Assembly (NCBI RefSeq): GCF_000742135.1
Contig: NZ_KN046818.1
Span: forward strand, 2,338,600 to 2,402,599
Reading direction: 5' to 3'
Source of the DNA: Klebsiella pneumoniae
GTDB taxonomy: Bacteria; Pseudomonadota; Gammaproteobacteria; Enterobacterales; Enterobacteriaceae
Length of the DNA stretch: 64,000 bases
Below the pieces are notes generated by a model. The model was not told the origin of the DNA. It saw nothing but the letters and a program-made list of their open reading frames with translations, and searched no databases. Each line of letters opens with the position of its first letter. Positions within the stretch are counted from its first letter, which is position 1. The translations under genes were made by a program, and so were the position numbers. Positions 1 through 64,000 of this stretch are shown here, piece after piece.

Positions 1-488
1 TTGAGCTGATGAAGCTGCGTAATTTTGGCGAGCATTTCAGGAATAAACGGCTGACCGGCATAGCCTGGGTCGACGGTCATCACCGTCACCTTATCGAGCA
101 GATGCAGATAGTGCTGGATGCTCTCAACCGGTGTGGCGGGATTGAGCACCATTCCCACCTCTTTCCCCGCCTGACGAAGCATATTGATAACCCGGAACGC
201 TTCGCGGCAGATGGTCTCCGGATGCAGTGAGAAGGCGTCTGCGCCGGCGTCTAACAGCGCCGGTATAAACGAAGCGGGCGCTTCGACCATCAGATGGACA
301 TCGATAGGAAGCGAGGTGTAGGGACGGATCTGCGCCACAAAGCTGGCCGACAACGCCAGATTTTTGACATAGTGGCCGTCCATGATGTCGACATGCAGCC
401 TGTCGGCTTTGCTGTTTAGAAAGCGCAGCTGTTCCGTCAGCTTCATCATGTCCATACACATCAGCGAGGGAGAAAGGTAATAACGCAT
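1..488 (-). CDS. D-allulose-6-phosphate 3-epimerase-like protein (partial)
   Basis: This gene reads leftwards and runs off the window edge, so only about the first 162 residues are present. It begins MRYYLSPSLMCMD and keeps the ribulose-phosphate 3-epimerase family landmarks: a metal-binding HVDIMDGHY stretch at residues 32-40, DVHLMVEAP near 63-71 and the phosphate-side MTVDPGYAGQPF near 137-148. The start and these blocks resemble E. coli AlsE more than Rpe. It should epimerise a ketohexose or pentulose phosphate at C3 in the cytosol. It lies 109 bp downstream of a DeoR regulator on the same strand and next to a kinase and aldolase, which suggests one sugar pathway. The exact substrate is inferred only. 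Confidence 0.82.
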   Translation of the reverse strand, partial: MRYYLSPSLMCMDMMKLTEQLRFLNSKADRLHVDIMDGHYVKNLALSASFVAQIRPYTSLPIDVHLMVEAPASFIPALLDAGADAFSLHPETICREAFRVINMLRQAGKEVGMVLNPATPVESIQHYLHLLDKVTVMTVDPGYAGQPFIPEMLAKITQLHQL

Positions 489-597
489 AAGGCCTCATTT
501 ATTCCGGTGGTGGCTGAATTCAGGCAAAGTCTGGCCCTGCCGCGGTAAGCAGCGTTTCGACATTGCGCGTATTAACCGTCACGTCATGACGGCGTAC

Positions 598-1398
598 TCA
601 GGCGATTTGCAGGCTGACGTTATGCCAGGTCATCTCTTTTTCCAGCAGCGGATCGACAAACCTTTCAGTCACCAGACAGTCCAGCTCGCCCAGTCCGCCG
701 ATACGCGCGACGCCTGTTCGCCCCAGCTTGCTGCCGTCGACCAAAGCCACAGTCTGACGGGCGGCCAGCAGCATCTGTTTCAGCAGGGCGGCGTGGGCTT
801 GCGTACCCGCATACAAGCCGCTATCGCGCTCCAGCCCCTGGCAGGAGAAAAAGAGCGTATCAATGGCATATTCGCGTAGCGTTCGTGAGGCGGTTTCCCC
901 GAAGAACGACTCTTCGGTCGGGGAGAAATCGCCCCCCAGCCCGACGAGATGCAACGAGCGTCGGCTCATCAGAGTTTGTAAGATGCGAATGGAGGGCGTA
1001 ATCACCGTCAACGCCATCTCCGGCATCTGCCGGGCCAAAAACCAGCTGGTGCTACTCCCGTCCAGGACAATGGTCTGTCCCGGTTGGAGAAACTGCAGTG
1101 CTTTACGGGCCACGCGCATTTTGCCTTCGCTGTGCAGCAGCGTTCTGTGCTGAAAGCTTCCCTGGCTATCTTCAACTGGCAGGGCGGATGCCGCCGCCCG
1201 GGTCGCCGGCAGCGGATTTTCCGCCGCCAGCGCTCCACCGTGGCTTCGGGTTAAGATCCCTTTGCGTTCCAGCTCGCTCAGATCGCGGCGAATCGTTTCC
1301 CTGGAGACCCGAGTCGCTTGCGCAATCTCATTCACCCGCATGACGCCGTGTTGGCCCAGCAGTTCAACAATCAAACGATGACGTTCCAGCGGCAACAT
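598..1398 (-). CDS. DeoR/GlpR-family transcriptional regulator
   Basis: This is a 266-residue repressor-type protein of usual family length. Residues about 1-55 form the DeoR winged helix (LPLERHRLIVELLGQHG, then VNEIAQATRVSRETIRRDL and the family signature ILTRSHGGA). The rest is the sugar-phosphate sensor domain, with a TIVLDGSSTSWFLA block near residues 109-122. It is transcribed towards the AlsE-like epimerase and divergently from the DeoC-like aldolase, so it probably binds in the 400-bp AT-rich gap and responds to a phosphorylated sugar. A second DeoR protein closes the divergent operon. Family assignment is secure; ligand and targets are inferred. Confidence 0.9.
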   Translation of the reverse strand: MLPLERHRLIVELLGQHGVMRVNEIAQATRVSRETIRRDLSELERKGILTRSHGGALAAENPLPATRAAASALPVEDSQGSFQHRTLLHSEGKMRVARKALQFLQPGQTIVLDGSSTSWFLARQMPEMALTVITPSIRILQTLMSRRSLHLVGLGGDFSPTEESFFGETASRTLREYAIDTLFFSCQGLERDSGLYAGTQAHAALLKQMLLAARQTVALVDGSKLGRTGVARIGGLGELDCLVTERFVDPLLEKEMTWHNVSLQIA

Positions 1399-1573
1399 AG
1401 CTCTCTCCTGAAGTACATAATCAGATTACCTTTCCCTTGCGCAGAGCGTTGAGACCTCGGGAATGTCCCACGAAGGCAAGCTATCCGCAGCCGAACACTG
1501 TGATAGCGCACGCATTTCGCTTCACTTCCGTCAGCGGTTTGCGCTATTTCGCCCGTGATTCAGGCATAAACAA

Positions 1574-1687
1574 AAACAAACAAAAATAAATGCAAGATTG
1601 CTTTTGCGCCCATTTATGCCCGATTACGCCTGCTCTGCAAGGTTAACGCTTATTTCCTGCTGCTAATTAAAAACAAATAAAAATAAA
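1574..1687. promoter_or_regulatory. AT-rich divergent control region with a 17-nt direct repeat
   Basis: The 400-bp gap between the divergent DeoR and DeoC-like genes is very AT-rich. It holds two copies of AAACAAAYAAAAATAAA, at 1574-1590 and 1671-1687, that differ at one base and lie 97 bp apart on the same strand. A shorter AAAAACAAAG string sits just before the aldolase start. Paired A-rich repeats are plausible DeoR-family operators, but no binding is shown and AT-rich DNA can give such repeats by chance. Confidence 0.45.
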
Positions 1688-1796
1688 AAAATGCTAATTT
1701 GATCACGTTATTTTCATTTAATGCGTTTTTAAATGGATTTAAGCCAAATATCAGCATTAAATGAAAGCAATTAAAAACAAAGGACAGGATAAGACC

Positions 1797-2510
1797 ATGA
1801 ATGAAACAACCCGTCGTTTTGCACGTTTAGTTGATCTGAGCGCAGTTCAGGCCACCAGTACCGAAGCGGATGTTCGCGCCTGCGCCGAGCTGGCTGCCAG
1901 ATACAACATTATTTCCGTCCACGTACTGCCTTGCTGGACGCGCTTTCTCAGTACGTTGCTGCCGCAGCAGGGTACGGGAGAGGTGATGATTGGCGGTCCG
2001 GTCGGCTTTCCCGGCGGTGGGCATACCACCGATACCAAGGTTCAGGAAGTGCGGCAGCTGATTGCCGACGGCGCTCGGGAAGTGGATATGGTCGTGAATA
2101 TCGGCAAAGTGCTCTCCGGCGATTATGACTATGTGCGCGAAGATTTGCGCCGCGTGGTGGAAGCCGCCGCCCCGGTACCGGCCAAAGTGATCCTTGAAAC
2201 GCACTATCTTAATGAGGAGCAGATTCGTCGCGTGTGCGAAATTGCCGTAGAGGTGGGGATGAAGTGGGTCAAAACCTCTACCGGCTGGGCGCCCACCGGC
2301 GCCACGGTGGAAAAAGTCAGCATCATCGCCGACCAGCTTAAAGGCCGAATCGATATCAAAGGCGCCGGGGGCATTCGCGATCTGGCCACGGTGCGTGCGC
2401 TGTACCAGCTTGGCGTGCGCCGCTTTGGCATGAGCCATGGCGCGGTAACCAAGGTGCTGGCTGAACTGGAGCAGCACCCGGAACGTTTTCCCGAGCTGAA
2501 CGCCGATTAA
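1797..2510 (+). CDS. Deoxyribose-phosphate aldolase family protein
   Basis: This 237-residue class I aldolase has a TIM barrel of the DeoC family. The DeoC catalytic set is visible: Asp97 in EVDMVVNIG, the Schiff-base lysine Lys159 in WVKTSTGW, and Lys188 in DIKGAGGIR. I chose the start at 1797 because AAGGACAG lies about ten bases upstream; an earlier in-frame ATG at 1761 has no such site. It is the first gene of a rightward operon with an FGGY kinase and a DeoR regulator. DeoC enzymes split a 2-deoxyribose-5-phosphate-like substrate into acetaldehyde and glyceraldehyde-3-phosphate. Neighbouring kinase and epimerase genes suggest another substrate may be used here. Confidence 0.88.
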   Translation: MNETTRRFARLVDLSAVQATSTEADVRACAELAARYNIISVHVLPCWTRFLSTLLPQQGTGEVMIGGPVGFPGGGHTTDTKVQEVRQLIADGAREVDMVVNIGKVLSGDYDYVREDLRRVVEAAAPVPAKVILETHYLNEEQIRRVCEIAVEVGMKWVKTSTGWAPTGATVEKVSIIADQLKGRIDIKGAGGIRDLATVRALYQLGVRRFGMSHGAVTKVLAELEQHPERFPELNAD

Positions 2511-2521
2511 ACTGAGAGACC

Positions 2522-2539
2522 GCGGGCCTGGTGGCCCGC
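2522..2539 (+). terminator. GC hairpin between aldolase and kinase genes
   Basis: A 7-bp perfect stem (GCGGGCC with GGCCCGC, four-base loop) sits between the aldolase stop and the kinase start. No T-run follows, so it may attenuate or stabilise the message rather than terminate it fully. Confidence 0.4.
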
Positions 2540-2563
2540 CTTAAGACGTCACCGGAGTTAGTG

Positions 2564-4069
2564 ATGAAAGATAAAATACTCACGATTGATGTTGGCACTG
2601 GCAGTACCCGCGCCGCTATTGTGCGCATTGACGGCGCGATGATCGGCTTTGCGCAAAGAGAGTATGAGCAAACCACGCCGCGTGCAGGTTGGTCAGAACA
2701 GGCCCCGTCTTTATGGTGGCAGGCCGCCTGCGACTGTATACGCGAGGTGCTTTACCGCTATCCTGAAACGGCAGCGCAAATTGCGGTTATTGGTGCTTGC
2801 GGACAGATGCATGGCACCGTCCTTCTGGACGACCGTGGCGAGCTGGTGGAGGATAGGGCGTTGCTGTGGAATGATAAGCGCAGCCAGCCGCAAGTTGACG
2901 CCTTTAACGCGCGCGAAGGTTGGGAAAAGTGGCTGGCACATTTGAATAATCCGCCTGCGGCAGCATGGCCCGCTTTCAAGTTAGCCTGGTGGCGCGAAAA
3001 TCATCCGGATCGCTGGTCGCAGCTCGCCAAAGTATTAATGCCGAAGGACTATATTAATTTCATGCTGACCGGTGCCATGGCGACCGATTATAGCGAAGCG
3101 TCGTGCTATTTCCTGATGGACAGCGAAACCCGTAGCTGGTCTTCGCAAGCCTGCGAAACGTTTGGTCTGCGGGTCGATCAGCTCCCGGAGCTTAAACTTT
3201 CCAGCGACATAATCGGCCAGGTGACGCAGCGCGCAGCCGACCTGACGGGCCTGCCGGCGGGTATCCCGGTGGTTGCCGGGACGTCGGATATGGCGGCCTC
3301 TCTGCTGGGCTCGGGTGTGTATGAACCGGGGATGGCGTCCGATTCGACCGGCACGTCGACGCTGATGACGGTGGTGTCGCCGCGGCCGTTACACCATCCG
3401 CTGGTTAATAATCTTCATCTTGCCAACGCGGCCTGGGGCGGATTTACGATCCTCGACGCCGGCGGCGATGCCGTTCGCTGGGCGCGGCTGGCACTTGCCG
3501 ATAACCAGATTACGCATCCACAGCTTTTACAGGAAGCGGCGGCGGTGCCGGCGGGGGCAGAAGGGCTGCTGTTTCTTCCCTATCTGACGGGAGAACGTCT
3601 GGCCGAACACACGAACTCGCGGGCACAGTTTTTTGGCCTGCAGCGCAAGCATCGCCGCGGTCATTTATTCCGCGCAGTTCTGGAAGGGGTGGCCTTTGCA
3701 TCCTGGCGCAATCTTCGGCAGCTGCAGAAGTGCGGGCAGTATCCGCAACAAATGATCGCTTCCGGCGGCGGCGCGCGCAGCTCGCTGTGGCTTGAAATCA
3801 AAGCCTCGGCGTACAATCTGCCGATATTATCTACGCGTAATCAGGAGAATGGCGTCACCGGATGCGGTATTATCGCCGGGGTTGGCGTAGGGTTGTACGC
3901 CGATTTTGCCAGCGGCGTGCGGCAAACGGTGCAGTTCGACAAACTGATCTCACCGGATCCCCTTCTGCGGGATTATTACCACGCCTGCTGCGAGCTTTTT
4001 GATACGCTGTACCGGCAATCCGCTGCCTTATACGACAGGCTGGATGCGCTCAGCGTAGGACCCGACTGA
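2564..4069 (+). CDS. FGGY-family carbohydrate kinase
   Basis: This 501-residue kinase has the two-domain FGGY fold. Its N-terminus MKDKILTIDVGTGSTRA is the phosphate-1 ATP motif, GACGQMHGTVLLD near residues 86-98 is the sugar-side signature, and ASGGGARSSLWLEIKAS is the C-terminal adenosine motif. The ATG at 2564 follows GGAG; an upstream in-frame GTG at 2531 lies inside a hairpin and is unlikely to be used. It should phosphorylate a ketose or polyol taken up by a transporter not seen in this window. It sits between the DeoC-like aldolase and a DeoR regulator. It is related to xylulokinases and LsrK-like kinases; the substrate cannot be read from sequence. Confidence 0.87.
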   Translation: MKDKILTIDVGTGSTRAAIVRIDGAMIGFAQREYEQTTPRAGWSEQAPSLWWQAACDCIREVLYRYPETAAQIAVIGACGQMHGTVLLDDRGELVEDRALLWNDKRSQPQVDAFNAREGWEKWLAHLNNPPAAAWPAFKLAWWRENHPDRWSQLAKVLMPKDYINFMLTGAMATDYSEASCYFLMDSETRSWSSQACETFGLRVDQLPELKLSSDIIGQVTQRAADLTGLPAGIPVVAGTSDMAASLLGSGVYEPGMASDSTGTSTLMTVVSPRPLHHPLVNNLHLANAAWGGFTILDAGGDAVRWARLALADNQITHPQLLQEAAAVPAGAEGLLFLPYLTGERLAEHTNSRAQFFGLQRKHRRGHLFRAVLEGVAFASWRNLRQLQKCGQYPQQMIASGGGARSSLWLEIKASAYNLPILSTRNQENGVTGCGIIAGVGVGLYADFASGVRQTVQFDKLISPDPLLRDYYHACCELFDTLYRQSAALYDRLDALSVGPD

Positions 4070-4130
4070 TACGCAAAGGTAAGCCAGCGCCGCGACGCGC
4101 GTAACGAGCTGTAAAAAAGAGAGAGGCAGA

Positions 4131-4904
4131 ATGTTTGCAGAAGAAAGACAGGAGAAGTTACTCGGTATTCTCAGGGAAAAACGCAAAGTTGCTGTTTCTG
4201 AGATGTGTGACGTCTTTAATGTATCTGGCGCTACCATTCGTGCCGATCTCCGCCAGCTGGAAGAGGAGGGGTTGCTGACCCGAACGCATGGCGGAGCCGT
4301 TCTTCGTACCCGAGCGAGCTTCGAACAAGCATCGGACGCCCGCGAAATTGTCAATCTCAGCGCGAAAGAACGGATCGGCCAGCGCGCGGCGGCGCTGGTT
4401 GAGGATGGCGATATAATCGTGCTGGATACCGGTAGCACGACGCTACATATCGCGCGCAATATTCGTGACAGACAGAACGTCACGGTGGTTACCAATGATT
4501 ACCAAATCGCCCGGGAGCTTGAGGCCAGTCCCTCGATTCAAACGATTCTGCTCGGGGGGATCGTTAAGAAGGGATACCACTGCGTGGTGGCGATCAACGG
4601 ACGTTCCATTCTCGACACGCTAAACGTCGATAAAGCATTTATGGGCACCAATTCGCTGTCGCTGAAACACGGCGCCTGCGTGGCCGATATCATGCTGGCA
4701 GAAACGAAACGAGGCATGGTGGAACACGCCAGTCAGGTGATTATTGTCTGCGACTACAGCAAGCTGAATAACACCTCGCTTGCCCAATTTACCGCCGCAG
4801 ATCGAATTGACACGGTGGTGGTGGATCGTCTGCCTGATGATGTTCAGGCGTATCGTAATGCCGGCATTCAGGTGATCTCGCTGGATGAAGAGGAGTATCT
4901 TTAG
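4131..4904 (+). CDS. DeoR/GlpR-family transcriptional regulator (second copy)
   Basis: This is a 257-residue DeoR protein. The helix-turn-helix is at residues about 20-45 (VAVSEMCDVFNVSGATIRADL) with the family tag LLTRTHGGAVL, followed by a sensor domain with IIVLDTGSTTLHIARNI. A GAGAGAGG ribosome site precedes the ATG. It is the last gene of the aldolase-kinase operon, 61 bp after the kinase, and probably autoregulates the locus. It is clearly different in sequence from the DeoR protein at 598-1398, so the two could sense different intermediates or be specific to the two divergent arms. Confidence 0.9.
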   Translation: MFAEERQEKLLGILREKRKVAVSEMCDVFNVSGATIRADLRQLEEEGLLTRTHGGAVLRTRASFEQASDAREIVNLSAKERIGQRAAALVEDGDIIVLDTGSTTLHIARNIRDRQNVTVVTNDYQIARELEASPSIQTILLGGIVKKGYHCVVAINGRSILDTLNVDKAFMGTNSLSLKHGACVADIMLAETKRGMVEHASQVIIVCDYSKLNNTSLAQFTAADRIDTVVVDRLPDDVQAYRNAGIQVISLDEEEYL

Positions 4905-4937
4905 CGCGCTGCTGTGACGTTGTCACTAACCAGCGCG
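4905..4937 (+). terminator. Nested hairpin after the second deoR gene
   Basis: Directly after the stop codon, CGCGCTG pairs with CAGCGCG (7 bp) around an inner GTGAC/GTCAC stem. There is no T-run, so this is a possible, weak transcription end for the sugar operon. Confidence 0.45.
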
Positions 4938-5040
4938 TCGTAAAATCCCGTCCATCAGGGCGGGGTAAAGTTTTGGGTATTAGACTCACGTGCCGGGGGG
5001 ATATCGAAGACCAGGCATGGTACAGGCGGTCCAGAATTGA

Positions 5041-5289
5041 TTAAAGCTTACCCGCTGACTTTCTCAGTTCAGTAATATCCCTCTTGGGCGATTCCCCGAA
5101 CATCCGCGTATATTCCCGGCTGAAATGGGACAGGCTTTCGTAACCGACCGCATAGGCTGCTGTGGTGACATCGTAATGTTCATTCAGCATCAGTCGCCTG
5201 GCTTCATTGAGGCGCAGCCATTTCTGATACCGTAGCGGGCTCATCCCCGCAAGCTGCCTGAAATGGTGGTGGAAAGAGGGCGTGCTCAA
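5041..5289 (-). pseudogene. AraC-family regulator, C-terminal fragment
   Basis: Only the last 80 or so residues of an AraC/XylS DNA-binding domain remain. They include FHHHFRQLAGMSPLRYQKWL, the end of the first helix-turn-helix, and the second one with EARRLMLNEHYDVTTAAYAVGY, followed by FSREYTRMFGESP. A full regulator of this type has about 290 residues with an N-terminal cupin domain. Upstream the frame stays open briefly but loses all similarity and hits a TGA near 5372. The first recognition helix is missing, so it is very unlikely to bind DNA normally. It lies 430 bp from dif and looks like a deletion remnant. Confidence 0.75.
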
Positions 5290-5716
5290 CTTCAGCTGGC
5301 GGTTCTGTTTATGGTCGCGATGGCACTCGCCATTTGAGTGCGGAAAACGAAGCTGGCATCTTTTTGATAATCACGTCTGTGGCTGATCAAGCCCGGTTGA
5401 TACACACTGCAGGCGGCGCGCTATCAAATGAGCATTTCATCTGGCATCCCGTGACGCGTTCGGTCAGAAAATGCAACAGCAGTAAGATATGCCGGACAGT
5501 ACAAGCAGCAGGTGTGGCTGAATGAATTTCCCTGGCTTTTACTGTAGGAGAACAGGCTGTAGTGGGCGAAGTGATTGTTAAAAGCCATGCTTGATTTATC
5601 ACCTCGAACATTTTGCCTTATAGCGCAGCATTCACGTGCATGAAAGGAATGACGGTCATAGTGTTGATGTGGGAAGAGGCAGCTATCAAAGATGACGTTA
5701 TTGAGTACGACATTGC
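5290..5716. other. Gene-poor stretch between AraC fragment and dif
   Basis: No convincing gene is present. Reading frames here are short, have atypical composition and match no family I know. The DNA is less GC-rich than the flanking genes, as is common around chromosome termini. Confidence 0.5.
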
Positions 5717-5744
5717 ATTTAACATAATATACATTATGCGCACT
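5717..5744 (-). other. dif: dif: XerCD chromosome-dimer resolution site
   Basis: Read on the minus strand, this 28-bp site has a XerC arm AGTGCGCATAA, a central TGTATA and a XerD arm TTATGTTAAAT. As I recall the E. coli dif sequence, only the first base differs. XerC and XerD recombine sister chromosomes here under FtsK control, so it marks the replication terminus. One copy was seen in the window. The aldo/keto reductase fragment on its right begins about ten bases away, so the site borders a broken gene. Confidence 0.93.
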
Positions 5745-5753
5745 AATGTTATA

Positions 5754-6335
5754 GTACGTTACATCGGCGCATCTTCTATGGAAGCCTGGCGCTTTGCAAA
5801 AATGCAGCATACCGCTGAGCGTAACGGCTGGACCCGATTTATCACGATGCAACCGCAATACAACCTGCTTTACCGGGAAGAAGAGCGCGAGATGCTGCCC
5901 CTGTGTGAAGACCAGGGCGTTGGGGTGATCCCCTGGAGTCCGATGGCACGCGGCAGGCTCACGCGCGACTGGAGTGTCACGTCCCGACGAACGCAAAACG
6001 ATGCCTTTGCGTTAAAAATGTATGAGAACGCAGCCCTTCTGGATAAGCCCGTGATTGATGTTGTTGCCAGCATTGCCGAAAAGCACGCGGTGCCAAGAGC
6101 TCATGTTGCAATTGCCTGGCTGTTATCAAAAACGGTCATCACAGCACCGATCATTGGCGCAACGAAACCAGAACATCTTTCCACGGCTATCAGCGCGCTG
6201 GACTTTTCACTTAGCGATGCCGAAATCACGGAACTGGAAGCTCGCTATCTGCCGCACCCCGTTGACGGGATCATTCCCCCGCTTCCGGATACGCCGCCTT
6301 CCCTCACGCCGCCTTCAGCGATCCAGAACTATTAA
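5754..6335 (+). pseudogene. Aldo/keto reductase, C-terminal half only
   Basis: About 193 codons of an aldo/keto reductase remain, starting at VRYIGASSMEAW and running through MQPQYNLLYREEEREML, VGVIPWSPMARGRL and WLLSKTVITAPIIGAT to a normal-looking C-terminus. The first 140 or so residues, which hold the catalytic Asp, Tyr, Lys and His, are absent. The frame stays open upstream to 5613, but that part reads through the dif site and has no family similarity. The break point is within about ten bases of dif, which suggests a deletion or insertion event at that site. Confidence 0.82.
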
Positions 6336-6386
6336 CACCCTGCCCTGGCCCGGCGTTGCCGGGTCTCCCAGACCACTCATTCCCGG

Positions 6387-7712
<1,326 letters not shown>

Positions 7713-7743
7713 TTAACGCAGAAAGGATTCATTAATTTGGTCA

Positions 7744-8730
7744 TTACCAGGCATAAGCCTGGGGCGCTTCTCCCCCGGGGCCGGGCCAGATTTCGTCGAG
7801 ACAGCTCATGGTGTCGTCTGATAGCGTGATTGTCGTTGCGTGAAGCGCTTGCTGGAGTTGTTCGACCGTACGAGGCCCAATCAGTGGAGCGGTAACGACA
7901 GGATTCTGCAGGAGCCAGGCCAGCGCCACATCGGAAGGGGATTCGCCGAGGTCATCACATAATCCTTCATAGGCTTCCAGCTGCGGACGATAATCTTCAA
8001 TTTGGCGGGCAAACGCGGGCCTGGCACGGCGCCCGCTTGCCATCTTTTTCAGTACGCCGCCAAGCAGCCCTCCGGCAAGCGGGCTCCAGGGGATCAACCC
8101 CAGGCCAAAATGGCGGCATGCGGGAATGACCTCCAGCTCAATGGTGCGGGCTGTCAGATTATAAAAACTTTGCTCGGCGACCAGGCCCAGGAAATGACGG
8201 GCCGTGGCGACTGACTGCGCAGTCGCAATGTCCCAGCCCGCGAAATTGCTGCTACCGATATAAAGAACCTTTCCCTGCTGAACAAGCAGTTCCATGGCCT
8301 GCCAGATCTCTTCCCACGGCGTATGACGATCGATGTGATGCATCTGATAGACGTCAATATGGTCGGTCTTAAGCCGTCGCAAACTGTCCTCGCAGGCTTT
8401 GCGAATATGGTAAGCAGAAAGCCGGCGATCGTTCGGGCCCGGTCCCATAGGCTGATAGACTTTTGTCGCCAGAACGATGCGTTCACGGCGGCCACCCTGC
8501 TGAAGCCAGCGACCAATAATTTCCTCGGACAGCCCCGAGCCTTGCTGGATATCGGGAGATTGTTCAGTGCCATACACGTCTGCTGTATCAATGAAATTGA
8601 TACCCGCCTCAAGCGCCTCATCCAGAATGCGGGCGCTGGTCTTTTCGTCGGTGACGTCACCAAAATTCATGGTTCCGAGACAAAGGCGGCTGACTTTCAG
8701 GCCGGTGCGGCCAAGATGCGTATAGTTCAT
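7744..8730 (-). CDS. Aldo/keto reductase
   Basis: This intact 328-residue NADPH-type aldo/keto reductase has the complete catalytic tetrad: Asp48 and Tyr53 in FIDTADVYG, Lys90 in VLATKVYQP and a histidine at about 131 in YQMHHIDRH. The cofactor side shows IGSSNFAGWD, LIPWSPLAGGLL and APLIGPRTVEQL. It should reduce aldehydes or ketones in the cytosol. It is transcribed divergently from a LysR regulator 216 bp away, the usual arrangement for a LysR-controlled single target. The frameshifted reductase follows 46 bp downstream on the same strand, so the two may once have formed an operon. Confidence 0.92.
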   Translation of the reverse strand: MNYTHLGRTGLKVSRLCLGTMNFGDVTDEKTSARILDEALEAGINFIDTADVYGTEQSPDIQQGSGLSEEIIGRWLQQGGRRERIVLATKVYQPMGPGPNDRRLSAYHIRKACEDSLRRLKTDHIDVYQMHHIDRHTPWEEIWQAMELLVQQGKVLYIGSSNFAGWDIATAQSVATARHFLGLVAEQSFYNLTARTIELEVIPACRHFGLGLIPWSPLAGGLLGGVLKKMASGRRARPAFARQIEDYRPQLEAYEGLCDDLGESPSDVALAWLLQNPVVTAPLIGPRTVEQLQQALHATTITLSDDTMSCLDEIWPGPGGEAPQAYAW

Positions 8731-8946
8731 AAACGGCTCCGTTAGATGAGTGTTCCGCCCTGGCCTACCAGCCAGAGCGCATGATTTTCAAGAATAACGA
8801 AGCACAACGTGTACAGTGAGTGGACGTGCATGAATGGACTTGTGAAAAAAATTCAGCAATGGATTAGCCCTAATCGGTCTAAGGTGTATATCATTTCTTC
8901 ATCAACGCATTCGGGTTTTAACGCCGCATAAGGAAAACTATTCTGT

Positions 8947-9855
8947 ATGCAAATAAGCAGAGCTGATGTTGCCGATCTTATTTATTTCATGGCGATTGCA
9001 CGTCATCGCAGCTTCAGCCGTGCGGCAATTGAATTAGGCGTCAGTGCATCAGCGCTGAGTCATGCCCTGAAGGGACTGGAAACCCGGCTCGGAGTTCGCC
9101 TGCTTAATTGCACGACCAAGAGCGTCACCCCTACGGCAGCTGGTGAGGAACTGGTTCCGTCTGTTCTTCAGCCTTTCGACACCATAGAAGGCGCGCTTGA
9201 ATCGCTTAACCGGTATCGCAATACCCCTACCGGACGTATCCGCATCAATGCAGCCGTTGAAGCGGCAAATCTTTTGCTTGCGCCGGTCATGCCCGCTTTT
9301 ATGGATCGCTATCCCGATATTGAAATCGATATTGTGGCCAGCAACCGTATGGTTGACGTGACTGATGCGGGCTTCGATGCCGGCATCCGCTATGGTGGCA
9401 CCGTCCCGGAGGACATGGTTGCCCGGCGTTTATCTGCCGATATTCGCTGGGTTATCGCGGCCTCCCCTGATTACCTGGAACGCTACGGAACGCCTGAACA
9501 TCCGGATGATTTATTACACCATCGCTGCATCAGCAATCGTCTCGGTGACGATCGGGTTTATCGCTGGGAACTTGCGCGAGACGGCGAAACATACCAAATG
9601 ACAGTGCCAGGCTCAGTGACGGTCAATCATGCCGAAACGGGTCTGGTGGCCGTATTGGGCGGGGCTGGCCTGATGTATTTTCCGGAACCTCTTGTTGCAC
9701 CCTATGTCAAGGATGGACGGCTCCGTCTGGTGCTTACGGAATGGTCCCCACTGGAGGAAGGTTTTCATATCTATTATTCAAGCCGCCGGCAATTGCCGAC
9801 CGGGCTTCGCCTTCTGATTGAGTTCATACAGGAGGCCAGGCCGCTGGGGTTGTGA
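8947..9855 (+). CDS. LysR-family transcriptional regulator
   Basis: This is a 302-residue LysR protein of standard length. The N-terminal winged helix reads FMAIARHRSFSRAAIELGVSA then SALSHALKGLETRLGVRLL. A periplasmic-binding-like effector domain follows, with FDAGIRYGGTVPEDMVARRL and VAVLGGAGLMYFPEPLV. It belongs to the AaeR/DsdC-like group often found beside oxidoreductases. It is divergent from the aldo/keto reductase at 7744-8730, its likely target. The effector is unknown. Confidence 0.92.
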   Translation: MQISRADVADLIYFMAIARHRSFSRAAIELGVSASALSHALKGLETRLGVRLLNCTTKSVTPTAAGEELVPSVLQPFDTIEGALESLNRYRNTPTGRIRINAAVEAANLLLAPVMPAFMDRYPDIEIDIVASNRMVDVTDAGFDAGIRYGGTVPEDMVARRLSADIRWVIAASPDYLERYGTPEHPDDLLHHRCISNRLGDDRVYRWELARDGETYQMTVPGSVTVNHAETGLVAVLGGAGLMYFPEPLVAPYVKDGRLRLVLTEWSPLEEGFHIYYSSRRQLPTGLRLLIEFIQEARPLGL

Positions 9856-9860
9856 AATAG

Positions 9861-10808
9861 TGCCTCCATACTGAACGATGCGTTATCGGCTTTATCGCCC
9901 CGTCGCTTATTCAGAATGCTCAGTTGCAGGAAGCCGCAGGACTCGGCTATGTCCCTAATCTGCAGGCACGTAATCTGGCGTCGGTCCATTCCGATCTTAT
10001 TCTCGCCTTCGTTCCCACCTTCTCTTCGCCGGGTTTTTTGCCGGTCTCTGAAGCGCTGCAAAAAGTGCTGACCGAACGCGGATATACCATGATGTTTATG
10101 GAATCCGGGCATGACGGTCAAAGTGAACAAAAGACGTTTGAAAAAATGCTCGCCTATAACCCGGCGGCCATTATTCAGTTCAATATCGATACCATTGAGA
10201 GCTGCACCCAGTTGCTGGCCAACGTGGATGTTCCTATTCTGGAAATTGGCGCGCTAAATACCCACCCTGTGGGTATGTGCATCGGCGTGGATTACGGTAA
10301 GGCCGTAAAACAGATCGTGACTCATCTGGCCGACGCCTCATTAAAAAACATCGCACTGCTCTGTACCCCGGCTAATAACACATTGTTTCGCCAGTTGCTG
10401 AGCGGTTGGAATACGGCGATGCTCGCTCTGAACCGCTCCCCGCACCGGGTGGTAACCACGCATTTGCCATCCACCATCGCCACAGGCGTCAATATATTCA
10501 TGGATATGATGATTACCTGGGGCGATCTGGATGCGTTAATTTGCACGTCGGATGAAATGGCCTGTGGATGTATGATGGCCTGCCACAGTGCCGGCATCAA
10601 GGTGCCCAATACCGTAGCCATTGCGAGTTTAGGCGGAGGAGTGTTATCGACGGTCTGTTCCCCTGCCCTGACAACCGTTGAGTTTCCCTGGCATGACATT
10701 GGGGTGAAAGCCGGTAAAGCCCTTCTCGAACTGCTTAACGATAAGCCTGGTGAAAAGTTCATTGAAATTCCGTCAGTGCTCAAAGTCCGGGCCAGTACCG
10801 CGGCATGA
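9861..10808 (+). pseudogene. LacI/GntR-type regulator lacking its DNA-binding head
   Basis: About 300 codons encode the hinge and effector domain of a LacI-family regulator like the gluconate repressor. The frame begins in poorly matching sequence and reaches family similarity at EAAGLGYVPNLQARNLAS, which is normally near residue 50. It continues through a complete ligand-binding domain with DALICTSDEMACG and VPNTVAIASLGGG. The helix-turn-helix of about 45 residues is missing and a TAG lies at 9858-9860. The only start codon in the right place is a TTG at 9924 without a good ribosome site. It follows the LysR gene by a few bases, consistent with a deletion joint. Confidence 0.78.
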
Positions 10809-11395
10809 ACTTAGTATAGGGCGATAAGGCTTCCCCTATCTAGTATCTGTGTGTGGTAGCCAGGCTTTCTACCAGGAAGAATGTCTCTCTGCGAGAGTCC
10901 ATACAATAAATGCCCAGCTCATAAAGCAAAAAATAGTCGGGACAGTAGCGTTTTTTCGCTACTAAGCGGGTAAACCGCCAGCCTCATTTCCCGTTTATCT
11001 TGCCAGCCGCCCCAGGCGGTGATTTCGTAGCCTCGACCCGCCTGGGCGGCTTTGCACTGAAGTCCGTCTAGCGCCAGTCCAGGGTATACGATGTCTCCTA
11101 AGCCAGTTAGCAGGCAAAGCGCACCGCAATAATTCATTTGCACCGCCCTGGTGCCGCACATTCACCATGCCGCCCCCCGTCAGACATACCCTCATTACAT
11201 TAACCACTTGAATATAAAAACTTATTTTATATGGCACGTTTAATGCTCTTCGCTTGTATACCGCAATGTGGACAAGAACGTATGCCATATGGCCACAACA
11301 GGTCGCCAGTCTGCGGTCGCAACCTTCCCCTTTCTGTGAGGCATCCAGGGTGGATGCGTTTCACGGAAGCCTGCTTACTGAAAACGGAGAACAAC
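10809..11395. other. Gene-poor stretch with two strong hairpins
   Basis: No secure gene lies here. A hairpin with a 7-bp stem (AGTAGCG/CGCTACT, T6 loop) is at 10944-10963. A longer inverted repeat pairs AGCCGCCCCAGGCGG at 11005-11019 with CCGCCTGGGCGGCT at 11038-11051, one base being bulged. A short leftward frame, 11137 down to 10919, contains LLTGLGDIVYPGLALDG. This faintly recalls YceK-type lipoproteins, but the lipobox Cys is replaced by Leu, so it could be a decayed small gene. Confidence 0.45.
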
Positions 11396-12648
11396 ATGAC
11401 GACACTCAGTGAACCGTTGGTTACCCCGAAATATGGCAAATGGCGCCAGCTGGTGCTGGGTTTGATCTGTATGGCCGCCATTTCCAGTCCGCAATATGTC
11501 TGGACGCTGTTGACAAAACCCCTGGCCGCTAAACTGGGCGTGGGTTTGCCAGAATTGCAGGTGACCTTCTCCCTGCTGATCATCCTGCAGACCTTCTTTT
11601 CCCCTTTTCAGGGGCGGTTAGTGGAAAAATTTGGCCCACGGCGGCTGATCGCTATTGGCACGGTGATGGCGGGAATGAGCTGGGTGCTTTCCGCGCAGGT
11701 GAATGGCCTGGCAACGCTCTGGCTGGTTTATGGCTGCATGGGCGGCCTCGGGACCGGGATCGTCTACATCGGCGTTGTCGGCCTGATGGTCAAATGGTTC
11801 CCACAGCAGCGGGGATTTGCCGCCGGCGCGGTGGCGGCGGGCTACGGGATGGGGGCCATCATAACCACCTTCCCCATCTCCCTGTCGCTGACCACTAACG
11901 GCCTTGAACACACGATGGCGACTTTCGGGATCCTTTTCGCCCTCGTCGGCTTCCTCGCCAGTCAGGGGCTGAAGCTGCCGCCGCCCGCTGTCTCCCAGCC
12001 CGTCAGTCAGACGGTGGCGCAGAGCAGCAGATCGTTTACTTCCCGGGAAATGCTGCGCCAGCCGCTGTTCTGGCTGATGTTCGCCATGATGGCGATGATG
12101 TCGACTTCCGGGCTGATGGTCACTTCGCAGATGGCGGTGTTCGCCGAGGATTTCGGCATTAGCCAGGCGGTGGTGTTTGGCATGCGCTGCCGTTGGCGTT
12201 AACGATAGACCGCTTCACCAACGGATTGACCCGGCCGCTGTTTGGCTTTATTTCCGACCGCTTCGGCCGCGAGCAAACCATGTTTATCGCCTTTGCGCTG
12301 GAAGGCGTGGCGATGATGCTCTGGCTGGCGTGCCGGGAAGATCCGCTGCTGTTTGTCCTGCTCTCCGGGGTGGTGTTCTTTGGCTGGGGGGAGATCTTCT
12401 CTCTCTTCCCGTCGACACTCACCGATACGTTCGGCAGCGAGCATGCCGCCAGCAACTATGGCTGGCTGTATATTTCGCAGGGCATCGGGTCAATCTTTGG
12501 CGGTCCGCTGGCGGCACTGCTCTATCAGCACACTCACGGCTGGCATGTGGTCTTCAGCTGCGCGATTGGCCTTGATTTTGTCACCGCCGCCCTCGCGCTG
12601 TGGGTGCTAAAACCGTGGCGCGCGCGCTTTATCCGCCAGCATAGCTAA
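11396..12648 (+). pseudogene. Oxalate/formate-type MFS antiporter, frameshifted
   Basis: This is an OxlT-like major facilitator broken by a one-base deletion. The first frame (11396-12202) covers the first seven or so membrane helices, from MTTLSEPLVTPKYGKWRQL past FGPRRLIAIGTVMAG to VVFGM. There, ATGCGCTGCCG stands where ATGGCGCTGCCG is needed, one G missing near 12183. The other frame carries on in register with LALTIDRFTNG, GFISDRFGRE and GWLYISQGIGS to a normal C-terminus at 12648. The total would be 417 residues, the usual family length. The start has a GGAGA site. It is either a young pseudogene or a sequencing error; transport of oxalate or a similar carboxylate is inferred from the family. 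Confidence 0.85.
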
Positions 12649-12662
12649 TCGTCCGCCGGGCA

Positions 12663-12687
12663 GAAGTGACGGCTCGCCCGTCACTTC
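12663..12687. terminator. Convergent hairpin terminator-like element
   Basis: A perfect 10-bp stem (GAAGTGACGG with CCGTCACTTC, five-base loop) lies between the converging MFS and acetyltransferase genes and touches the stop of the latter. It could end transcripts from both sides, although T-runs are lacking. Confidence 0.5.
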
Positions 12688-13222
12688 ACTGATATTCGCT
12701 ACGCAACAGCGCATACAGGTACTCATCGCCCCACTCGCCTTTAAAAAAGATATTCTGCCGGTAATGCGCCTCGCGACGAAAGCCCAGCCCTTCCAGGAGT
12801 TTGATCGCGCCGGTATTGCGGGTGTCTACCACCGCTGTCAGCCGGTGGTGGGCTAACTGTTCAAAGAGTAAGGCCATCACCGCCCGCATGGCTTCCCGGG
12901 CATACCCCTGATGCTGATACGCAGGGGAAAAGGTCATCCCCAGCTCGGCTTGTCTGCCGTGATCTAAGAAGTGGATCCCCACATCTCCCGCCAGCGCACC
13001 GTTGGCCTGAATCTCTACGGCAAGCTGGAACCAGCTCTCATCCTCAGCAAAGGCCTGCGAACGCTGTTGTTCATAGAAGGCTGTCGCCTCTGTCATGCCG
13101 TAGTGGGTCCAGCTCTGAAAGCGGGCCACCTCCGGCAGATTGCGATAATGGCTGAAAGACGGCAGATCTTCCGTTCTGAACCGGCGCAGCAGCAGCCGGG
13201 GCGTGGTCAGGGGTAATTTCAT
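12686..13222 (-). CDS. GNAT N-acetyltransferase, RimJ/RimL type
   Basis: This 178-residue acetyltransferase has the start MKLPLTTPRLLLRRF typical of RimJ/RimL-like enzymes. The acetyl-CoA loop is in FSPAYQHQGYAREAMRAV, followed by DTRNTGAIKLLEGLGFRRE. I chose the ATG at 13222 because it begins the family motif and follows a purine-rich AGAAGAGAAG; an upstream ATG at 13309 would add unrelated residues. Its substrate could be an amino group on a protein or small molecule. It is convergent with the broken antiporter and has no obvious operon partner. Confidence 0.88.
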   Translation of the reverse strand: MKLPLTTPRLLLRRFRTEDLPSFSHYRNLPEVARFQSWTHYGMTEATAFYEQQRSQAFAEDESWFQLAVEIQANGALAGDVGIHFLDHGRQAELGMTFSPAYQHQGYAREAMRAVMALLFEQLAHHRLTAVVDTRNTGAIKLLEGLGFRREAHYRQNIFFKGEWGDEYLYALLRSEYQ

Positions 13223-13334
13223 CTCTTCTCTTCTTCTTAATGAGACGGGCAATGGCGGGGCCATCTTAACCTGCGCAGCCTCAACCCAGCCATCGCACTT
13301 CCTTGTCAATTTAATATAAAGTTAAATTTCGATA

Positions 13335-13523
13335 TTAAAATTTCACAAACCGATAAAACATTACAATAACAAATACGAAAAACAGGGGAACAAGCCAGAG
13401 AGGCGTCTCTGGAAAAAAGAGCCCTTGCGCCACGGCGAAGAGGATGGTCAGTACAGCAGGGCCATAAGATGAAATTAACGACCTGAATATTCTTCGCAGC
13501 AATCTTTTAATAAGATTCATCAT
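13335..13523 (-). CDS. Small two-helix membrane protein, hypothetical
   Basis: This 62-residue frame has a basic N-terminus (IKRLLRRIFRSL) followed by two hydrophobic segments, roughly residues 19-36 and 42-58, and a short basic tail ending FVKF. The composition and lysine/arginine placement fit a small inner-membrane protein. I do not recognise a family. It lies between the acetyltransferase and the TetR gene, in DNA that is AT-richer than its neighbours. Confidence 0.5.
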   Translation of the reverse strand: MMNLIKRLLRRIFRSLISSYGPAVLTILFAVAQGLFFPETPLWLVPLFFVFVIVMFYRFVKF

Positions 13524-13861
13524 AGTTATCGGATCATCCTGGTAATGATGTCTGTAATACCCTCATTCGATGCCTGTCCTGCTGTAACCGTCTCAGACTT
13601 CAGAAATAATGCCTATCAGAAAGTACATCATTCACAGCTTATGTGTATAAAGGTCCGAATAATACGCCGGTTCAGAAACATAAGGACATGACTTGTGTAT
13701 GTCTACGCAATCTTGTTTTTATTGGGGGAACCGACGCCGCATAAACCGCGGCTGATTTACTTTTTGCCCGTCTGGCGGCAAGATCCGGCATAATGCACCG
13801 CTGTCGCAGGACGGCCGTGTCACCGGCAATCGTGACAGCGAACCATTCGACAGGAAAACGC

Positions 13862-14440
13862 ATGAAGCCAAAACAAGCGGACATTCTCCGCCACGCCAGC
13901 ACGCTTTTTAATCGCGAAGGATATCAGTCGCCCAGCATCGAGCGGATTGCTGAACATGCTGGCATCTCCAAAATGACCTTCTACCGCTATTACGCCGATA
14001 AAGAGGCGCTCATTCTGGCTATCCTCAAGCAGAAAGAGAGCGAATTTATGCAGGATTTGGCGCAGATCACCGCGGATAAAGCCAGCGCGCGGGAAAAGCT
14101 GTTTGCCGTGTTCGACTATTATCATCGCTGGTTTACCTGCGAAACGTTCCACGGCTGCATGTTTACCCGCGCGCTGTTTGAATATGGCGCGTCATCGCCG
14201 GCGATCCGGGAGCAGTGTTCCCGCTTCAAGTCGCTCCTCTGGCAGTTCTTCCGCGATATTCTCCTGCTGGTGTTAAAACCAGAGCCTGCCGAGCGGGTCG
14301 CCATGATGATGGTGATGCTCATCGATGGCGCTATCGCCGCCCAGCAGGCCGAGTCCGCCGAATGTCGGGAGATCCCGCCGGGGATGACCGCCTGGAGCGC
14401 GGCCAAAGCGCTTATTTACTCAGAAGGCGGTACGCTGTGA
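13862..14440 (+). CDS. TetR/AcrR-family transcriptional regulator
   Basis: This 192-residue repressor has its helix-turn-helix at residues 8-50 (HASTLFNREGYQSPS, then IERIAEHAGISKMTFYRYYADKE). The C-terminal ligand domain contains WFTCETFHGCMFTRALFEYG, typical of a TetR group near oxidative or exporter genes. The start at 13862 is chosen over an earlier GTG-type frame because it begins directly before the domain. Its last 25 bases overlap the converging haem-oxygenase-like gene. A 17-bp palindrome upstream of that gene, at 15542-15558, is the best candidate operator. Confidence 0.88.
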   Translation: MKPKQADILRHASTLFNREGYQSPSIERIAEHAGISKMTFYRYYADKEALILAILKQKESEFMQDLAQITADKASAREKLFAVFDYYHRWFTCETFHGCMFTRALFEYGASSPAIREQCSRFKSLLWQFFRDILLLVLKPEPAERVAMMMVMLIDGAIAAQQAESAECREIPPGMTAWSAAKALIYSEGGTL

Positions 14441-15516
14441 GATGATAAGCTGCCGCCCAGCGACTGCAGGGCCGCCAGCAGACCATCATAGTAATCGTTG
14501 CAGGTTTGCAGACGCAGCGCGGCGCCAAAGAAGACCTCCTCCATAGCCGCCGGATGTTTTTTGCCAATCGGCACAATCACATTGTTCAGCCAGCCATCCG
14601 CATGACCGATGTCGACCGTGATATGTTCGGCATAGTAATGCACGTCGCGCTCGGAAAGCCCAATCCGCCGACAGCCCGCCACCAGTTTTTCATACTGCGG
14701 CGGGTCGAGCAGCTCGGTCATGGCCATCACGCCCAGTGATTTGTAGTAATGCTGACGGTTTACGCCGCCCAGCATAAAGGCGTTATACCCGGCCAGCCCC
14801 TGCCACTCGTACAAATGGGCAAAATGATTGTCCGGTAAGGCGATATTTCGCCGCTTCAGTAAATCCTTATACAGATTAACGTGGGTGATCTCGGTGCTGC
14901 CCTGGCCTATCTCATCCCACAGATTTTGCGCAATCTCAGCGCGGGTTTCCGGCAGCGAGCCCACCAGCCCCATCGCCACCAGATCGAAGAAAAGCAGATT
15001 GAGGGCGCTGTCGCTTTTGAAGAAATAGTCGATTTGCGCCGCAGAGGCCTCGCTGGCAAGGAAATCGAACAGCGGATGATGAGACGCCGGGTGCTGCTGG
15101 CATAAGGCGCGCAGTTCGTCGACGATATTGCCGGCGTTAAGCATTGGTCTCTGGTGGTGGAAGCGTTTGCTTTCCGCCCGCAGCCACTCAGACTCGATGT
15201 AATTTCTGATCCCGGAAAGCAGCGGATGAAACTGATTGGCAGCCGCTGGCGAGAGCGGGTCGGCAAGCCAGGACTGATAAAGAATGAACAGCGCGTGGTG
15301 CGCACGCTTTTTGGCCTGTGGATCGTCAGCGGAGAAGGCGCGGATGCAGGTATTCTCAGTGAGATGCCAGGCTCTGTCGGCCACCAGCGGGTTGGCCGTC
15401 AGCTTCAGCGACAGCGCGTTGCTGTGCAGAAGCTGGTCAATTAACTCATCCAGCGCCAGCCTGGCCATCACCGCGGTCTGGTCGCTTCCAATCACCCCAT
15501 TATCTGTGTTACGCAT
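14416..15516 (-). CDS. Iron-containing redox enzyme, haem-oxygenase-like (HDO) fold
   Basis: This 366-residue protein matches the Haem_oxygenas_2 type of iron-containing redox enzymes. Likely metal ligands are in LWDEIGQGSTEITHVNLY (Glu202 or Glu209, His212) and YYAEHITVDIGHADGWL (His298, Asp302, His305). Other members of this fold use a di-iron centre to oxidise amines or fatty acids, or to cleave C-C bonds. The N-terminal 110 residues are less conserved. It sits between a TetR gene, which it overlaps tail to tail, and a divergent EamA exporter, with a perfect palindrome in its promoter. The reaction is unknown. This is the least characterised enzyme of the window. Confidence 0.82.
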   Translation of the reverse strand: MRNTDNGVIGSDQTAVMARLALDELIDQLLHSNALSLKLTANPLVADRAWHLTENTCIRAFSADDPQAKKRAHHALFILYQSWLADPLSPAAANQFHPLLSGIRNYIESEWLRAESKRFHHQRPMLNAGNIVDELRALCQQHPASHHPLFDFLASEASAAQIDYFFKSDSALNLLFFDLVAMGLVGSLPETRAEIAQNLWDEIGQGSTEITHVNLYKDLLKRRNIALPDNHFAHLYEWQGLAGYNAFMLGGVNRQHYYKSLGVMAMTELLDPPQYEKLVAGCRRIGLSERDVHYYAEHITVDIGHADGWLNNVIVPIGKKHPAAMEEVFFGAALRLQTCNDYYDGLLAALQSLGGSLSSHSVPPSE

Positions 15517-15541
15517 GATTTATCCCTGTGAAATACATGGC

Positions 15542-15558
15542 TACTATACGGTATAGTA
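15542..15558. promoter_or_regulatory. 17-bp perfect palindrome, candidate TetR operator
   Basis: TACTATAC-G-GTATAGTA is an exact inverted repeat located 26-42 bp upstream of the HDO-type gene and about 160 bp before the EamA gene. Size and symmetry fit a TetR-dimer operator. The regulator would be the TetR protein encoded at 13862-14440. Binding is inferred. Confidence 0.65.
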
Positions 15559-15717
15559 CCGTCCATAATGCGGCAACGTAAATTTCACACGTGTTGTCAA
15601 TTTACTGTTTATTAAAGAATTTAAATGAATACAATAAAAACCACTAAAATATTATTGATATTATAAAAACAATAACATTACCATTCAGTACAGTGACAAA
15701 CGACACAAGGAATCATC

Positions 15718-16632
15718 ATGCCTTATCTGTTACTGACGCTGGCGGCTCTGTTCTGGGGCGGGAATTATGTTGTCGGGCACGTGCTGGTGCAGGGCGTGGA
15801 TCCGATCCTGATGACCGAAGCGCGCTGGGCGCTGACGGCGCTGCTGCTGGGCCTGCTCTACCGACGGCAAATCGCCGGCAGTCGCCACCTGCTGCGGGCA
15901 AACGCGCCAGCGGTGGTGGTGCTAACCCTCTGCGGCCAGGTCAGTTTCCCGCTCACGCTCTATATTGGCCTGCAAACCACCTCCGCGCTCAACGCCGCCA
16001 TCTATATGTCCGCCACGCCGAGCATGGTACTGTTGATTAACCGACTATTTTTCCGCGATCCGGTATCAGGGCGTAACTGGCTCGGAGTGGCTTTTAGCAC
16101 CCTCGGCGTGATGATCCTCTTATTTCAGGGAAATCCGCTGCACGCCGCCTCTCTGCACACCTTTGCCATCGGCGACCTGTGGGCGATGGGGTCGGCGCTG
16201 AGCTGGGCGCTCTACTGTTCGCTGTTACGTCTGAAGGACCGCCGAATCCCGGCGAATGGCTTTGTCGCCGTCAGCTCGCTGCTCGGCGCCCTGATCCTGG
16301 TGCCAATCGTCATCTTCTGGCTGATGCGCCACCCGGCGCAGGACTGGGCAGCCTGGCGCGAGCCGTTTTTCCTCAGCGGCCTGGCGTATCTGGTAATTTT
16401 CCCATCGTGGCTGGCATACCTGTTCTGGAACAAAGGTATCGCCACCATTGGCGCCACGCGGGGCGAAATTTACACCCACATCATCCCCCTCTCCGGCGGG
16501 GTGTTGAGCATCCTGTTCCTGCATACCCAGCCGCATGCCTGGCATCTGTTTAGCGCGCTGTTCATCATGGTGGGGATTGGGATCTGCTCGCTGGAGAAAC
16601 GCCAGGCGGCGTCTATTCGTCTGCGTGACTAA
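15718..16632 (+). CDS. EamA/DMT-superfamily transporter
   Basis: This 304-residue inner-membrane protein has ten predicted helices in two EamA repeats. The first starts LLLTLAALFWGGNYVVGHVL, and the second is around FAIGDLWAMGSALSWALYCSLL. The C-terminus is a basic tail. Such carriers usually export amino acids or metabolites. It is divergent from the HDO-type gene across the palindromic operator, so the two are probably co-regulated and the carrier may move the enzyme's substrate or product. A palindrome-containing, AT-rich 200-bp leader precedes it. Confidence 0.9.
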   Translation: MPYLLLTLAALFWGGNYVVGHVLVQGVDPILMTEARWALTALLLGLLYRRQIAGSRHLLRANAPAVVVLTLCGQVSFPLTLYIGLQTTSALNAAIYMSATPSMVLLINRLFFRDPVSGRNWLGVAFSTLGVMILLFQGNPLHAASLHTFAIGDLWAMGSALSWALYCSLLRLKDRRIPANGFVAVSSLLGALILVPIVIFWLMRHPAQDWAAWREPFFLSGLAYLVIFPSWLAYLFWNKGIATIGATRGEIYTHIIPLSGGVLSILFLHTQPHAWHLFSALFIMVGIGICSLEKRQAASIRLRD

Positions 16633-16639
16633 TGTATGC

Positions 16640-16665
16640 GACCGGGCGCCTGGCCACGCCCGGTC
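16640..16665. terminator. Convergent hairpin between EamA and MFS genes
   Basis: GACCGGGCG pairs with CGCCCGGTC (9 bp, eight-base loop) exactly between two converging genes. It is followed by ACAAAAG rather than T's, so a bidirectional terminator is likely but not ideal. Confidence 0.5.
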
Positions 16666-16672
16666 ACAAAAG

Positions 16673-17905
16673 TTAACGGCTGGTGGAGAGCGGCTGGTGA
16701 TGTCCCGCTCCTGCGGATTGGATCACCCGGCCTTCGCGACCAAAAAAGGTCAGGACGGTAATGACAATCGCCACCGTCCCGGCCACCAGGGCCATTGCCA
16801 GGCCGTAGTTATGCCCATGATGCTGGGCGATTGATGCCTGGAGAGTGGCATTCACCGAAGCCAGCAAATTACCCAGCTGGTAGACGAAGCCGGGCAGCAC
16901 CGCCCGGGTGTTGGCCGGGACCAGTTCATTGAGCCAGGTGGGGATCACCCCCCAGGCCCCCTGGACCATAAACTGCATCAGGAACGCCCCCGCCCCCAGC
17001 GCCAGCGAGCCGCTGGCGAAAGCCCACAGTGGAATGACCGGCAGCGCCAGCAGGGCGGCGATCATAATCGCTTTGCGTCGGCCAATCTTCTCCGACAGCG
17101 AACCGAAGAACACTCCACCAATGATCGAGGCGATGTTATAGCAGACCGCGATGATGCTGACCGTTTTAGGCTCGAAGCCGTGCTGAACTTTCAAAAAGAC
17201 CGGGTAAAGATCCTGCGTCCCGTGAGAGAAGAAGTTGAAAGCCGCCATCAGCACCACCAGGTACAGGCACAGCTTCCAGTGGCTACGCAGTACCGGCAGC
17301 AGGGCCGTACTCTCTTTATTCTGCCTGGCCGCCTGCCAAACCGGAGACTCCTCGACGCAGAAATAGATAAACGGCAGCAGCAGCACCGGCGCGGCGCCAA
17401 TGACAAACATCCCGCGCCAGCCGAGTTGTTCAAACAGCAGCCCATAGGCGACGGCCGCCAGCAAATAGCCGAAGGGGTATCCCGCCTGGAACAGGCCGGA
17501 CATCAGGCCGCGCGAGCGGTCGGGGATCGTCTCCATCGCCAGCGAAGAGGCCACGCCCCAGATCCCGCCCATCGCCACGCCGTACAGCACCCGCAGCAGG
17601 AAAAACAGCATCAACGACGGCGCGGCGGCGGAGAGCAGCTCAAAAGCCGAGAAGAACACAATGTTGAGCATCAGGATTGGTTTGCGACCAAACTTCTCCG
17701 CCGCCCTGCCGAAAATTAGCGCGCCGACGGGCCGCACGGCCAGAGTCAGCAGAATCGCCAGGGTGACCTCCTCAAGGTCGACATGAAACGAGTGGGCGAT
17801 ATCGCTCAGTAAAAAAACTAACAGGAAAAAGTCGAAAGCATCGAGCGTCCAGCTTAAAAAACTGGCTATCGCCGCATTACGCTGTCGTGAGGTCCAGCCG
17901 TGCAT
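16673..17905 (-). CDS. MFS transporter, sialate/carboxylate (SHS-like) type
   Basis: This 410-residue carrier has twelve helices. Its start WTLDAFDFFLLVFLLSDIA and the loop FGRAAEKFGRKPILMLN are typical of the sialic acid/lactate (SHS/NanT-JEN) branch of the major facilitators, as is the repeat FGSLSEKIGRRKA in the second half. It should take up a carboxylate by proton symport. It is divergent from the FAD/NAD(P)-binding gene, with a 14-bp palindrome in the shared promoter. The substrate is unknown. Confidence 0.87.
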   Translation of the reverse strand: MHGWTSRQRNAAIASFLSWTLDAFDFFLLVFLLSDIAHSFHVDLEEVTLAILLTLAVRPVGALIFGRAAEKFGRKPILMLNIVFFSAFELLSAAAPSLMLFFLLRVLYGVAMGGIWGVASSLAMETIPDRSRGLMSGLFQAGYPFGYLLAAVAYGLLFEQLGWRGMFVIGAAPVLLLPFIYFCVEESPVWQAARQNKESTALLPVLRSHWKLCLYLVVLMAAFNFFSHGTQDLYPVFLKVQHGFEPKTVSIIAVCYNIASIIGGVFFGSLSEKIGRRKAIMIAALLALPVIPLWAFASGSLALGAGAFLMQFMVQGAWGVIPTWLNELVPANTRAVLPGFVYQLGNLLASVNATLQASIAQHHGHNYGLAMALVAGTVAIVITVLTFFGREGRVIQSAGAGHHQPLSTSR

Positions 17906-18048
17906 CTTGTCATCCCTATCCCGACGGCATTGCCGGGAGTGTGCGCGGCGTCCAGCAGAGCGAGCTGGGGTTACCGCTTGTGTAAATTGTTTGTATAGAA
18001 AGTTGCTCTTTTGTTAATTACACCCCTTTTACGACAATCGGCAAGTTT

Positions 18049-18062
18049 ATTAGCATGCTAAT
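18049..18062. promoter_or_regulatory. 14-bp palindrome resembling a SlyA/MarR operator
   Basis: ATTAGCATGCTAAT is a perfect palindrome between the divergent MFS and FAD-protein genes. Its core TTAGCATGCTAA differs by one base from the SlyA consensus TTAGCAAGCTAA as I recall it. No MarR gene lies nearby, so a global SlyA-type regulator would have to act here. Confidence 0.5.
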
Positions 18063-18180
18063 TTGTTTCAAATTGCGTGTTCCCCTCACCGGTTCGGTAA
18101 TTTTCGACCAGAATTAAAACTAGGTTCGCTTAAGCGAAGCGTCATCAATGCCGCATCTGCCCACAGGAAGGGAGAGAATC

Positions 18181-19789
18181 ATGAAGAGAATTGCCATCGT
18201 CGGCGTGGGGCCGACGGGGATTTACACCTTTTATGAACTGGTGAAGCGCGGTGAGCCGCTGGCCATCACCCTGTTTGAAAAAGAGGCGCAGGCCGAGGTG
18301 GGTATGCCCTACAGTGACGATAATACCGCGGCGCAAATGCTGGCCAATATTGCCAGCATTGAGATCCCCCCCCATCGACCTGACCTACCTGCAATGGCTG
18401 CAGCAGCAAAGCGATGACTGGCTGGCGGCGCGCGGGCTTGAACGGCACGCCCTGCATGAGCGCCAGTTTCTGCCGCGGGTGATCCTCGGCGAATACTATC
18501 GCGACCGTTTTCTTTACCTCGTTGAGCGGGCCCGGGACGTCGGCTTTGTGATTAGCGTTTGTGAATCCTGTGAAGTCACGGATATTGCGGTTCAGTCCAC
18601 CGGGATCGCCATCCACACCGATAGTGCAGCAGACCCGGTAATCGTCGACCTGGTGGCGATTGCCACCGGCCATCTGTGGCCTGAAGAAGAGCGCGCCAGC
18701 CGACAGTACTTCCCCAGCCCGTGGACCGGCCTGATGGAGGCCCGCATTGCCCCCTGCCGGGTGGGGATCCTTGGGACTTCATTAAGCGCGATTGATGCCG
18801 CCGTGGCGGTAGTGGCCCGCCACGGCGTTTTCCATACCGAGGACGACAAAACGACCCATTTTTCCCTCCATCCAGGCAGCGAAGCGCTGGAGATCACCCT
18901 GATGTCACGCCACGGCGTGCTGCCGGAGGCCGATTTTTACTGCCCGATCCCGTGGGAGCCGCTGGAGATTGCCACTCCCGCCGCCCTCGAAGCGGCCATT
19001 GCGGAGGGTAGCGACGCTCTGTTAGATCGGATTTTTGAGCTGATCGTTAAAGAGCTGGAATATGCTGCCCCCGACTGGAGCGAGGCGATCGGGCTTCGTC
19101 AGCTGACGCCTGACAGTATCGCCGACGCCTGGTTTGCCGACCGCCTCACCCATGACCCCTTTCAGTGGGCGCAGCGCAATCTGCAGGAGGTGGAGCGCAA
19201 TAAGCGCGAACACCACACGGTGCCCTGGCGCTATGCCATTCTGCGCCTGCATGAGGCGATTGAAACCTTGGTGCCGCAGTTCAACGACGCGGACAGCCGT
19301 CGCTTCCGCCAGGGCCTCGCCCGGGTATTTATCGATAACTACGCCGCCATTCCGCCGGAGTCCATACGTCGGCTGCTGGCCCTGCACCGGGCTGGCATTC
19401 TGCGGATCCTGACGCTGGGCGAAGATTATGAGCTGCAGCGGGAGCCTGACCGGACGCTGATTGTTCATCATCGTCAGCGCTGCGAATTCGATGTCTTTAT
19501 CGATGCCCGCGGACAAAAAGCGCTGAAAACCCGGGATCTGCCCTTCCCTTCACTGCGCCAGCAGCTGCTGGCCTGCGGCGACGACATTCCGGACGTCGGT
19601 GATGACTACACGCTGCAGGCGCCGGAGACAGTGCGCGGCCGGGTCGCCTTCGGCGCCCTTCCCTGGCTGATGCACGATCGCCCCTTTGTGCAGGGGCTGA
19701 CGGCCAGCGCCGAGATTGGCAGCGCAATGGCCCGCGCCGTGTCGCAGCAGGCCGCCGGCCGACGGCGCCGTCTCTGGTATATCGAATAG
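18181..19789 (+). pseudogene. FAD/NAD(P)-binding protein, frameshifted at a C8 tract
   Basis: The gene starts MKRIAIVGVGPTGIYTFYEL, a Rossmann dinucleotide fold, and would encode about 535 residues of the FAD-NAD(P)-binding family. At 18366-18373 a run of eight C's shifts the frame after ASIEIPP. With seven C's it would read on as IDLTYLQWLQQQSDDWL and continue unbroken to the stop at 19789. A second Rossmann-like block is at PCRVGILGTSLSAIDAAVA. A ribosome site GGGAGAG precedes the ATG. The break could be a real mutation, slippage-based on/off switching, or a sequencing error. The protein would be a cytosolic redox enzyme of unknown substrate next to an MFS carrier and an OYE-type enzyme. 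Confidence 0.85.
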
Positions 19790-19896
19790 CGGAGCGCTTA
19801 AGCGCAATATCCGAATACTGGGGGGGTGAACAGGCGTGCTATAAACAGCAACTGTCCGTCCCCTGCACGACCACGTTTAACATTTACGAGGTATTC

Positions 19897-20997
19897 ATGA
19901 GTCATCTTTTTAGCGCGACGCGAATTGGTCAACTCACCCTTGATAACCGTATCGTTATCGCCCCGATGTGTCAGTACTCCGCCGACGAGGGTAAGGCGAC
20001 CTCCTGGCACCGGATCCATCTTGGCCAACTGGCTTTCTCCGGCGCCGGCCTGTTAATTCTGGAAGCCACGGCGGTAGATCCTGCGGGGCGTATCTCCCCG
20101 GGGGATCTGGGGCTGTGGGATGATGAAACCGAAAACGCCCTGCGCGGCGTAGTCGAAGATATTCGGGCCTGGTCGCCGATCCGTCTGGGGATCCAGCTGG
20201 GTCATGCCGGACGCAAGGCATCCTGCGCCGCCCCGTGGCAGGGAGGCCATCAGCTGGCGCTCAACGATGGTGGCTGGCAGACCGTCGCCCCTTCCGCCGT
20301 GGCGTTTCACGATGGCGATCGCGCCCCCGCTGAACTGAGCCATGCCGATATGGCGCGCATCAAAGCGGCCTTCGTCGCCAGCGCGCTGCGCGCCCAGCGG
20401 CTGGGCTTTGAGCTGATTGAACTGCACGCCGCCCACGGCTATCTGCTGCACCAGTTTCTCTCGCCGCTCAGCAACCAGCGCCGCGACGAGTACGGCGGTT
20501 CGCTGGAGAACCGAATGCGCTATCCGCTGGAAGTCTTTAAGGCGATCCGCGAGGCAGTGGGCAACACCATGGCGGTGGGCGTCAGGCTGTCGGCTACCGA
20601 CTGGGTCGAAGGCGGCTGGGACTGCGAGCAGTCCATTAAGTTTAGCCAGCAGCTGGAAACGCTGGGCAGTGACTATATTCACGTCTCCAGCGGCGGTTTG
20701 TCGCCGCAGCAGGCGATCACCGTTGGGCCGGGATACCAGTTGCCTTTCGCCCGCGATATTCGCCAGCAGGTAGCCATCCCGGTGATTGGCGTGGGGCTGA
20801 TCACCGACCCGCAGCAGGCGGAAGCGGCGCTGGAGAATGGCGATGCCGACCTGATCGCCCTCGCCCGCGCGGTACTCTACGATCCGCACTGGCCGTGGCA
20901 CGCAGCGGCCAGCCTTGGCGCCCAGGTCCGTGTGCCGTCGCAGTATTTGCGCTCGGAGCCGCACGGCCTGAAAGGCACCCTGCTGCCAAACCGTTGA
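19897..20997 (+). CDS. NADH:flavin oxidoreductase, YqjM-like old yellow enzyme
   Basis: This 366-residue FMN enzyme of the OYE family, YqjM class, shows IVIAPMCQYSADEG near the N-terminus (the Cys/Tyr pair that tunes the flavin), GIQLGHAGRKAS, ELIELHAAHGYLLHQFLSPL with the substrate His pair, YGGSLENRMRYP, and VGLITDPQQAEAALENGDADLIALARAVLYDPHW for the FMN phosphate. It reduces activated C=C bonds with NAD(P)H. It follows the broken FAD protein by 107 bp on the same strand and may share its function. A hairpin follows the stop. Confidence 0.93.
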   Translation: MSHLFSATRIGQLTLDNRIVIAPMCQYSADEGKATSWHRIHLGQLAFSGAGLLILEATAVDPAGRISPGDLGLWDDETENALRGVVEDIRAWSPIRLGIQLGHAGRKASCAAPWQGGHQLALNDGGWQTVAPSAVAFHDGDRAPAELSHADMARIKAAFVASALRAQRLGFELIELHAAHGYLLHQFLSPLSNQRRDEYGGSLENRMRYPLEVFKAIREAVGNTMAVGVRLSATDWVEGGWDCEQSIKFSQQLETLGSDYIHVSSGGLSPQQAITVGPGYQLPFARDIRQQVAIPVIGVGLITDPQQAEAALENGDADLIALARAVLYDPHWPWHAAASLGAQVRVPSQYLRSEPHGLKGTLLPNR

Positions 20998-21012
20998 ACC
21001 CACGGCGGGCAT

Positions 21013-21039
21013 AAAAAAGGGGTATCGTAAGATACCCCT
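21013..21039 (-). terminator. Rho-independent terminator (minus strand)
   Basis: A perfect 9-bp stem, AGGGGTATC with GATACCCCT and a four-base loop, is followed on the minus strand by six T's. It fits a terminator for leftward transcripts coming from the lipoprotein gene. For the rightward oxidoreductase gene, which ends just before it, the hairpin lacks a T-run. Confidence 0.7.
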
Positions 21040-21065
21040 GAGCAGGATGTTATTGCGGTCCATGT

Positions 21066-21173
21066 GCCGGGCGGCGACGACGCCTTGCCCGGCCTACAAA
21101 AGGGTGATACCCGGTCATTGCGCAGCCAACCCGCCCCCTGCGTAGGCCCGCGCAAGCGCAGCGCCGCCGGGCA
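21066..21173. repeat. REP pair (BIME-like) in inverted orientation
   Basis: Two REP-type palindromic units flank a short spacer. One is at 21066-21097 (GCCGGGCGGCG ... TGCCCGGCCTAC) and one in the opposite direction at 21141-21173 (GTAGGCCCGCGCAAGCG ... CGCCGCCGGGCAA). This is the common enterobacterial intergenic BIME arrangement between convergent genes. Confidence 0.75.
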
Positions 21174-21230
21174 ATCTATCAGGCTCCGCTCCCTATATTT
21201 CCGGGCGGCGGGTCAGGCAAACACCGCGAG

Positions 21231-21713
21231 TTACTGCTGTGCGGCGGGCGGCGCGGCGTTCTGTTTATCCTTCGCGATACTGTCCTGGATGGCTTTGGTT
21301 TTGCTCGCCGCTTCAGCCGAGAGCTGATTGGCGTCACCGATGGCGTTGTCTTTGATCTGACCCGCCTCTTTGACTATGCGGTCACTTTCCTGCTTTGCGT
21401 TCTGCTTCACCGCATCGGCCTGGGCTTTCGCCTGCTGGGCGATGGCGTCCGCCTTCTTGTCCGCCTCGGCCTTGATGGCGCTGGCCTGATCCTTCAGGCG
21501 ATCGGCCTCGGCGTCAGCCTGGCTTTTCAGCGTATCGATTTGCTTATCCGCATCCTGTTTAATTGCCTGCGCTTTATCCGCCGCGGCATCCTTCATCTGC
21601 TCCGCATTATCTTTAGCCTTATCCAGTTTGTTATCAACTGTCGACGCATCGTCGCAGCCAAACAGGGTCAGGCACAGGGCGGAAGCGAGTAGTGTTTTAT
21701 TCCAGAGTTTCAT
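21231..21713 (-). CDS. Alanine/lysine-rich coiled-coil lipoprotein
   Basis: This 160-residue protein has a signal peptide MKLWNKTLLASALCLTLFGC ending in a lipobox (LFGC), so the Cys at residue 20 should be lipid-modified. The mature part is a long heptad-like Ala/Lys/Asp/Gln helix (KAKDNAEQMKDAAADKAQAI and similar), ending in a short PPAAQQ tail. I chose the ATG at 21713 because AAGGGA lies seven bases upstream and the signal peptide starts there. It resembles small envelope-spanning coiled-coil lipoproteins. No enzymatic role is expected; it may be structural. It stands alone with its own terminator. Confidence 0.83.
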   Translation of the reverse strand: MKLWNKTLLASALCLTLFGCDDASTVDNKLDKAKDNAEQMKDAAADKAQAIKQDADKQIDTLKSQADAEADRLKDQASAIKAEADKKADAIAQQAKAQADAVKQNAKQESDRIVKEAGQIKDNAIGDANQLSAEAASKTKAIQDSIAKDKQNAAPPAAQQ

Positions 21714-21828
21714 CAGCATTCCCTTACAGGTTAAGTCGTTATCCAGCTTTGTGATTCGTTGCATTAATAGCATTCACATTTTATATATAAACGCTCAGCC
21801 GATAGAGTCAAGGCGACAGCGCCGATTG

Positions 21829-22725
21829 TCAGTCCAGGGTCGCTACCAGCCCCTGCAGCCAGTCGGCAAAGACCCGAACCTTATGCGAGAGATGCCGGTG
21901 CGGATAGAGCAGCGACAACGGTCGACGCGGCGCCGGAAAGTCCGGCAAAACTTCCACCAGTTGCCCGCTGTCGATATAAGGTTGCAAAAAGAAACGCATC
22001 CCCTGCAGCATCCCCAGCCCCGCCAGCCCGGCAGCAGTAAAGACTTCAGAGTTGTCCAGCACCAGTTTACCGGGAATGGCGATCTGCCTGATGCCCTCCG
22101 GGGTCTGGAATCGCCAGGGCATAATCTGCCGGCTGCTGCTGTTCACCCAGTTCACCGCCAGATGCGACTGCAGGTCCTCCAGCGTCGCGGGCGCCCCATA
22201 GCGCGCCAGATAGCCCGGACTGGCGCAGGTGGTTAACGCCACCTCCCCCAGTGAACGCGCCACATAGTCGCCATCCTCAAGATCCCCCACCCGCAGCAGG
22301 CAATCCAGACCATCGCGCAGCATATCCCGGCGTACGTCGGAGCTGCTGAGGACAATCTCCACCTCCGGATGGGCCTGATAAAAATCCGGCAGATGCGGGA
22401 TCACCAGCAGCCGGGCAAAGGCGATCGGCATATCAACGCGCAGCTGACCGCGGATCGGCCGGTCCGGCGCGAACGACTCCAGCAGATCGTCGGCCTGGGA
22501 GAGCAACGGTTTGCTGCGACGATAAAACTCTTCCCCCTCCGGCGTAAGATACAGACGTCGGGTGGTGCGCTGCAGCAGCCGGACCCCGCTCTCCTGCTCC
22601 AGCTGCTGCAGTGCTTTGGTCACCGCCGGTCGGTGGATCTGCAAATTTTCCGCCGCCTGGGCAAAGCTGCCGGCATCGACGATTTCAATAAAAATTTTAA
22701 TATTTTCAAACAGATTCATTTGCAT
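21829..22725 (-). CDS. LysR-family transcriptional regulator
   Basis: This is a 298-residue LysR regulator. The DNA-binding part is FIEIVDAGSFAQAAENLQIH then AVTKALQQLEQESGVRLLQR. The effector domain contains GLDCLLRVGDLEDGDYVARSL and FTAAGLAGLGMLQGMRFFL, typical of the large CrgA/AaeR-like group. It is divergent from the nitronate monooxygenase gene with a 168-bp AT-rich spacer, making that gene its probable target. Confidence 0.92.
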   Translation of the reverse strand: MQMNLFENIKIFIEIVDAGSFAQAAENLQIHRPAVTKALQQLEQESGVRLLQRTTRRLYLTPEGEEFYRRSKPLLSQADDLLESFAPDRPIRGQLRVDMPIAFARLLVIPHLPDFYQAHPEVEIVLSSSDVRRDMLRDGLDCLLRVGDLEDGDYVARSLGEVALTTCASPGYLARYGAPATLEDLQSHLAVNWVNSSSRQIMPWRFQTPEGIRQIAIPGKLVLDNSEVFTAAGLAGLGMLQGMRFFLQPYIDSGQLVEVLPDFPAPRRPLSLLYPHRHLSHKVRVFADWLQGLVATLD

Positions 22726-22893
22726 GATGGCCCGCCTCCCACCTCTTCATCAGTTCACATTATTACTAATTTAATAATAGTGATGAAAGTTTTTGCTCAT
22801 TTTTTAAAACAATAAAGACGCCTACACTGCCCTCATTGCCGCATCGCTGGGGCGAACAAATTTATAACTTATTAACATACAAGGAAAAATAGC

Positions 22894-23871
22894 ATGCAAC
22901 CTAACCGCGTCGCCCGCATTCTGGGTATTGAAAAACCGGTGGTCCAGGGGCCCCTCTCCTGGCTAACCGATGCTCGTCTGGTGGCGGCCGTCGGCAACGC
23001 CGGTGGGCTTGGCGTGCTGGGCCCGAACGCCGGACTGACGGCGACAACCGCCGTCTCCACCCCGGAGGCCACCGCCGAGAAAATGCGCGAAGAGATCCGC
23101 AAAACCAAACAGCTGACGGAGAAACCCTTTGGCGTCAACCTGATCCCGACGGCGGAAAATGACATCTGGACGCCGGCGATCCTCCCGGTGATCAAAGAGG
23201 AAGGGGTTAAGGTGGTGGTCTACACCGGCTACGGCGACGGTTCGTTAAAACCGGCGCTGTTCGACGAACTGAAAGCCGCCGGGATCACCATTATCTATCG
23301 TGACATCAACCCGACGCCGGAGAACAGCCGCCGCGCGGAGCAGGCCGGAGCGGATATTATTGTCGCCACCGGCTTTGACGAAGGCGGCACGCTGCCGGGC
23401 ACCGCCCTCGGGACCTTCACCATCGTCCCGCTGATCGTTGACGCGGTACAGCGGGTTCCGGTGATGGCCGCCGGAGGGATCACCGACGCCCGGGGCGCGC
23501 GCGCCGTTCATGCCCTGGGGGCGGAGGGCGTCTTCGCCGGTTCGGTATTTATCAGCACCATCGAAAGCCGGGTTCCCGACTCGGTGAAAGCGAAAATTGT
23601 GGCCGCCAACGGTCTGGATCTGCGCCTGTTCCGTACCCTGCCGGACTACTACCGCGCGCTGCCCGGCAAACTGAGCGACACACTGGTAGCCATGGACCGG
23701 GCCGGCGCCTCAAAAGCCGAGCTGGCCCAGGCGATGGGCGGGCTGCGCGGGATGCGGCTGGGCATGCTGGAGGGGAATACTGATGAGGGATATATCTCGG
23801 TGGGCGCGGGGATCGGCAACATCCATGCCATCACCTCCGTCGCCGAGGTGGTCAACCAGCTGGCGGTATGA
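22894..23871 (+). CDS. Nitronate monooxygenase (2-nitropropane dioxygenase) family
   Basis: This 325-residue FMN-dependent TIM-barrel protein has the nitronate monooxygenase landmarks VVQGPLSWLTDARLVAAVG and GGLGVLGPNAG at the N-terminus, VATGFDEGGTLPGTALG in the middle, and PVMAAGGITDARGA for FMN-phosphate binding. Enzymes of this family oxidise nitronates such as propionate-3-nitronate, which detoxifies plant or microbial poisons. It is divergent from a LysR regulator and followed by the converging hpxK gene after only 32 bp. Confidence 0.9.
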   Translation: MQPNRVARILGIEKPVVQGPLSWLTDARLVAAVGNAGGLGVLGPNAGLTATTAVSTPEATAEKMREEIRKTKQLTEKPFGVNLIPTAENDIWTPAILPVIKEEGVKVVVYTGYGDGSLKPALFDELKAAGITIIYRDINPTPENSRRAEQAGADIIVATGFDEGGTLPGTALGTFTIVPLIVDAVQRVPVMAAGGITDARGARAVHALGAEGVFAGSVFISTIESRVPDSVKAKIVAANGLDLRLFRTLPDYYRALPGKLSDTLVAMDRAGASKAELAQAMGGLRGMRLGMLEGNTDEGYISVGAGIGNIHAITSVAEVVNQLAV

Positions 23872-23903
23872 AGCCGCCAGCTGGGGCACGGTAACCGCCG
23901 CGA

Positions 23904-25163
23904 TCAGGCGTCAGCCACCTTCTCTACCGCCCGGGAGAACGCGTCGATAGCCAGCCCGACGTCGGCGGCGGTGACCGACTCCGCCGGGTGATGGCTGACG
24001 CCCCCCAGGCAACGCACAAACAGCATGGCCGATGGCCAGCGCTCGGCGATGGCGATGGCGTCATGCCCTGCGCCGCTCGGCAGCGTCAGCGAACGGCCCT
24101 GCACCGCCACCACCGCCTCGCTCAGCACCGCCTGCAGGTGACTGTCGCAGGCGGTGGCGGCGATGCGATAATACTCCTCGGCGGCGAAACTCAGCTGGCG
24201 GCGCCCGGCAATGGCCTGCGCCTGCCCCAGCAGTTCCTCCAGCAGCGCCGTCAGCGGCGCATCCTGCGGGCCGCGAATATCCAGCGTCAGCTGCACCTCG
24301 CCCGGTATCACGTTTACCGCGCCCGGCGCACAGCGCAGGGTGCCGACCGTCGCCACCAGGTTACCGCCGTGCTGCCGGGTCAGGTTTTCCACCTGCATCA
24401 TCCATTCCGCCGCCGCGGCGAGGGCGTCCTTGCGATGAAGCATCGGCACCGTGCCGGCATGGCCAGCTTCGCCGGTAAAGCGGCAGTTCAGCCGTCTGGC
24501 GCCATTAATCGCCTCCACCACGCCGAGCGCCAGCCCCGCCTGCTCCAGGCACGGCCCCTGCTCGATATGCAGTTCCAGATAGGCGGCGATATCCCGCGGG
24601 TGACGGGCCGCGTGGGCGATCCGCGCCGGATCGAGTCCGGCATTCACCAGCGCCTGGGCGACGCTCACCCCGTCGGAATCGCACTGTGACAGCCAGCTTT
24701 CAGGCCAGGTGCCGGTGACGCCGCGACTGCCGAGCAGGGTGATGCCAAAGCGGGTGCCCTCTTCATCGCCAAAGCCGACGATCTCGATTGCCTTCGCCAG
24801 CCGTCGCCCCTGCTGGTGCAGACGCTGGACCACCTCAATCGCCGCCAGCACGCCGAGCATGCCGTCGTAGCGTCCGGCGTTGCGCACGGTGTCAAGATGA
24901 GAGCCCAGCAGCACCGCCGGCGCCCCCTCCTGTTGTCCTTCATAACGTCCGCAGATGTTGCCGACGCTGTCCTGCCACACCATCATGCCGGCAGCCTGCA
25001 TCCACTGCCCCACCAGCTGGTTGGCCTGCAGATGCTCGGGCGACAGATAGACCCGGGTCAGGGCATCGGCGGTTTCGCTGAGGGCGGCCAGCCGATCGGC
25101 ACGCGCCATCACCCGGCTGGCGGCCGCCTCTCTCTCCGCCTGCTGGCGGACGGTGTCACTCAT
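23904..25163 (-). CDS. hpxK: Allantoate amidohydrolase
   Basis: This 419-residue zinc peptidase-fold (M20) amidohydrolase resembles AllC and N-carbamoyl amino-acid hydrolases. Metal ligands are visible in LLGSHLDTVRNAGRYDG (His, Asp) and VGFGDEEGTRFG (Glu pair), with YLELHIEQGPCLE and GVSHHPAES further on. It releases ammonia from allantoate to give ureidoglycine in the cytosol. It is the last gene of the hpxFGHIJK operon and overlaps the hpxJ stop by 4 bp. The name follows my recall of the K. pneumoniae hpx literature and the identical gene order. Confidence 0.9.
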   Translation of the reverse strand: MSDTVRQQAEREAAASRVMARADRLAALSETADALTRVYLSPEHLQANQLVGQWMQAAGMMVWQDSVGNICGRYEGQQEGAPAVLLGSHLDTVRNAGRYDGMLGVLAAIEVVQRLHQQGRRLAKAIEIVGFGDEEGTRFGITLLGSRGVTGTWPESWLSQCDSDGVSVAQALVNAGLDPARIAHAARHPRDIAAYLELHIEQGPCLEQAGLALGVVEAINGARRLNCRFTGEAGHAGTVPMLHRKDALAAAAEWMMQVENLTRQHGGNLVATVGTLRCAPGAVNVIPGEVQLTLDIRGPQDAPLTALLEELLGQAQAIAGRRQLSFAAEEYYRIAATACDSHLQAVLSEAVVAVQGRSLTLPSGAGHDAIAIAERWPSAMLFVRCLGGVSHHPAESVTAADVGLAIDAFSRAVEKVADA

Positions 25164-26401
25164 AGGGTGGCCTCGGTGCGGTAGTGATCCCAGGCCGCCT
25201 GCATCGCCGCGCCCTGGGTGGTGGTGAACCTGAGGTAGTTCAGGACCGCTTCCAGCGCGCTGAGCGTCTGCATCACGCAGTCTTTACGCGCGTTATAGCC
25301 CATGGTGCCAATGCGCCAGACTTTACCGTGCAGCGGACCAAACGAGGTGCCAATTTCAATGCCGAAATCTTCCAGCATCAGTTTGCGTACCTGATCGCCG
25401 TTGACCCCGTTGGGGATCACCACCCCCAGCACGTTATTCATTTTGTGCCGCAGGTCGCCAAAGGTCTCGAGCCCCATCGCCTGGATGCCCTTCAGCAGTG
25501 CATCGCCGTGCAGTTTGTGGCGGGCGATGCCGTTGTCGAGTCCCTCCTGGAGGATCAGGCGCGCGCACTCCCGGGCGGCGAACAGCGCCGAGGTCGCTTC
25601 GGTATGGTGGTTAAGGCGCTCCGGCCCCCAGTAATCCATCACCATGCCGAGATCGAAATAGTTGGAGTAGATCATCTCGTCGACGCCATCGTGATGGGCA
25701 TCGGTGCGGATCCCCTGCTCAATGCAGCGGCGGCGGCGGATGACCTCTTCCATCCGCGGGCTGAGGGTGATGGGCGAGGTGCCGGAAGGACCGCCCAGGC
25801 ACTTCTGCATCCCGGCGGACACGGCGTCCAGCTGCCAGGCGTCGGTTTCCAGCGGGTTACCGCCGAGCGACGCGGTGGCGTCGGTATAGAACAGCACATC
25901 GTGACGACGGCAAATCTCTCCCAGCTCCGCCAGCGGCTGCAGCATGGTGGTGGAGGTATCGCCCTGCACGGTGAGCAGCAGGCGCGGCCGCACGCGCTTG
26001 ATCGCATCCTCAACCTGATCCGGCGTAAAGACCTCACCCCACGGCACCTCGATGGTGTGCACCTCTGCCCGGCAGCGACGCGCGATCTCGCACAGCAGAT
26101 GACCAAACCGGCCGAACACCGGCACCAGCACCTTGTCACCGGGACGGATCGCCGACAACAGAATCGCTTCGATCCCGGCGCGCGAGGTGCCGTCGACCAA
26201 CATCGTCCAGCGATTTTCGGTGCGAAACACGCCGCGGTAGAGCGCCATGACTTCATTCATGTAGTGGGTCATCGCCGGATCGTACTGGCCAACCAGCTGG
26301 CTCGACATGGCGCGCAGCACGCGCGGGTCGGCATTGATCGGCCCCGGCCCCATCAGCAGGCGCTGCGGCGGGTTAATTTGCGAAAACTGAGTGATATCCA
26401 T
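25160..26401 (-). CDS. hpxJ: Aminotransferase of allantoate catabolism (ureidoglycine-pyruvate type)
   Basis: This 413-residue class V PLP aminotransferase is like alanine-glyoxylate and ureidoglycine-glyoxylate aminotransferases. It starts with the family block RLLMGPGPINADPRVLRAMS. The PLP lysine is in VSAGMQKCLGGPSGTSPI near residue 197, and FGIEIGTSFGPLHGKVWRIGTMG is the C-terminal signature. It moves the amino group from S-ureidoglycine to a keto acid, producing oxalurate, which links allantoate to the oxamate branch handled by hpxW. It lies between hpxI (15 bp) and hpxK (4-bp overlap). Confidence 0.9.
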   Translation of the reverse strand: MDITQFSQINPPQRLLMGPGPINADPRVLRAMSSQLVGQYDPAMTHYMNEVMALYRGVFRTENRWTMLVDGTSRAGIEAILLSAIRPGDKVLVPVFGRFGHLLCEIARRCRAEVHTIEVPWGEVFTPDQVEDAIKRVRPRLLLTVQGDTSTTMLQPLAELGEICRRHDVLFYTDATASLGGNPLETDAWQLDAVSAGMQKCLGGPSGTSPITLSPRMEEVIRRRRCIEQGIRTDAHHDGVDEMIYSNYFDLGMVMDYWGPERLNHHTEATSALFAARECARLILQEGLDNGIARHKLHGDALLKGIQAMGLETFGDLRHKMNNVLGVVIPNGVNGDQVRKLMLEDFGIEIGTSFGPLHGKVWRIGTMGYNARKDCVMQTLSALEAVLNYLRFTTTQGAAMQAAWDHYRTEATL

Positions 26402-26416
26402 CTGCCATTCCTTACG

Positions 26417-27154
26417 TTAGTTAAGACCGCGCACCGAGGAGATAAACTGTTTCAGTTCGCTGGTCTGCGGGCTGGCGAACAGCGTTTTGCTGTCGCCCTG
26501 CTCCCAGACGCGTACCTGATGCATAAACACCACGCGGTCGCCCACTTCGCGGGCAAAATTCATTTCATGGGTGACGAGGATCAGCGTCATACCTTCCGCC
26601 GCCAGTTGCTCCAGCACCTTCAGCACTTCACCCACCAGTTCCGGGTCGAGCGCCGAGGTGATTTCGTCACAGAGTAAAACTTTCGGCGACATGGCCAGCG
26701 CCCGGGCAATGGCCACGCGCTGCTGTTGGCCGCCGGAGAGATTGGCCGGATAGTAATCCAGACGGTCGCCAAGACCGACCTTCTCCAGCATCCGCTGCGC
26801 CAGCTCCCGGCATTCGGCCTGGGACTTCTTCAGTACCCGCCGCGGAGCCAGCATGACGTTCTCCAGCGCCGTCATGTGCGGGAACAGGTTAAAGTTCTGG
26901 AACACCATGCCGATGGAGCGGCTGATCTCCCGGGCCTGGGAATCGCGGTTGGTGATGGTCATGCCCCCGAGCTTGATGCTTCCCTCCTGGTAGCCCTCCA
27001 GACCATTGATACAGCGCAGCAGGGCGCTTTTACCCGAGCCGCTGCGGCCGATGATCGAGATCACTTCCCCCATGTCGATATCCAGATCGACGCCCTTCAG
27101 CACATGGTTGTCGCCGTAGTACTTCTGCATCTGATTAATGGTGATGAGAGGCAT
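26417..27154 (-). CDS. hpxI: ABC transporter ATP-binding protein (polar amino-acid family)
   Basis: This 245-residue ATPase has Walker A IIGRSGSGKSALLRC, signature NLSGGQQQRVAIARAL, Walker B VLLCDEITSALDPELV and the switch His in LILVTHEMNFA. I chose the start MPLITINQMQKYYG at 27154; a longer frame to 27232 only overlaps the preceding permease. It energises the importer formed with hpxF, hpxG and hpxH. The cargo is presumably allantoate or a related ureide, inferred from the operon. Confidence 0.88.
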   Translation of the reverse strand: MPLITINQMQKYYGDNHVLKGVDLDIDMGEVISIIGRSGSGKSALLRCINGLEGYQEGSIKLGGMTITNRDSQAREISRSIGMVFQNFNLFPHMTALENVMLAPRRVLKKSQAECRELAQRMLEKVGLGDRLDYYPANLSGGQQQRVAIARALAMSPKVLLCDEITSALDPELVGEVLKVLEQLAAEGMTLILVTHEMNFAREVGDRVVFMHQVRVWEQGDSKTLFASPQTSELKQFISSVRGLN

Positions 27155-27791
27155 TGAATTTGTTCTCCAGATAGCGGCTGTAGCGGGACAGCGGATAGCA
27201 CAGAATGAAATAGCCCAGCGCCACAAGGGCAAACACTTTAAACGGCTGATAAGTGACGTTGGTCAGCATCGTCCCTGCCTTGGTCAGCTCCACAAAGCCG
27301 ATAATCGATGCCAGCGCCGTGCCTTTGATCACCTGTACTGCGAACCCGACGGTCGGCGCGATGGCAATGCGCAGCGCTTGCGGCGCCACCACCCGGTACA
27401 GGGTCTGGCCGAAGCTCAGCCCGAGACAGCGCGAGGCTTCCCACTGGCCTTTCGGCAGCGCGCGAATGCTGCCGAACCAGATATCCAGCAGAAAGGCGCT
27501 GGTGTAGAGCGTCAGGGCGACCGAGGCGGCGGACCACGCCGAGACGTCGACGCCGAACAGCGCCACGCCAAAGAATGCCAGAAACAGCTGCATCAGCAGC
27601 GGCGTGCCCTGGAACAGCTCAATATACCCGCGGATCAGCCGTTTCACCTGGCGTCCGCCGGTGAGGCGCAGCAGCAGTAACGGTAAGGTCACCAGCGCCC
27701 CGCCGGTGAACGCGACCAGCGACAGCAGCACCGTCCAGCGACCGGCCAGCAGCAGGTTGCGGATAATGTCCCAGTCGGTAAAAGTGGTCAT
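27135..27791 (-). CDS. hpxH: ABC transporter permease (polar amino-acid family)
   Basis: This 218-residue permease of the HisMQ type begins MTTFTDWDIIRNLLLAGR. It has the conserved RGYIELFQGTPLLMQLF and the cytoplasmic EAA loop EASRCLGLSFGQTLYRVVAPQAL, with about five membrane helices. Its ATG overlaps the hpxG stop (TGATG), so the two are translationally coupled, and its end overlaps the hpxI start by 20 bases. It forms the membrane channel with hpxG. Confidence 0.87.
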   Translation of the reverse strand: MTTFTDWDIIRNLLLAGRWTVLLSLVAFTGGALVTLPLLLLRLTGGRQVKRLIRGYIELFQGTPLLMQLFLAFFGVALFGVDVSAWSAASVALTLYTSAFLLDIWFGSIRALPKGQWEASRCLGLSFGQTLYRVVAPQALRIAIAPTVGFAVQVIKGTALASIIGFVELTKAGTMLTNVTYQPFKVFALVALGYFILCYPLSRYSRYLENKFNASHHH

Positions 27792-28456
27792 CAGGCCTGT
27801 ACCCCCAGCCATTTACGCCCCGCCGCCATCAGCAGCTGGCGCATCGCTATCGATAACGCTAAGTAGATCCCGGTGGCTACCAGATAGACCTCAAAGCTCA
27901 AAAATGTCCGCGACTGGATCAGGTTGGCGGCGAAGGTCAGCTCCTCATAGGAGACCTGGGACACCACTGACGAGCCGAGCATCACGATGATGCACTGGCT
28001 GACCAGCGCCGGATAAATCCGCTGCAGCGCCGGGGGCAATACGACGCGAACGAAGGTTTGCGTCCGGCTGAGCCCGAGCACGCGACCGGCTTCCCACTGG
28101 CCCTTCGGCGTCACCTGGATGCCGGCGCGGACGATCTCGGTGCTATAGGCGCCGAGGTTGACCACCATCGCCAGCAGCGCCGCTTCACCGGCGGTCATCT
28201 TCAGTCCGAGGTTCGGTAAACCAAAGACGATAAAAAAGAGCTGCACCACAAACGGCGTATTACGGATGATTTCCACATATCCGCCCCATACCCGGCTGAG
28301 CATTCCCGGGCGACCGCTGCGGATCGCCGCCCCGAGGATGCCGATCGCCAGTCCGCCGATCGTCGCCAGCACCGTCAACTGCACCGTCACCCACAGGCCG
28401 GCCAGCAGCTCCGGCCAGTGCGGCCAGAGCTCAGAGAAATGAAGTTGCTCCGTCAT
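27791..28456 (-). CDS. hpxG: ABC transporter permease (polar amino-acid family)
   Basis: This is a 221-residue second permease, HisMQ type, with VEIIRNTPFVVQLFFIVFG and the EAA loop EAGRVLGLSRTQTFVRVVLP. It lies nine bases downstream of hpxF and overlaps hpxH by one base. Paired, non-identical permeases are normal in this importer family. Part of the allantoate-operon importer. Confidence 0.87.
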   Translation of the reverse strand: MTEQLHFSELWPHWPELLAGLWVTVQLTVLATIGGLAIGILGAAIRSGRPGMLSRVWGGYVEIIRNTPFVVQLFFIVFGLPNLGLKMTAGEAALLAMVVNLGAYSTEIVRAGIQVTPKGQWEAGRVLGLSRTQTFVRVVLPPALQRIYPALVSQCIIVMLGSSVVSQVSYEELTFAANLIQSRTFLSFEVYLVATGIYLALSIAMRQLLMAAGRKWLGVQA

Positions 28457-28465
28457 CCCCAGACC

Positions 28466-29251
28466 TTACGCGCCGAGGCTGGCAGGCAGTGGCGCTTTCA
28501 GCCACTTCTCAGACAGACCGTTGAGGGTGCCGTCCTTAATGCCCTGCTCAATGAGGGTATCCACTTTCGCCTTCAGCGCCGGTTCGTTCTTTTTCAGACC
28601 GATAAAGCACGGCGAGTCCTTCAGCATAAAGCTCGGGACCGGCGCTTTGTCGGCGTTCTGCCGGGAGATAGCCGCCACCACCAGGTTTCCGGTGGCGACA
28701 TACTGCACCTGACCGGACAGGTAAGCCGACAGCGTAGTGTTATTGTCCTCGTAGCGCTTAATCTGCGCCGCCTGCGGCGCCACGCTGGTCAGCACCATAT
28801 CTTCCACCGCCCCACGGGTCACGCCGATGCTTTTGCCGCTCAGCGCGGCCGCGTCCTTCAGCTCCGCCCCTTTCGGGCCAAACACCCCGAGGAAGAACGG
28901 GGCGTAGGCGCGGCTGAAGTCGATCACCTTCTCGCGCTCGGCGTTCTTGCCGAGGCTGGAGATCACCAGGTCTACCTTATCGGTCTGCAGATACGGCACG
29001 CGGTTGGCGCTGGTCACCGGGACCAGCTGCAGCTTGAGCTTCATCGATTTCGCCAGATAGCGCGCCATATCGATGTCATACCCCTGCGGCTGCAGGTCGG
29101 TACCCACCGAGCCGAACGGTGGAAAGTCCTGGGGTACGGCAATGCGGATGACGCCGCGTTTTTCAATATCCTGGAGCTGGTCAGCCTGCGCGGCAGAAAC
29201 AGACGATAGGAGACAAGCGGCCCCGGCCAGCGCGATCAACAGTTTCTTCAT
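28466..29251 (-). CDS. hpxF: ABC transporter substrate-binding protein
   Basis: This 261-residue periplasmic binding protein has a signal peptide MKKLLIALAGAACLLSSVSA, cleaved near AQA-DQ. The family-3 solute-binding domain shows IRIAVPQDFPPFGSVG, GYDIDMARYLAKSMKLKLQL and DLVISSLGKNAEREKVIDFS. It is the first gene of hpxFGHIJK and has a sigma-54 type promoter 50-70 bp upstream. It should capture allantoate or another ureide; ligand inferred from the operon. The symbol assumes that F is the first gene, as in the published order. Confidence 0.85.
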   Translation of the reverse strand: MKKLLIALAGAACLLSSVSAAQADQLQDIEKRGVIRIAVPQDFPPFGSVGTDLQPQGYDIDMARYLAKSMKLKLQLVPVTSANRVPYLQTDKVDLVISSLGKNAEREKVIDFSRAYAPFFLGVFGPKGAELKDAAALSGKSIGVTRGAVEDMVLTSVAPQAAQIKRYEDNNTTLSAYLSGQVQYVATGNLVVAAISRQNADKAPVPSFMLKDSPCFIGLKKNEPALKAKVDTLIEQGIKDGTLNGLSEKWLKAPLPASLGA

Positions 29252-29273
29252 GATGTTTACCCGTTACGTTAGC

Positions 29274-29289
29274 ATGAAACAAAAGGTTC
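29274..29289 (-). promoter_or_regulatory. Candidate HpxU operator at hpxF promoter
   Basis: ATGAAACAAAAGGTTC lies just upstream of hpxF, downstream of the predicted -12 element. It closely matches ATGAAACGAAACGTTC ahead of hpxW, and an inverted copy of the same core sits near the hpxU start. A shared site at both hpx promoters fits the RpiR repressor HpxU. Confidence 0.5.
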
Positions 29290-29302
29290 TTTGAATCTGT
29301 TT

Positions 29303-29320
29303 TTGCAACTAATGTGCCAG
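29303..29320 (-). promoter_or_regulatory. Sigma-54 promoter of hpxFGHIJK
   Basis: On the minus strand the sequence reads CTGGCACATTAGTTGCAA. The -24 TGGCAC and -12 TTGCA elements are exact, with the GG-N10-GC spacing required by sigma-54. It lies about 52 bp before the hpxF ATG. NtrC-like sites are found about 110-140 bp further upstream, the usual enhancer distance. Confidence 0.85.
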
Positions 29321-29427
29321 ATACGGACGAGGCGAGGGTTGGCGAGGAATTAAAACAAAAAGTGAGAAAGGACAAGCGTTAACGGAAAAGTGTTCAGAGA
29401 GCGGCGGCGCCATCACGTGGTTTTTAT

Positions 29428-29462
29428 TGCACCATAATAATGCACAGCACCACGCTGGCGCC
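29428..29462 (-). promoter_or_regulatory. Two tandem NtrC-like enhancer sites for hpxF
   Basis: TGCACCATAATAATGCA (29428-29444) fits the NtrC pattern TGCACCA-N3-TGGTGCA at 12 of 14 defined bases. AGCACCACGCTGGCGCC (29446-29462) fits at 11 of 14. They are adjacent, upstream of the sigma-54 promoter, and next to the end of hpxU. Confidence 0.6.
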
Positions 29463-29465
29463 CCA

Positions 29466-30305
29466 TCAGCGTTGTTCCAGCTCGTCCAGCTGCTGGTAAA
29501 GCGTGGCGATATCGTGGATGCGCGGACGACCGCTGTCGAGCGTTTCATGGAGAAAGGCATTGGCCAGCAGATTAATCAGGCTGTTGACCGAGGCATAGCT
29601 ATCGTAGGCGGAGACGCTGTCCAGCGGCGCGCAGAGCTGCCAGCGGGAGAGCGGAAACAGGCTGTGGGCCTGCGGCTCGCACATTAACAGGACCGGCACC
29701 CCGTCGCGCTGCAGCTGCTGCAGCAGCGGGCGTACTATTCGCGGCCGGCGGCGAAACGCCATCATTACCACCAGATCATCGGCGGTCAGATCGACCAGCT
29801 CTTCGCTGAGACTCTGACCCGGCTGGGGCAGCACCAGCACCTGGCCGCGGGCCTGCAGCAGCTGCTGGCGCAGATGCAGCGCCGCCGGATAGGCGTTGCG
29901 CATGCCAATCACCACAATGCGGCGGGCGGCCACCATCGCCGTCAGCGCCTCAGCGAACTGGCGGGCGTCGAGGGCGTTGACCCACTGGGTGAGGTTTGCC
30001 ATCTCCTGCTTATAATGGCGCGCCAGCAGCGTGTTACCCTGCACCGCGTCGCGCTGGTCGGTGAGCGGCATCCCGCTCTGACGCAGAGTGCGCAGTTCAT
30101 CGCGCATATCCTTATATTTGTCGTAACCGAGGCGCTTAAACAGCCGGCTGACGGTGGCTTTCGACACGCCGCTCAGCTGCGCCAGCTCGGCGCTGTTGTA
30201 GCTTATCAGGTCGTCAAAGTGGTCAAAGATGAAATCCGCCACCCGCTGCTCCTGCGGCGACAGCGAGGCGTATTGCCCTTTCAGTCGTTCATCGAGTTGT
30301 TGCAT
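29466..30305 (-). CDS. hpxU: RpiR-family transcriptional regulator of the hpx genes
   Basis: This is a 279-residue RpiR-type repressor. The N-terminal helix-turn-helix reads YNSAELAQLSGVSKATVSRLFKRLGY (shown in parts: AELAQLSGVSKATVSRLF), followed by a SIS domain with IVVIGMRNAYPAALHLRQQL. It lies between the divergent hpxF and hpxW operons and is read leftwards ahead of hpxF with its own promoter region. HpxU is described, as I recall, as the repressor of the allantoate cluster. The SIS domain probably binds an intermediate of the pathway rather than a sugar phosphate. Confidence 0.88.
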   Translation of the reverse strand: MQQLDERLKGQYASLSPQEQRVADFIFDHFDDLISYNSAELAQLSGVSKATVSRLFKRLGYDKYKDMRDELRTLRQSGMPLTDQRDAVQGNTLLARHYKQEMANLTQWVNALDARQFAEALTAMVAARRIVVIGMRNAYPAALHLRQQLLQARGQVLVLPQPGQSLSEELVDLTADDLVVMMAFRRRPRIVRPLLQQLQRDGVPVLLMCEPQAHSLFPLSRWQLCAPLDSVSAYDSYASVNSLINLLANAFLHETLDSGRPRIHDIATLYQQLDELEQR

Positions 30306-30319
30306 AGCGCCCCTGTAAC

Positions 30320-30427
30320 TTTCGTTTCATCATCTATTCCTCATCATACTGTATCTGCTATGCCTTACACATAGCGTGCCAGTGGGAAAATTCTGGTCAT
30401 CGTTTTTATCAATGAAACGAAACGTTC
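30320..30427. promoter_or_regulatory. Inverted operator pair between hpxU and hpxW
   Basis: TTTCGTTTCAT (30320-30330) is the exact reverse complement of ATGAAACGAAA (30412-30422, extending to ...CGTTC at 30427). One copy lies before hpxU and the other abuts the -24 box of hpxW, so HpxU could repress both genes, possibly by looping. Confidence 0.55.
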
Positions 30428-30432
30428 AGAGA

Positions 30433-30448
30433 TGGAACAGCTTTTGCA
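30433..30448 (+). promoter_or_regulatory. Sigma-54 type promoter of hpxWXYZ
   Basis: TGGAACAGCTTTTGCA has the GG-N10-GC spacing, a TTGCA -12 box and a near-consensus -24 box. It lies about 36 bp before the hpxW ATG and directly after a candidate HpxU operator. Confidence 0.7.
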
Positions 30449-30484
30449 GTGTTCTGCGGGTGATTCGTTCAGAAAGGATAATTT

Positions 30485-32071
30485 ATGCACAGTAGCAACG
30501 TTTCGACCCACGGCATGGCGGTGGCCCCCCACCACCTCGCCAGTCAGAGCGCGCTGGCGATCCTGCGCGAGGGCGGCAGCGCCATTGAAGCGATGGTGGC
30601 TGCCGCGGCGGCCATCGCCGTCGTCTATCCCCATATGAATGGCCTCGGCGGCGATGGCTTCTGGCTGATCGTGCCGCCTGAGGGAGACCCAATCGCCATT
30701 GACGCCAGCGGGGCCGCCGGATCGCTGGCGACCCTCGAGGCCTACGCCGGACAGCGGCATATTCCCCACCGGGGACCGCAGGCCGCGCTGACCGTCGCCG
30801 GCACCGTCAGCGGCTGGGACGAGGCGCTGCGTATTTCACGGGACTTAACCGGCCGCGCGCTGCCGGTGGCCCGCCTGCTGGCCGATGCGATCGGCTATGC
30901 CGAAGACGGCATTCCGGTCACTGCCTCGCAGGCCCACGCCACCGCCAGCAAACTGGAAGAGCTGCGCCATCAGCCGGGCTTCAGCGAAACCTGGCTGGTA
31001 GCGGGCGAGGCCCCGCGGCCCGGCAGCCGCTTCCGCCAGCCCGCCCTCGCCGGTACCCTGCGCATGCTGGCCAGCGACGGTCTCGACAGTTTCTATCGCG
31101 GGCCGCTGGCCGAGCGTCTCGCGCAGGGTATGGCCGCGCTGGGGATGCCGATCACCCTCGGCGACCTGCAGGCCCACCGCGCCCGGCGTCCGGGGCCGTT
31201 GACGCTCCAGCACCAGCAGGGCACGCTGTGGAATCTTGCGCCGCCGACGCAGGGACTGGTGTCGCTGGCGATCCTTGGCATCACCGACCGCCTGAACATG
31301 GCCGATGCCGACGACGCGCAAACGGTGCACCGTATTGTCGAAGCCACCAAGCGGGCATTTGCCCTGCGCGATGCGCATATCACCGATCCACGCCATCTGG
31401 ATGTGGATGTACAGGCTTTGCTCACCCCGGAAGCCCTGCAGCCGCTGGCCGACAGCATCGACAACGCCAGCGCTTCCCCCTGGGGCCGCGGCAAAGGCCC
31501 GGGCGATACCGTCTGGATGGGCGTCGTGGATGACAGCGGACTGGCAGTGTCATTTATTCAGAGTATCTATCACGAGTTCGGCAGCGGCGTGGTACTTCCG
31601 GACACCGGGATCGTCTGGCAAAACCGCGGGGCGGCCTTCAGCCTCGACCCGCAGCATCTCCTGGCGCTGGCCCCTGGCAAACAGCCATTCCACACCCTCA
31701 ACCCTGCCGCCGCCCGCCTGAACGATGGCCGGGTGATGGTCTATGGCTCGATGGGCGGCGACGGTCAGCCGCAAACGCAGGCGGCGCTGTTTACCCGCTA
31801 TATCCTGCAGGGGGTGCCGCTCCAGGAGAGCATCTCCCGTCCGCGCTGGCTGCTGGGCCGCACCTGGGGCCAGTCCTCCGACTCACTGAAGCTGGAGGGA
31901 CGCTTTGCCCCCGCCTGTATCGCGCGCCTGCGCGAGCTGGGGCACGAAGTGGAAGTGCTGGCTGATTTCAGCGAAGCGATGGGCCACGCCGGGGCCATTG
32001 TCCGCCATCCCAACGGCCTGCTTGAAGGGGCGACCGATCCACGCAGCAACGGCGCCGCCGCCGGATACTAA
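30485..32071 (+). CDS. hpxW: Oxamate amidohydrolase, gamma-glutamyltransferase fold
   Basis: This 528-residue Ntn-hydrolase resembles gamma-glutamyltranspeptidase but has no signal peptide, so it is cytosolic. The autoprocessing nucleophile is predicted to be Thr342 in GDTVWMGVVDDSGLAVS; the substrate-side glycines are in YGSMGGDGQPQTQAALF. K. pneumoniae HpxW hydrolyses oxamate to oxalate and ammonia, the final nitrogen release of the pathway. The ATG follows AAAGGATA. It is the first gene of hpxWXYZ with a sigma-54 type promoter. Confidence 0.9.
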   Translation: MHSSNVSTHGMAVAPHHLASQSALAILREGGSAIEAMVAAAAAIAVVYPHMNGLGGDGFWLIVPPEGDPIAIDASGAAGSLATLEAYAGQRHIPHRGPQAALTVAGTVSGWDEALRISRDLTGRALPVARLLADAIGYAEDGIPVTASQAHATASKLEELRHQPGFSETWLVAGEAPRPGSRFRQPALAGTLRMLASDGLDSFYRGPLAERLAQGMAALGMPITLGDLQAHRARRPGPLTLQHQQGTLWNLAPPTQGLVSLAILGITDRLNMADADDAQTVHRIVEATKRAFALRDAHITDPRHLDVDVQALLTPEALQPLADSIDNASASPWGRGKGPGDTVWMGVVDDSGLAVSFIQSIYHEFGSGVVLPDTGIVWQNRGAAFSLDPQHLLALAPGKQPFHTLNPAAARLNDGRVMVYGSMGGDGQPQTQAALFTRYILQGVPLQESISRPRWLLGRTWGQSSDSLKLEGRFAPACIARLRELGHEVEVLADFSEAMGHAGAIVRHPNGLLEGATDPRSNGAAAGY

Positions 32072-32081
32072 GGAGCAGACT

Positions 32082-32267
32082 ATGACCACACAGCCAGACT
32101 GGAGCGAGTATCTGACGCAGATGACTCACCTGTTGGATATGGAGCTGGATGCGCCGCGCCGTGAGGAGCTGGAGCGCCAGTTTGCCCGCATCGCCGCCAT
32201 GGCGCAGCCGCTGATGGACTATCCCCTCGGGCCGCGCGAGGAGATTGCGGGGGTGTATAAAGCATGA
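32082..32267 (+). CDS. hpxX: Small AtzG-like (DUF4089) subunit
   Basis: This 61-residue protein starts MTTQPDWSEYLTQMTHLLDM and contains RREELERQFARIAAMAQPLMDYPL. It matches the DUF4089/AtzG type that pairs with AtzE-like amidases as a small helical subunit of a transamidosome-like complex. AAGGAGCAG precedes its ATG. It overlaps the amidase gene by ATGA, so equal synthesis is likely. Probably needed for amidase stability rather than catalysis. Confidence 0.85.
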   Translation: MTTQPDWSEYLTQMTHLLDMELDAPRREELERQFARIAAMAQPLMDYPLGPREEIAGVYKA

Positions 32268-33661
32268 CTCTTCAACACTTTACCATTGCCGATCTCCAGC
32301 GTGCGCTGCACGATGGCGAACTGAGCGCCCGGGAGATCGCCCGCCAGACGCTGGACGATATCGCCCGCGTGAATCCGCAGATCAACGCCTGGACCGAGGT
32401 CACCGCCCAGCGCATGCTGGCGGAGGCCGACAGCATCGACGCCCTGCGCCGGGAAAAGCGCCCCTTGCCGCCGCTGGCAGGGATTCCTTACGCAGTGAAA
32501 AATCTGTTTGATGTCGCCGGGCATACCACCCTCGCCGGCGCCGAACTGCTGAGCGACCGGCCGCCGGCAGCCAGCGACAGCTGGGCGGTGCGCCAGCTGC
32601 ACAGCGCCGGCGCCCTGCTCAGCGGGATGCTCAATATGGACGCCTACGCCTACGGCTTTACCACCGAAAACAGCTACTATGGCGCGACGCGCAACCCGCA
32701 CGATCTGTCGCGGATCGCCGGCGGTTCTTCCGGCGGTTCGGCCGCGGCGGTGGCGGCCGGGCTGGTTCATTTCAGCCTCGGCAGCGACACCAACGGCTCG
32801 ATCCGTGTCCCCGCGTCGCTGTGCGGGATCTTTGGCCTGAAACCCACTTTCGGGCGCCTGTCGCGCTCTGGCAGCCATCCGTTTGTCGCCAGTCTGGATC
32901 ATATTGGTCCTTTTGCCCGCCGGGTAGCCGACCTCGCCGCGGTGTATGACGCCCTGCAGGGGCGCGACCCGGCCGATGACTTTCAGGCTGATAAAGCCAG
33001 CGAGCGCACCGGCAATCTGCTGGAACGCGGACTGGAGGGGCTGCGCTGCGCGCGGCTGGGCGGCTATTTCACCACCTGGTGCGATGACGACGCCCGGGCG
33101 GCCGTGGATCGGGTCGCCCACGCGCTGGGCGCCGACAGCGAGCTGCAGTTCGCGGATGCCGCGCTGGCCCGCTCGGCGGCCTTTATCATCAGCGCCAGCG
33201 AAGGCGGCAATCAGTACCTGACGGATCTTCGCCACTCGCCCGAGCGCTTTGAACCTCACTCCCGCGAGCGGCTGCTGGCCGGCGCGATGATCCCCTCCGC
33301 GTGGTATCTGCAGGCTCAGCGTTTTCGCCGTCATGCCCGTCAGGCAATGAAATCCCTGTTCAGCCAGGCCGACGTGCTGATCGCCCCGGCCACCCCATGC
33401 AGCGCCACGCCAATAGGCGCGGAGGAGATGGTGATTAACGGCCAGCCGCTGCCGGTGCGCGCCAGCATGGGAATGCTGACGCAGCCGATCTCCTTCCTCG
33501 GGCTGCCGGTGGTGACCGTGCCCCTGCGTACCGCCAGCGGTAAGCCGATTGGCCTGCAGCTGATTGCCGCGCCGTTTAACGAACAAGCCTGTCTTCGCGC
33601 CGCGCGGGCGCTGGAAGCGATGGGCATTACCGATGCCCGAGTGGCGGAGAGTGCAGCATGA
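32264..33661 (+). CDS. hpxY: AtzE-family amidase
   Basis: This 465-residue amidase-signature enzyme shows the glycine/serine-rich motif GGSSGGSAAAVAAGLVHF, with the catalytic Ser-cisSer-Lys set: Lys in PYAVKNLFDVAG and Ser in SDTNGSIRVPASLCG. Closest relatives are AtzE amidases, which with AtzG hydrolyse 1-carboxybiuret-like ureido compounds. In this operon it may cleave an amide such as oxalurate. It is coupled to hpxX upstream and hpxZ downstream by 4-bp overlaps. Confidence 0.87.
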   Translation: MTLQHFTIADLQRALHDGELSAREIARQTLDDIARVNPQINAWTEVTAQRMLAEADSIDALRREKRPLPPLAGIPYAVKNLFDVAGHTTLAGAELLSDRPPAASDSWAVRQLHSAGALLSGMLNMDAYAYGFTTENSYYGATRNPHDLSRIAGGSSGGSAAAVAAGLVHFSLGSDTNGSIRVPASLCGIFGLKPTFGRLSRSGSHPFVASLDHIGPFARRVADLAAVYDALQGRDPADDFQADKASERTGNLLERGLEGLRCARLGGYFTTWCDDDARAAVDRVAHALGADSELQFADAALARSAAFIISASEGGNQYLTDLRHSPERFEPHSRERLLAGAMIPSAWYLQAQRFRRHARQAMKSLFSQADVLIAPATPCSATPIGAEEMVINGQPLPVRASMGMLTQPISFLGLPVVTVPLRTASGKPIGLQLIAAPFNEQACLRAARALEAMGITDARVAESAA

Positions 33662-34044
33662 TCAATCTGGATAATGTAGACCGCCCGGCGATCCTCGCCG
33701 AGGTGACGGCGGCGTTTTATCAGTATGAAGAGGCGCTGGTGAGCAATAACATCGAGGCGCTGGATGCGCTGTTCTGGCACAACCCGCGCACCGTACGGCT
33801 GGGAGCCGGCGAAAATCTGTATGGCATCGAGGCGATCCGCGCCTTTCGCGCCGCCCGCCCCGCCGCCGGTCTGGCCCGCGATCTGCGCCATACCACCATT
33901 ACCACCTTTGGCGCGGATATGGCGGTGTGCAGCACCGAGTTCACCCGCGAGGGCAGCGCCCGCCTGGGCCGCCAGCAGCAGACCTGGGTACGCTTCCCCT
34001 ACGGCTGGCGGATTGTCGCCGCCCAGGTCAGTCTGATGGACTGA
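33658..34044 (+). CDS. hpxZ: AtzH-like (DUF3225) protein
   Basis: This 128-residue SnoaL/NTF2-fold protein starts MINLDNVDRPAILAEVTAAF. AtzH-like proteins found with AtzE/AtzG hydrolyse small amide intermediates in s-triazine breakdown, so an accessory amidase role is possible. It overlaps hpxY by ATGA. A stem CGGACCGG/CCGGTCCG with a long loop follows at 34061-34102. Confidence 0.83.
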   Translation: MINLDNVDRPAILAEVTAAFYQYEEALVSNNIEALDALFWHNPRTVRLGAGENLYGIEAIRAFRAARPAAGLARDLRHTTITTFGADMAVCSTEFTREGSARLGRQQQTWVRFPYGWRIVAAQVSLMD

Positions 34045-34129
34045 GTGGAGTATACGGGAGCGGACCGGAGACTAAGGTATCCACCGGCCCGCTTCCGGTC
34101 CGGTAACATGCTATTTGGAGTCGAAGATC

Positions 34130-34552
34130 ATGGTGTTCATCAGAGCTGCTGAAGCAAAAGATATCCCCTCGCTGCAAACGCTATTTCTGCAGCTAGGCTA
34201 TCAGACGGAGACGGCGATCTTAGCGCAACGCATCACTGCCCCGCAGATCATGATGAGTGCGCTGGTGGCGGAAACAGAAAACGCCGTGTGTGGCGTAATC
34301 GTTATCAATTTTATTTTACCGGTACATGAGAACCGTTTATGGGCATTAATTTCCGCGCTGGTCATCGAGGAATCGTCACGTGGATCAGGGATAGGCCAGC
34401 AGCTTCTCCAGGCCGCAGAGCGCCTCGCCCGTGATAAACAATGCGCTCAGATCGAGCTTTCAAGTAGTGAAAAAAGAATCAGAGCGCATCAATTTTATGA
34501 AAATAACGGCTACAAGGAGGTTCGCAAACGCTTCGTTAAACATTTGTCTTAA
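34130..34552 (+). CDS. GNAT-family N-acetyltransferase
   Basis: This 140-residue acetyltransferase starts MVFIRAAEAKDIPSLQTLF. The CoA-binding part is LVIEESSRGSGIGQQLLQAAERLA, followed by HQFYENNGYKEVRKRF. I chose the ATG at 34130, with a GGAG site upstream; a TTG at 34115 is possible. It stands 85 bp after hpxZ and is AT-richer than it, so it is probably not part of the hpx operon. Confidence 0.88.
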   Translation: MVFIRAAEAKDIPSLQTLFLQLGYQTETAILAQRITAPQIMMSALVAETENAVCGVIVINFILPVHENRLWALISALVIEESSRGSGIGQQLLQAAERLARDKQCAQIELSSSEKRIRAHQFYENNGYKEVRKRFVKHLS

Positions 34553-34589
34553 CCGCCTGCGCGCGAGGGCTTTCCCCGGATGACCGTAA

Positions 34590-35708
34590 CTATATTTTGC
34601 CCAGCAGGATATTTAACATGCGGCGCAGGGGTTCCGCCGCCCCCCACAATAGCTGATCGCCAACCGTTAACACCGAGTAGACTGGGTCATTATTTAGCGA
34701 CATTTTCTTGTAGCGGCCAATACCTACCTGCAGCGAACCACTAATAGCAGCCGGGGTCAATTTACTGACACTCTCTTGCTTATTATTGCGGACATAGTTT
34801 ACCCACGGATGGGAATGGGTGACTAACTCAGCAAATTCTGCTTCGCTGACCTCACGTTTAAGTTTCAGCGTAATCGCCGCGCTGTGACAGCGGATCACCC
34901 CGACCCGAATGCATAAACCATTGACCGGGATGGTACCCGGCGCAAGGCCAAGAATTTTATTAGTTTCCGCCTCGCCCTTCCATTCTTCGCGGCTGTTTCC
35001 ATCGCCCAGATCGCTGTCGATCCACGGAATGATGCTGCCCATGAGGGGGACGCCAAAATTCTCCACCGGCATGCCCGCGCTGTTAATCAGCTCACTCACT
35101 TCATTTACCAATGGCAGCACGGAACCTGATGATGTCAGTTCATCCGCAGATAAATGCTGACTGATATAAGCGCTTTGTGCGATTAATTCCCGCACCTGTT
35201 TGGCGCCCGCCCCGGAGGCAGACTGATAGGTCATCACGCTCATCCATTCGATAAGATCCGCTTTTATCAGCCCGGCCAACCCCATCAGGCTCAGCGTAAT
35301 GGAGCAGTTGCCGCCGACAAACAGTTTAATTCCCGCTTTTACCGCACGATCGATATTTTCGCGGTTGACGGGGTCGAGAATAATGCAGGCTCTTTCATCC
35401 ATCCGCAGCGCCGAAGCGGCGTCAATCCAGTAACCTTGCCAGCCATGGTTAATTAACGCCGGATAGATGGCTTTGGTATAATCCCCGCCCTGACAGGTGA
35501 TGATGATATCCATTTCGGCGAGTGCGCTAAGGGAATTCGCATCTTTCAGCCTGTCGCTTCTACCATTAATAACCGGGCCCGGGGCACCCGCACTGGAGGT
35601 ACTAAAAAAATGCGCTGTAATATCGTCGAAATCATTTTCTTCGATCATGCGTTGCAACAATACTGAGCCCACCATCCCTCGCCAACCAACAATACCCACC
35701 TGCTTCAT
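34590..35708 (-). CDS. Aspartate-semialdehyde dehydrogenase paralogue
   Basis: This 372-residue enzyme starts MKQVGIVGWRGMVGSVLLQRM, the NADP-binding motif of Gram-negative Asd. It keeps the active-site Cys at residue 135 (FVGGNCSITLSLMGL), the same number as I recall for E. coli Asd, and YQSASGAGAKQVREL. Asd makes aspartate semialdehyde for lysine, threonine and diaminopimelate. Klebsiella has a housekeeping asd elsewhere, so this terminus-located copy is probably a second, divergent one. It is read divergently from the HxlR gene and has no biosynthetic neighbours. Confidence 0.87.
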   Translation of the reverse strand: MKQVGIVGWRGMVGSVLLQRMIEENDFDDITAHFFSTSSAGAPGPVINGRSDRLKDANSLSALAEMDIIITCQGGDYTKAIYPALINHGWQGYWIDAASALRMDERACIILDPVNRENIDRAVKAGIKLFVGGNCSITLSLMGLAGLIKADLIEWMSVMTYQSASGAGAKQVRELIAQSAYISQHLSADELTSSGSVLPLVNEVSELINSAGMPVENFGVPLMGSIIPWIDSDLGDGNSREEWKGEAETNKILGLAPGTIPVNGLCIRVGVIRCHSAAITLKLKREVSEAEFAELVTHSHPWVNYVRNNKQESVSKLTPAAISGSLQVGIGRYKKMSLNNDPVYSVLTVGDQLLWGAAEPLRRMLNILLGKI

Positions 35709-36028
35709 TTATTTAACCTTTATAAGTTATGAGAATGTTAATTTGAGTGTCGCCATACCTTATATCGTATCCCCCAATAAAGGTCATTACCCAGCACATC
35801 GATTTTTATCATTATTAAAATGTTTCATCTGCCATCAGCGATATTTATCTCTTATTACGGTCAAGCAGATATAAGGCGGCGGCGACTGTCCAGTTTTCGG
35901 CATTCAAAGGTGAAACGGCGTAGCGAAACGGCAGCAGCTTCTTCTCCGGGTACCATGAAGAGTAACTTGCATTTTGATAGTTACTATGTCAATTTGCTGG
36001 CAAAAGCCACCTGGTTACTGGACAGCCC
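35709..36028. other. Divergent intergenic region, no gene
   Basis: This AT-rich 320-bp region separates asd and hxlR-type genes. No frame in it looks coding. Its only clear structure is the inverted repeat at 35961-35985. Confidence 0.6.
35961..35985. promoter_or_regulatory. Inverted repeat, candidate HxlR operator
   Basis: AGTAAC and GTTACT flank a 13-base AT-rich centre, about 44 bp upstream of the HxlR-type gene. HxlR regulators bind such spaced palindromes and often control their own operon. Confidence 0.5.
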
Positions 36029-36586
36029 ATGAAAAATGAACCGCTTTGCCACGCTCCCTGCCCCATCGCCCGCAGCCTGGGCCGCATCGGCGACAGCTGG
36101 AGCATCATGATCCTGCGCGATGCCTTCGCGGGCTTTACCCGCTTTGACGAGTTCCAGAAAAGCAGCAACGTCGCGCCCAATATTCTGTCGCGCCGCCTGA
36201 AGGAACTGGTCGATGACGGACTGCTGGAGAAGGTGTGCTACAGCAGCACCCCGCCGCGCTACGAATACCACCTCACGCCGCGCGGCCGCGATTTCCGCAT
36301 GGTGCTGCTGGCGCTGGCGGAATGGGGTAACCGCCACTTCGCCCCCGAAGGCCGTCAGATGCAGCTGGTGGAAACCGCCACCCAGCGACGGGTTGAGCCA
36401 GTCATGGTGGATAAAGCGACCGGGGAAGAGATTATTCCGGGTAAATACGCCATGGTGCCGGGCCCCGCCGCCTCGCCGCTGATGAAATATCGTCATGAAT
36501 ATCTGCTGCGCAAACGCGAAGGCGATAGCGGGCAAAAATTCCAGCCTGAACCTTACAGAGATGCCAGCAATGAATCCGACCAGTAA
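36029..36586 (+). CDS. HxlR-family transcriptional regulator
   Basis: This 185-residue winged-helix regulator contains the HxlR core: CPIARSLGRIGDSWSIMILRD, then RFDEFQKSSNVAPNILSRRL and LVDDGLLEKVCYSS. A 75-residue C-terminal extension is longer than in minimal HxlR proteins (about 110) and is typical of a larger subgroup. Its end overlaps the start of the EmrA-like gene by about 17 bases, so it is the first gene of the pump operon and probably its regulator. The Cys in CPIARSL at the N-terminus could serve redox or electrophile sensing, as in related regulators; this is inference. Confidence 0.9.
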   Translation: MKNEPLCHAPCPIARSLGRIGDSWSIMILRDAFAGFTRFDEFQKSSNVAPNILSRRLKELVDDGLLEKVCYSSTPPRYEYHLTPRGRDFRMVLLALAEWGNRHFAPEGRQMQLVETATQRRVEPVMVDKATGEEIIPGKYAMVPGPAASPLMKYRHEYLLRKREGDSGQKFQPEPYRDASNESDQ

Positions 36587-37613
36587 GAAAAATATTCTTG
36601 TCCTGGCGGCCCTGGGGGCTGCCGCCCTGGCGGCAGCGAGCTACGGCGCTTACTGGTGGCATACCGGGCGCTTTATGCAGACCACCGATGATGCCTATGT
36701 CGGCGGCGACATTAGCGCCATCTCCAGCAAAGTCTCCGGCTATATCCAGCAGCTGGCGGTGCAGGACAATATGGCGGTGAAAAAAGGTGACCTGTTGATC
36801 CGCATTGACGACCGCGATTATCGCGCCGCCCTCGCGAAAGCCGCCGGAGAAGTGGCGGCGCAGCAGGCCGCGCTGGCCGATATCCAGGCTACCCGCCAGC
36901 TTCAGCAGGCGACCATTGCCGGCTCTGCGGCCTCGTTACTGGCCGCCACGGCGGCAACCGAAAAACTGGCTAACGACAACCGACGCTATAACGCCCTGGC
37001 CGCGTCGAGCGCGATTTCCGCACAGATCCGCGATAACGCCTCCGCCGATTATCGCCGGGCGCACGCCGAGCAGGAGAAGGCCAAAGCGGATAAAACCGTG
37101 GCCGAACGTCAGCTGGCGGTGCTGGATGCTCGCCAGCAGCAAATCCTGGCTGCCCTGGCGCAGGCCCAGGCTAACCTCGAGATGGCCAGGCTGAACCTCA
37201 GCTATACCGACATTCGCGCGCCGTTCGATGGGGTGATTGGCAACCGCCGCGCGTGGTCCGGCTCCTTCGTCAGCAGCGGTACGCAGCTGCTCTCCCTGGT
37301 ACCCGCGCACGGCCTGTGGATTGACGCTAACTTCAAGGAAAACCAGCTGGCGCATATGCGTGCCGGCCAGCCGGTGACCATCGTCGCCGATGTGCTGCCG
37401 AACCATACCTTTAAGGGGCATGTCGCCAGCCTGGCGCCGGCGACCGGCTCACGCTTCAGCATTCTGCCGGCGGAGAACGCGACCGGGAATTTCACTAAAA
37501 TCGTGCAGCGGGTGCCGGTCCGCATTGCGCTGGAAGGTGACGGGGCAAAGCTTGACGTCCTGCGCCCGGGACTGTCGGTGATCGTCACCGTGAACGAAAA
37601 GAGCCCTCGATGA
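36570..37613 (+). CDS. EmrA-like membrane fusion (HlyD-family) protein
   Basis: This 347-residue adaptor has an N-terminal anchor (ILVLAALGAAALAAASYGAY) then the lipoyl/barrel motif TTDDAYVGGDISAISSKVSGYI. A coiled-coil hairpin rich in Ala/Gln/Lys covers about residues 95-205. NLSYTDIRAPFDGVIGNRRAWSG leads into the beta barrel. It connects the DHA2 pump downstream to the outer membrane, probably through TolC. The start is taken as the ATG at 36570, with 36561 as an alternative. It overlaps the pump gene by ATGA. Confidence 0.89.
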   Translation: MNPTSKKNILVLAALGAAALAAASYGAYWWHTGRFMQTTDDAYVGGDISAISSKVSGYIQQLAVQDNMAVKKGDLLIRIDDRDYRAALAKAAGEVAAQQAALADIQATRQLQQATIAGSAASLLAATAATEKLANDNRRYNALAASSAISAQIRDNASADYRRAHAEQEKAKADKTVAERQLAVLDARQQQILAALAQAQANLEMARLNLSYTDIRAPFDGVIGNRRAWSGSFVSSGTQLLSLVPAHGLWIDANFKENQLAHMRAGQPVTIVADVLPNHTFKGHVASLAPATGSRFSILPAENATGNFTKIVQRVPVRIALEGDGAKLDVLRPGLSVIVTVNEKSPR

Positions 37614-39172
37614 GCACCGTTCAGGCGCTGTCCGCCCCGCAGGGTCTGTCGATGCCGACGGCGAAGAAGATCTTCGCCTTCGCCAGCATGTGCGTGGGGA
37701 TGTTTATTGCCCTTATCGACATCCAGATCGTCTCCGCCTCGCTGCGGGATATTGGCGGCGGCCTGTCGGCGGGCGACGATGAAACCGTCTGGGTACAAAC
37801 CAGCTACCTGATCGCCGAGATCATTATTATCCCGCTTTCCGGCTGGCTGGCCCGGGTCATGTCGACCCGCTGGCTGTTTGCCGCTTCCGCGGCGGGCTTC
37901 ACGCTGATGAGCCTGCTGTGCGGCTGGGCGTGGAACATCCAGAGTATGATCGCCTTCCGCGCCCTGCAGGGACTGGCGGGCGGGTCGATGATCCCCCTGG
38001 TGTTCACCACCGCTTTCGCCTTTTTTCAGGGCAAACAGCGGGTCATCGCCGCGGCGACGATCGGCGGCCTGGCCTCCCTCGCCCCTACGCTGGGTCCAAC
38101 GGTGGGCGGCTGGATCACCGAAAACTACAACTGGCACTGGCTGTTCTTTATCAACGTTGTTCCGGGGATTTACATCGCGGTGGCAGTGCCGCTGCTGGTA
38201 AAAATAGACAGCGCCGACCCCACTCTGCTGCGCGGCGCCGACTATCTCAGTATTCTGCTGCTGGCCTTGTCCCTCGGCTGCCTGGAATATACCCTCGAAG
38301 AAGGTCCGCGCTGGGGCTGGTTTGATGACGCGACCCTGACGACCACCGCCTGGGTCGCCCTGCTCTGCGGCGTGGCCTTTGTTATCCGCACCCTGCGCCA
38401 TCCGCAGCCGGTGATGGATCTCCGCGCCCTGCAGGATCGAACCTTCAGCCTCGGCTGCTATTTCTCGTTTATGGCCGGCGTCGGCATCTTCGCCACCATC
38501 TATTTAACCCCGCTGTATCTGGGGAGCGTGCGCGGTTTCAGTGCGCTGGAGAACGGCCTGGCGGTATTTTCCACCGGTTTGTTCCAGGTCATGTCTATTC
38601 CGTTTTATTCGTGGCTCGCCAACCGCGTCGATCTGCGCTGGCTGCTGATGGCCGGGCTGATCGGCTTTGCGGTGTCAATGTACAGCTTTGTTCCGATCAC
38701 TCACGACTGGGGGGCGGACCAGTTGCTGCTCCCGCAGGCCTTTCGCGGACTGGCGCAGCAGTTTGCCGTCGCGCCAACGGTGACCCTGACGCTGGGCAGC
38801 CTGCCGCCCACGCGCCTGAAGCTGGCCTCCGGGCTGTTTAATCTGATGCGCAACCTCGGGGGCGCCATCGGCATCGCCCTGTGCGGCACGGTGCTTAACG
38901 ACAGAACCAATCTGCACTATAGCCGCCTGGCGGACCATCTGAATAACGCCAACCTGGCAATGAGCGATTTTGTTCAGCGCAGCGCGGCAAACTTCACCGT
39001 CCAGGGGATCTCGCCGGATGCCGCGCAGACGGCGGCGCTGAAAAATCTTTCCGCGCTGGCGCTACGGGAGGCGCGAACCCAGGCATTTTCCGATGCTTTC
39101 TACCTCATCATGATGGGTTTTTTAATTGCCGCGCTGCTGGTTCCCTTGATGAAAAAGCCGCCGGCACACTGA
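37610..39172 (+). CDS. EmrB/QacA-type MFS drug efflux transporter (DHA2)
   Basis: This 520-residue carrier has 14 predicted helices. Helix 1 ends in the DHA2 motif MFIALIDIQIVSASLRDIG, motif C is visible as ATIGGLASLAPTLGPTVGGW, and QTSYLIAEIIIIPLSGWL follows helix 1. It exports hydrophobic compounds by proton antiport with its EmrA-like partner. It is coupled to the EmrA gene and followed after 19 bp by a FabF-type synthase. Confidence 0.9.
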   Translation: MSTVQALSAPQGLSMPTAKKIFAFASMCVGMFIALIDIQIVSASLRDIGGGLSAGDDETVWVQTSYLIAEIIIIPLSGWLARVMSTRWLFAASAAGFTLMSLLCGWAWNIQSMIAFRALQGLAGGSMIPLVFTTAFAFFQGKQRVIAAATIGGLASLAPTLGPTVGGWITENYNWHWLFFINVVPGIYIAVAVPLLVKIDSADPTLLRGADYLSILLLALSLGCLEYTLEEGPRWGWFDDATLTTTAWVALLCGVAFVIRTLRHPQPVMDLRALQDRTFSLGCYFSFMAGVGIFATIYLTPLYLGSVRGFSALENGLAVFSTGLFQVMSIPFYSWLANRVDLRWLLMAGLIGFAVSMYSFVPITHDWGADQLLLPQAFRGLAQQFAVAPTVTLTLGSLPPTRLKLASGLFNLMRNLGGAIGIALCGTVLNDRTNLHYSRLADHLNNANLAMSDFVQRSAANFTVQGISPDAAQTAALKNLSALALREARTQAFSDAFYLIMMGFLIAALLVPLMKKPPAH

Positions 39173-39191
39173 TACTACAGGAGAGTTAACT

Positions 39192-40466
39192 ATGGGCGTT
39201 TCCGTTAAACGCATTGTCGTCACCGGGATGGGGATTGTCAGCCCGCTGGGCTGCGGCGTACAGCACGTCTGGCAGTCGCTGCTGGCAGGAAAGTCAGGGA
39301 TCACCCGACTCAGCGAGCAGCTGGTCGCGGATATTCCCTGCAAAGTGGCCGGCCAGGTGCCGTCCATTGACAGCGATCCGCTGCACGGCTTCGACCCGCT
39401 GGCGACCATCCCGGCGAAAGAGCGCAAAAAGATGGATCGCTTTATTGAGTTTGCGCTGGTCGCCGCCCGCGAAGCGCTGGCCCAGGCCGGTTGGTCGCCA
39501 GCATCCGAGGCCGAACAGGAACGCACTGCCACGGTGATCGCCACCGGGATCGGCGGGTTCAGCGAGATCGCCAATGCGGTACATACCACTGATGAACGCG
39601 GGCCGCGTCGTCTCTCGCCGTTCACTATCCCCTCTTTTCTGGCCAACCTGGCCGCCGGGCATGTGTCTATCGCCCACGGCTTCCGGGGGCCCATCGGCGC
39701 GCCGGTCACCGCCTGCGCAGCGGGTGCCCAGGCCATCGGCGATGCAGCGCGGATGATCCACAGCGGCGAGGCGGATATTGCCCTCTGCGGCGGCGCGGAA
39801 GCGGCAATTCATCGCGTTAGCCTGGCCGGGTTTGCCGCGGCAAGGGCGCTGTCCAGCGCCTACAGCGACCACCCGGAAAGCGCTTCCCGCCCCTTTGACC
39901 GTGACCGCGATGGTTTTGTGATGGGAGAAGGCGCCGGGCTTATCGTGATCGAATCTCTGGAGCACGCGCTGGCGCGCGGGGCCACGCCGCTGGCCGAGCT
40001 GGTGGGCTACGGCACCAGCGCAGATGCTTATCACCTGACCGCAGGCCCGGAAGACGGGAACGGCGCACGTCGGGCCATGGAGATCGCTATTCGCCAGGCC
40101 GGGGTGACCGTCGAAGAGATTGATCATATCAACGCCCACGCCACCTCGACGCAGGTCGGTGATAAAGGTGAACTGGCGGCGATTAAAACGCTGTTTGGCG
40201 TCCATCCGGTCGCTATTACCTCGACGAAATCCGCCACCGGCCATCTGTTAGGCGCGGCCGGCGGGATCGAGGCCATCTTCACCATTCAGGCGCTGCGTGA
40301 CCAGGTGGTGCCGCCGACGCTGAACCTGCATCACCCCGATGAAGAGGCGGCAGGTCTCAATCTGGTGGCGCTGCAGGCCCGCCCACAGAAGATGCGTTAC
40401 GCGCTGTCGAACGGTTTTGGCTTTGGCGGCGTTAACGCCAGCCTGCTGCTGAAACGCTGGCAATAA
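39192..40466 (+). CDS. Beta-ketoacyl-ACP synthase II (FabF) paralogue
   Basis: This 424-residue condensing enzyme has the full Cys-His-His triad: Cys175 in VTACAAGAQAIGDA, His316 in DHINAHATSTQVGD and His351 in SATGHLLGAAGGIEA. It starts VKRIVVTGMGIVSPLG as FabF does and has an ACAGGAGAG ribosome site. It condenses malonyl-ACP with acyl-ACP. The housekeeping fabF is normally in the fab cluster, so this is an extra copy. It lies 19 bp after the efflux pump in one operon, perhaps adjusting lipids or replacing a drug-inhibited FabF. Confidence 0.9.
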   Translation: MGVSVKRIVVTGMGIVSPLGCGVQHVWQSLLAGKSGITRLSEQLVADIPCKVAGQVPSIDSDPLHGFDPLATIPAKERKKMDRFIEFALVAAREALAQAGWSPASEAEQERTATVIATGIGGFSEIANAVHTTDERGPRRLSPFTIPSFLANLAAGHVSIAHGFRGPIGAPVTACAAGAQAIGDAARMIHSGEADIALCGGAEAAIHRVSLAGFAAARALSSAYSDHPESASRPFDRDRDGFVMGEGAGLIVIESLEHALARGATPLAELVGYGTSADAYHLTAGPEDGNGARRAMEIAIRQAGVTVEEIDHINAHATSTQVGDKGELAAIKTLFGVHPVAITSTKSATGHLLGAAGGIEAIFTIQALRDQVVPPTLNLHHPDEEAAGLNLVALQARPQKMRYALSNGFGFGGVNASLLLKRWQ

Positions 40467-40469
40467 TCG

Positions 40470-40667
40470 TCAGCTCCCCCGCGGTACTGGCCGACGGGGG
40501 ATTTCCACCGTTGCGGCTTTTGCCCTGCTGCTGGAGTAAATCAAGTACAGCGCAATACCCAGGGAGACAATGGCGCCGATTCGGCTCATCGAGAATGGAA
40601 TCGACGCATTGTCCAGCCAGCCGAAGTTATCGATCAAGGTCAGTTTTGAGCGAAGAACGGACCACAC
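40470..40667 (-). CDS. Small membrane protein or fragment, hypothetical
   Basis: This 65-residue leftward frame has one hydrophobic stretch, IGAIVSLGIALYLIYSSS, then a basic tail. It ends four bases from the FabF-type gene on the other strand. I do not recognise it. It could be a real small inner-membrane protein or the tail of a lost one. Confidence 0.35.
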   Translation of the reverse strand: MWSVLRSKLTLIDNFGWLDNASIPFSMSRIGAIVSLGIALYLIYSSSRAKAATVEIPRRPVPRGS

Positions 40668-40760
40668 TATCTAAAGAATGATATCGCCTATTATGTTGGG
40701 ACCGCTCATGTTAAAAAAGGGATAGCTTTTCTTTTCATTGACGATAACGAAGGAATTTTC

Positions 40761-41171
40761 ATGGTTGAGGTTGAGGAAATAAAAAAGAAATATCCCGGCG
40801 CAGATGCCTGGCAAATGGGTGACAGTCCGGAACTGGCTAACGAGCTTGCTGACCTGATCAAAAAAGGGATCAAAACGGCCTCTTGCGGATCTTTTGCCTC
40901 TTACCAGCAGGAAGAATCCGCCCCGAGAATCGGGAGTTATAACATTATTCTTGATGGTCAGAATGTTCCAGTTTGCGTGATCAGACTGATTTCGATGCAG
41001 CTGGTTCGTTTTTGTGATGTCACTGAAGCGTTCGCCCGCAAAGAAGGTGAAGGCGATTTAAGCCTTGAATACTGGAAGAGAGAGCATCAGAGATTTTTCA
41101 GCTCCGAAGGTCATTTTTCTGAAGATATGGAGTTGATCGCAGAAGAATTTGAAGTGGTTGAGGTGCTGTAA
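40761..41171 (+). CDS. ASCH-domain protein
   Basis: This 136-residue protein contains an ASCH fold: AWQMGDSPELANELADLIKKGIKTA (the conserved GxKxxT/S region in parts: LIKKGIKTASCGSF), IGSYNIILDGQNVPVCVIRL and VTEAFARKEGEGDLSLEYW. ASCH proteins bind RNA or modified nucleosides, and some are amidohydrolases of acetylcytidine. AAGGAA precedes the ATG. The gene is lower in GC than its left neighbours and begins the patchy accessory stretch. Confidence 0.88.
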   Translation: MVEVEEIKKKYPGADAWQMGDSPELANELADLIKKGIKTASCGSFASYQQEESAPRIGSYNIILDGQNVPVCVIRLISMQLVRFCDVTEAFARKEGEGDLSLEYWKREHQRFFSSEGHFSEDMELIAEEFEVVEVL

Positions 41172-41219
41172 GGCAAGGTCAACGTGCTGACATTTTATCA
41201 CTGGCCACTCATAACACTG

Positions 41220-41285
41220 TTCGCTTCTGGCGCGGAGCGGACAAGCTATCGAGCTAAAGGTCCGCATTGAGCAAGGAGCTGACGT
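41220..41285 (+). repeat. Dispersed intergenic repeat, copy 1
   Basis: TTCGCTTCTGGCGCGG, then AGCGGACAAGCTATCGAG and AAGGTCCGCATTGAGCAA. This is a diverged copy of the element at 44392-44463. It lies directly after the ASCH gene. Confidence 0.65.
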
Positions 41286-41373
41286 GCCAGCTATAATTGG
41301 TAATAAAGTGAGAGTAGAACTATTCTGATTTGTTTAAAAAAACATTTTTACATCCAAGGGCAAAATATTTTTT

Positions 41374-42273
41374 ATGCTATCTTACATGCTCTCTCAATAT
41401 GCCAGGCTACCTGTGCCTGAAGTTACTCTACGTTCATGGTTAAAACAATGGTTGTCAGAGCAGGAATCGAGGTGTACAGACAGAAGTTTCTCGGCGCGAT
41501 TTCCCTGGAGAGAAACTGGATTATGTCAGGAATATTTTTTACAACGAAAACTCAAAATTGATGGAAAGCAATTTCTTACTGGCCCCCGTTATCAGGGCGG
41601 AAATATTAACAAACCTTTTATTGATATTGTAGGTATGGATTCTGACCTAAATCATACTGCATTAGAACTCATTAGTAAGGAATGGTCACAACTCAGAGCT
41701 CAGTATGTCCGCATTCTTGTGCCAGGCCAGTCCTTCCCGCAGGGTATTCCCGACCAGTATATATTTGCCACGTCTTTTTCTGAACCCCCTGAATTCAATG
41801 ATAAATCTCTTACTTTGCATGTGGCGACATACGAAGATTTTGACTGGTGTTGTCAGGCTCTGGGTGATGCCTATAAGCATACATGGCAGACAGTTCGCGA
41901 ACTGTCAGCAAGCAATTTGGTAGCAGTTGATGACGAAGAGTTGTGTGACCATATTTCTGAGAGAGAAGTATATATTATCTATGAAAACGATGTTCGCGCC
42001 GGGTTGCTAATATGCCAGAAAGGAAACCTCGCTTTTCTGAGAGGATATCGTATTACTGACAAAGTAATACTTCCTGCTTTTCGTGGTCGATCATTGTCGG
42101 CCCGAGCGCAACGCCTGCTGTACCGATTATTAACTCATTCCGATTCGGAACTATCCATGTATATGGGCACAATTATTCCGGAGAATATCCCCTCGATGAA
42201 AACTGCAGAAAGAGCGGGACGAACTTGCATCCTAAGTTATCAATTTCTACCTATCTGCAGAACCCACGATTAA
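41374..42273 (+). CDS. Uncharacterised protein with GNAT-like C-terminal half
   Basis: This 299-residue protein of clearly low GC uses many AT-rich codons, unlike its hpx neighbours. The C-terminal half has an acetyltransferase-like run: IYENDVRAGLLICQKGN, then ILPAFRGRSLSARAQRLLYRLL (acetyl-CoA loop region) and GTIIPENIPSMKTAERAGR. The N-terminal 150 residues match nothing I know. It may acetylate a small molecule, or be a toxin-resistance or cell-surface modifying enzyme. It is probably horizontally acquired. Confidence 0.6.
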   Translation: MLSYMLSQYARLPVPEVTLRSWLKQWLSEQESRCTDRSFSARFPWRETGLCQEYFLQRKLKIDGKQFLTGPRYQGGNINKPFIDIVGMDSDLNHTALELISKEWSQLRAQYVRILVPGQSFPQGIPDQYIFATSFSEPPEFNDKSLTLHVATYEDFDWCCQALGDAYKHTWQTVRELSASNLVAVDDEELCDHISEREVYIIYENDVRAGLLICQKGNLAFLRGYRITDKVILPAFRGRSLSARAQRLLYRLLTHSDSELSMYMGTIIPENIPSMKTAERAGRTCILSYQFLPICRTHD

Positions 42274-42732
42274 CATCAACGCTAATTTATCATCAGCCTA
42301 CTTCCGCTTTTGGCACACAGGGACGTGCAGGGCCCGGGAGTACTCCCCTGGACGCATTAATGGGCAGGATGTGATTGTTGCGCAGGCTATCATATGGCCT
42401 GAGGTACAGCAGAATCAGGCTTCGTAGCAATGAGGGGCTCACAGCGTCCGGAATCCACCCGGTGCCGTAAATCACCGCAAGGTCTGTCATAAGGTAATTT
42501 CATCACACATCGCGACACCTTTTTTCTTCATGCAGGCCTTCTCTTTCACGGTTTGTCAGAACTATGGACCGCAGTAATCTCCACTCCGTGCTTTAATCAA
42601 TGAGAGTGTGTCGGGTGCAAATTAAACTACCTTTCTCAACAGCAAAGGCGGGATACCCCTGCCCTCGCAGGGTTTCTGCGTCTGGTAATATGCCCATGAC
42701 AGTCTCAAAGACCGCTTTGAGGGTTTCCCGGT
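42274..42732. other. Gene-poor stretch after the GNAT-like gene
   Basis: No convincing gene. Leftward frames at 42293-42490 and 42593-42892 have unlikely composition, and the second is mostly a shadow of the AraC gene. A weak copy of the local repeat (TTCCGCTTTTGGCACACAG) occurs near 42302. A 7-bp hairpin CTCAAAG/CTTTGAG at 42704-42721 may end the AraC transcript. Confidence 0.5.
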
Positions 42733-43533
42733 TTAAGGCACATAATCGCGTGGCGTTGCCCCCAAAATGCAGCGAAAAGCAGCGGTAAAGGCCGCCGGGC
42801 ATGAGAAACCAAGCTGGTAAGCGACCTGTTTGATTGGAACACCGTTCGCGAGAAGATCCAACGAAGCGCAAATTCTGGCTCTCTGCTTCCATGTTCTAAA
42901 ACTAAAGCCTGTATCCTTCATAAACAAGCGGGAAAAGGTCCGTTCCGACATGGCCGACATAAAAGCCAGCTCGCTCAGCGATGCTTCCCAGCGCTGATTG
43001 ACCAGTAGCGATCTGGCCGCGCTGAATAATCGCTCATCATTCGGCATGGGAAGCGCCATCGTTAAAGGTGGAGCCTCGCTGAGAATTTCCAGAAGCAACA
43101 ACGCTATCTTCCGTTGACTCGGTCTGGCGTAGTCCTCACTGAACAGCCCAGCGATAAGCTCTTTGACTAACGGCGTAGCCGTGATCACATGCACCTGCTG
43201 ACTCTTCGTAAAGCTCGTACATTCTGCGATAAGGCTACTGCTGAAATAGATCGCCCTGAGATCGGTTTGTGAAAGCAGATGATAACTATGGATATGCAGA
43301 GGCGGTAGCCATAATGCCCGCTGAGGAGGGATCACCCAACGGTCGCTCTCTGTTTGCACCAGCATAACCCCTCTGGTGGCGAAGAGTAGCTGCCCCTCAA
43401 CATGATGATGGGGAGGATCTGCCTCGCCGCGTTGATAGCTTATCGCAGTACTGGACCAGCCTGTGGCTTCATCATGTCTTGGCGCTTTATCTATACTACC
43501 TGGCATTTCAGATTTAGCCCCTGCCATTATCAT
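42733..43533 (-). CDS. AraC-family transcriptional regulator (cupin type)
   Basis: This 266-residue regulator has an N-terminal cupin sensor (ADPPHHHVEGQLLFATRGVM and IPPQRALWLPPLHIHSYH) and a C-terminal pair of helix-turn-helices (SLSELAFMSAMSERTFSRLF and VPIKQVAYQLGFSCPAAFTAAF). This layout is that of NimR/YeaM-like proteins, which often regulate neighbouring transporters. It is divergent from a class I glutamine amidotransferase. Another AraC protein of the same group lies at 47592-48359. Confidence 0.9.
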   Translation of the reverse strand: MIMAGAKSEMPGSIDKAPRHDEATGWSSTAISYQRGEADPPHHHVEGQLLFATRGVMLVQTESDRWVIPPQRALWLPPLHIHSYHLLSQTDLRAIYFSSSLIAECTSFTKSQQVHVITATPLVKELIAGLFSEDYARPSQRKIALLLLEILSEAPPLTMALPMPNDERLFSAARSLLVNQRWEASLSELAFMSAMSERTFSRLFMKDTGFSFRTWKQRARICASLDLLANGVPIKQVAYQLGFSCPAAFTAAFRCILGATPRDYVP

Positions 43534-43625
43534 ATCGAAACTGGAACCACCCGGAGTAGAGCCTTAGGCAATGGGTGCGTGACTTATCATCCTGATCATC
43601 AAAGATATTACAGGAGCTTAACCTC

Positions 43626-44351
43626 ATGCGTGTACACTTTATCGTACATGAAAGTTTTGAAGCCCCGGGCGCATATGAAACCTGGGCAATAAACCAGGGT
43701 CATGATGTAACTTACTCACGCGTCTATGCAGGCGATCGGCTACCTGATGACGCCGTAGGCATCGATTTTCTTATCGTTATGGGCGGTCCGCAAGATCCTG
43801 ACACCACGCTTGAAGAGTGCCCGCACTTTAATGCTAAAGCGGAACAGGCGCTGATTGCTTCCGCGGTTAAAACCGGTAAGGCGGTGATCGGTATCTGCCT
43901 GGGTTCACAGCTAATCGGTGAAGCGCTGGGCGCGCCGTTCTCTCATAGCCCGGAAAAAGAGATTGGTAAATTCCCGATCACATTGACCGAAGACGGCAGT
44001 AAGGATGAGATGTTCTCTCACTTTGGGAAAACACTGGCAGTGGGTCACTGGCATAACGACATGCCAGGTTTGACGCCGGAGGCTAAAATTATTGCTTACA
44101 GCGAAGGCTGTCCGCGGCAGATCGTTGCCTATTCAGACCGCGTCTTTGGTTTCCAGTGCCACATGGAGCTCACATTGGACGTTGTAGAACGGCTGATCGC
44201 TCATTCTGAGAAAGACCTGAGCCGTGCAGCAGAATATCGTTTCGTTGACACGCCTGAAGCGCTCCGGGCGCACGATTACAGTGAAATGAATCAAGTACTT
44301 TTTGGCTTTTTGGATAAGCTGGAAGCACGTTACACAGCAGCGCAAGCATAA
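43626..44351 (+). CDS. Class I glutamine amidotransferase domain protein
   Basis: This 241-residue protein has a GMP-synthase-like GATase1 fold. The nucleophile is Cys91 in VIGICLGSQLIGEALG and the His179/Glu181 pair is in GFQCHMELTLDVVERLI. It would release ammonia from glutamine or act on gamma-glutamyl compounds; no synthetase partner is adjacent. AGGAGC precedes the ATG. It is divergent from the AraC regulator and followed by a copy of the local repeat. Confidence 0.88.
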   Translation: MRVHFIVHESFEAPGAYETWAINQGHDVTYSRVYAGDRLPDDAVGIDFLIVMGGPQDPDTTLEECPHFNAKAEQALIASAVKTGKAVIGICLGSQLIGEALGAPFSHSPEKEIGKFPITLTEDGSKDEMFSHFGKTLAVGHWHNDMPGLTPEAKIIAYSEGCPRQIVAYSDRVFGFQCHMELTLDVVERLIAHSEKDLSRAAEYRFVDTPEALRAHDYSEMNQVLFGFLDKLEARYTAAQA

Positions 44352-44391
44352 TGTTATGCTCGGTAAGCTTGCCATCGGTTTTGATTTTAAT

Positions 44392-44463
44392 GTCCGCTCC
44401 TGGCACAGAGCGGACAAGCTATCTGAGTTGAAGGTCTGATATGAGCGATCAGCGGACGTTGGC
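44392..44463 (+). repeat. Dispersed intergenic repeat, copy 2 (best copy)
   Basis: It starts GTCCGCTCCTGGCACAGAGC, whose GTCCGCT pairs with AGCGGAC at 44409-44415. It continues ...AAGCTATCTGAG and AAGGTCTGATATGAGC and ends in AGCGGACGTTGG. It fills the space between the converging amidotransferase and SDR genes. Confidence 0.75.
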
Positions 44464-44485
44464 TACACTGTTAAACGTCGCAGCC

Positions 44486-45235
44486 TCAGCTTCTGACTGC
44501 CAGTTTTTCGCGAGTTGGGCCTTCAAAGTAGATGCTCCTGATATGGCAATTACGGGGTTGAGTCAGCACAAAGCGAATTGTTTCCCAGACTGAACGCCCA
44601 TTCATCAGACGTTCCCCCATTTTGGGCTGGCTATCGACAAACGCCTCTAACCCTGTCAGCTCGAAATCCGGGGGATACAACCCAGTCACACGTATATTTT
44701 CTTTAGACAACTGGTACGAAAGTTTAGTTGTAAACCCGCTAAGCCCGTGTTTACTGGCAAAAAAAGCGGGGTGCGCAATTGAATCTGTAAAATTAGGAAT
44801 CCCACATGAAGATATAATTGAGACGATATCCGCACTTTCTGAACGTCTTAACCCGGGTAGCAATGCCTGAGTCAGCAGAATAGAACCTGTCAGGCCTGAA
44901 CTGATAGTATTTATGATTTCTGTGTCTGATTGATCGTCTAACGTTCCTGAAAGCCACTGAGCAGCATTGAGGATTAAAATGTCTATGGGCTTGTCTAAAG
45001 TTAACAACTGTGAAGAAAACTGAGAAAGGGATTCAGGTAGGGTTAAATCACAGAGATGCCCTTTCGCCATTCCGCCTTCAGCCGTAATGATACTGCAAGT
45101 TTTTTGAATGTCATCAGCGCGCCTCGCGCAAAAATCCACCTCGACGCCTTCTCGCGCTAACCATACGCTCAGCGCCTGACCAAATCCCGTGCCACCACCG
45201 GTAATTACAGCTCTTTTACCTCTCAGCATCTTCAT
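44486..45235 (-). CDS. Short-chain dehydrogenase-like protein with altered active site
   Basis: This 249-residue Rossmann protein of the classical SDR size has the cofactor motif ITGGGTGFGQALS and ILNAAQW in place of NNAG. Catalytic Ser142/143 is in SIISSCGIP. The YxxxK motif reads F-F-A-S-K at 158-162, so the catalytic Tyr is Phe while the Lys is kept. Classical SDR chemistry would be weak or absent. It could be a binding protein or a decaying gene. It converges on the amidotransferase gene and is flanked on both sides by the local repeat. Confidence 0.83.
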   Translation of the reverse strand: MKMLRGKRAVITGGGTGFGQALSVWLAREGVEVDFCARRADDIQKTCSIITAEGGMAKGHLCDLTLPESLSQFSSQLLTLDKPIDILILNAAQWLSGTLDDQSDTEIINTISSGLTGSILLTQALLPGLRRSESADIVSIISSCGIPNFTDSIAHPAFFASKHGLSGFTTKLSYQLSKENIRVTGLYPPDFELTGLEAFVDSQPKMGERLMNGRSVWETIRFVLTQPRNCHIRSIYFEGPTREKLAVRS

Positions 45236-45554
45236 CCATCCTTTATTAATGAATAGGGGGGAATGTAGATATATATGAGGAAGCAGATTGACATCTTTCA
45301 GTTAGTGCCATTTTTTGACGATAGGGATAAGTTGTACTGCTACATTTCCATCGCGCTCCTGTGGGCATGCAACATCCGCTCCTGGCACTAGTCTGCCGTA
45401 AAGGGCAGCTTTAAGCGAGGAGCGGACGAGCTAACGCAGGTGAAGATCCGCTGTGAGCGAAAAGCGGATTTTTGTCGTTCTGTCATCAAAACTGGCGACT
45501 TATATTAGGATATCGCAATACCCCTCGCCCTCAGGCTACGTCTGCTTGAATTGA
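45236..45554. other. Intergenic region holding a repeat copy
   Basis: No gene seen. The main content is the third repeat copy. The last 40 bases before the isochorismatase fragment match nothing recognised. Confidence 0.5.
45374..45471 (+). repeat. Dispersed intergenic repeat, copy 3
   Basis: It begins ATCCGCTCCTGGCACTAG, has an inner GAGGAGCGGACGAGCTAA and GTGAAGATCCGCTGTGAG, and ends AAAAGCGGATTTTTG. It is longer than copy 2 and could contain two fused units. Confidence 0.65.
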
Positions 45555-46064
45555 TTGCCTCAAGAAGGCGGAGGCGGCTTTCCGCTGATTGCCGCTACGC
45601 GCACAGCAGGCGTACCGGTCATTTATGTCAGCGTCGGATTCCGCAAGGGGTATCCAGAGGTCAGCAAAAACAACACTATCTTCGCTTCGATTAAGGAGAA
45701 TGGAGTTTTTATGGCTGATAACGAGAGCACGGCTATTCATCCTGATGTTGCTCCAGCAGAAAATGAAGTCGTCATCGTCAAACGCAGAGTCGGAGCTTTC
45801 TCGTTTAGTGAACTTGAGATGATCCTTCGTGCTCAAGGCATCGAAAACCTGATTCTTACGGGTGTAACTACCAGTCGTGTGGTGCTTTCCACAGTCGGAC
45901 AAGCTTTTGATCTGGATTACCGCCTTATCGTTGTGAATGATTATTGCGCAGATCTAGATCCTGACACCAATATGTTTTTACTTAAAAAAGTTCTACCTCA
46001 ACATGCTTTTGTTACCAGTTCCTCTGAAATATCAAAACCTGGGCATAAAACTATGAATTTCTGA
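45555..46064 (+). pseudogene. Isochorismatase-family hydrolase, 5'-truncated
   Basis: About 160 codons of a cysteine hydrolase of the isochorismatase family remain: AATRTAGVPVIYVSVGFRKG, the lysine motif VVIVKRRVGAFSFSELEM and the nucleophile region IENLILTGVTTSRVVLSTVG. The residue at the usual Cys position is Thr/Ser (GVTTSR instead of GVCT). The N-terminal strand with the catalytic Asp (about 35 residues) is missing, and the start region is unrelated sequence. Loss of both Asp and Cys argues for a non-functional remnant. Confidence 0.72.
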
Positions 46065-46110
46065 CGTCAAAAAACGGGAGGATATAACCGGGGATCCCCA
46101 GTCATCTGAA

Positions 46111-46283
46111 CGTCCGCTCCTGGTGGCGATAGTCAGCATCATGTCTGGCCCAGGAGAAATCTCCAGAAGCGTCAGTGCGAGAAGGAAAGTCATAAACGTT
46201 TCGATGGAAGGCATCCTGGTAGAGTCCGAAAACATATTTCCGCTACGTTACCTCCGTTCGATGCGGGCAAGAAGCGGACGTTG
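46111..46283 (-). pseudogene. LysE-family exporter N-terminal fragment inside repeat ends
   Basis: A leftward start at 46214 encodes MPSIETFMTFLLALTLLEIS then PGPDMMLTIA, the first helix of a LysE/RhtB-family amino-acid exporter. It then runs into the repeat sequence GTCCGCTCCTGG at 46111-46122, and no further exporter sequence follows. On the other side the fragment is bounded by AGCGGACGTTG at 46273-46283. A whole exporter has about 205 residues, so only some 30 remain. The repeat family has replaced the rest, or a deletion occurred between its copies. Confidence 0.7.
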
Positions 46284-46324
46284 TACTTCAATCATCATCG
46301 ATTTGAATGACAGCAAGGTAACGG

Positions 46325-46942
46325 CTAATCCAGGTGACGTAAATGTGTCGCGATCCCCCAGCTTAGAACGGTACAGCTTCCATTAATCAGCTCGAAAACG
46401 GCGTAACTCGCATTGGGTTGTGCATAGCGGTGAAAATCATCCACAGATCCACTTTTTAATGTCGCAAGCACGCCCTGAATGACCTGCCCGTGAGACACAA
46501 TACATATTGTTCGATGATGATGTTTTTTTTCCAGACTGGATAAAAAATGTATCATTCGCTGCGAAGCATCTGAGAGAGACTCACCCCCTGGCGGACAATA
46601 CTCTGCATCCAGGGTGAATAATGCTTCTGCGGCGTCCGGATTATTTTGCAGCAGCGCTACGGTTGTCATGCCTTCAAACTGACCAAAAGCCTGTTCTTTC
46701 AGAGCCGGTTCAGCTATCAGTGAACAATAAAAACGCTCAGCCAGGCGCTGTCCCATTTGCCAGGCCCGGCCAAGTGGAGACGCGTAAACACATTCTACCC
46801 GGTAATCACTCTCTGCAAACGCTGCCAATAAAGCTGATGTTTGACGCTCCCCACGAAGCGTCAATGCGCTATCACTATGTCCCTGAATAATATTTTTTAC
46901 ATTCCATTCTGTTTCCGCGTGTCGAACCAGTATCACTTGCAT
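46325..46942 (-). CDS. Histidine phosphatase (phosphoglycerate mutase-like)
   Basis: This 205-residue phosphatase of the histidine acid branch has the signature MQVILVRHAETEWNVKNII with the phospho-accepting His, ASPLGRAWQMGQRLAE, KEQAFGQFEGMTT and the second His in IVSHGQVIQGV. Small-molecule phosphatase activity (for example on sugar phosphates or alpha-ribazole phosphate) is typical. The start is the second ATG at 46942. It is an isolated gene in the repeat-rich stretch. Confidence 0.9.
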   Translation of the reverse strand: MQVILVRHAETEWNVKNIIQGHSDSALTLRGERQTSALLAAFAESDYRVECVYASPLGRAWQMGQRLAERFYCSLIAEPALKEQAFGQFEGMTTVALLQNNPDAAEALFTLDAEYCPPGGESLSDASQRMIHFLSSLEKKHHHRTICIVSHGQVIQGVLATLKSGSVDDFHRYAQPNASYAVFELINGSCTVLSWGIATHLRHLD

Positions 46943-47099
46943 CATTGCAGGGTCACATAAGCCGTTATTTGAAATGTTATCATCTAAAAACCCTCCTTTG
47001 ATATGCAGGCAAGTTCTCAGCTCTCGACGAAAAACAGGAACAAGTGTAGCTGATAATGGTTATGTTCAGCTTCAGAAGTGACGTAGTTATCGACGTTAA

Positions 47100-47125
47100 C
47101 GTCTGCTCTGGCACAGAGCGAACGC
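47100..47125 (+). repeat. Dispersed intergenic repeat, copy 5 (partial)
   Basis: CGTCTGCTCTGGCACAGAGCG followed by AACGC. It matches the left end of copy 2 with small changes. It lies just outside the small membrane protein gene. Confidence 0.55.
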
Positions 47126-47164
47126 TTCCCCTTGTCGACGCGAAAAGCAACTCTGCCCATGCCT

Positions 47165-47413
47165 CTATCTCAGTAATACCTGTATCAGTTGAACGACGAT
47201 ATACACTCCCGCTATCACCTGTATGACCCGGAACCCCCATCTCAGATAGCGCCATTGATAACGTTCTCTGGCATCAGCTGCTTCAATGGCGGGCTCGGAA
47301 CGTTTTCTTTTCCTGGTCCTGAATGTATCGAATCCCCACAGGACGAGAAGAAAGATGATGATAATTTTTTCAACGATAAGATGGTTCACAAAGAGAGACT
47401 CCGGTCTTCTCAC
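47165..47413 (-). CDS. Small membrane protein, hypothetical
   Basis: This 82-residue protein has two hydrophobic segments, LIVEKIIIIFLLVLWGFDTF near residues 12-31 and VIQVIAGVYIVVQLIQVLL near 63-81, with a strongly basic, charged loop (RTRKRKRSEPAIEAADARER) between. A hairpin topology with a cytosolic loop is likely. I do not recognise a family. Confidence 0.5.
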   Translation of the reverse strand: MRRPESLFVNHLIVEKIIIIFLLVLWGFDTFRTRKRKRSEPAIEAADARERYQWRYLRWGFRVIQVIAGVYIVVQLIQVLLR

Positions 47414-47591
47414 GGTTACAGGCAGAATAGATAAACCGCCTGGATGTAGCCACCACTAAATGTAGGGGTACCTGAAGACGAAGCCAGGCATTCCACGATT
47501 ATTTGTCTTATGACCGCGTAAACGCATAGCAACGCCATAAAAGCGACATTCATTTCCGACACATGCTGCCGGAGTCCCCTTCTCCGACGCC

Positions 47592-48359
47592 TCAGGCTGG
47601 GTGATAAAACGACGGCGGCTGCCCGGTCACGCGGCGGAACATGGTGGCGAAAGAGGACGCATTGTCGTATCCAAGGGATAATGCCACTTCGTTCACCGGT
47701 TTGCCTGCTATCAACCATGCCAGGGCGCTCACCACGCAGGCTCGCTGACGCCAGGCGGAAAATGACAGGCCCAGCTGCTTCAGGAAATGGCGGCGAAAGG
47801 TACTAGGACTCATAAACAGCGCCCTGGCCCAGCGCGCCGCAGGATCATGGATAGAGGGGTTAAGCAAAAAAGCCTGACAAAGCGCCAGCAGCGCCGGATG
47901 CTGCGGCAACGGAATGTCAAATTCGCGGACCGGCATAGCGGCCAGTTCCAGCAACATCAACTGTATCAGCGTGCGATCGCGTGGGCTGTCGTACAACGGT
48001 GGTAAATCCACAGCCTCAAGCAGTAGCTGGCGCAACAGCGGCGAGACGCTGATCACTTCGCAACGACGGTGTTTAATGAAAGCGGCCACACAGTCTGGCT
48101 CAATATACAAGCTACGCGTGGTCACCCCTGCAAATCTGACGGCATGCACGGTTTCAGGGGGGATCCAGACAGCGTGTTGCGGAAGAACCACCCATTCTCC
48201 GTCCTGCGTAGTGACATACATCAGTCCGGTCGCGCCATACAGCAGCTGTGCGCGACGATGCTGGTGCGGGGGCAGGATAAACCCTTGCGCATAGTCATTA
48301 CCTAACGCCACCACATCACGATCGAGTCGATCGACCTCGTCAATTTTTACGTTGCGCAC
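47592..48359 (-). CDS. AraC-family transcriptional regulator (cupin type)
   Basis: This 255-residue regulator has a cupin sensor (ILPPHQHRRAQLLYGATGLM and LPQHAVWIPPETVHAVRF) and the AraC domain (WARALFMSPSTFRRHFLKQL and KPVNEVALSLGYDNASSFATMF). It is divergent from a TSUP permease, the likely target, with 109 bp between them. It belongs to the same subgroup as the AraC protein at 42733-43533. Confidence 0.92.
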   Translation of the reverse strand: MRNVKIDEVDRLDRDVVALGNDYAQGFILPPHQHRRAQLLYGATGLMYVTTQDGEWVVLPQHAVWIPPETVHAVRFAGVTTRSLYIEPDCVAAFIKHRRCEVISVSPLLRQLLLEAVDLPPLYDSPRDRTLIQLMLLELAAMPVREFDIPLPQHPALLALCQAFLLNPSIHDPAARWARALFMSPSTFRRHFLKQLGLSFSAWRQRACVVSALAWLIAGKPVNEVALSLGYDNASSFATMFRRVTGQPPSFYHPA

Positions 48360-48468
48360 CCCTGCCTCCCTCTGACCGATTTACAAAGGTAATTGAGCGC
48401 TACGCAAATGGGAAGCAGTACGCGACCGGTATAAGCTGCTCGCTCATTTTCAGGTCGGGGATACTCTC

Positions 48469-49260
48469 TTGAATGAGATCGTTATTATTGCGCTGGCAGG
48501 CTTTACTACCGGCATTACCACGGTGCTGTTCGGCTTCGGCGGCGGCTTTGTGGTGGTGCCCTTTGTCTATCAACTGATGCTCCGGCAGCCGGCGATTGCG
48601 GGCAACGCCATGCATGTCGCGGTGGCTACCTCAACGGCGGTGATGATATTTAACGCCGGCTGGGTCAGCTATCGAAACTGGCGGGCGGGCAGGCTTGCCG
48701 CGCAGACGCTGTTTCCGTTGTTATGGTTTATTGCCATTGGGGCGGTGGTGGGCTCCTGTCTGGCGGGGATATTGAGCGAGAATATTGTTCGCGCGCTGTT
48801 TATTCTCTATATGCTGGCAACCATCAGCGATTGTTTGTTGCGCAAGGGTTTTTTCACGGGCAGCGCTCGGCGTCGCCTGTCCCTGCCAGTGGTCACCGGC
48901 GGCGGTGTGATTATCGGTACGATCGCCGCATTGCTGGGCGTGGGCGGCAGCGTCATGACGGTGCCCCTGCTACGGCGACACGGGTATGCAATGCAGGAGT
49001 GCGTTAGCGCATCCAACCCGCTTTCTTTGCCCGTGGCGCTATGCGGGGCTGTGACCTATGCCGTTATTGGCTGGCACAGCATTCCGCTGAGCGGATTTCT
49101 GGGGTTTATCAGCCTGAAAATTTTAGGCCTGCTCGTCCTGACCGGCTGGGCCGGGATAGTGTTTAGCCGCCGGGCAATCCCTGCGGTACCTGATGTATGG
49201 TATGCGCGCATCTATGTGCTGCTGCTGTGCCTGGTACTCCTCGCCATGCTTATTCAATAA
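48469..49260 (+). CDS. TSUP-family (TauE/SafE) permease
   Basis: This 263-residue membrane protein has about eight helices and two TSUP repeats: ALAGFTTGITTVLFGFGGGFVV and its partner IIGTIAALLGVGGSVMTVPLL. TSUP proteins export or import sulfur-containing or other organic anions. The start appears to be a TTG at 48469, nine bases after GGGG; no in-frame ATG fits better. It is divergent from an AraC regulator. Confidence 0.88.
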   Translation: MNEIVIIALAGFTTGITTVLFGFGGGFVVVPFVYQLMLRQPAIAGNAMHVAVATSTAVMIFNAGWVSYRNWRAGRLAAQTLFPLLWFIAIGAVVGSCLAGILSENIVRALFILYMLATISDCLLRKGFFTGSARRRLSLPVVTGGGVIIGTIAALLGVGGSVMTVPLLRRHGYAMQECVSASNPLSLPVALCGAVTYAVIGWHSIPLSGFLGFISLKILGLLVLTGWAGIVFSRRAIPAVPDVWYARIYVLLLCLVLLAMLIQ

Positions 49261-49307
49261 TCAAATTACATTCTGGTGAACCGGTGTAACAGACGCGGCC
49301 GGGCGGA

Positions 49308-49330
49308 GCCCTCTCCCTGGAGAGAGGGCC
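49308..49330. terminator. Hairpin between TSUP gene and hpxB
   Basis: GCCCTCTC pairs with GAGAGGGC (8 bp, six-base loop) between the converging permease and allantoinase genes. It is probably a bidirectional transcription end. Confidence 0.5.
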
Positions 49331-49348
49331 AGGTTCAGGGGCAACAAG

Positions 49349-50281
49349 CTACCCGCGATACGGATGGGTTTCGCGCCAGTGGTCGGCAATCTGCTGCCGG
49401 GTGCAGACCCACACCTTGTCGTGCTGCTGGATATAGTCAAGGAAACGCTGCAGCGCGCGGAAACGGCCCGGACGCCCAAGCAGCCGGCAGTGCATTCCCA
49501 CGGACATCATCTTCGGCGCGGTTTCACCCTCGGCGTACAGCACGTCAAAGCTGTCTTTCAGATAGGTATAAAACTGCTCCGCGGTGTTGAATCCCTGGGC
49601 GGTGGCGAAGCGCATGTCGTTGGCGTCGAGGGTATAAGGCACGATCAGGTGCGGCCGCTGGCTGCCGTCGCTGCAGGCCACTTCGCTCCAGAAAGGTAAA
49701 TCATCGCCGCAATAATCGCTGTCGTAGTCAAAGCCGCCGTGCTCCACCACCAGCTGGCGGGTGTTAGGGCTGTCGCGGCCGGTATACCAGCCGGTGGGCG
49801 GTTTGCCGAACAGGTCGGTCAGTACCTGCACCGCTTTGCGCAGATGCTCGCGCTCCTCGGCGATATCCATGTGCTGATAGTGGATCCAGCGCCAGCCGTG
49901 GCTGACCACATCGTAATCCGCGGCCTTGATCGCCGCCACAATCTCCGGATGCCGCGCCAGCGCCATCGCCACGCCGAAGACCGTCAACGGCAGCCCGCGC
50001 TGGCTGAACTCGCGATGGATGCGCCAGAACCCTGCCCGGCTGCCGTACTCATAGAGTGAATCCATCGACATATGGCGCGCCGGGTAGCTGGCGGCGCCGA
50101 TAATATCGGACAGGAACTGTTCCGAACCCGCATCGCCATGCAGGACGTGATTCTCCGCGCCTTCCTCATAGTTGAGGACAAACTGCACCGCGATCCGCGC
50201 CCCACCCGGCCAGCGCGCGTGCGGCGGTTCCCCTGCGTAACCTCGCAGATCGCGAGGATAGTGTTCCTGGTTCTCTCCCAT
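49349..50281 (-). CDS. hpxB: Allantoinase (PuuE, polysaccharide-deacetylase type)
   Basis: This 310-residue metal-light allantoinase of the polysaccharide deacetylase fold shows RDLRGYAGEPPHARWPGGARI at the start, the YEYGSRAGFWRIHREF motif, EIVAAIKAADYDVVSHGWRWI with the catalytic His/Trp, and GWYTGRDSPNTRQLVVEHGG. It opens the hydantoin ring of allantoin to allantoate, feeding the hpxK branch 25 kb away. It is the last gene of hpxSAB and lies 12 bp after hpxA. It belongs to the PuuE class and not the AllB class. Confidence 0.92.
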   Translation of the reverse strand: MGENQEHYPRDLRGYAGEPPHARWPGGARIAVQFVLNYEEGAENHVLHGDAGSEQFLSDIIGAASYPARHMSMDSLYEYGSRAGFWRIHREFSQRGLPLTVFGVAMALARHPEIVAAIKAADYDVVSHGWRWIHYQHMDIAEEREHLRKAVQVLTDLFGKPPTGWYTGRDSPNTRQLVVEHGGFDYDSDYCGDDLPFWSEVACSDGSQRPHLIVPYTLDANDMRFATAQGFNTAEQFYTYLKDSFDVLYAEGETAPKMMSVGMHCRLLGRPGRFRALQRFLDYIQQHDKVWVCTRQQIADHWRETHPYRG

Positions 50282-50293
50282 CTCCTGCCCCTT

Positions 50294-51037
50294 TTAAAAT
50301 GGATTTAACGACTGAAACTGTCCGCTTAACGCTTTTTTCTCCGGGAACGCTAAGTCCCCATGCTTGCTGGTCGCCAGGCCCAGCGCGACCAGCGACTCCA
50401 CCATCTTCACCGCCGCGCTGACGCCATCGATCACCGGCACCCGTAGCTCGCGGGTCAGCTCCTGCGCCAGGGTCGCCATCCCGCCGCAGCCAAGAACAAT
50501 CGCCCCGCTGCCATCCTCTTTCAGCGCGCGAATGCAGCGCTCACGCACTTTCTCCTGTGCCAGGCCACTGCCGTCTTCCAGCGCCAGCACCGGCAAATCA
50601 ATGGCGTGTAGCGCCGCGCAATGTTGATGAAATCCGTACTGGTGCAGCAAATGACGGGCGATGATCAGCGTGCGCGGCAGCGTGGTCACAATGGAGAAAC
50701 GGGTGGCGACCATCGTCGCCATATGCATTGCCGCCTCCGCGATACCGATCACCGGCCCCTGGGCCAGCTCCCGCGCCGCCAGCAGCGCCGGGTCGCCGAA
50801 GCAGGCGATCACATGCCCATCCACTCCCTGCTCGCGTCCGGCCCTGATCTGCTCCAGCACGCCGACTGCCGCGATGGCTTCGTCAAAGTGGCCCTCAATT
50901 GACGGCACCCCGGCGCGGGGACAGACCGCAAGGATCTCGGTGCCCGGCGCAGCGACCGCACGCGTGGCGGCGCCTATCGTTTCGGTCATCGCCAGGCTGG
51001 TGTTGGGGTTAATCACTTGTATACGAACGGAAGACAT
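50294..51037 (-). CDS. hpxA: Allantoin racemase
   Basis: This 247-residue Asp/Glu/hydantoin racemase fold protein starts SSVRIQVINPNTSLAMTETI. Both catalytic Cys are present, in VIACFGDPALLAARELA and IVLGCGGMATLAQEL. K. pneumoniae HpxA interconverts R- and S-allantoin so that all allantoin can be hydrolysed by HpxB. The start at 51037 overlaps the hpxS stop by one base (TGATG). A longer frame upstream lies inside hpxS. Confidence 0.92.
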   Translation of the reverse strand: MSSVRIQVINPNTSLAMTETIGAATRAVAAPGTEILAVCPRAGVPSIEGHFDEAIAAVGVLEQIRAGREQGVDGHVIACFGDPALLAARELAQGPVIGIAEAAMHMATMVATRFSIVTTLPRTLIIARHLLHQYGFHQHCAALHAIDLPVLALEDGSGLAQEKVRERCIRALKEDGSGAIVLGCGGMATLAQELTRELRVPVIDGVSAAVKMVESLVALGLATSKHGDLAFPEKKALSGQFQSLNPF

Positions 51038-51753
51038 CACGACTCCTTGTGGCCGGCGAACAGCTGGGAAAAATCGGGCAGGCTGACGCCATCGCGCTCG
51101 AAGCACAGGCTGGCGACAATATGATCAAAATGGTGCATCAGCGCCTCGCTGAGCGGCTGCAGGGCTTTATCCCGCAGCAAACCGACCAACTGCTGGTGTT
51201 CGTCGCAACGGCAGCCCTGTCGCCAGGGGGCGCCCCAGGCGGCAATCACTAAAGAGGAGCGCTGGCTGAGGCGGGTCACCATCTCGGTGAGCACCGGGTT
51301 GCCGGAGATAGCCTGCAGCTGAATATGAAAGTCAGCGGAGTGGCGGATCGCCGCCGGGCCGTCGTGCGCCGCATGGGCCTGCTGTTCACGCTGAATAATG
51401 TTCTCCAGCGCCGCCAGATGCGGCGGCTGGCAGCGCGCGATCACATCGGGGAGATTGGCGACCTCGAGCAGCGCCCGGGTGCGAAAGATCGCCTGGGACT
51501 CTTCCACGCTCGGGCTGGTGACGTGTGCACCACGTTTGGGCGTCAACGTGACCAGTTGCACAGCGGCGAGTCGTTGCAGCACCTTTCTGATGCCGGTGCG
51601 GCTCACGGCGAACACCTCCGCCAGCGCCTCTTCCGGCAGTTTGCTGCCCGGCGGCAGCTGATGTTCGACGATAGCCGTCATCAGCGCCTGGTAAATGCTT
51701 TCGTCCTTGTCCTGCAGCGCTGGCGCGGCCTGGAGACGATGTTCATTATTCAT
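51037..51753 (-). CDS. hpxS: GntR-family transcriptional regulator of allantoin genes
   Basis: This 238-residue regulator has the GntR/FadR winged helix (ALMTAIVEHQLPPGSKLPEEA, LAEVFAVSRTGIRKVLQRL) and an FCD-type helical effector domain (FRTRALLEVANLPDV, HSADFHIQLQAISGNPVL). As I recall, HpxS senses allantoin and represses or activates hpxSAB together with NAC. It autoregulates the operon from two GTATAC sites just upstream. Confidence 0.92.
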   Translation of the reverse strand: MNNEHRLQAAPALQDKDESIYQALMTAIVEHQLPPGSKLPEEALAEVFAVSRTGIRKVLQRLAAVQLVTLTPKRGAHVTSPSVEESQAIFRTRALLEVANLPDVIARCQPPHLAALENIIQREQQAHAAHDGPAAIRHSADFHIQLQAISGNPVLTEMVTRLSQRSSLVIAAWGAPWRQGCRCDEHQQLVGLLRDKALQPLSEALMHHFDHIVASLCFERDGVSLPDFSQLFAGHKES

Positions 51754-51786
51754 TAACCCACTCCGGTTTCACTTATCGATAGCAGA

Positions 51787-51818
51787 TCGTATACATAAAA
51801 TTTATTTTTTGTATACAA
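51787..51818. promoter_or_regulatory. Tandem HpxS operators with a NAC-type site
   Basis: TCGTATACAT (51787-51796) and TTGTATACAA (51809-51818) are two GntR-type palindromes 22 bp apart, centre to centre. Between and overlapping them is ATA-N9-TAT at 51791-51805, the NAC consensus. This fits the published picture, as I recall it, of HpxS sites S1/S2 with a NAC site at the hpxSAB promoter. Confidence 0.8.
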
Positions 51819-51830
51819 GATTCATCATTC

Positions 51831-51846
51831 TGGCCTGGATCCTGCA
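51831..51846 (+). promoter_or_regulatory. Possible sigma-54 promoter of hpxC
   Basis: TGGCCTGGATCCTGCA has the GG-N10-GC spacing, but its -24 and -12 flanks are weaker than at hpxF or guaD. It lies 52 bp before hpxC. Confidence 0.45.
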
Positions 51847-51897
51847 ATAGCCTCAGCAATCCATATCAAAGGGTTTTCATTCAGAGGAGCAGGTTTC

Positions 51898-53394
51898 ATG
51901 CCACATTCATCCCACACGCAGCAGACGAAGACTCACGAGGCGGCCGCCGGCTACAGTCCGCGGCTATGTAATGACGATCTGGCGCCGACCCGCGACCAGA
52001 ACTGGAGCTGGTACAATATCTTTTCATTCTGGATGTCGGACGTGCACAGCATGGGCGGCTACGTAGTGGCGGCGAGCTTCTTTACGCTTGGGCTGGCCAG
52101 CTGGCAGGTTCTGCTCTGCCTGCTGGTGGGCATCTGTATTGTCCAGCTGTGCGCCAACCTGGTGGCGAAGCCGAGCCAGATGGCCGGGGTGCCTTACGCG
52201 GTGATTTGTCGTCAGGCGTTTGGCGTCTTCGGCGCCAATATCCCGGCGGTGATCCGCGGGCTGATCGCCTTTGCCTGGTACGGCATTCAGACCTATCTGG
52301 CGGCGAATGCCCTGATGCTGGTCCTGCTCAAGTTCTGGCCCTCCCTAGCCTCGCTGACCAGCAGCAGCTTTCTCGGGCTGTCGCCCCTCGGCTGGCTGTG
52401 CTTCGCCACTATGTGGCTGCTGCAGGCGATGGTGTTCTGGCATGGCATGAACGCCATCAAACGCTTTATCGATATCGCCGGTCCGGCGGTTTATGTGGTG
52501 ATGCTGGCGCTGGCCGGATGGATTGTATACAAGACCGGTCTGGATGGGATCTCCTTTACCCTCGCCAGCAAATCCCTGAGCGCCGGCGAGCAGACCTGGC
52601 AGATGATCACCGCCACGGCGCTGGTGGTCTCCTACTTCTCCGGGCCGCTGCTTAACTTCGGTGACTTTTCCCGCTACGGCAAAAGCATGGGCGAGATCCG
52701 CCGCGGTAACCGCTGGGGTCTGCCGTTTAACTTCCTGCTGTTCTCGGTGGTGACCGTGGTGATTGTCTCCGGCACCCAGTCGCTGTTCGGCAAAATGATC
52801 ACTGACCCGATCGAAACCGTCAGCCGCGTGGGTAACGATCTGGCGGTGGCCATCGGCCTGCTGACCATGATTACCGCCACCATCGGCATTAATATCGTGG
52901 CTAACTTCGTCTCGCCGGCCTTCGATTTTTCCAACTGCGCGCCACAGAAAATCAGCTTCCGTACCGGCGGGATGATTGCCGCGGTGGGCTCGATACTTCT
53001 GACGCCGTGGAATCTGTTTAACTCGCCGGAGTTGATCCACTATACCCTCGACGTACTGGGCGCCTTTATTGGCCCGCTGTTTGGCATCCTGATCGCCGAC
53101 TTCTACCTGATCAAACGCGGCCGGGTGTCAGTGGACGATCTGTTTGACGATACGCCGCAGGGTAAATACTGGTACCGCAATGGCTTTAACCCGAAAGCGA
53201 TTGCCGCCCTGCTGCCGTCGGTGGGCCTGGGGCTGATTATCAGCTTTATTCCGGCCTTGCATGAAGTGGCGAACTTCAGCTGGTTTATCGGCGTCTTCCT
53301 CGGCGCCACCGCCTACCGCTGGCTGGCTCGCGACGAGCGCGAAGTGCAGGCGAAAGCCGCCTTCCGCTCCGGCGCGGTGGCGCAAAAAGAGTAA
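51898..53394 (+). CDS. hpxC: Allantoin permease, NCS1 family
   Basis: This 498-residue NCS1 transporter has twelve predicted helices. Its N-terminus LAPTRDQNWSWYNIFSFWMSD is the family signature, followed by MAGVPYAVICRQAFGVFGAN and GPLLNFGDFSRYGKSM. It resembles PucI/AllW allantoin carriers. It imports allantoin by cation symport and is divergent from hpxS. A TTGTATACAA palindrome lies inside the gene at 52523-52532. A GC hairpin follows the stop. Confidence 0.92.
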   Translation: MPHSSHTQQTKTHEAAAGYSPRLCNDDLAPTRDQNWSWYNIFSFWMSDVHSMGGYVVAASFFTLGLASWQVLLCLLVGICIVQLCANLVAKPSQMAGVPYAVICRQAFGVFGANIPAVIRGLIAFAWYGIQTYLAANALMLVLLKFWPSLASLTSSSFLGLSPLGWLCFATMWLLQAMVFWHGMNAIKRFIDIAGPAVYVVMLALAGWIVYKTGLDGISFTLASKSLSAGEQTWQMITATALVVSYFSGPLLNFGDFSRYGKSMGEIRRGNRWGLPFNFLLFSVVTVVIVSGTQSLFGKMITDPIETVSRVGNDLAVAIGLLTMITATIGINIVANFVSPAFDFSNCAPQKISFRTGGMIAAVGSILLTPWNLFNSPELIHYTLDVLGAFIGPLFGILIADFYLIKRGRVSVDDLFDDTPQGKYWYRNGFNPKAIAALLPSVGLGLIISFIPALHEVANFSWFIGVFLGATAYRWLARDEREVQAKAAFRSGAVAQKE

Positions 53395-53404
53395 CCTTCC
53401 CCTT

Positions 53405-53429
53405 CTGCCGCGGCGTCTGGCCGCGGCAG
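53405..53429 (+). terminator. Hairpin after hpxC
   Basis: CTGCCGCGGC pairs with GCCGCGGCAG (10 bp, five-base loop). No T-run follows. It sits just upstream of the guaD promoter and may separate the two transcription units. Confidence 0.55.
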
Positions 53430-53438
53430 GCTGCAAAC

Positions 53439-53454
53439 TGGCACCAATCTTGCT
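53439..53454 (+). promoter_or_regulatory. Sigma-54 promoter of guaD
   Basis: TGGCACCAATCTTGCT matches the sigma-54 consensus at both elements with GG-N10-GC spacing. It lies about 42 bp before the guaD ATG and fits NtrC-dependent guaD expression reported for K. pneumoniae. Confidence 0.85.
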
Positions 53455-53495
53455 GTTTATCACTATTCCCAGAGCGTTAAGAGAAGGCAGGTTCG

Positions 53496-54806
53496 ATGAT
53501 GGATTACCAGACCGCGGTGCGCGGTGCATTTTTTAATATCGCCGGCGTGGCGGAGACCCCGGATGAGGTGGCCGCCCAGGCCCGCTATCTCGATGATGGC
53601 CTGTTGTTCCTGCAGGAGGGGAAAATTATCGCCCTGCTGCCATGGCAGGAGGGGGAAGCCTTTCTGCATCCCCTGAAGGGCTATGTCGATCTGAGGGGTA
53701 AGCTGCTGCTGCCGGGGTTCGTTGATGCCCACGTTCACTATCCGCAGACCGAGATGATCGGCGCCTTTGGCGAACAGCTGCTGGAGTGGCTCACTACCTA
53801 CACCTTCCCGGTGGAGAGCCAGTTTGCCGATGCGGAGTATGCCCAGGAGATAGCGCAGTTTTTTGTAAATCAGCTGATAAGCCATGGCACCACCACCGCG
53901 CTGGTGTTTTGTACCCTGCATCCGGCATCGGTGGAGGCGTTATTCAGCGAAGCGCTGCGCCTCAATATGCGCCTGATCGCCGGGAAAGTGATGATGGATC
54001 GCCATGTGCCCGACTACCTGTGCGAAACCGCCGGGGAGAGCTACGAGCAGACCCGGGCGTTGATCCGCCGCTGGCATCAGCGCGGCAGGCTGGGCTATGC
54101 CATCACCCCGCGCTTTGCCCCCACCTCGACCCCGGGGTTGCTGGAGGCGGTGCAGCGCCTGCGGGCCGAGTTTCCCGACACCTGGCTGCAGACGCATCTC
54201 AGTGAAAACCGGGAGGAGATCGCCTGGGTTAAACAGCTGTGGCCTGAGCATGCGCGCTATCTGGATGTCTATCATCACTATCAGCTCACTGGCGAACGCA
54301 GCGTCTTCGCTCACGGGATCCATCTCGATGATGCCGAGTGGCAGTGCCTGCATGACACCGGGTCCGCAGTCGCCTTCTGCCCGACGTCGAATCTGTTTCT
54401 CGGCAGCGGGCTGTTCCGCCTGCCCGCCTGCTGGCAGCACCAGGTGCGGATGGGCATCGGCAGCGACGTCGGAGCCGGGACCACCTTCAGCATGCTGCGG
54501 ACGCTGGGCGAGGCCTACAAGGTAGGACAACTGCAGAGCTATCGCCTGCGAGCCAGCGAGGCCTTCTATCACGCCACCCTTGGCGGGGCGCGCGCCCTGC
54601 GGCTGGAGGAGAAAATTGGTAATTTCCAGCCGGGCAAAGAGGCGGATTTTGTGGTGATTGACCCGGCGGTCACCCCGCTGCAGCGCCTGCGCATAGGCCG
54701 CTGCCATGACATTTATGAGCAGCTGTTCGTGCTGATGACCCTGGTTGATGAACGCAATATCAGCGAGACGTGGGTGAACGGCGAGCGGGTGTGGTGTCAG
54801 GATTGA
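53496..54806 (+). CDS. guaD: Guanine deaminase
   Basis: This 436-residue zinc amidohydrolase has the metal motif PGFVDAHVHYPQTEMIG, RFAPTSTPGLLEAVQRL, LQTHLSENREEIAWV and the C-terminal GIGSDVGAGTTFSMLRTLGE with the last metal Asp. It deaminates guanine to xanthine. There are two adjacent ATG codons (53496, 53499). It is transcribed alone from a sigma-54 promoter and converges on a diguanylate cyclase gene. Confidence 0.93.
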   Translation: MMDYQTAVRGAFFNIAGVAETPDEVAAQARYLDDGLLFLQEGKIIALLPWQEGEAFLHPLKGYVDLRGKLLLPGFVDAHVHYPQTEMIGAFGEQLLEWLTTYTFPVESQFADAEYAQEIAQFFVNQLISHGTTTALVFCTLHPASVEALFSEALRLNMRLIAGKVMMDRHVPDYLCETAGESYEQTRALIRRWHQRGRLGYAITPRFAPTSTPGLLEAVQRLRAEFPDTWLQTHLSENREEIAWVKQLWPEHARYLDVYHHYQLTGERSVFAHGIHLDDAEWQCLHDTGSAVAFCPTSNLFLGSGLFRLPACWQHQVRMGIGSDVGAGTTFSMLRTLGEAYKVGQLQSYRLRASEAFYHATLGGARALRLEEKIGNFQPGKEADFVVIDPAVTPLQRLRIGRCHDIYEQLFVLMTLVDERNISETWVNGERVWCQD

Positions 54807-54904
54807 CCCCTCAGCCAGTCCCACTTCCTGAAAAGAACGAGAAAACGCACCATACCTTGTTTGCCACCTTAGCGCAGGCTAACCCACTACAGGCGGGGGC
54901 TTAT

Positions 54905-56161
54905 TCAGGCGGCGCCATCTCTACTGCGCCGTCGCTCAGGGCTGTCAAAAGGCATGCGCGTCACCCGATTACGCCCATCATTTTTTGCCGCATACAGCGC
55001 TTTATCGACGCGGGAAAACAGTTGATCAACCGTTTCGCCGTCATGATGTTCAGCCACGCCGATGCTGACGGTCACCGACAGCGTCTGGTATTCGCTAACC
55101 GCCTGGCGGATCCCCTCCGCCAGTATCAGCGCGCGGCCGATCGGCGAATGGGGCAAAAAAAGCAGAAACTCTTCTCCACCCCAGCGATAAATTGTATCTT
55201 CGCGGTCGACCGACGTTTCCAGAATACGAGAGAGCACCAGCAGGACCTCATCGCCTTTTTGATGGCCGTGAATATCATTAATGCTCTTGAAATGATCGAT
55301 ATCGATTAACAGCAGACAATAACCCCGGGGGATAAAAGTTGGCGCCTCAACCAGACGGTGAAACTCCCGGCGATTAAGCAAGCCGGTTAACGGATCGTGG
55401 GCGGCGGAAAATTCCAGCTCTTTTTTCAGATGCACTTCTTCGGTGATATCGTGAATGATGCATAGCATCAGTCGAATATTATACAGCACCACCGGCCCGG
55501 CATAAGTTTGGACATGACGTAGCGAGCCGTCAGCCAGAATATGCGTAAAATTAAGCGGTTTATGACCGCCAGGCAGATTGGCAATATTATTCATAATGGG
55601 GATGACGTCCCGGCCCAGGGTATTTATTTGCCAGGTATGTTTGGTGCGCATTTCCTCATCGGAATAATGATAAAAACGTAGCGCGGCAATATTGGCATCG
55701 ACAATCCGGCCATCTTTATGAGGGTCGATCAACAGCATCGGCGCGGTATTGGTCATAAAAAAGCGAGCGAAAAAGCCATTGTTACGCCGCTGGTAGCGGC
55801 GGGAGCCGGTATGAATCGACTGATTTTGCGCCAGCAGCTTCACGGCTTCAAACAGCAGCAAGCAACCACAGTCTTCGGTATCAATCAGGGTGGTTTTGCA
55901 ATACACCGACTGCAACCCATTGGCGGTGGGTAACGTCCAGACTTCGAATATCTCGCTCATGGTGTCGAGATAGCGAAGGTAGTGCTGCAGTTGCGTTTCC
56001 GGACAGGTGGAATAAATACCGTTACGCATCTCATTGAGCGACATCTCGCCGCTCAATGTCCGGGAAGCCTGATTGGCATAGACCACCCTTTCGTTAAAAG
56101 GATGAACTACCCATATCGGGGTGCTTAAGACCTCAAAAACAGCCAGCTCTTTTAATAACAT
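54905..56161 (-). CDS. PAS-GGDEF diguanylate cyclase
   Basis: This protein of about 418 residues starts at MLLKELAVFEVLSTPIWVVH. Two PAS-like sensor segments (VVYANQASRTLSGE, and IVDANIAALRFYHYSDEEM followed by HILADGSLRHVQTYAG) precede a GGDEF domain. The catalytic motif is YRWGGEEFLLFLP, with IDIDHFKSINDIHGHQKGDEVL and DPLTGLLNRREFH. It should make cyclic-di-GMP. The RxxD inhibitory site reads DxxD (SVDREDT), so product inhibition at that site is probably lost. A longer start at 56284 exists but adds an atypical leader. No membrane segment was seen, so it is probably cytosolic. Confidence 0.9.
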   Translation of the reverse strand: MLLKELAVFEVLSTPIWVVHPFNERVVYANQASRTLSGEMSLNEMRNGIYSTCPETQLQHYLRYLDTMSEIFEVWTLPTANGLQSVYCKTTLIDTEDCGCLLLFEAVKLLAQNQSIHTGSRRYQRRNNGFFARFFMTNTAPMLLIDPHKDGRIVDANIAALRFYHYSDEEMRTKHTWQINTLGRDVIPIMNNIANLPGGHKPLNFTHILADGSLRHVQTYAGPVVLYNIRLMLCIIHDITEEVHLKKELEFSAAHDPLTGLLNRREFHRLVEAPTFIPRGYCLLLIDIDHFKSINDIHGHQKGDEVLLVLSRILETSVDREDTIYRWGGEEFLLFLPHSPIGRALILAEGIRQAVSEYQTLSVTVSIGVAEHHDGETVDQLFSRVDKALYAAKNDGRNRVTRMPFDSPERRRSRDGAA

Positions 56162-56284
56162 ACAGGCCCCAAACCGACCCACTGCCGGCGCGGAACGGCA
56201 CTTAACGCTGTGCAGCCCCAACGCTGGTTTAAAGTGAAAGCAAAATAGACACCGAGAAACCGCAATTACGCGCGAGCGCGCCAA

Positions 56285-56559
56285 GTATAGTCGGTTATGC
56301 GCCCAGTAAAGCCCTCTGAGGGTGACTTTGCGCGCAGTTTAACCAACAGAAGCGATGCTGCCTTTAATAATAATTGTATTTCAACAGCATAGCAGCAATG
56401 CCAGAACGGGTAGTCGCTTTTGATCACAGAGTGTGCATCGCCAACAGGGGTTACCCGGCAGGCGCAGCGGCATAGGCCAGGGCGGGCAGAGAGTCGCTTT
56501 TCTGCCCAGGCTAACCGTGATAGTTTCTATCATTACGCTCATTCATAGCGACAATTACC
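56285..56559. other. Divergent region before the LacI gene
   Basis: No gene is seen. It holds promoters for the diguanylate cyclase and the LacI-type gene. No operator could be assigned with confidence. Confidence 0.5.
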
Positions 56560-57600
56560 TTGAAAAAAATCGCCACTAAAATCACCCTTGCCGACATTGC
56601 GCGTGAAGCGCGCGTCGGCGTAGCCACCGTCGACCGGGTGCTCAATAAGCGCGCGGCGGTGAAAGAGTCCACGGCGCGGCGCGTGCTGGAGGCCGCCCGC
56701 CGGCTGGGTTTTACCCTCGAGCAGCCCCACTATCGCCTGGCTGCCGGCAAAGCGCCGGTCACGATCAGAATGGGCTTTATCCTGCTGCAGGAGAGCCACT
56801 CCTTCTACCTGCCGTTGGCCCGGGCGCTGACGCGCGAGGCTGCCCCATGGCTACCGGCGGGCCAGGCGCCGGTGATACTGCATTTTGCCATCGATGCGGT
56901 GGAAGCGATGGCTCAGGCCATTCACCGACTCAGCGATGAAGTGGAGGTGCTCGGCCTGGTGGCGCTGGATCACCCGCTGATTCGCCACGCGGTGGCCCGG
57001 GCCGCCGCCCGCGGCGTGCGCGTGTTCACCCTGCTTTCCGATCTGTCGGTCCCCCAGCGCAGCGGGTATATCGGCCTCGATAATCATAAAGCCGGGCGCA
57101 CAGCCGCCTGGTTTATCGAGCGCTTATGCCGGGGGAATGGCGAAATTGGCATTATCATTGGCGATAATCGTTTTACCTGCCAGGAAAGCTGTGAGATCAG
57201 CTTTCGCTCCTGCCTGCGAGAACAGGGCAAGGGGCAACAGATCCTTGAGCCGGTTCGCAGTCATGAACGGGCGGATATCGCCAGGACCGTGACGGAACAG
57301 ATGCTGACTCAGTACCCGGCCCTGCAGGCGATCTACGCCCCCTGCGGCGGCGTCGAAGGGATCGTCGACGCGCTGCGCGACAGCGGCCGTCAGCAGGAGA
57401 TCGCTCTGGTCTGCCACGGTCCGCTCAGCGACAGTGAACTGGCCCTGATCGATGGCACCATCGACATCATGCTTAACCACCGGCTGGATGAGTTTGCCGC
57501 CGTTACGCTGCGCGCCATGGCGGACGCCGCTTCACGCCCCCATAGCGAGGTGATTTCACTCCCTCAGCCTTTCGATATCATCACCAAAGAAAATATGTAA
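56560..57600 (+). CDS. LacI-family transcriptional regulator
   Basis: This 346-residue regulator has the LacI helix-turn-helix and hinge (ITLADIAREARVGVATVDRVL, then NKRAAVKESTARRVLEAARRLGF) and a periplasmic-binding-type effector domain (IGIIIGDNRFTCQESCEISF). The start is a TTG with no strong ribosome site, suggesting low expression. The sensor is unlike the headless LacI remnant at 9861. It lies 192 bp upstream of the epimerase and Gfo/Idh operon and is its probable regulator. Binding-protein-like ligands such as polyols or inositol derivatives are likely. Confidence 0.9.
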   Translation: MKKIATKITLADIAREARVGVATVDRVLNKRAAVKESTARRVLEAARRLGFTLEQPHYRLAAGKAPVTIRMGFILLQESHSFYLPLARALTREAAPWLPAGQAPVILHFAIDAVEAMAQAIHRLSDEVEVLGLVALDHPLIRHAVARAAARGVRVFTLLSDLSVPQRSGYIGLDNHKAGRTAAWFIERLCRGNGEIGIIIGDNRFTCQESCEISFRSCLREQGKGQQILEPVRSHERADIARTVTEQMLTQYPALQAIYAPCGGVEGIVDALRDSGRQQEIALVCHGPLSDSELALIDGTIDIMLNHRLDEFAAVTLRAMADAASRPHSEVISLPQPFDIITKENM

Positions 57601-57610
57601 ATTTCCGGCT

Positions 57611-57677
57611 CCGTCTCCAGCGGAGACGGGTATCGGGCGGACCGCGCCACATCTCGATTTGATAAAAAATTATCAAA
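57611..57677 (+). promoter_or_regulatory. Hairpin and AT-rich palindrome before the epimerase gene
   Basis: CCGTCTCC/GGAGACGG (57611-57629) may end the LacI transcript. TTTGATAA and TTATCAAA (57658-57677) form an AT-rich palindrome with further GATAA/TTATC copies down to 57745. These could be operators for the LacI protein, but they lack the central CG of typical LacI sites. Confidence 0.5.
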
Positions 57678-57792
57678 AAATCCATCAATTAAAATCATGA
57701 TGATTATCATAAAATCAAAATTCCATCATTGTTGATAATGAAATCTTTATTCAATACTCAGCGGCATCCCTTGTATGAAAAAGGAAGCCGAC

Positions 57793-58716
57793 ATGATACA
57801 TCCTATCGCTAACGCCCCCTGCAGCTGGGGCGTCGATGACCCGAAAAACCCTAACCTCCCTGCCTGGGCTACCGTGCTGAAGGAGGCGGCGCAGGCTGGC
57901 TATCGCAGCATTGAGCTCGGCCCCTGGGGTTATCTCCCCAGCGATCCGGCCAGCCTGCGCGCGGCGCTGGAGCAGCATCAGCTGTCGCTGGTCGCCGGCA
58001 CGATCTTTGACGATCTGGTGAGCGAGGCCCATTTCCCCACCCTGGTGGCGCTGACCCATCAAATCTGCCGCAATCTGTCGCAGGTAGCCGCTGCCGAACC
58101 GATCCCGGGCCGCCCTTTCCAGCCGCCCTATCTGGTGATTATCGACTTCGGCAACCCCGAACGGGCGCGCTTTGCCGGGCGCGGCGCGCTGGCTCCGCGC
58201 CTCAATGACAAAGACTGGCAGCGCATGATGGAGCACATTATCGCCCTTAGCACCCTCGCCTGGCAGGAGTACGGTGTGCGGGCGGTTATCCATCCGCACG
58301 CCGGGGGCAGCATTGAATTCGCGGATGAGATCGAGCGGCTGGCCAACGATATCCCGCACGACGTCGCCGGGTTGTGTCTGGACACCGGACATCTCTATTA
58401 CGCCGGGATGGATCCGCTCGACTGGCTGGATCGCTATTACCTCCGCCTGGACTATCTGCACTTCAAGGATGTCGACCCGCAGGTTTATCAGCGCGCTATC
58501 CATGAAGGTATCGACTTCTTCACTGCCTGCGCCAAAGGGGTGATGTGCCCGCTCGGCAGCGGCGCCATTGACTATCCGGCTATCAAAGACTTTCTTGCCC
58601 GCCGGGGGTATCAGGGCTGGATAACCATTGAACAAGAGCGCGACCCGCGCCATGCCGCAGGCAGCCTGCAGGCGGTCACGGAAAGTCTGCGCTATCTGCG
58701 CGACGTCGGATTCTGA
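57793..58716 (+). CDS. Sugar phosphate isomerase/epimerase (IolE/IolI-like TIM barrel)
   Basis: This 307-residue enzyme of the AP-endonuclease-2 TIM-barrel family starts MIHPIANAPCSWGVDDPKNP, which resembles IolE (inosose dehydratase) starts. Metal-site segments are visible: VIHPHAGGSIEFADEIERL, LCLDTGHLYYAG, YLHFKDVDPQVY and WITIEQERDPRH. The ATG at 57793 has AGGAAG six bases upstream; an earlier one at 57775 does not. It is followed after 13 bp by a Gfo/Idh/MocA dehydrogenase, so it probably isomerises or dehydrates a cyclitol or keto-sugar in a short catabolic route under LacI control. Confidence 0.87.
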   Translation: MIHPIANAPCSWGVDDPKNPNLPAWATVLKEAAQAGYRSIELGPWGYLPSDPASLRAALEQHQLSLVAGTIFDDLVSEAHFPTLVALTHQICRNLSQVAAAEPIPGRPFQPPYLVIIDFGNPERARFAGRGALAPRLNDKDWQRMMEHIIALSTLAWQEYGVRAVIHPHAGGSIEFADEIERLANDIPHDVAGLCLDTGHLYYAGMDPLDWLDRYYLRLDYLHFKDVDPQVYQRAIHEGIDFFTACAKGVMCPLGSGAIDYPAIKDFLARRGYQGWITIEQERDPRHAAGSLQAVTESLRYLRDVGF

Positions 58717-58729
58717 CAGGAGGCACGAC

Positions 58730-59902
58730 ATGATTAACGGTTTAAAACCTCTCGACCGCACCCTGCGCTGGGGCATGGTCGGCGGCGGCGGCAGCAGCCA
58801 GATCGGCTATATTCACCGCTCTGCAGCGCTGCGCGATAACACCTTCACGCTGCAGGCCGGCGCCTTTGATATTGATGCCGAGCGCGGACGCCAGTTCGGC
58901 CAACGGCTGGGGGTGGATCCCGACCGCTGTTACGGCGACTATCAAAGCCTGTTCCGCAGCGAGGCTGCCCGGCCTGACGGCATTCAGGCGGTGTCAGTTG
59001 CCACGCCAAATAACACCCACTATGCCATCTGCCGGGCCGCGCTGGAGGCCGGGCTGCACGTGGTGTGCGAAAAGCCGCTGTGCTTCAGCAGCGAGGAAGC
59101 TGACGAGCTGGTGGCGCTCAGCCAGCGGCGGCGCAAGATCATCGGGGTGACCTACGGCTATGCCGGCCACCAGCTGATCCTGCAGGCCCGGCAGATGATC
59201 GCCGACGGGCTGCTGGGCGATATCCGTATCGTTAATATGCAGTTTGCCCACGGTTTTCACGCCCAGCCGGTGGAACAGGAAAACGCCAGTACCCGCTGGC
59301 GGGTCGATCCCCGATTCGTCGGCCCCAGCTATGTGCTGGGCGACCTGGCCACCCATCCGCTGTTTCTGATCGAAACCATGGCCCCGCAGCTGAAGATCAC
59401 CCGGCTGATGTGCGCCAGACAAAGCTTCGTCAAAAGCCGCGCGCCGCTGGAAGATAACGCCCATGTACTGATGGAGTATGACAACGGGGCCATCGGCTCA
59501 CTGTGGAGCTCCGCCGTCAACTGCGGTTCGATGCACGGGCAAAAGGTGCGAATCATCGGTGAAAAAGCCAGTCTCGAATGGTGGGATGAACAGCCCAACC
59601 AGCTACGCTACGAAATCCAGGGCGAACCCGTGCGCATCCTCGAGCGCGGTATGGACTATCTCGATCCGCTGGCGCGTCAGGATGATCGCATCGGCGGCGG
59701 CCATCCCGAGGGACTGTTTGAGGCATGGTCGAATCTCTATCGCCGCTTCGCCATCGCCATGGATGCCGCCGACCGTCGCGACGAGGCGCTGCTGGCCGAC
59801 TTCTGGTACCCGGACGCCCGCGCCGGGGCGTTCGGCGTCCGCTGGGTGGAAAACTGCGTGCGTTCTGCCGACAACGGCGCCTGCTGGGTCGACTTCCGCT
59901 AA
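58730..59902 (+). CDS. Gfo/Idh/MocA-family oxidoreductase
   Basis: This 390-residue NAD(P)-dependent dehydrogenase has the Rossmann motif RWGMVGGGGSSQIGYIH and the family EKP motif in LHVVCEKPLCFSSEE. The active-site part YVLGDLATHPLFLIETM carries the Asp/His pair. The ATG at 58730 follows AGGAGG; a longer frame would lie inside the epimerase gene. It should oxidise a sugar or inositol. It forms a two-gene operon with the IolE-like gene. Confidence 0.9.
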   Translation: MINGLKPLDRTLRWGMVGGGGSSQIGYIHRSAALRDNTFTLQAGAFDIDAERGRQFGQRLGVDPDRCYGDYQSLFRSEAARPDGIQAVSVATPNNTHYAICRAALEAGLHVVCEKPLCFSSEEADELVALSQRRRKIIGVTYGYAGHQLILQARQMIADGLLGDIRIVNMQFAHGFHAQPVEQENASTRWRVDPRFVGPSYVLGDLATHPLFLIETMAPQLKITRLMCARQSFVKSRAPLEDNAHVLMEYDNGAIGSLWSSAVNCGSMHGQKVRIIGEKASLEWWDEQPNQLRYEIQGEPVRILERGMDYLDPLARQDDRIGGGHPEGLFEAWSNLYRRFAIAMDAADRRDEALLADFWYPDARAGAFGVRWVENCVRSADNGACWVDFR

Positions 59903-59939
59903 CTCGCCGGCTCAGGGCGTTCGTCCTGAGCCTTTACGG

Positions 59940-61046
59940 CTATTTTTCTGTCCGCGCCAGCTGGGTTTTATCCGCCTCATGGGCGCGGTCCGCCAGCCCC
60001 TGGAACGCTCCGGCGCCATAGTATTGCGCGGGAACCGGCAATGCCTGCATATCGTGCCCTGGATAGATCTGCAGTTCGCCGAGGTCGCGTAAGCGGAATC
60101 CCCCGACCTGCTCCGGCATGGTCAGGCGATACGGCGGCATGGTTTCGAATGGGATCGGCGTCGGCAGCCGGTTTTCCTGTAGATCGTAGTTACGCTTCAG
60201 TACCAGAAACTTATCCGGCACCCGCCGGTGACTATTCCACCAGTCGCCGTCGATCTGCTGAAACATCGCTTCCGTCTCACCGCGCGTCGCCACCAGCAGC
60301 CGGGTCAGCACTTGTTTCAGCGCCGCATCCATGGCCTGGTTATAATCCTCCAGCGAACCGCCGTGGCCGCTGAGGATGACATTAATCGCCAGCCTCGCGC
60401 CCAGTAAATTGGAGTAGAGATCCTCGGGCGAAAAAGCGGAAATCTCTTCGGAAAACCCGGGGACCGACTGGAAGCCATACCACTGGGCGATCTCATGCCA
60501 CTGGGCGATTTCAAAGGCCAGATGCCCGGCGAGCCAGGCCGCCAGCTGATAGCGCTGCCTGACGCCCGCCGGCGGCGTAAAGGCATTCAGCTGCACGCGG
60601 CGCACGCCCAGTTCTTCACTGTAGAAGATCCGCCCCGCCTGGCCCAGCGTCGGCGCAATACGATTGAACAGATAAAAGGTGTTGTCCGCCGTATCGCGCA
60701 CATGGGCGATATCAATAAACCCGCCGCGGCGGGTATAGATAAGCCCGTTCTGCTCCTCGCTGAGCCCCAGCAGATTTTTCACCGCACCGAACGCGCTATC
60801 GTTGTAATGGTGCTTACCCAGCGTACCCAGAGTCAACACATTACCGATCTGGTACATCGGGATCGGAATGCCCGCCGCGCGCACGTGCAGGTCGTAACCA
60901 AAAGCGCAGCACGGTCGCAGCGACTCCGGCGGCGGCAGCTCACCGAGGGTGGGCGCCGTATGGATCGCCGTCACGGCGGGTAGCACCGGATCCTGCGCCA
61001 GCGCCGGCAGCGCCAGCGCGAATAATAGCCAGAAGGCTTTACGCAT
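59940..61046 (-). CDS. DUF4056 family secreted protein
   Basis: This 368-residue protein has a signal peptide MRKAFWLLFALALPALAQDP. The body fits DUF4056: CCAFGYDLHVRAAGIPIPM, GLIYTRRGGFIDIAHVRDTAD and a short repeat EIAQWHEIAQWYGF. It is probably periplasmic. The function of the family is unknown to me. I chose the start at 61046, which follows a GAGG site, over an upstream one. It is convergent with the dehydrogenase gene. Confidence 0.82.
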   Translation of the reverse strand: MRKAFWLLFALALPALAQDPVLPAVTAIHTAPTLGELPPPESLRPCCAFGYDLHVRAAGIPIPMYQIGNVLTLGTLGKHHYNDSAFGAVKNLLGLSEEQNGLIYTRRGGFIDIAHVRDTADNTFYLFNRIAPTLGQAGRIFYSEELGVRRVQLNAFTPPAGVRQRYQLAAWLAGHLAFEIAQWHEIAQWYGFQSVPGFSEEISAFSPEDLYSNLLGARLAINVILSGHGGSLEDYNQAMDAALKQVLTRLLVATRGETEAMFQQIDGDWWNSHRRVPDKFLVLKRNYDLQENRLPTPIPFETMPPYRLTMPEQVGGFRLRDLGELQIYPGHDMQALPVPAQYYGAGAFQGLADRAHEADKTQLARTEK

Positions 61047-61111
61047 CAACAGCCTCTCCACAGCAATAAAAGTGCGCGCATCTTACCGGCAGATAGCGCC
61101 TGCGGTTTTAG

Positions 61112-61174
61112 TTAAAAACGGTATTCAGCGCCGACAACGAAACTATTGCGCGCGGAAAAGCGCTGGCTATCCCC
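61112..61174 (-). pseudogene. Possible outer-membrane protein C-terminal remnant
   Basis: A leftward frame ends MGDSQRFSARNSFVVGAEYRF and stop. The terminal V-x-A-E-Y-R-F is the typical last strand of an outer-membrane beta barrel. No barrel precedes it, since the TPP riboswitch lies upstream. It may be a remnant or coincidence. Confidence 0.3.
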
Positions 61175-61247
61175 CATTACCATCATCCTGCGGCAAGGTG
61201 GCGCGGTGATTGTATTCAAAAGGTGAATGTCGTATAACATAGCGCTA

Positions 61248-61332
61248 CCGAGGGGTGTCCCGTGAGGGCTGAGATGGCGCAAGCCGAACCCTTTGAACCT
61301 GATCTGGGTCATGCCAGCGAAGGGACGGGTCG
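61248..61332 (+). promoter_or_regulatory. TPP riboswitch (THI element)
   Basis: The conserved elements are all present in order: GGGGTG, GGCTGAGATGG, AACCCTTTGAACCTGATCTG, GGTCATGCCAGCGAAGGGA. Thiamine pyrophosphate binding would close the downstream operon. It lies about 80 bp ahead of tenA. Confidence 0.95.
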
Positions 61333-61410
61333 GCAATTTTGCCAGCATTACCGCCATTGCCTGTTCACACCCCTGCACGCCCGGATCTCCCCTGAATAAA
61401 TGGAGGTCCT

Positions 61411-62106
61411 GTGATCGTTCCCGCTTTTAGCCAAGGTCTTTACGGCCGTTTACGCCAGCTGGCCGCCGCTGACTGGCAGCGCTATGTGGCGCATCCTTTC
61501 GTCCAGCAACTTGCCGATGGGACGCTGGCGGAAAACGCCTTTCGTCGCTATCTGACCCAGGATTATCTGTTTCTGATTCACTTTGCCCGCAGCTACGCGC
61601 TGCTGGTGAGTAAACTGCGCGCGCTGCCGGAGATGCGGGCCGCGGCCGCCTCGATGAATGCCATCCTCAACGAACTGCCGCTGCACGTCGGCTACTGTGC
61701 CCAGTGGGGGATTAGCGAACCGGAGATGGCCGCCCAACCTGAAGCCCCCGAAACCCTCAACTATACCCGCTATGTGCTGGATATTGGCCACTCGGGTGAC
61801 GCGCTGGATCTGCTGGTCGCCCTGATGCCCTGCGTCGCGGGCTACGCCGAAATCGGTCTCGGCCTGCTGCAGCATCCCGCCACCCGACTGGACGATAACC
61901 CCTACGCCTCATGGATCCGCAACTATGGCGATGAAGGCTATCTGCAGGGCGTCAGCGCCGCGCTGGCGCTGTTGGAAACGGTGTGGCAGCAGCGCGGGAG
62001 CGAGGCGCGAATCACTGAGCTGAGCGAGATTTTCACCACCGCCACCCGCCTTGAGGCGCAGTTCTGGCAGATGGGCCTCAACGCCGCGGCGGAGACTCGG
62101 GCGTGA
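61411..62106 (+). CDS. tenA: Thiaminase II / aminopyrimidine aminohydrolase
   Basis: This 231-residue TenA-family helical enzyme contains RYLTQDYLFLIHFARSYALL, NELPLHVGYCAQWGIS and LMPCVAGYAEIGLGLL. The Cys in LMPC is the catalytic one, placing it in the Cys-type TenA class. It hydrolyses aminomethyl-pyrimidine to hydroxymethylpyrimidine (HMP), salvaging broken thiamine. The start is GTG with GGAGG four bases upstream. It is the first gene after the TPP riboswitch and overlaps thiZ by 4 bp. Confidence 0.93.
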   Translation: MIVPAFSQGLYGRLRQLAAADWQRYVAHPFVQQLADGTLAENAFRRYLTQDYLFLIHFARSYALLVSKLRALPEMRAAAASMNAILNELPLHVGYCAQWGISEPEMAAQPEAPETLNYTRYVLDIGHSGDALDLLVALMPCVAGYAEIGLGLLQHPATRLDDNPYASWIRNYGDEGYLQGVSAALALLETVWQQRGSEARITELSEIFTTATRLEAQFWQMGLNAAAETRA

Positions 62107-62831
62107 CGGCGCCGGGTATCGAGGTCCGTGGCCTGAGCCTGCATGTCGGCGACCGTCGGCTGTTCGACAACCTGTCGTTTACGGTCCCCGGCGGGCAGTG
62201 GGTGTCGCTGCTCGGCGCCAGCGGCGCCGGCAAAACCAGCCTGCTGCGGGTGATGGCCGGTCTGGCGCCCGCCACCCGCGGAGAAGTGGTCGCCAGCGAT
62301 GGGCAACCGATTCAGGGCCGTCTGGCGTGGATGGGGCAGAAAGATCTGCTCTACCCCTGGCTGAGCGTTAGGGACAACGTCGCCCTCGGCGCGCGGCTGC
62401 GCGGTGAAAAAGTCGATCGTGCCCGGGTCGCCGCTCTGCTTGAACAGGTTGAGCTTTCATCCTGCGCCGACGCCCGCCCGGCGACTCTCTCCGGCGGCAT
62501 GCGTCAGCGCGCCGCGCTGGCGCGCACGCTGTATGAGGATCGCCCCATCGTGCTGATGGATGAGCCTTTCTCGGCGCTGGATACCCTCACCCGTACGCGC
62601 ATTCAGACCCTGGCGGCCACCCTGCTGGCCGGTCGCACGGTGGTGCTTATCACCCACGATCCGCAGGAGGCCTGCCGGTTGAGCCACCGCCTGCTGGTCC
62701 TCTCGGCGGCCGACGGCGACATTGATGATAGCCATCACCTCGCCGGCACACCTCCGCGCGCGCCGGACGCGCCCGATCTCCTGATCGGCCAGGCCGCCCT
62801 GCTGCAGCAGCTGATGAGGGCCCAACCATGA
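62103..62831 (+). CDS. thiZ: ABC transporter ATPase, thiamine precursor uptake
   Basis: This 242-residue ATPase has Walker A LGASGAGKTSLLRV, signature TLSGGMRQRAALART, Walker B IVLMDEPFSALDTLTR and the His switch VLITHDPQEA. It energises the ThiXYZ importer of formylaminopyrimidine-type precursors. It overlaps the end of tenA and the start of thiX by 4 bp each (ATGA), so expression is coupled. Confidence 0.87.
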   Translation: MTAPGIEVRGLSLHVGDRRLFDNLSFTVPGGQWVSLLGASGAGKTSLLRVMAGLAPATRGEVVASDGQPIQGRLAWMGQKDLLYPWLSVRDNVALGARLRGEKVDRARVAALLEQVELSSCADARPATLSGGMRQRAALARTLYEDRPIVLMDEPFSALDTLTRTRIQTLAATLLAGRTVVLITHDPQEACRLSHRLLVLSAADGDIDDSHHLAGTPPRAPDAPDLLIGQAALLQQLMRAQP

Positions 62832-63568
62832 CTGGACGTCTCTGGCGCGGCGGCATGGTATTCGGCGGGCTGATGCTCCTCTGGGGTCTGGCCAGCCGCA
62901 GCGGCATTCCCCATTTTCTTTTACCGTCCCCGATGGCGGTCGCCGAGGCGCTATGGGTTAATCGCGCCTATCTCGGCTGGCATACGCTTATCACGCTCAG
63001 TGAGATCCTGAGCGGCCTGGCGCTGGGCGTGACGCTCGGCGTCACCCTGGCGCTGGGCATGATCCTCTCCCCCCGTCTGCAGCGCTGGCTGATGCCGCTG
63101 GTGCTCACCAGTCAGGCGATCCCGGTCTTTGCCCTCGCCCCGCTGCTGGTGCTGTGGCTGGGCTTTGGCATGAGCGCCAAAGTGGCGATGGCGGTGCTGG
63201 TGATTTTCTTTCCGGTGACTTCCGCCTTCTTTGATGGCTTGCGGCGGGTCAACCAGGAGTATCTCGATCTGGCGCGCAGCATGAATGCCTCCTTCGGCGC
63301 TCAACTGCGACATGTCCGCCTGATGGCCGCCCTGCCGGCGCTGGGCTCTGGCCTGCGCATGGCGGCGGCGGTGGCGCCCATTGGCGCGATCATCGGCGAA
63401 TGGGTCGGCTCCGCCGAGGGGCTGGGCTACGTCATGCTCAACGCCAATGCGCGACTGCAAACCGATATCTGCTTCGCCGCGCTGTTTATTTTAGTACTAC
63501 TGACCCTCCTGCTGTGGCTGGCGGTAGATACCCTGCTACACCGGCTGATCGACTGGTCGCCGGAATAA
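62828..63568 (+). CDS. thiX: ABC transporter permease, thiamine precursor uptake
   Basis: This 246-residue permease of the SsuC/TauC type has five to six helices. The EAA loop is LARSMNASFGAQLRHVRLMAALPAL, with GLALGVTLGVTLALGMIL before it and APIGAIIGEWVGSAEGLGYVM after. It pairs with thiZ upstream and thiY downstream. Confidence 0.87.
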   Translation: MTGRLWRGGMVFGGLMLLWGLASRSGIPHFLLPSPMAVAEALWVNRAYLGWHTLITLSEILSGLALGVTLGVTLALGMILSPRLQRWLMPLVLTSQAIPVFALAPLLVLWLGFGMSAKVAMAVLVIFFPVTSAFFDGLRRVNQEYLDLARSMNASFGAQLRHVRLMAALPALGSGLRMAAAVAPIGAIIGEWVGSAEGLGYVMLNANARLQTDICFAALFILVLLTLLLWLAVDTLLHRLIDWSPE

Positions 63569-63592
63569 GAATGACGTAATAAAGGAAAACAG

Positions 63593-64000
63593 ATGAAAAA
63601 GTCGCTATTCGCCGGGGCAACCTTGACGGCCCTGTTCAGCGGCCACGCGCTGGCCAATGAACCGCTGACGCTGGTGCTGGACTGGTACATTAATCCCGAC
63701 CATGCGCCGATTATGGTGGCCGAGCAGATCGGCGCCTTTAAGGCCCAGGGGCTGGACGTCAGGATTATCCCCCCTTCCGATCCCGCGCTGCCTCCGCGCA
63801 TGGTGGCCGCCCGTCAAGCCGATCTGGCCATCACCTACCAGCCGCAGGTGCACTTCTTTGCTGACGAAGGGTTACCGCTGGTGCGTGTAGGGACTCTGAT
63901 TAATTCGCCGCTGAATACGGTTATCGCCCTGGATAAGCAGATCAAAACCCCGGCAGATCTACAAGGCAAGAAGGTGGGCTACTCGGTCAGCGGCATTGAG
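63593..64000 (+). CDS. thiY: ABC transporter substrate-binding protein, thiamine precursor (partial)
   Basis: The first 136 codons of a periplasmic binding protein of the NMT1/THI5 family. It has a signal peptide MKKSLFAGATLTALFSGHALA, then LTLVLDWYINPDHAPIMVAE, the HMP-phosphate-type substrate motif, and LAITYQPQVHFFADEGLPLV. AAAGGA lies upstream of the ATG. It continues beyond the right edge. Ligand: formylaminopyrimidine or a similar pyrimidine, by family. Confidence 0.9.
   Translation, partial: MKKSLFAGATLTALFSGHALANEPLTLVLDWYINPDHAPIMVAEQIGAFKAQGLDVRIIPPSDPALPPRMVAARQADLAITYQPQVHFFADEGLPLVRVGTLINSPLNTVIALDKQIKTPADLQGKKVGYSVSGIE

Follow-up and report, generated by a model that had tools for sequence, protein, structure and literature searches.

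The stretch of DNA analysed here (64,000 nucleotides of the Klebsiella pneumoniae genome; hereafter, the window) carries a compact three-gene cassette in which an HrmI-like haem-oxygenase-like diiron oxidase/oxygenase (HDO) is joined by a regulator and a presumed exporter of its own. The class of the enzyme is already known, and the cassette probably makes and secretes a small molecule of an unusual kind, which may be a modified amino acid. A search of titles and the beginnings of abstracts, with the subscription literature outside its reach, found no description of a TetR/HDO/EamA module, which is no proof of novelty. The cassette comprises the following features.

13862..14440, forward strand: TetR/AcrR-family regulator of 192 amino acids (TetR_N domain), the probable repressor of the cassette.
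14416..15516, reverse strand: HrmI-like HDO of 366 amino acids (Haem_oxygenas_2 domain).
14602..14913, reverse strand: coding stretch for the six predicted HDO metal ligands, from the alignment with HrmI.
15517..15717, no strand: divergent promoter region that HDO and EamA share, an intergenic region of 201 bp and 30% GC.
15542..15558, no strand: perfect 17-bp palindrome TACTATACGGTATAGTA, located 26-42 bp before the start codon of HDO.
15547..15558, reverse strand: conserved 12-bp core TACNATANNGTA (written on the HDO strand), a candidate TetR operator or promoter element.
15718..16632, forward strand: EamA/DMT-family transporter of 304 amino acids, the presumed exporter (EamA, 124 bits).

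The three open reading frames and the palindrome lie where the first-pass annotation had placed them, with HDO between TetR and a divergent EamA. The TetR and HDO genes are convergent, with 3' ends that overlap by 25 bp, whereas HDO and EamA diverge from the shared intergenic region, which is far poorer in GC than the window (58%). Pfam profile scores bear out the family assignments: 49.7 bits against a gathering cut-off of 24 for TetR_N (PF00440), 123.7 against 28.9 for Haem_oxygenas_2 (PF14518), and 124 against 28.2 for EamA (PF00892). The cassette resides in a genome of 5.5 Mb, and two Klebsiella pneumoniae records match it at 98.3% and 97.6% identity. In comparisons with three related loci, dN/dS of the three genes is about 0.05-0.15, and all three look to be under purifying selection. 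None of the three proteins matched a family in the PADLOC anti-phage defence models (E 0.001), and a defence system was ruled out by the absence of such a match.

HrmI is the best match of the HDO, by sequence and by structural model, and the predicted model has an HrmI-like fold over its full length. HrmI and BelK are L-lysine N6-oxygenases of hormaomycin and belactosin biosynthesis that convert L-lysine to 6-nitronorleucine. The reaction, first annotated as unknown, is therefore not wholly so, given that the closest relative is an N-oxygenase. The window HDO is similar in length to these enzymes (366 and 362 amino acids) and has in common with them an N-terminal extension and the same predicted 3H/3C ligands. 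E202, H212, E268, H298, D302 and H305 are invariant in all 30 rows of an alignment (A1) drawn from the best 120 of 133 related proteins, which were found among 8000 scored candidates, and all six are also kept in two BelK-type enzymes (L061 and L075). These residues are predicted to be diiron ligands on the core helices from the HrmI alignment and from the 3H/3C ligand set described for HDOs in a review (PMC13108848). That review depicts the superfamily as expanding, with functional validation for about a dozen of its members (PMC13108848). The protein cluster of the window HDO has 2893 member sequences in the protein collection.

The resemblance to HrmI falls short of orthology. The identity is about 26-27% (131.8 bits), compared with 346 bits for the Agrobacterium vitis enzyme, a yardstick for an HrmI orthologue. 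Of the alignment positions that 95% or more of the 41 window-clade rows keep unchanged, 39 are also found in the two BelK-type enzymes, including the six ligands, R254, R335, D178 and H142, but 18 positions are fixed otherwise, for example, N173 and F177 of the window HDO, which are D in both BelK-type enzymes. Because of these 18 differences, with the loss of two acids, lysine specificity is not implied; we read the pattern as HrmI-like chemistry on a different substrate, so that HrmI and the window HDO probably do not act on exactly the same compound. The HDO tree also places the window clade apart from the BelK/HrmI-type enzymes. On an A. vitis plasmid, a BelK/HrmI-type locus consists of an HDO (E 1.7e-102 to HrmI), a PF10014 2OG enzyme and dapF. 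The 2OG enzyme matches 9dq0 and 8jms (about 5e-63; PDB name 'BsmA domain containing protein'), which we take to be BelL homologues, and L061 yields the same trio of matches. A BelL/HrmJ-like 2OG enzyme and DapF are present in L061 and L075, whereas neither was matched in positions 8001-22000 of the window at E 1e-5. Unlike HrmI and BelK, the window HDO stands alone with TetR and EamA. Strict BelK/HrmI orthology is thus ruled out by the lower identity, the fixed differences and the lack of BelL/DapF-like neighbours.

Other characterized members of the family are more distant. RohS and SznF, N-oxygenases of the HDO family, form a second tier in the profile search, with 45.9 and 36.9 bits, respectively, against 195.4 for HrmI; SznF, by its PDB name, includes a cupin domain, whereas Pfam detects no cupin in the window HDO. 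UndA-, CADD- and PqqC-like functions were considered and rejected, the matches being far weaker than that to HrmI.

Outside Klebsiella, the HDO is rare and patchy. With the own genome counted throughout, matches were found in 10 of 60 relatives, all from the same genus, and in 6 of 394 genomes of the order, where only the own genome and one other exceed 30% and two matches are doubtful at about 1e-4. In the family, 14 of 295 genomes have a match (one, G483, doubtful at 5.7e-4), as do 16 of 392 in a second draw with another query; a profile search of the phylum yielded 8 of 398 genomes, two of them doubtful. The triad is present in eight of the ten genomes of the same genus; of the others, G017 carries TetR and a broken HDO but lacks an EamA match in the vicinity, and G001 has HDO paired with EamA and no TetR.

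We compiled a set of 28 loci in which the HDO either reaches about 40% identity or survives as broken remains; this set omits the plasmid records H3 and H4, which are near-identical to the window, and the Salmonella records H9 and H10, which are like H7. The loci fall into the following arrangements.

Eight TetR/HDO/EamA triads: the window, L012-L018.
Twelve HDO-EamA pairs on one strand: L019, L050-L052, L054-L057, L059, L070, L071, L102.
Two TetR-HDO pairs next to phosphonate-type genes: L053 (broken HDO), L058.
Two TetR-HDO-halogenase-LysE loci: L068, L069.
One TetR-HDO pair beside a TqaL-like cluster: L072.
One HDO with neither TetR nor exporter: L101.
Two broken HDOs: L020 (with TetR), L073 (with EamA).

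An exporter accompanies the HDO in 23 of the 28 loci, as an adjacent EamA or a LysE one gene on. The HDO of L101 (54% identity) has no exporter or TetR nearby. A search of 18 more distantly related loci (L060-L067, L074-L083) at E 1e-5 detected no EamA like that of the window, although other EamA/DMT genes are annotated in the A. vitis record at distances of about 4 and 7 kb. The triad flanks are the same as in the window in L012 and L013 and differ in L014-L018. In G001 (L116) and G005 (L117), the MFS and old-yellow-enzyme genes that flank the triad on the right are present and the triad is absent. The triad thus moves as a unit. The conserved co-occurrence that the first-pass annotation proposed to check is indeed observed, with linkage kept across divergent genomes and plasmids, and this linkage, the differing flanks, the varied gene orders and the two EamA clades described below all support a self-contained set of regulator, enzyme and exporter. 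That the genes are chance neighbours without any joint function is scarcely credible: EamA and TetR genes are abundant, and the HDO of L101 is on its own, but the linkage holds in most of the 28 loci, with varied flanks and orders, plasmids included. The conserved linkage and the EamA tree largely refute a chance grouping.

The best NCBIfam match of the EamA protein is a carboxylate/amino acid/amine transporter (TIGR00950; 83.5 bits, under the cut-off of 230.2). The likeness to DMT/EamA and LysE amino-acid exporters consists in family membership and in this sub-cut-off match, and phmmer retrieved no solved relative at E 1 or better. The pairing of EamA with HDO is not exclusive: among the 295 family genomes, 38 encode EamA relatives (E <=1e-40) compared with the 14 that have an HDO match. 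Of these 14, the doubtful G483 set aside, HDO and EamA are side by side in 11, and the remaining two (G400, G499) are of the phosphonate type. At 13 unlinked EamA loci (L103-L115; 50-62% by BLASTP), no HDO match was found at 1e-5; 12 of these 13 genomes have no HDO match, and G001 carries an HDO-EamA pair elsewhere. Unlinked EamA relatives of 52-62% are closer to the window EamA than those of the HDO-EamA pairs (46-50%).

The EamA tree, built from 21 HDO-linked proteins and 13 free ones, divides the linked proteins between two clades. The window-type clade adjoins free EamA genes, with a support of only 83/84 for that join, and the second clade holds two free EamA proteins inside. Starred branches force at least two changes of the linked or free label, and the tree as drawn has four; long branches meet at free_L112 in this tree. 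As an alternative to repeated pairing, enzyme and exporter may have been paired once, followed by several losses. In the HDO tree, which omits L020, L053 and L073 (broken), L060, L062, L078-L083 and 102 of the 120 listed proteins, every labelled class is one side of a branch, and the exporter-less L101 falls within the HDO-EamA class. Together with the LysE variant, the EamA and HDO trees argue that export is functionally tied to the HDO, whichever exporter is employed.

TetR homologues in the seven other triads are 80-98% identical to that of the window, and those next to HDO in L053, L058, L068, L069 and L072 are 35-45% identical. TetR is not a constant member of the cassette: it is found alongside HDO in 14 of the 28 loci, but the commoner HDO-EamA pairs (12 of 28) lack a similar TetR. 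Given its repeated linkage with HDO, TetR likely controls the cassette. In L103, EamA lies beside a TetR 52% identical to that of the window, with no HDO, so that a TetR-EamA pair can exist without the enzyme.

TetR beside an exporter is a common efflux arrangement. The cassette could accordingly serve detoxification, with HDO destroying an incoming toxic compound that is also the TetR ligand and EamA expelling it. We consider this decidedly unlikely: the adjacency of TetR and exporter, the pair in L103 and the presence of cassette relatives on plasmids typed as conjugative are all compatible with efflux, but several HDO relatives are accompanied by biosynthetic-looking genes, and the HDOs covered in the review cited above act in secondary-metabolite or cofactor biosynthesis (PMC13108848).

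The palindrome is perfect in the shared promoter, as annotated, but its symmetry is not kept in the other seven triads, where only a 12-bp core persists. Within the window, TACTATACGGTATAGTA has a sole match with up to three mismatches (shuffles: mean 0.01), and the exact sequence occurs once in the 5.5-Mb genome. With three mismatches, six sites were found genome-wide compared with 18 for the reversed control, that is, no enrichment elsewhere, so further TetR targets are not claimed. Among the eight triads compared, the perfect 8+1+8 symmetry is confined to the window genome; the arms pair at 8/8 positions in the window, 6/8 and 7/8 in L012 and L013, and 3-4/8 in the other five. An alignment of the eight triads shows a diverged intergenic region except for the start-proximal stretches and the core ATACGkTATmGTAC. 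Because only the 12-bp core inside the palindrome is conserved, we treat the binding of TetR to the palindrome as putative. TACNATANNGTA is found in all eight triads and upstream of HDO in the plasmid loci L068 and L069; what the triads and these two loci have in common is TetR and HDO, not EamA. The core is missing from the other 18 of the 28 loci, including the TetR-bearing L020, L053, L058 and L072, and from the TetR-EamA pair in L103, whereas the background is one match, in L109, across 13 unlinked loci of about 10.5 kb each, for a core that was picked post hoc, after viewing the alignment. Because it resembles a -10 box and was chosen in this manner, it could be a promoter element rather than an operator.

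Several relatives of the HDO are found with different partners. On two Klebsiella plasmids (L068, L069), an HDO of 49-50% identity is followed by a 303-amino-acid halogenase-like protein and then LysE. The halogenase-like protein matches PDB 9pv1, 'biotin halogenase BtnX' (E 4.2e-78), and the CurA halogenase (7.6e-23), and has WHIG in place of the WHVG of both; we take this HxG pattern to be an Fe/2OG halogenase signature. In Pantoea, the same halogenase-LysE pair follows a 268-amino-acid HDO-like protein that has no Pfam match and retains none of the six ligand residues, and in Acinetobacter soli (L122), the pair occurs without an HDO match.

The Klebsiella plasmid arrangement is reminiscent of BesC, an HDO that fragments 4-chloro-lysine and is partnered by BesD. 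The window HDO could thus cleave or desaturate an amino acid in the manner of BesC, PolF or MboA, yielding, for example, an allylglycine-type or dehydro amino acid for export by EamA, which we regard as unlikely. The window HDO and BesC have in common the HDO fold and, potentially, amino-acid chemistry; plasmid relatives with a putative Fe/2OG halogenase recall the BesD/BesC pair, and characterized HDOs act in this way on amino acids according to PMC13108848. However, BesC is a far poorer match than HrmI, by sequence and by model, and the NCBIfam BesC model (NF042919) scores 35.8 bits on the window HDO against a cut-off of 500.

In L053, HDO is followed by genes for PEP mutase (393.7 bits; cut-off 319.55) and AEP transaminase (NF010006; 326.8 bits, cut-off 296), and in L058, by an AEP-transaminase-like gene below the cut-off (244.6 against 296). 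Conceivably, the compound that the HDO oxidizes is not an amino acid but 2-aminoethylphosphonate or a related amine. Such a substrate seems even less probable than detoxification: these genes occur in 2 of the 28 loci, one of which has a broken HDO, neither the neighbourhood of the window HDO nor the HDO-EamA class yielded a match to them, and a TetR-HDO module could merely adjoin a phosphonate cluster. In Paraburkholderia (L072), TetR-HDO adjoins a TqaL-like 2OG enzyme (E 3.5e-98 to 7eeh) and a PGM1-type peptide ligase. Downstream of EamA in L014, L015 and L017 come a Bcr/CflA-like MFS gene and then a gene for a BioF/KBL-like PLP synthase (NF005697; 478 bits in L014 and 471 in L017, cut-off 342; recognized in L015 by sequence similarity alone). 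Overall, the genes next to the HDO relatives seem indicative of small-molecule biosynthesis that acts on amino acids or amines, not of detoxification. The first-pass annotation had left open whether the metabolite is made or disposed of, and with several HDO relatives next to biosynthetic-looking genes, making is the better supported option.

We therefore favour, tentatively and with a likelihood somewhat short of even, a cassette that makes and exports its product, in which a TetR-controlled HDO N-oxygenates an amino acid and EamA exports the product. The TetR repressor would occupy the promoter common to HDO and EamA, close to the start of HDO, until released by a ligand. With its diiron site and O2, the HDO would then oxidize a small amine. 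A free amino acid is the likeliest substrate and nitrogen the likeliest site of oxidation, which would give a hydroxylamine, oxime or nitro product, as modelled on the action of HrmI and BelK on L-lysine, and EamA would carry this product out of the cell. Points against this mechanism are the identity to HrmI of only about 26-27%, the 18 fixed differences from the BelK-type enzymes, the lack of BelL/DapF, the unlinked EamA genes, L103, the lone HDO of L101 and the poor conservation of the perfect palindrome. If an N-oxygenated or halogenated amino acid is made, the cassette would add to the small-molecule output of Klebsiella and would illustrate the recombination of one oxygenase gene with various partners and exporters. 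A pair of HDO and exporter that is compact, conserved and found in a common, human-associated genus would be unusually easy to deorphanise, with one enzyme, one exporter and one regulator.

A broader generalization is possible but on the unlikely side, namely, that Enterobacteriaceae harbor a hitherto undescribed family of mobile one-enzyme cassettes for secondary metabolites in which a TetR-regulated HrmI-like N-oxygenase converts a free amino acid into a nitro or other N-oxygenated one for direct secretion via EamA or LysE, with different products where the enzyme is re-partnered with a halogenase, phosphonate enzymes or the BioF-like synthase. K. pneumoniae would then secrete an N-oxygenated amino acid that has not been known from this species.

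A link to biotin was considered from the BtnX-like halogenase and the BioF-like synthase of L014, L015 and L017. Because the halogenase-LysE pair exists without HDO in L122, no biotin role is claimed; among the matches listed in the literature search, neither 'biotin halogenase' nor 'BtnX' was found. Downstream of the synthase lies an amino-acid permease (PF03222, 270 bits in L014; by similarity of the gene start in L017). L016 has the MFS and permease genes, with no synthase among the listed ORFs, and L018 has the MFS gene only. The own genome has no orthologue of the synthase (best matches 25-26%). Of the 150 records that the synthase matches, 23 are from Klebsiella plasmids, whereas the HDO matches only 4 Klebsiella records, and in L120, an EamA-like remnant is followed by the MFS, synthase and permease genes.

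The TetR-EamA pair also occurs separately from the enzyme, and one triad is decayed.

L103 4975-6592, EamA (62%) and an adjoining TetR, convergent
L020 8087-8526, decayed triad of Raoultella planticola

The L103 TetR is 52% identical to that of the window and no HDO was found beside this TetR-EamA pair; this locus is the cassette minus its enzyme. At L020, the TetR match is full length, the HDO is present as fragments only, and no EamA match was found.

Some triads extend downstream of EamA, and TetR-HDO pairs or HDO relatives adjoin other genes.

L014 3530-7124 and L120 7258-11480, MFS, BioF-like PLP synthase (NF005697) and amino-acid permease, in this order after EamA (L014) or an EamA-like remnant (L120)
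L068 8098-9009 and L069 8099-9010, halogenase-like gene annotated as hypothetical, Klebsiella plasmids
L121 5119-5925, HDO-like protein adjoining a halogenase-LysE pair, Pantoea sp. SS70 plasmid
L053 8184-10640 and L058 8378-9535, PEP mutase/2-aminoethylphosphonate transaminase-like genes adjoining TetR-HDO
L074 5293-8891 and L076 3164-6891, NACHT NTPase genes directly followed by HDO relatives (32-34%), cyanobacterial plasmids

The synthase has matches in 23 Klebsiella plasmid records, and the one examined (L120) carries an EamA-like remnant upstream of it. In L068 and L069, on plasmids typed as conjugative, the gene order is TetR-HDO-halogenase-LysE; the L068 halogenase-like protein matches the biotin halogenase BtnX (E 4.2e-78) and retains the HxG motif. 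All six ligand positions are substituted in the L121 HDO-like protein, which might be a pseudo-enzyme. The L053 and L058 loci possibly represent a phosphonate pathway that includes an HDO.

Within the window, the HDO/EamA intergenic region contains a second element.

15686-15695, CAGTACAGTG, shortly upstream of the EamA start

Most of the other triads carry TAGTACAGT at this position, and the element could be a second site. Elsewhere in the window, an FAD-NAD(P)-binding protein (PRK09897) is apparently split across two overlapping frames (18148-18417 and 18251-19789).
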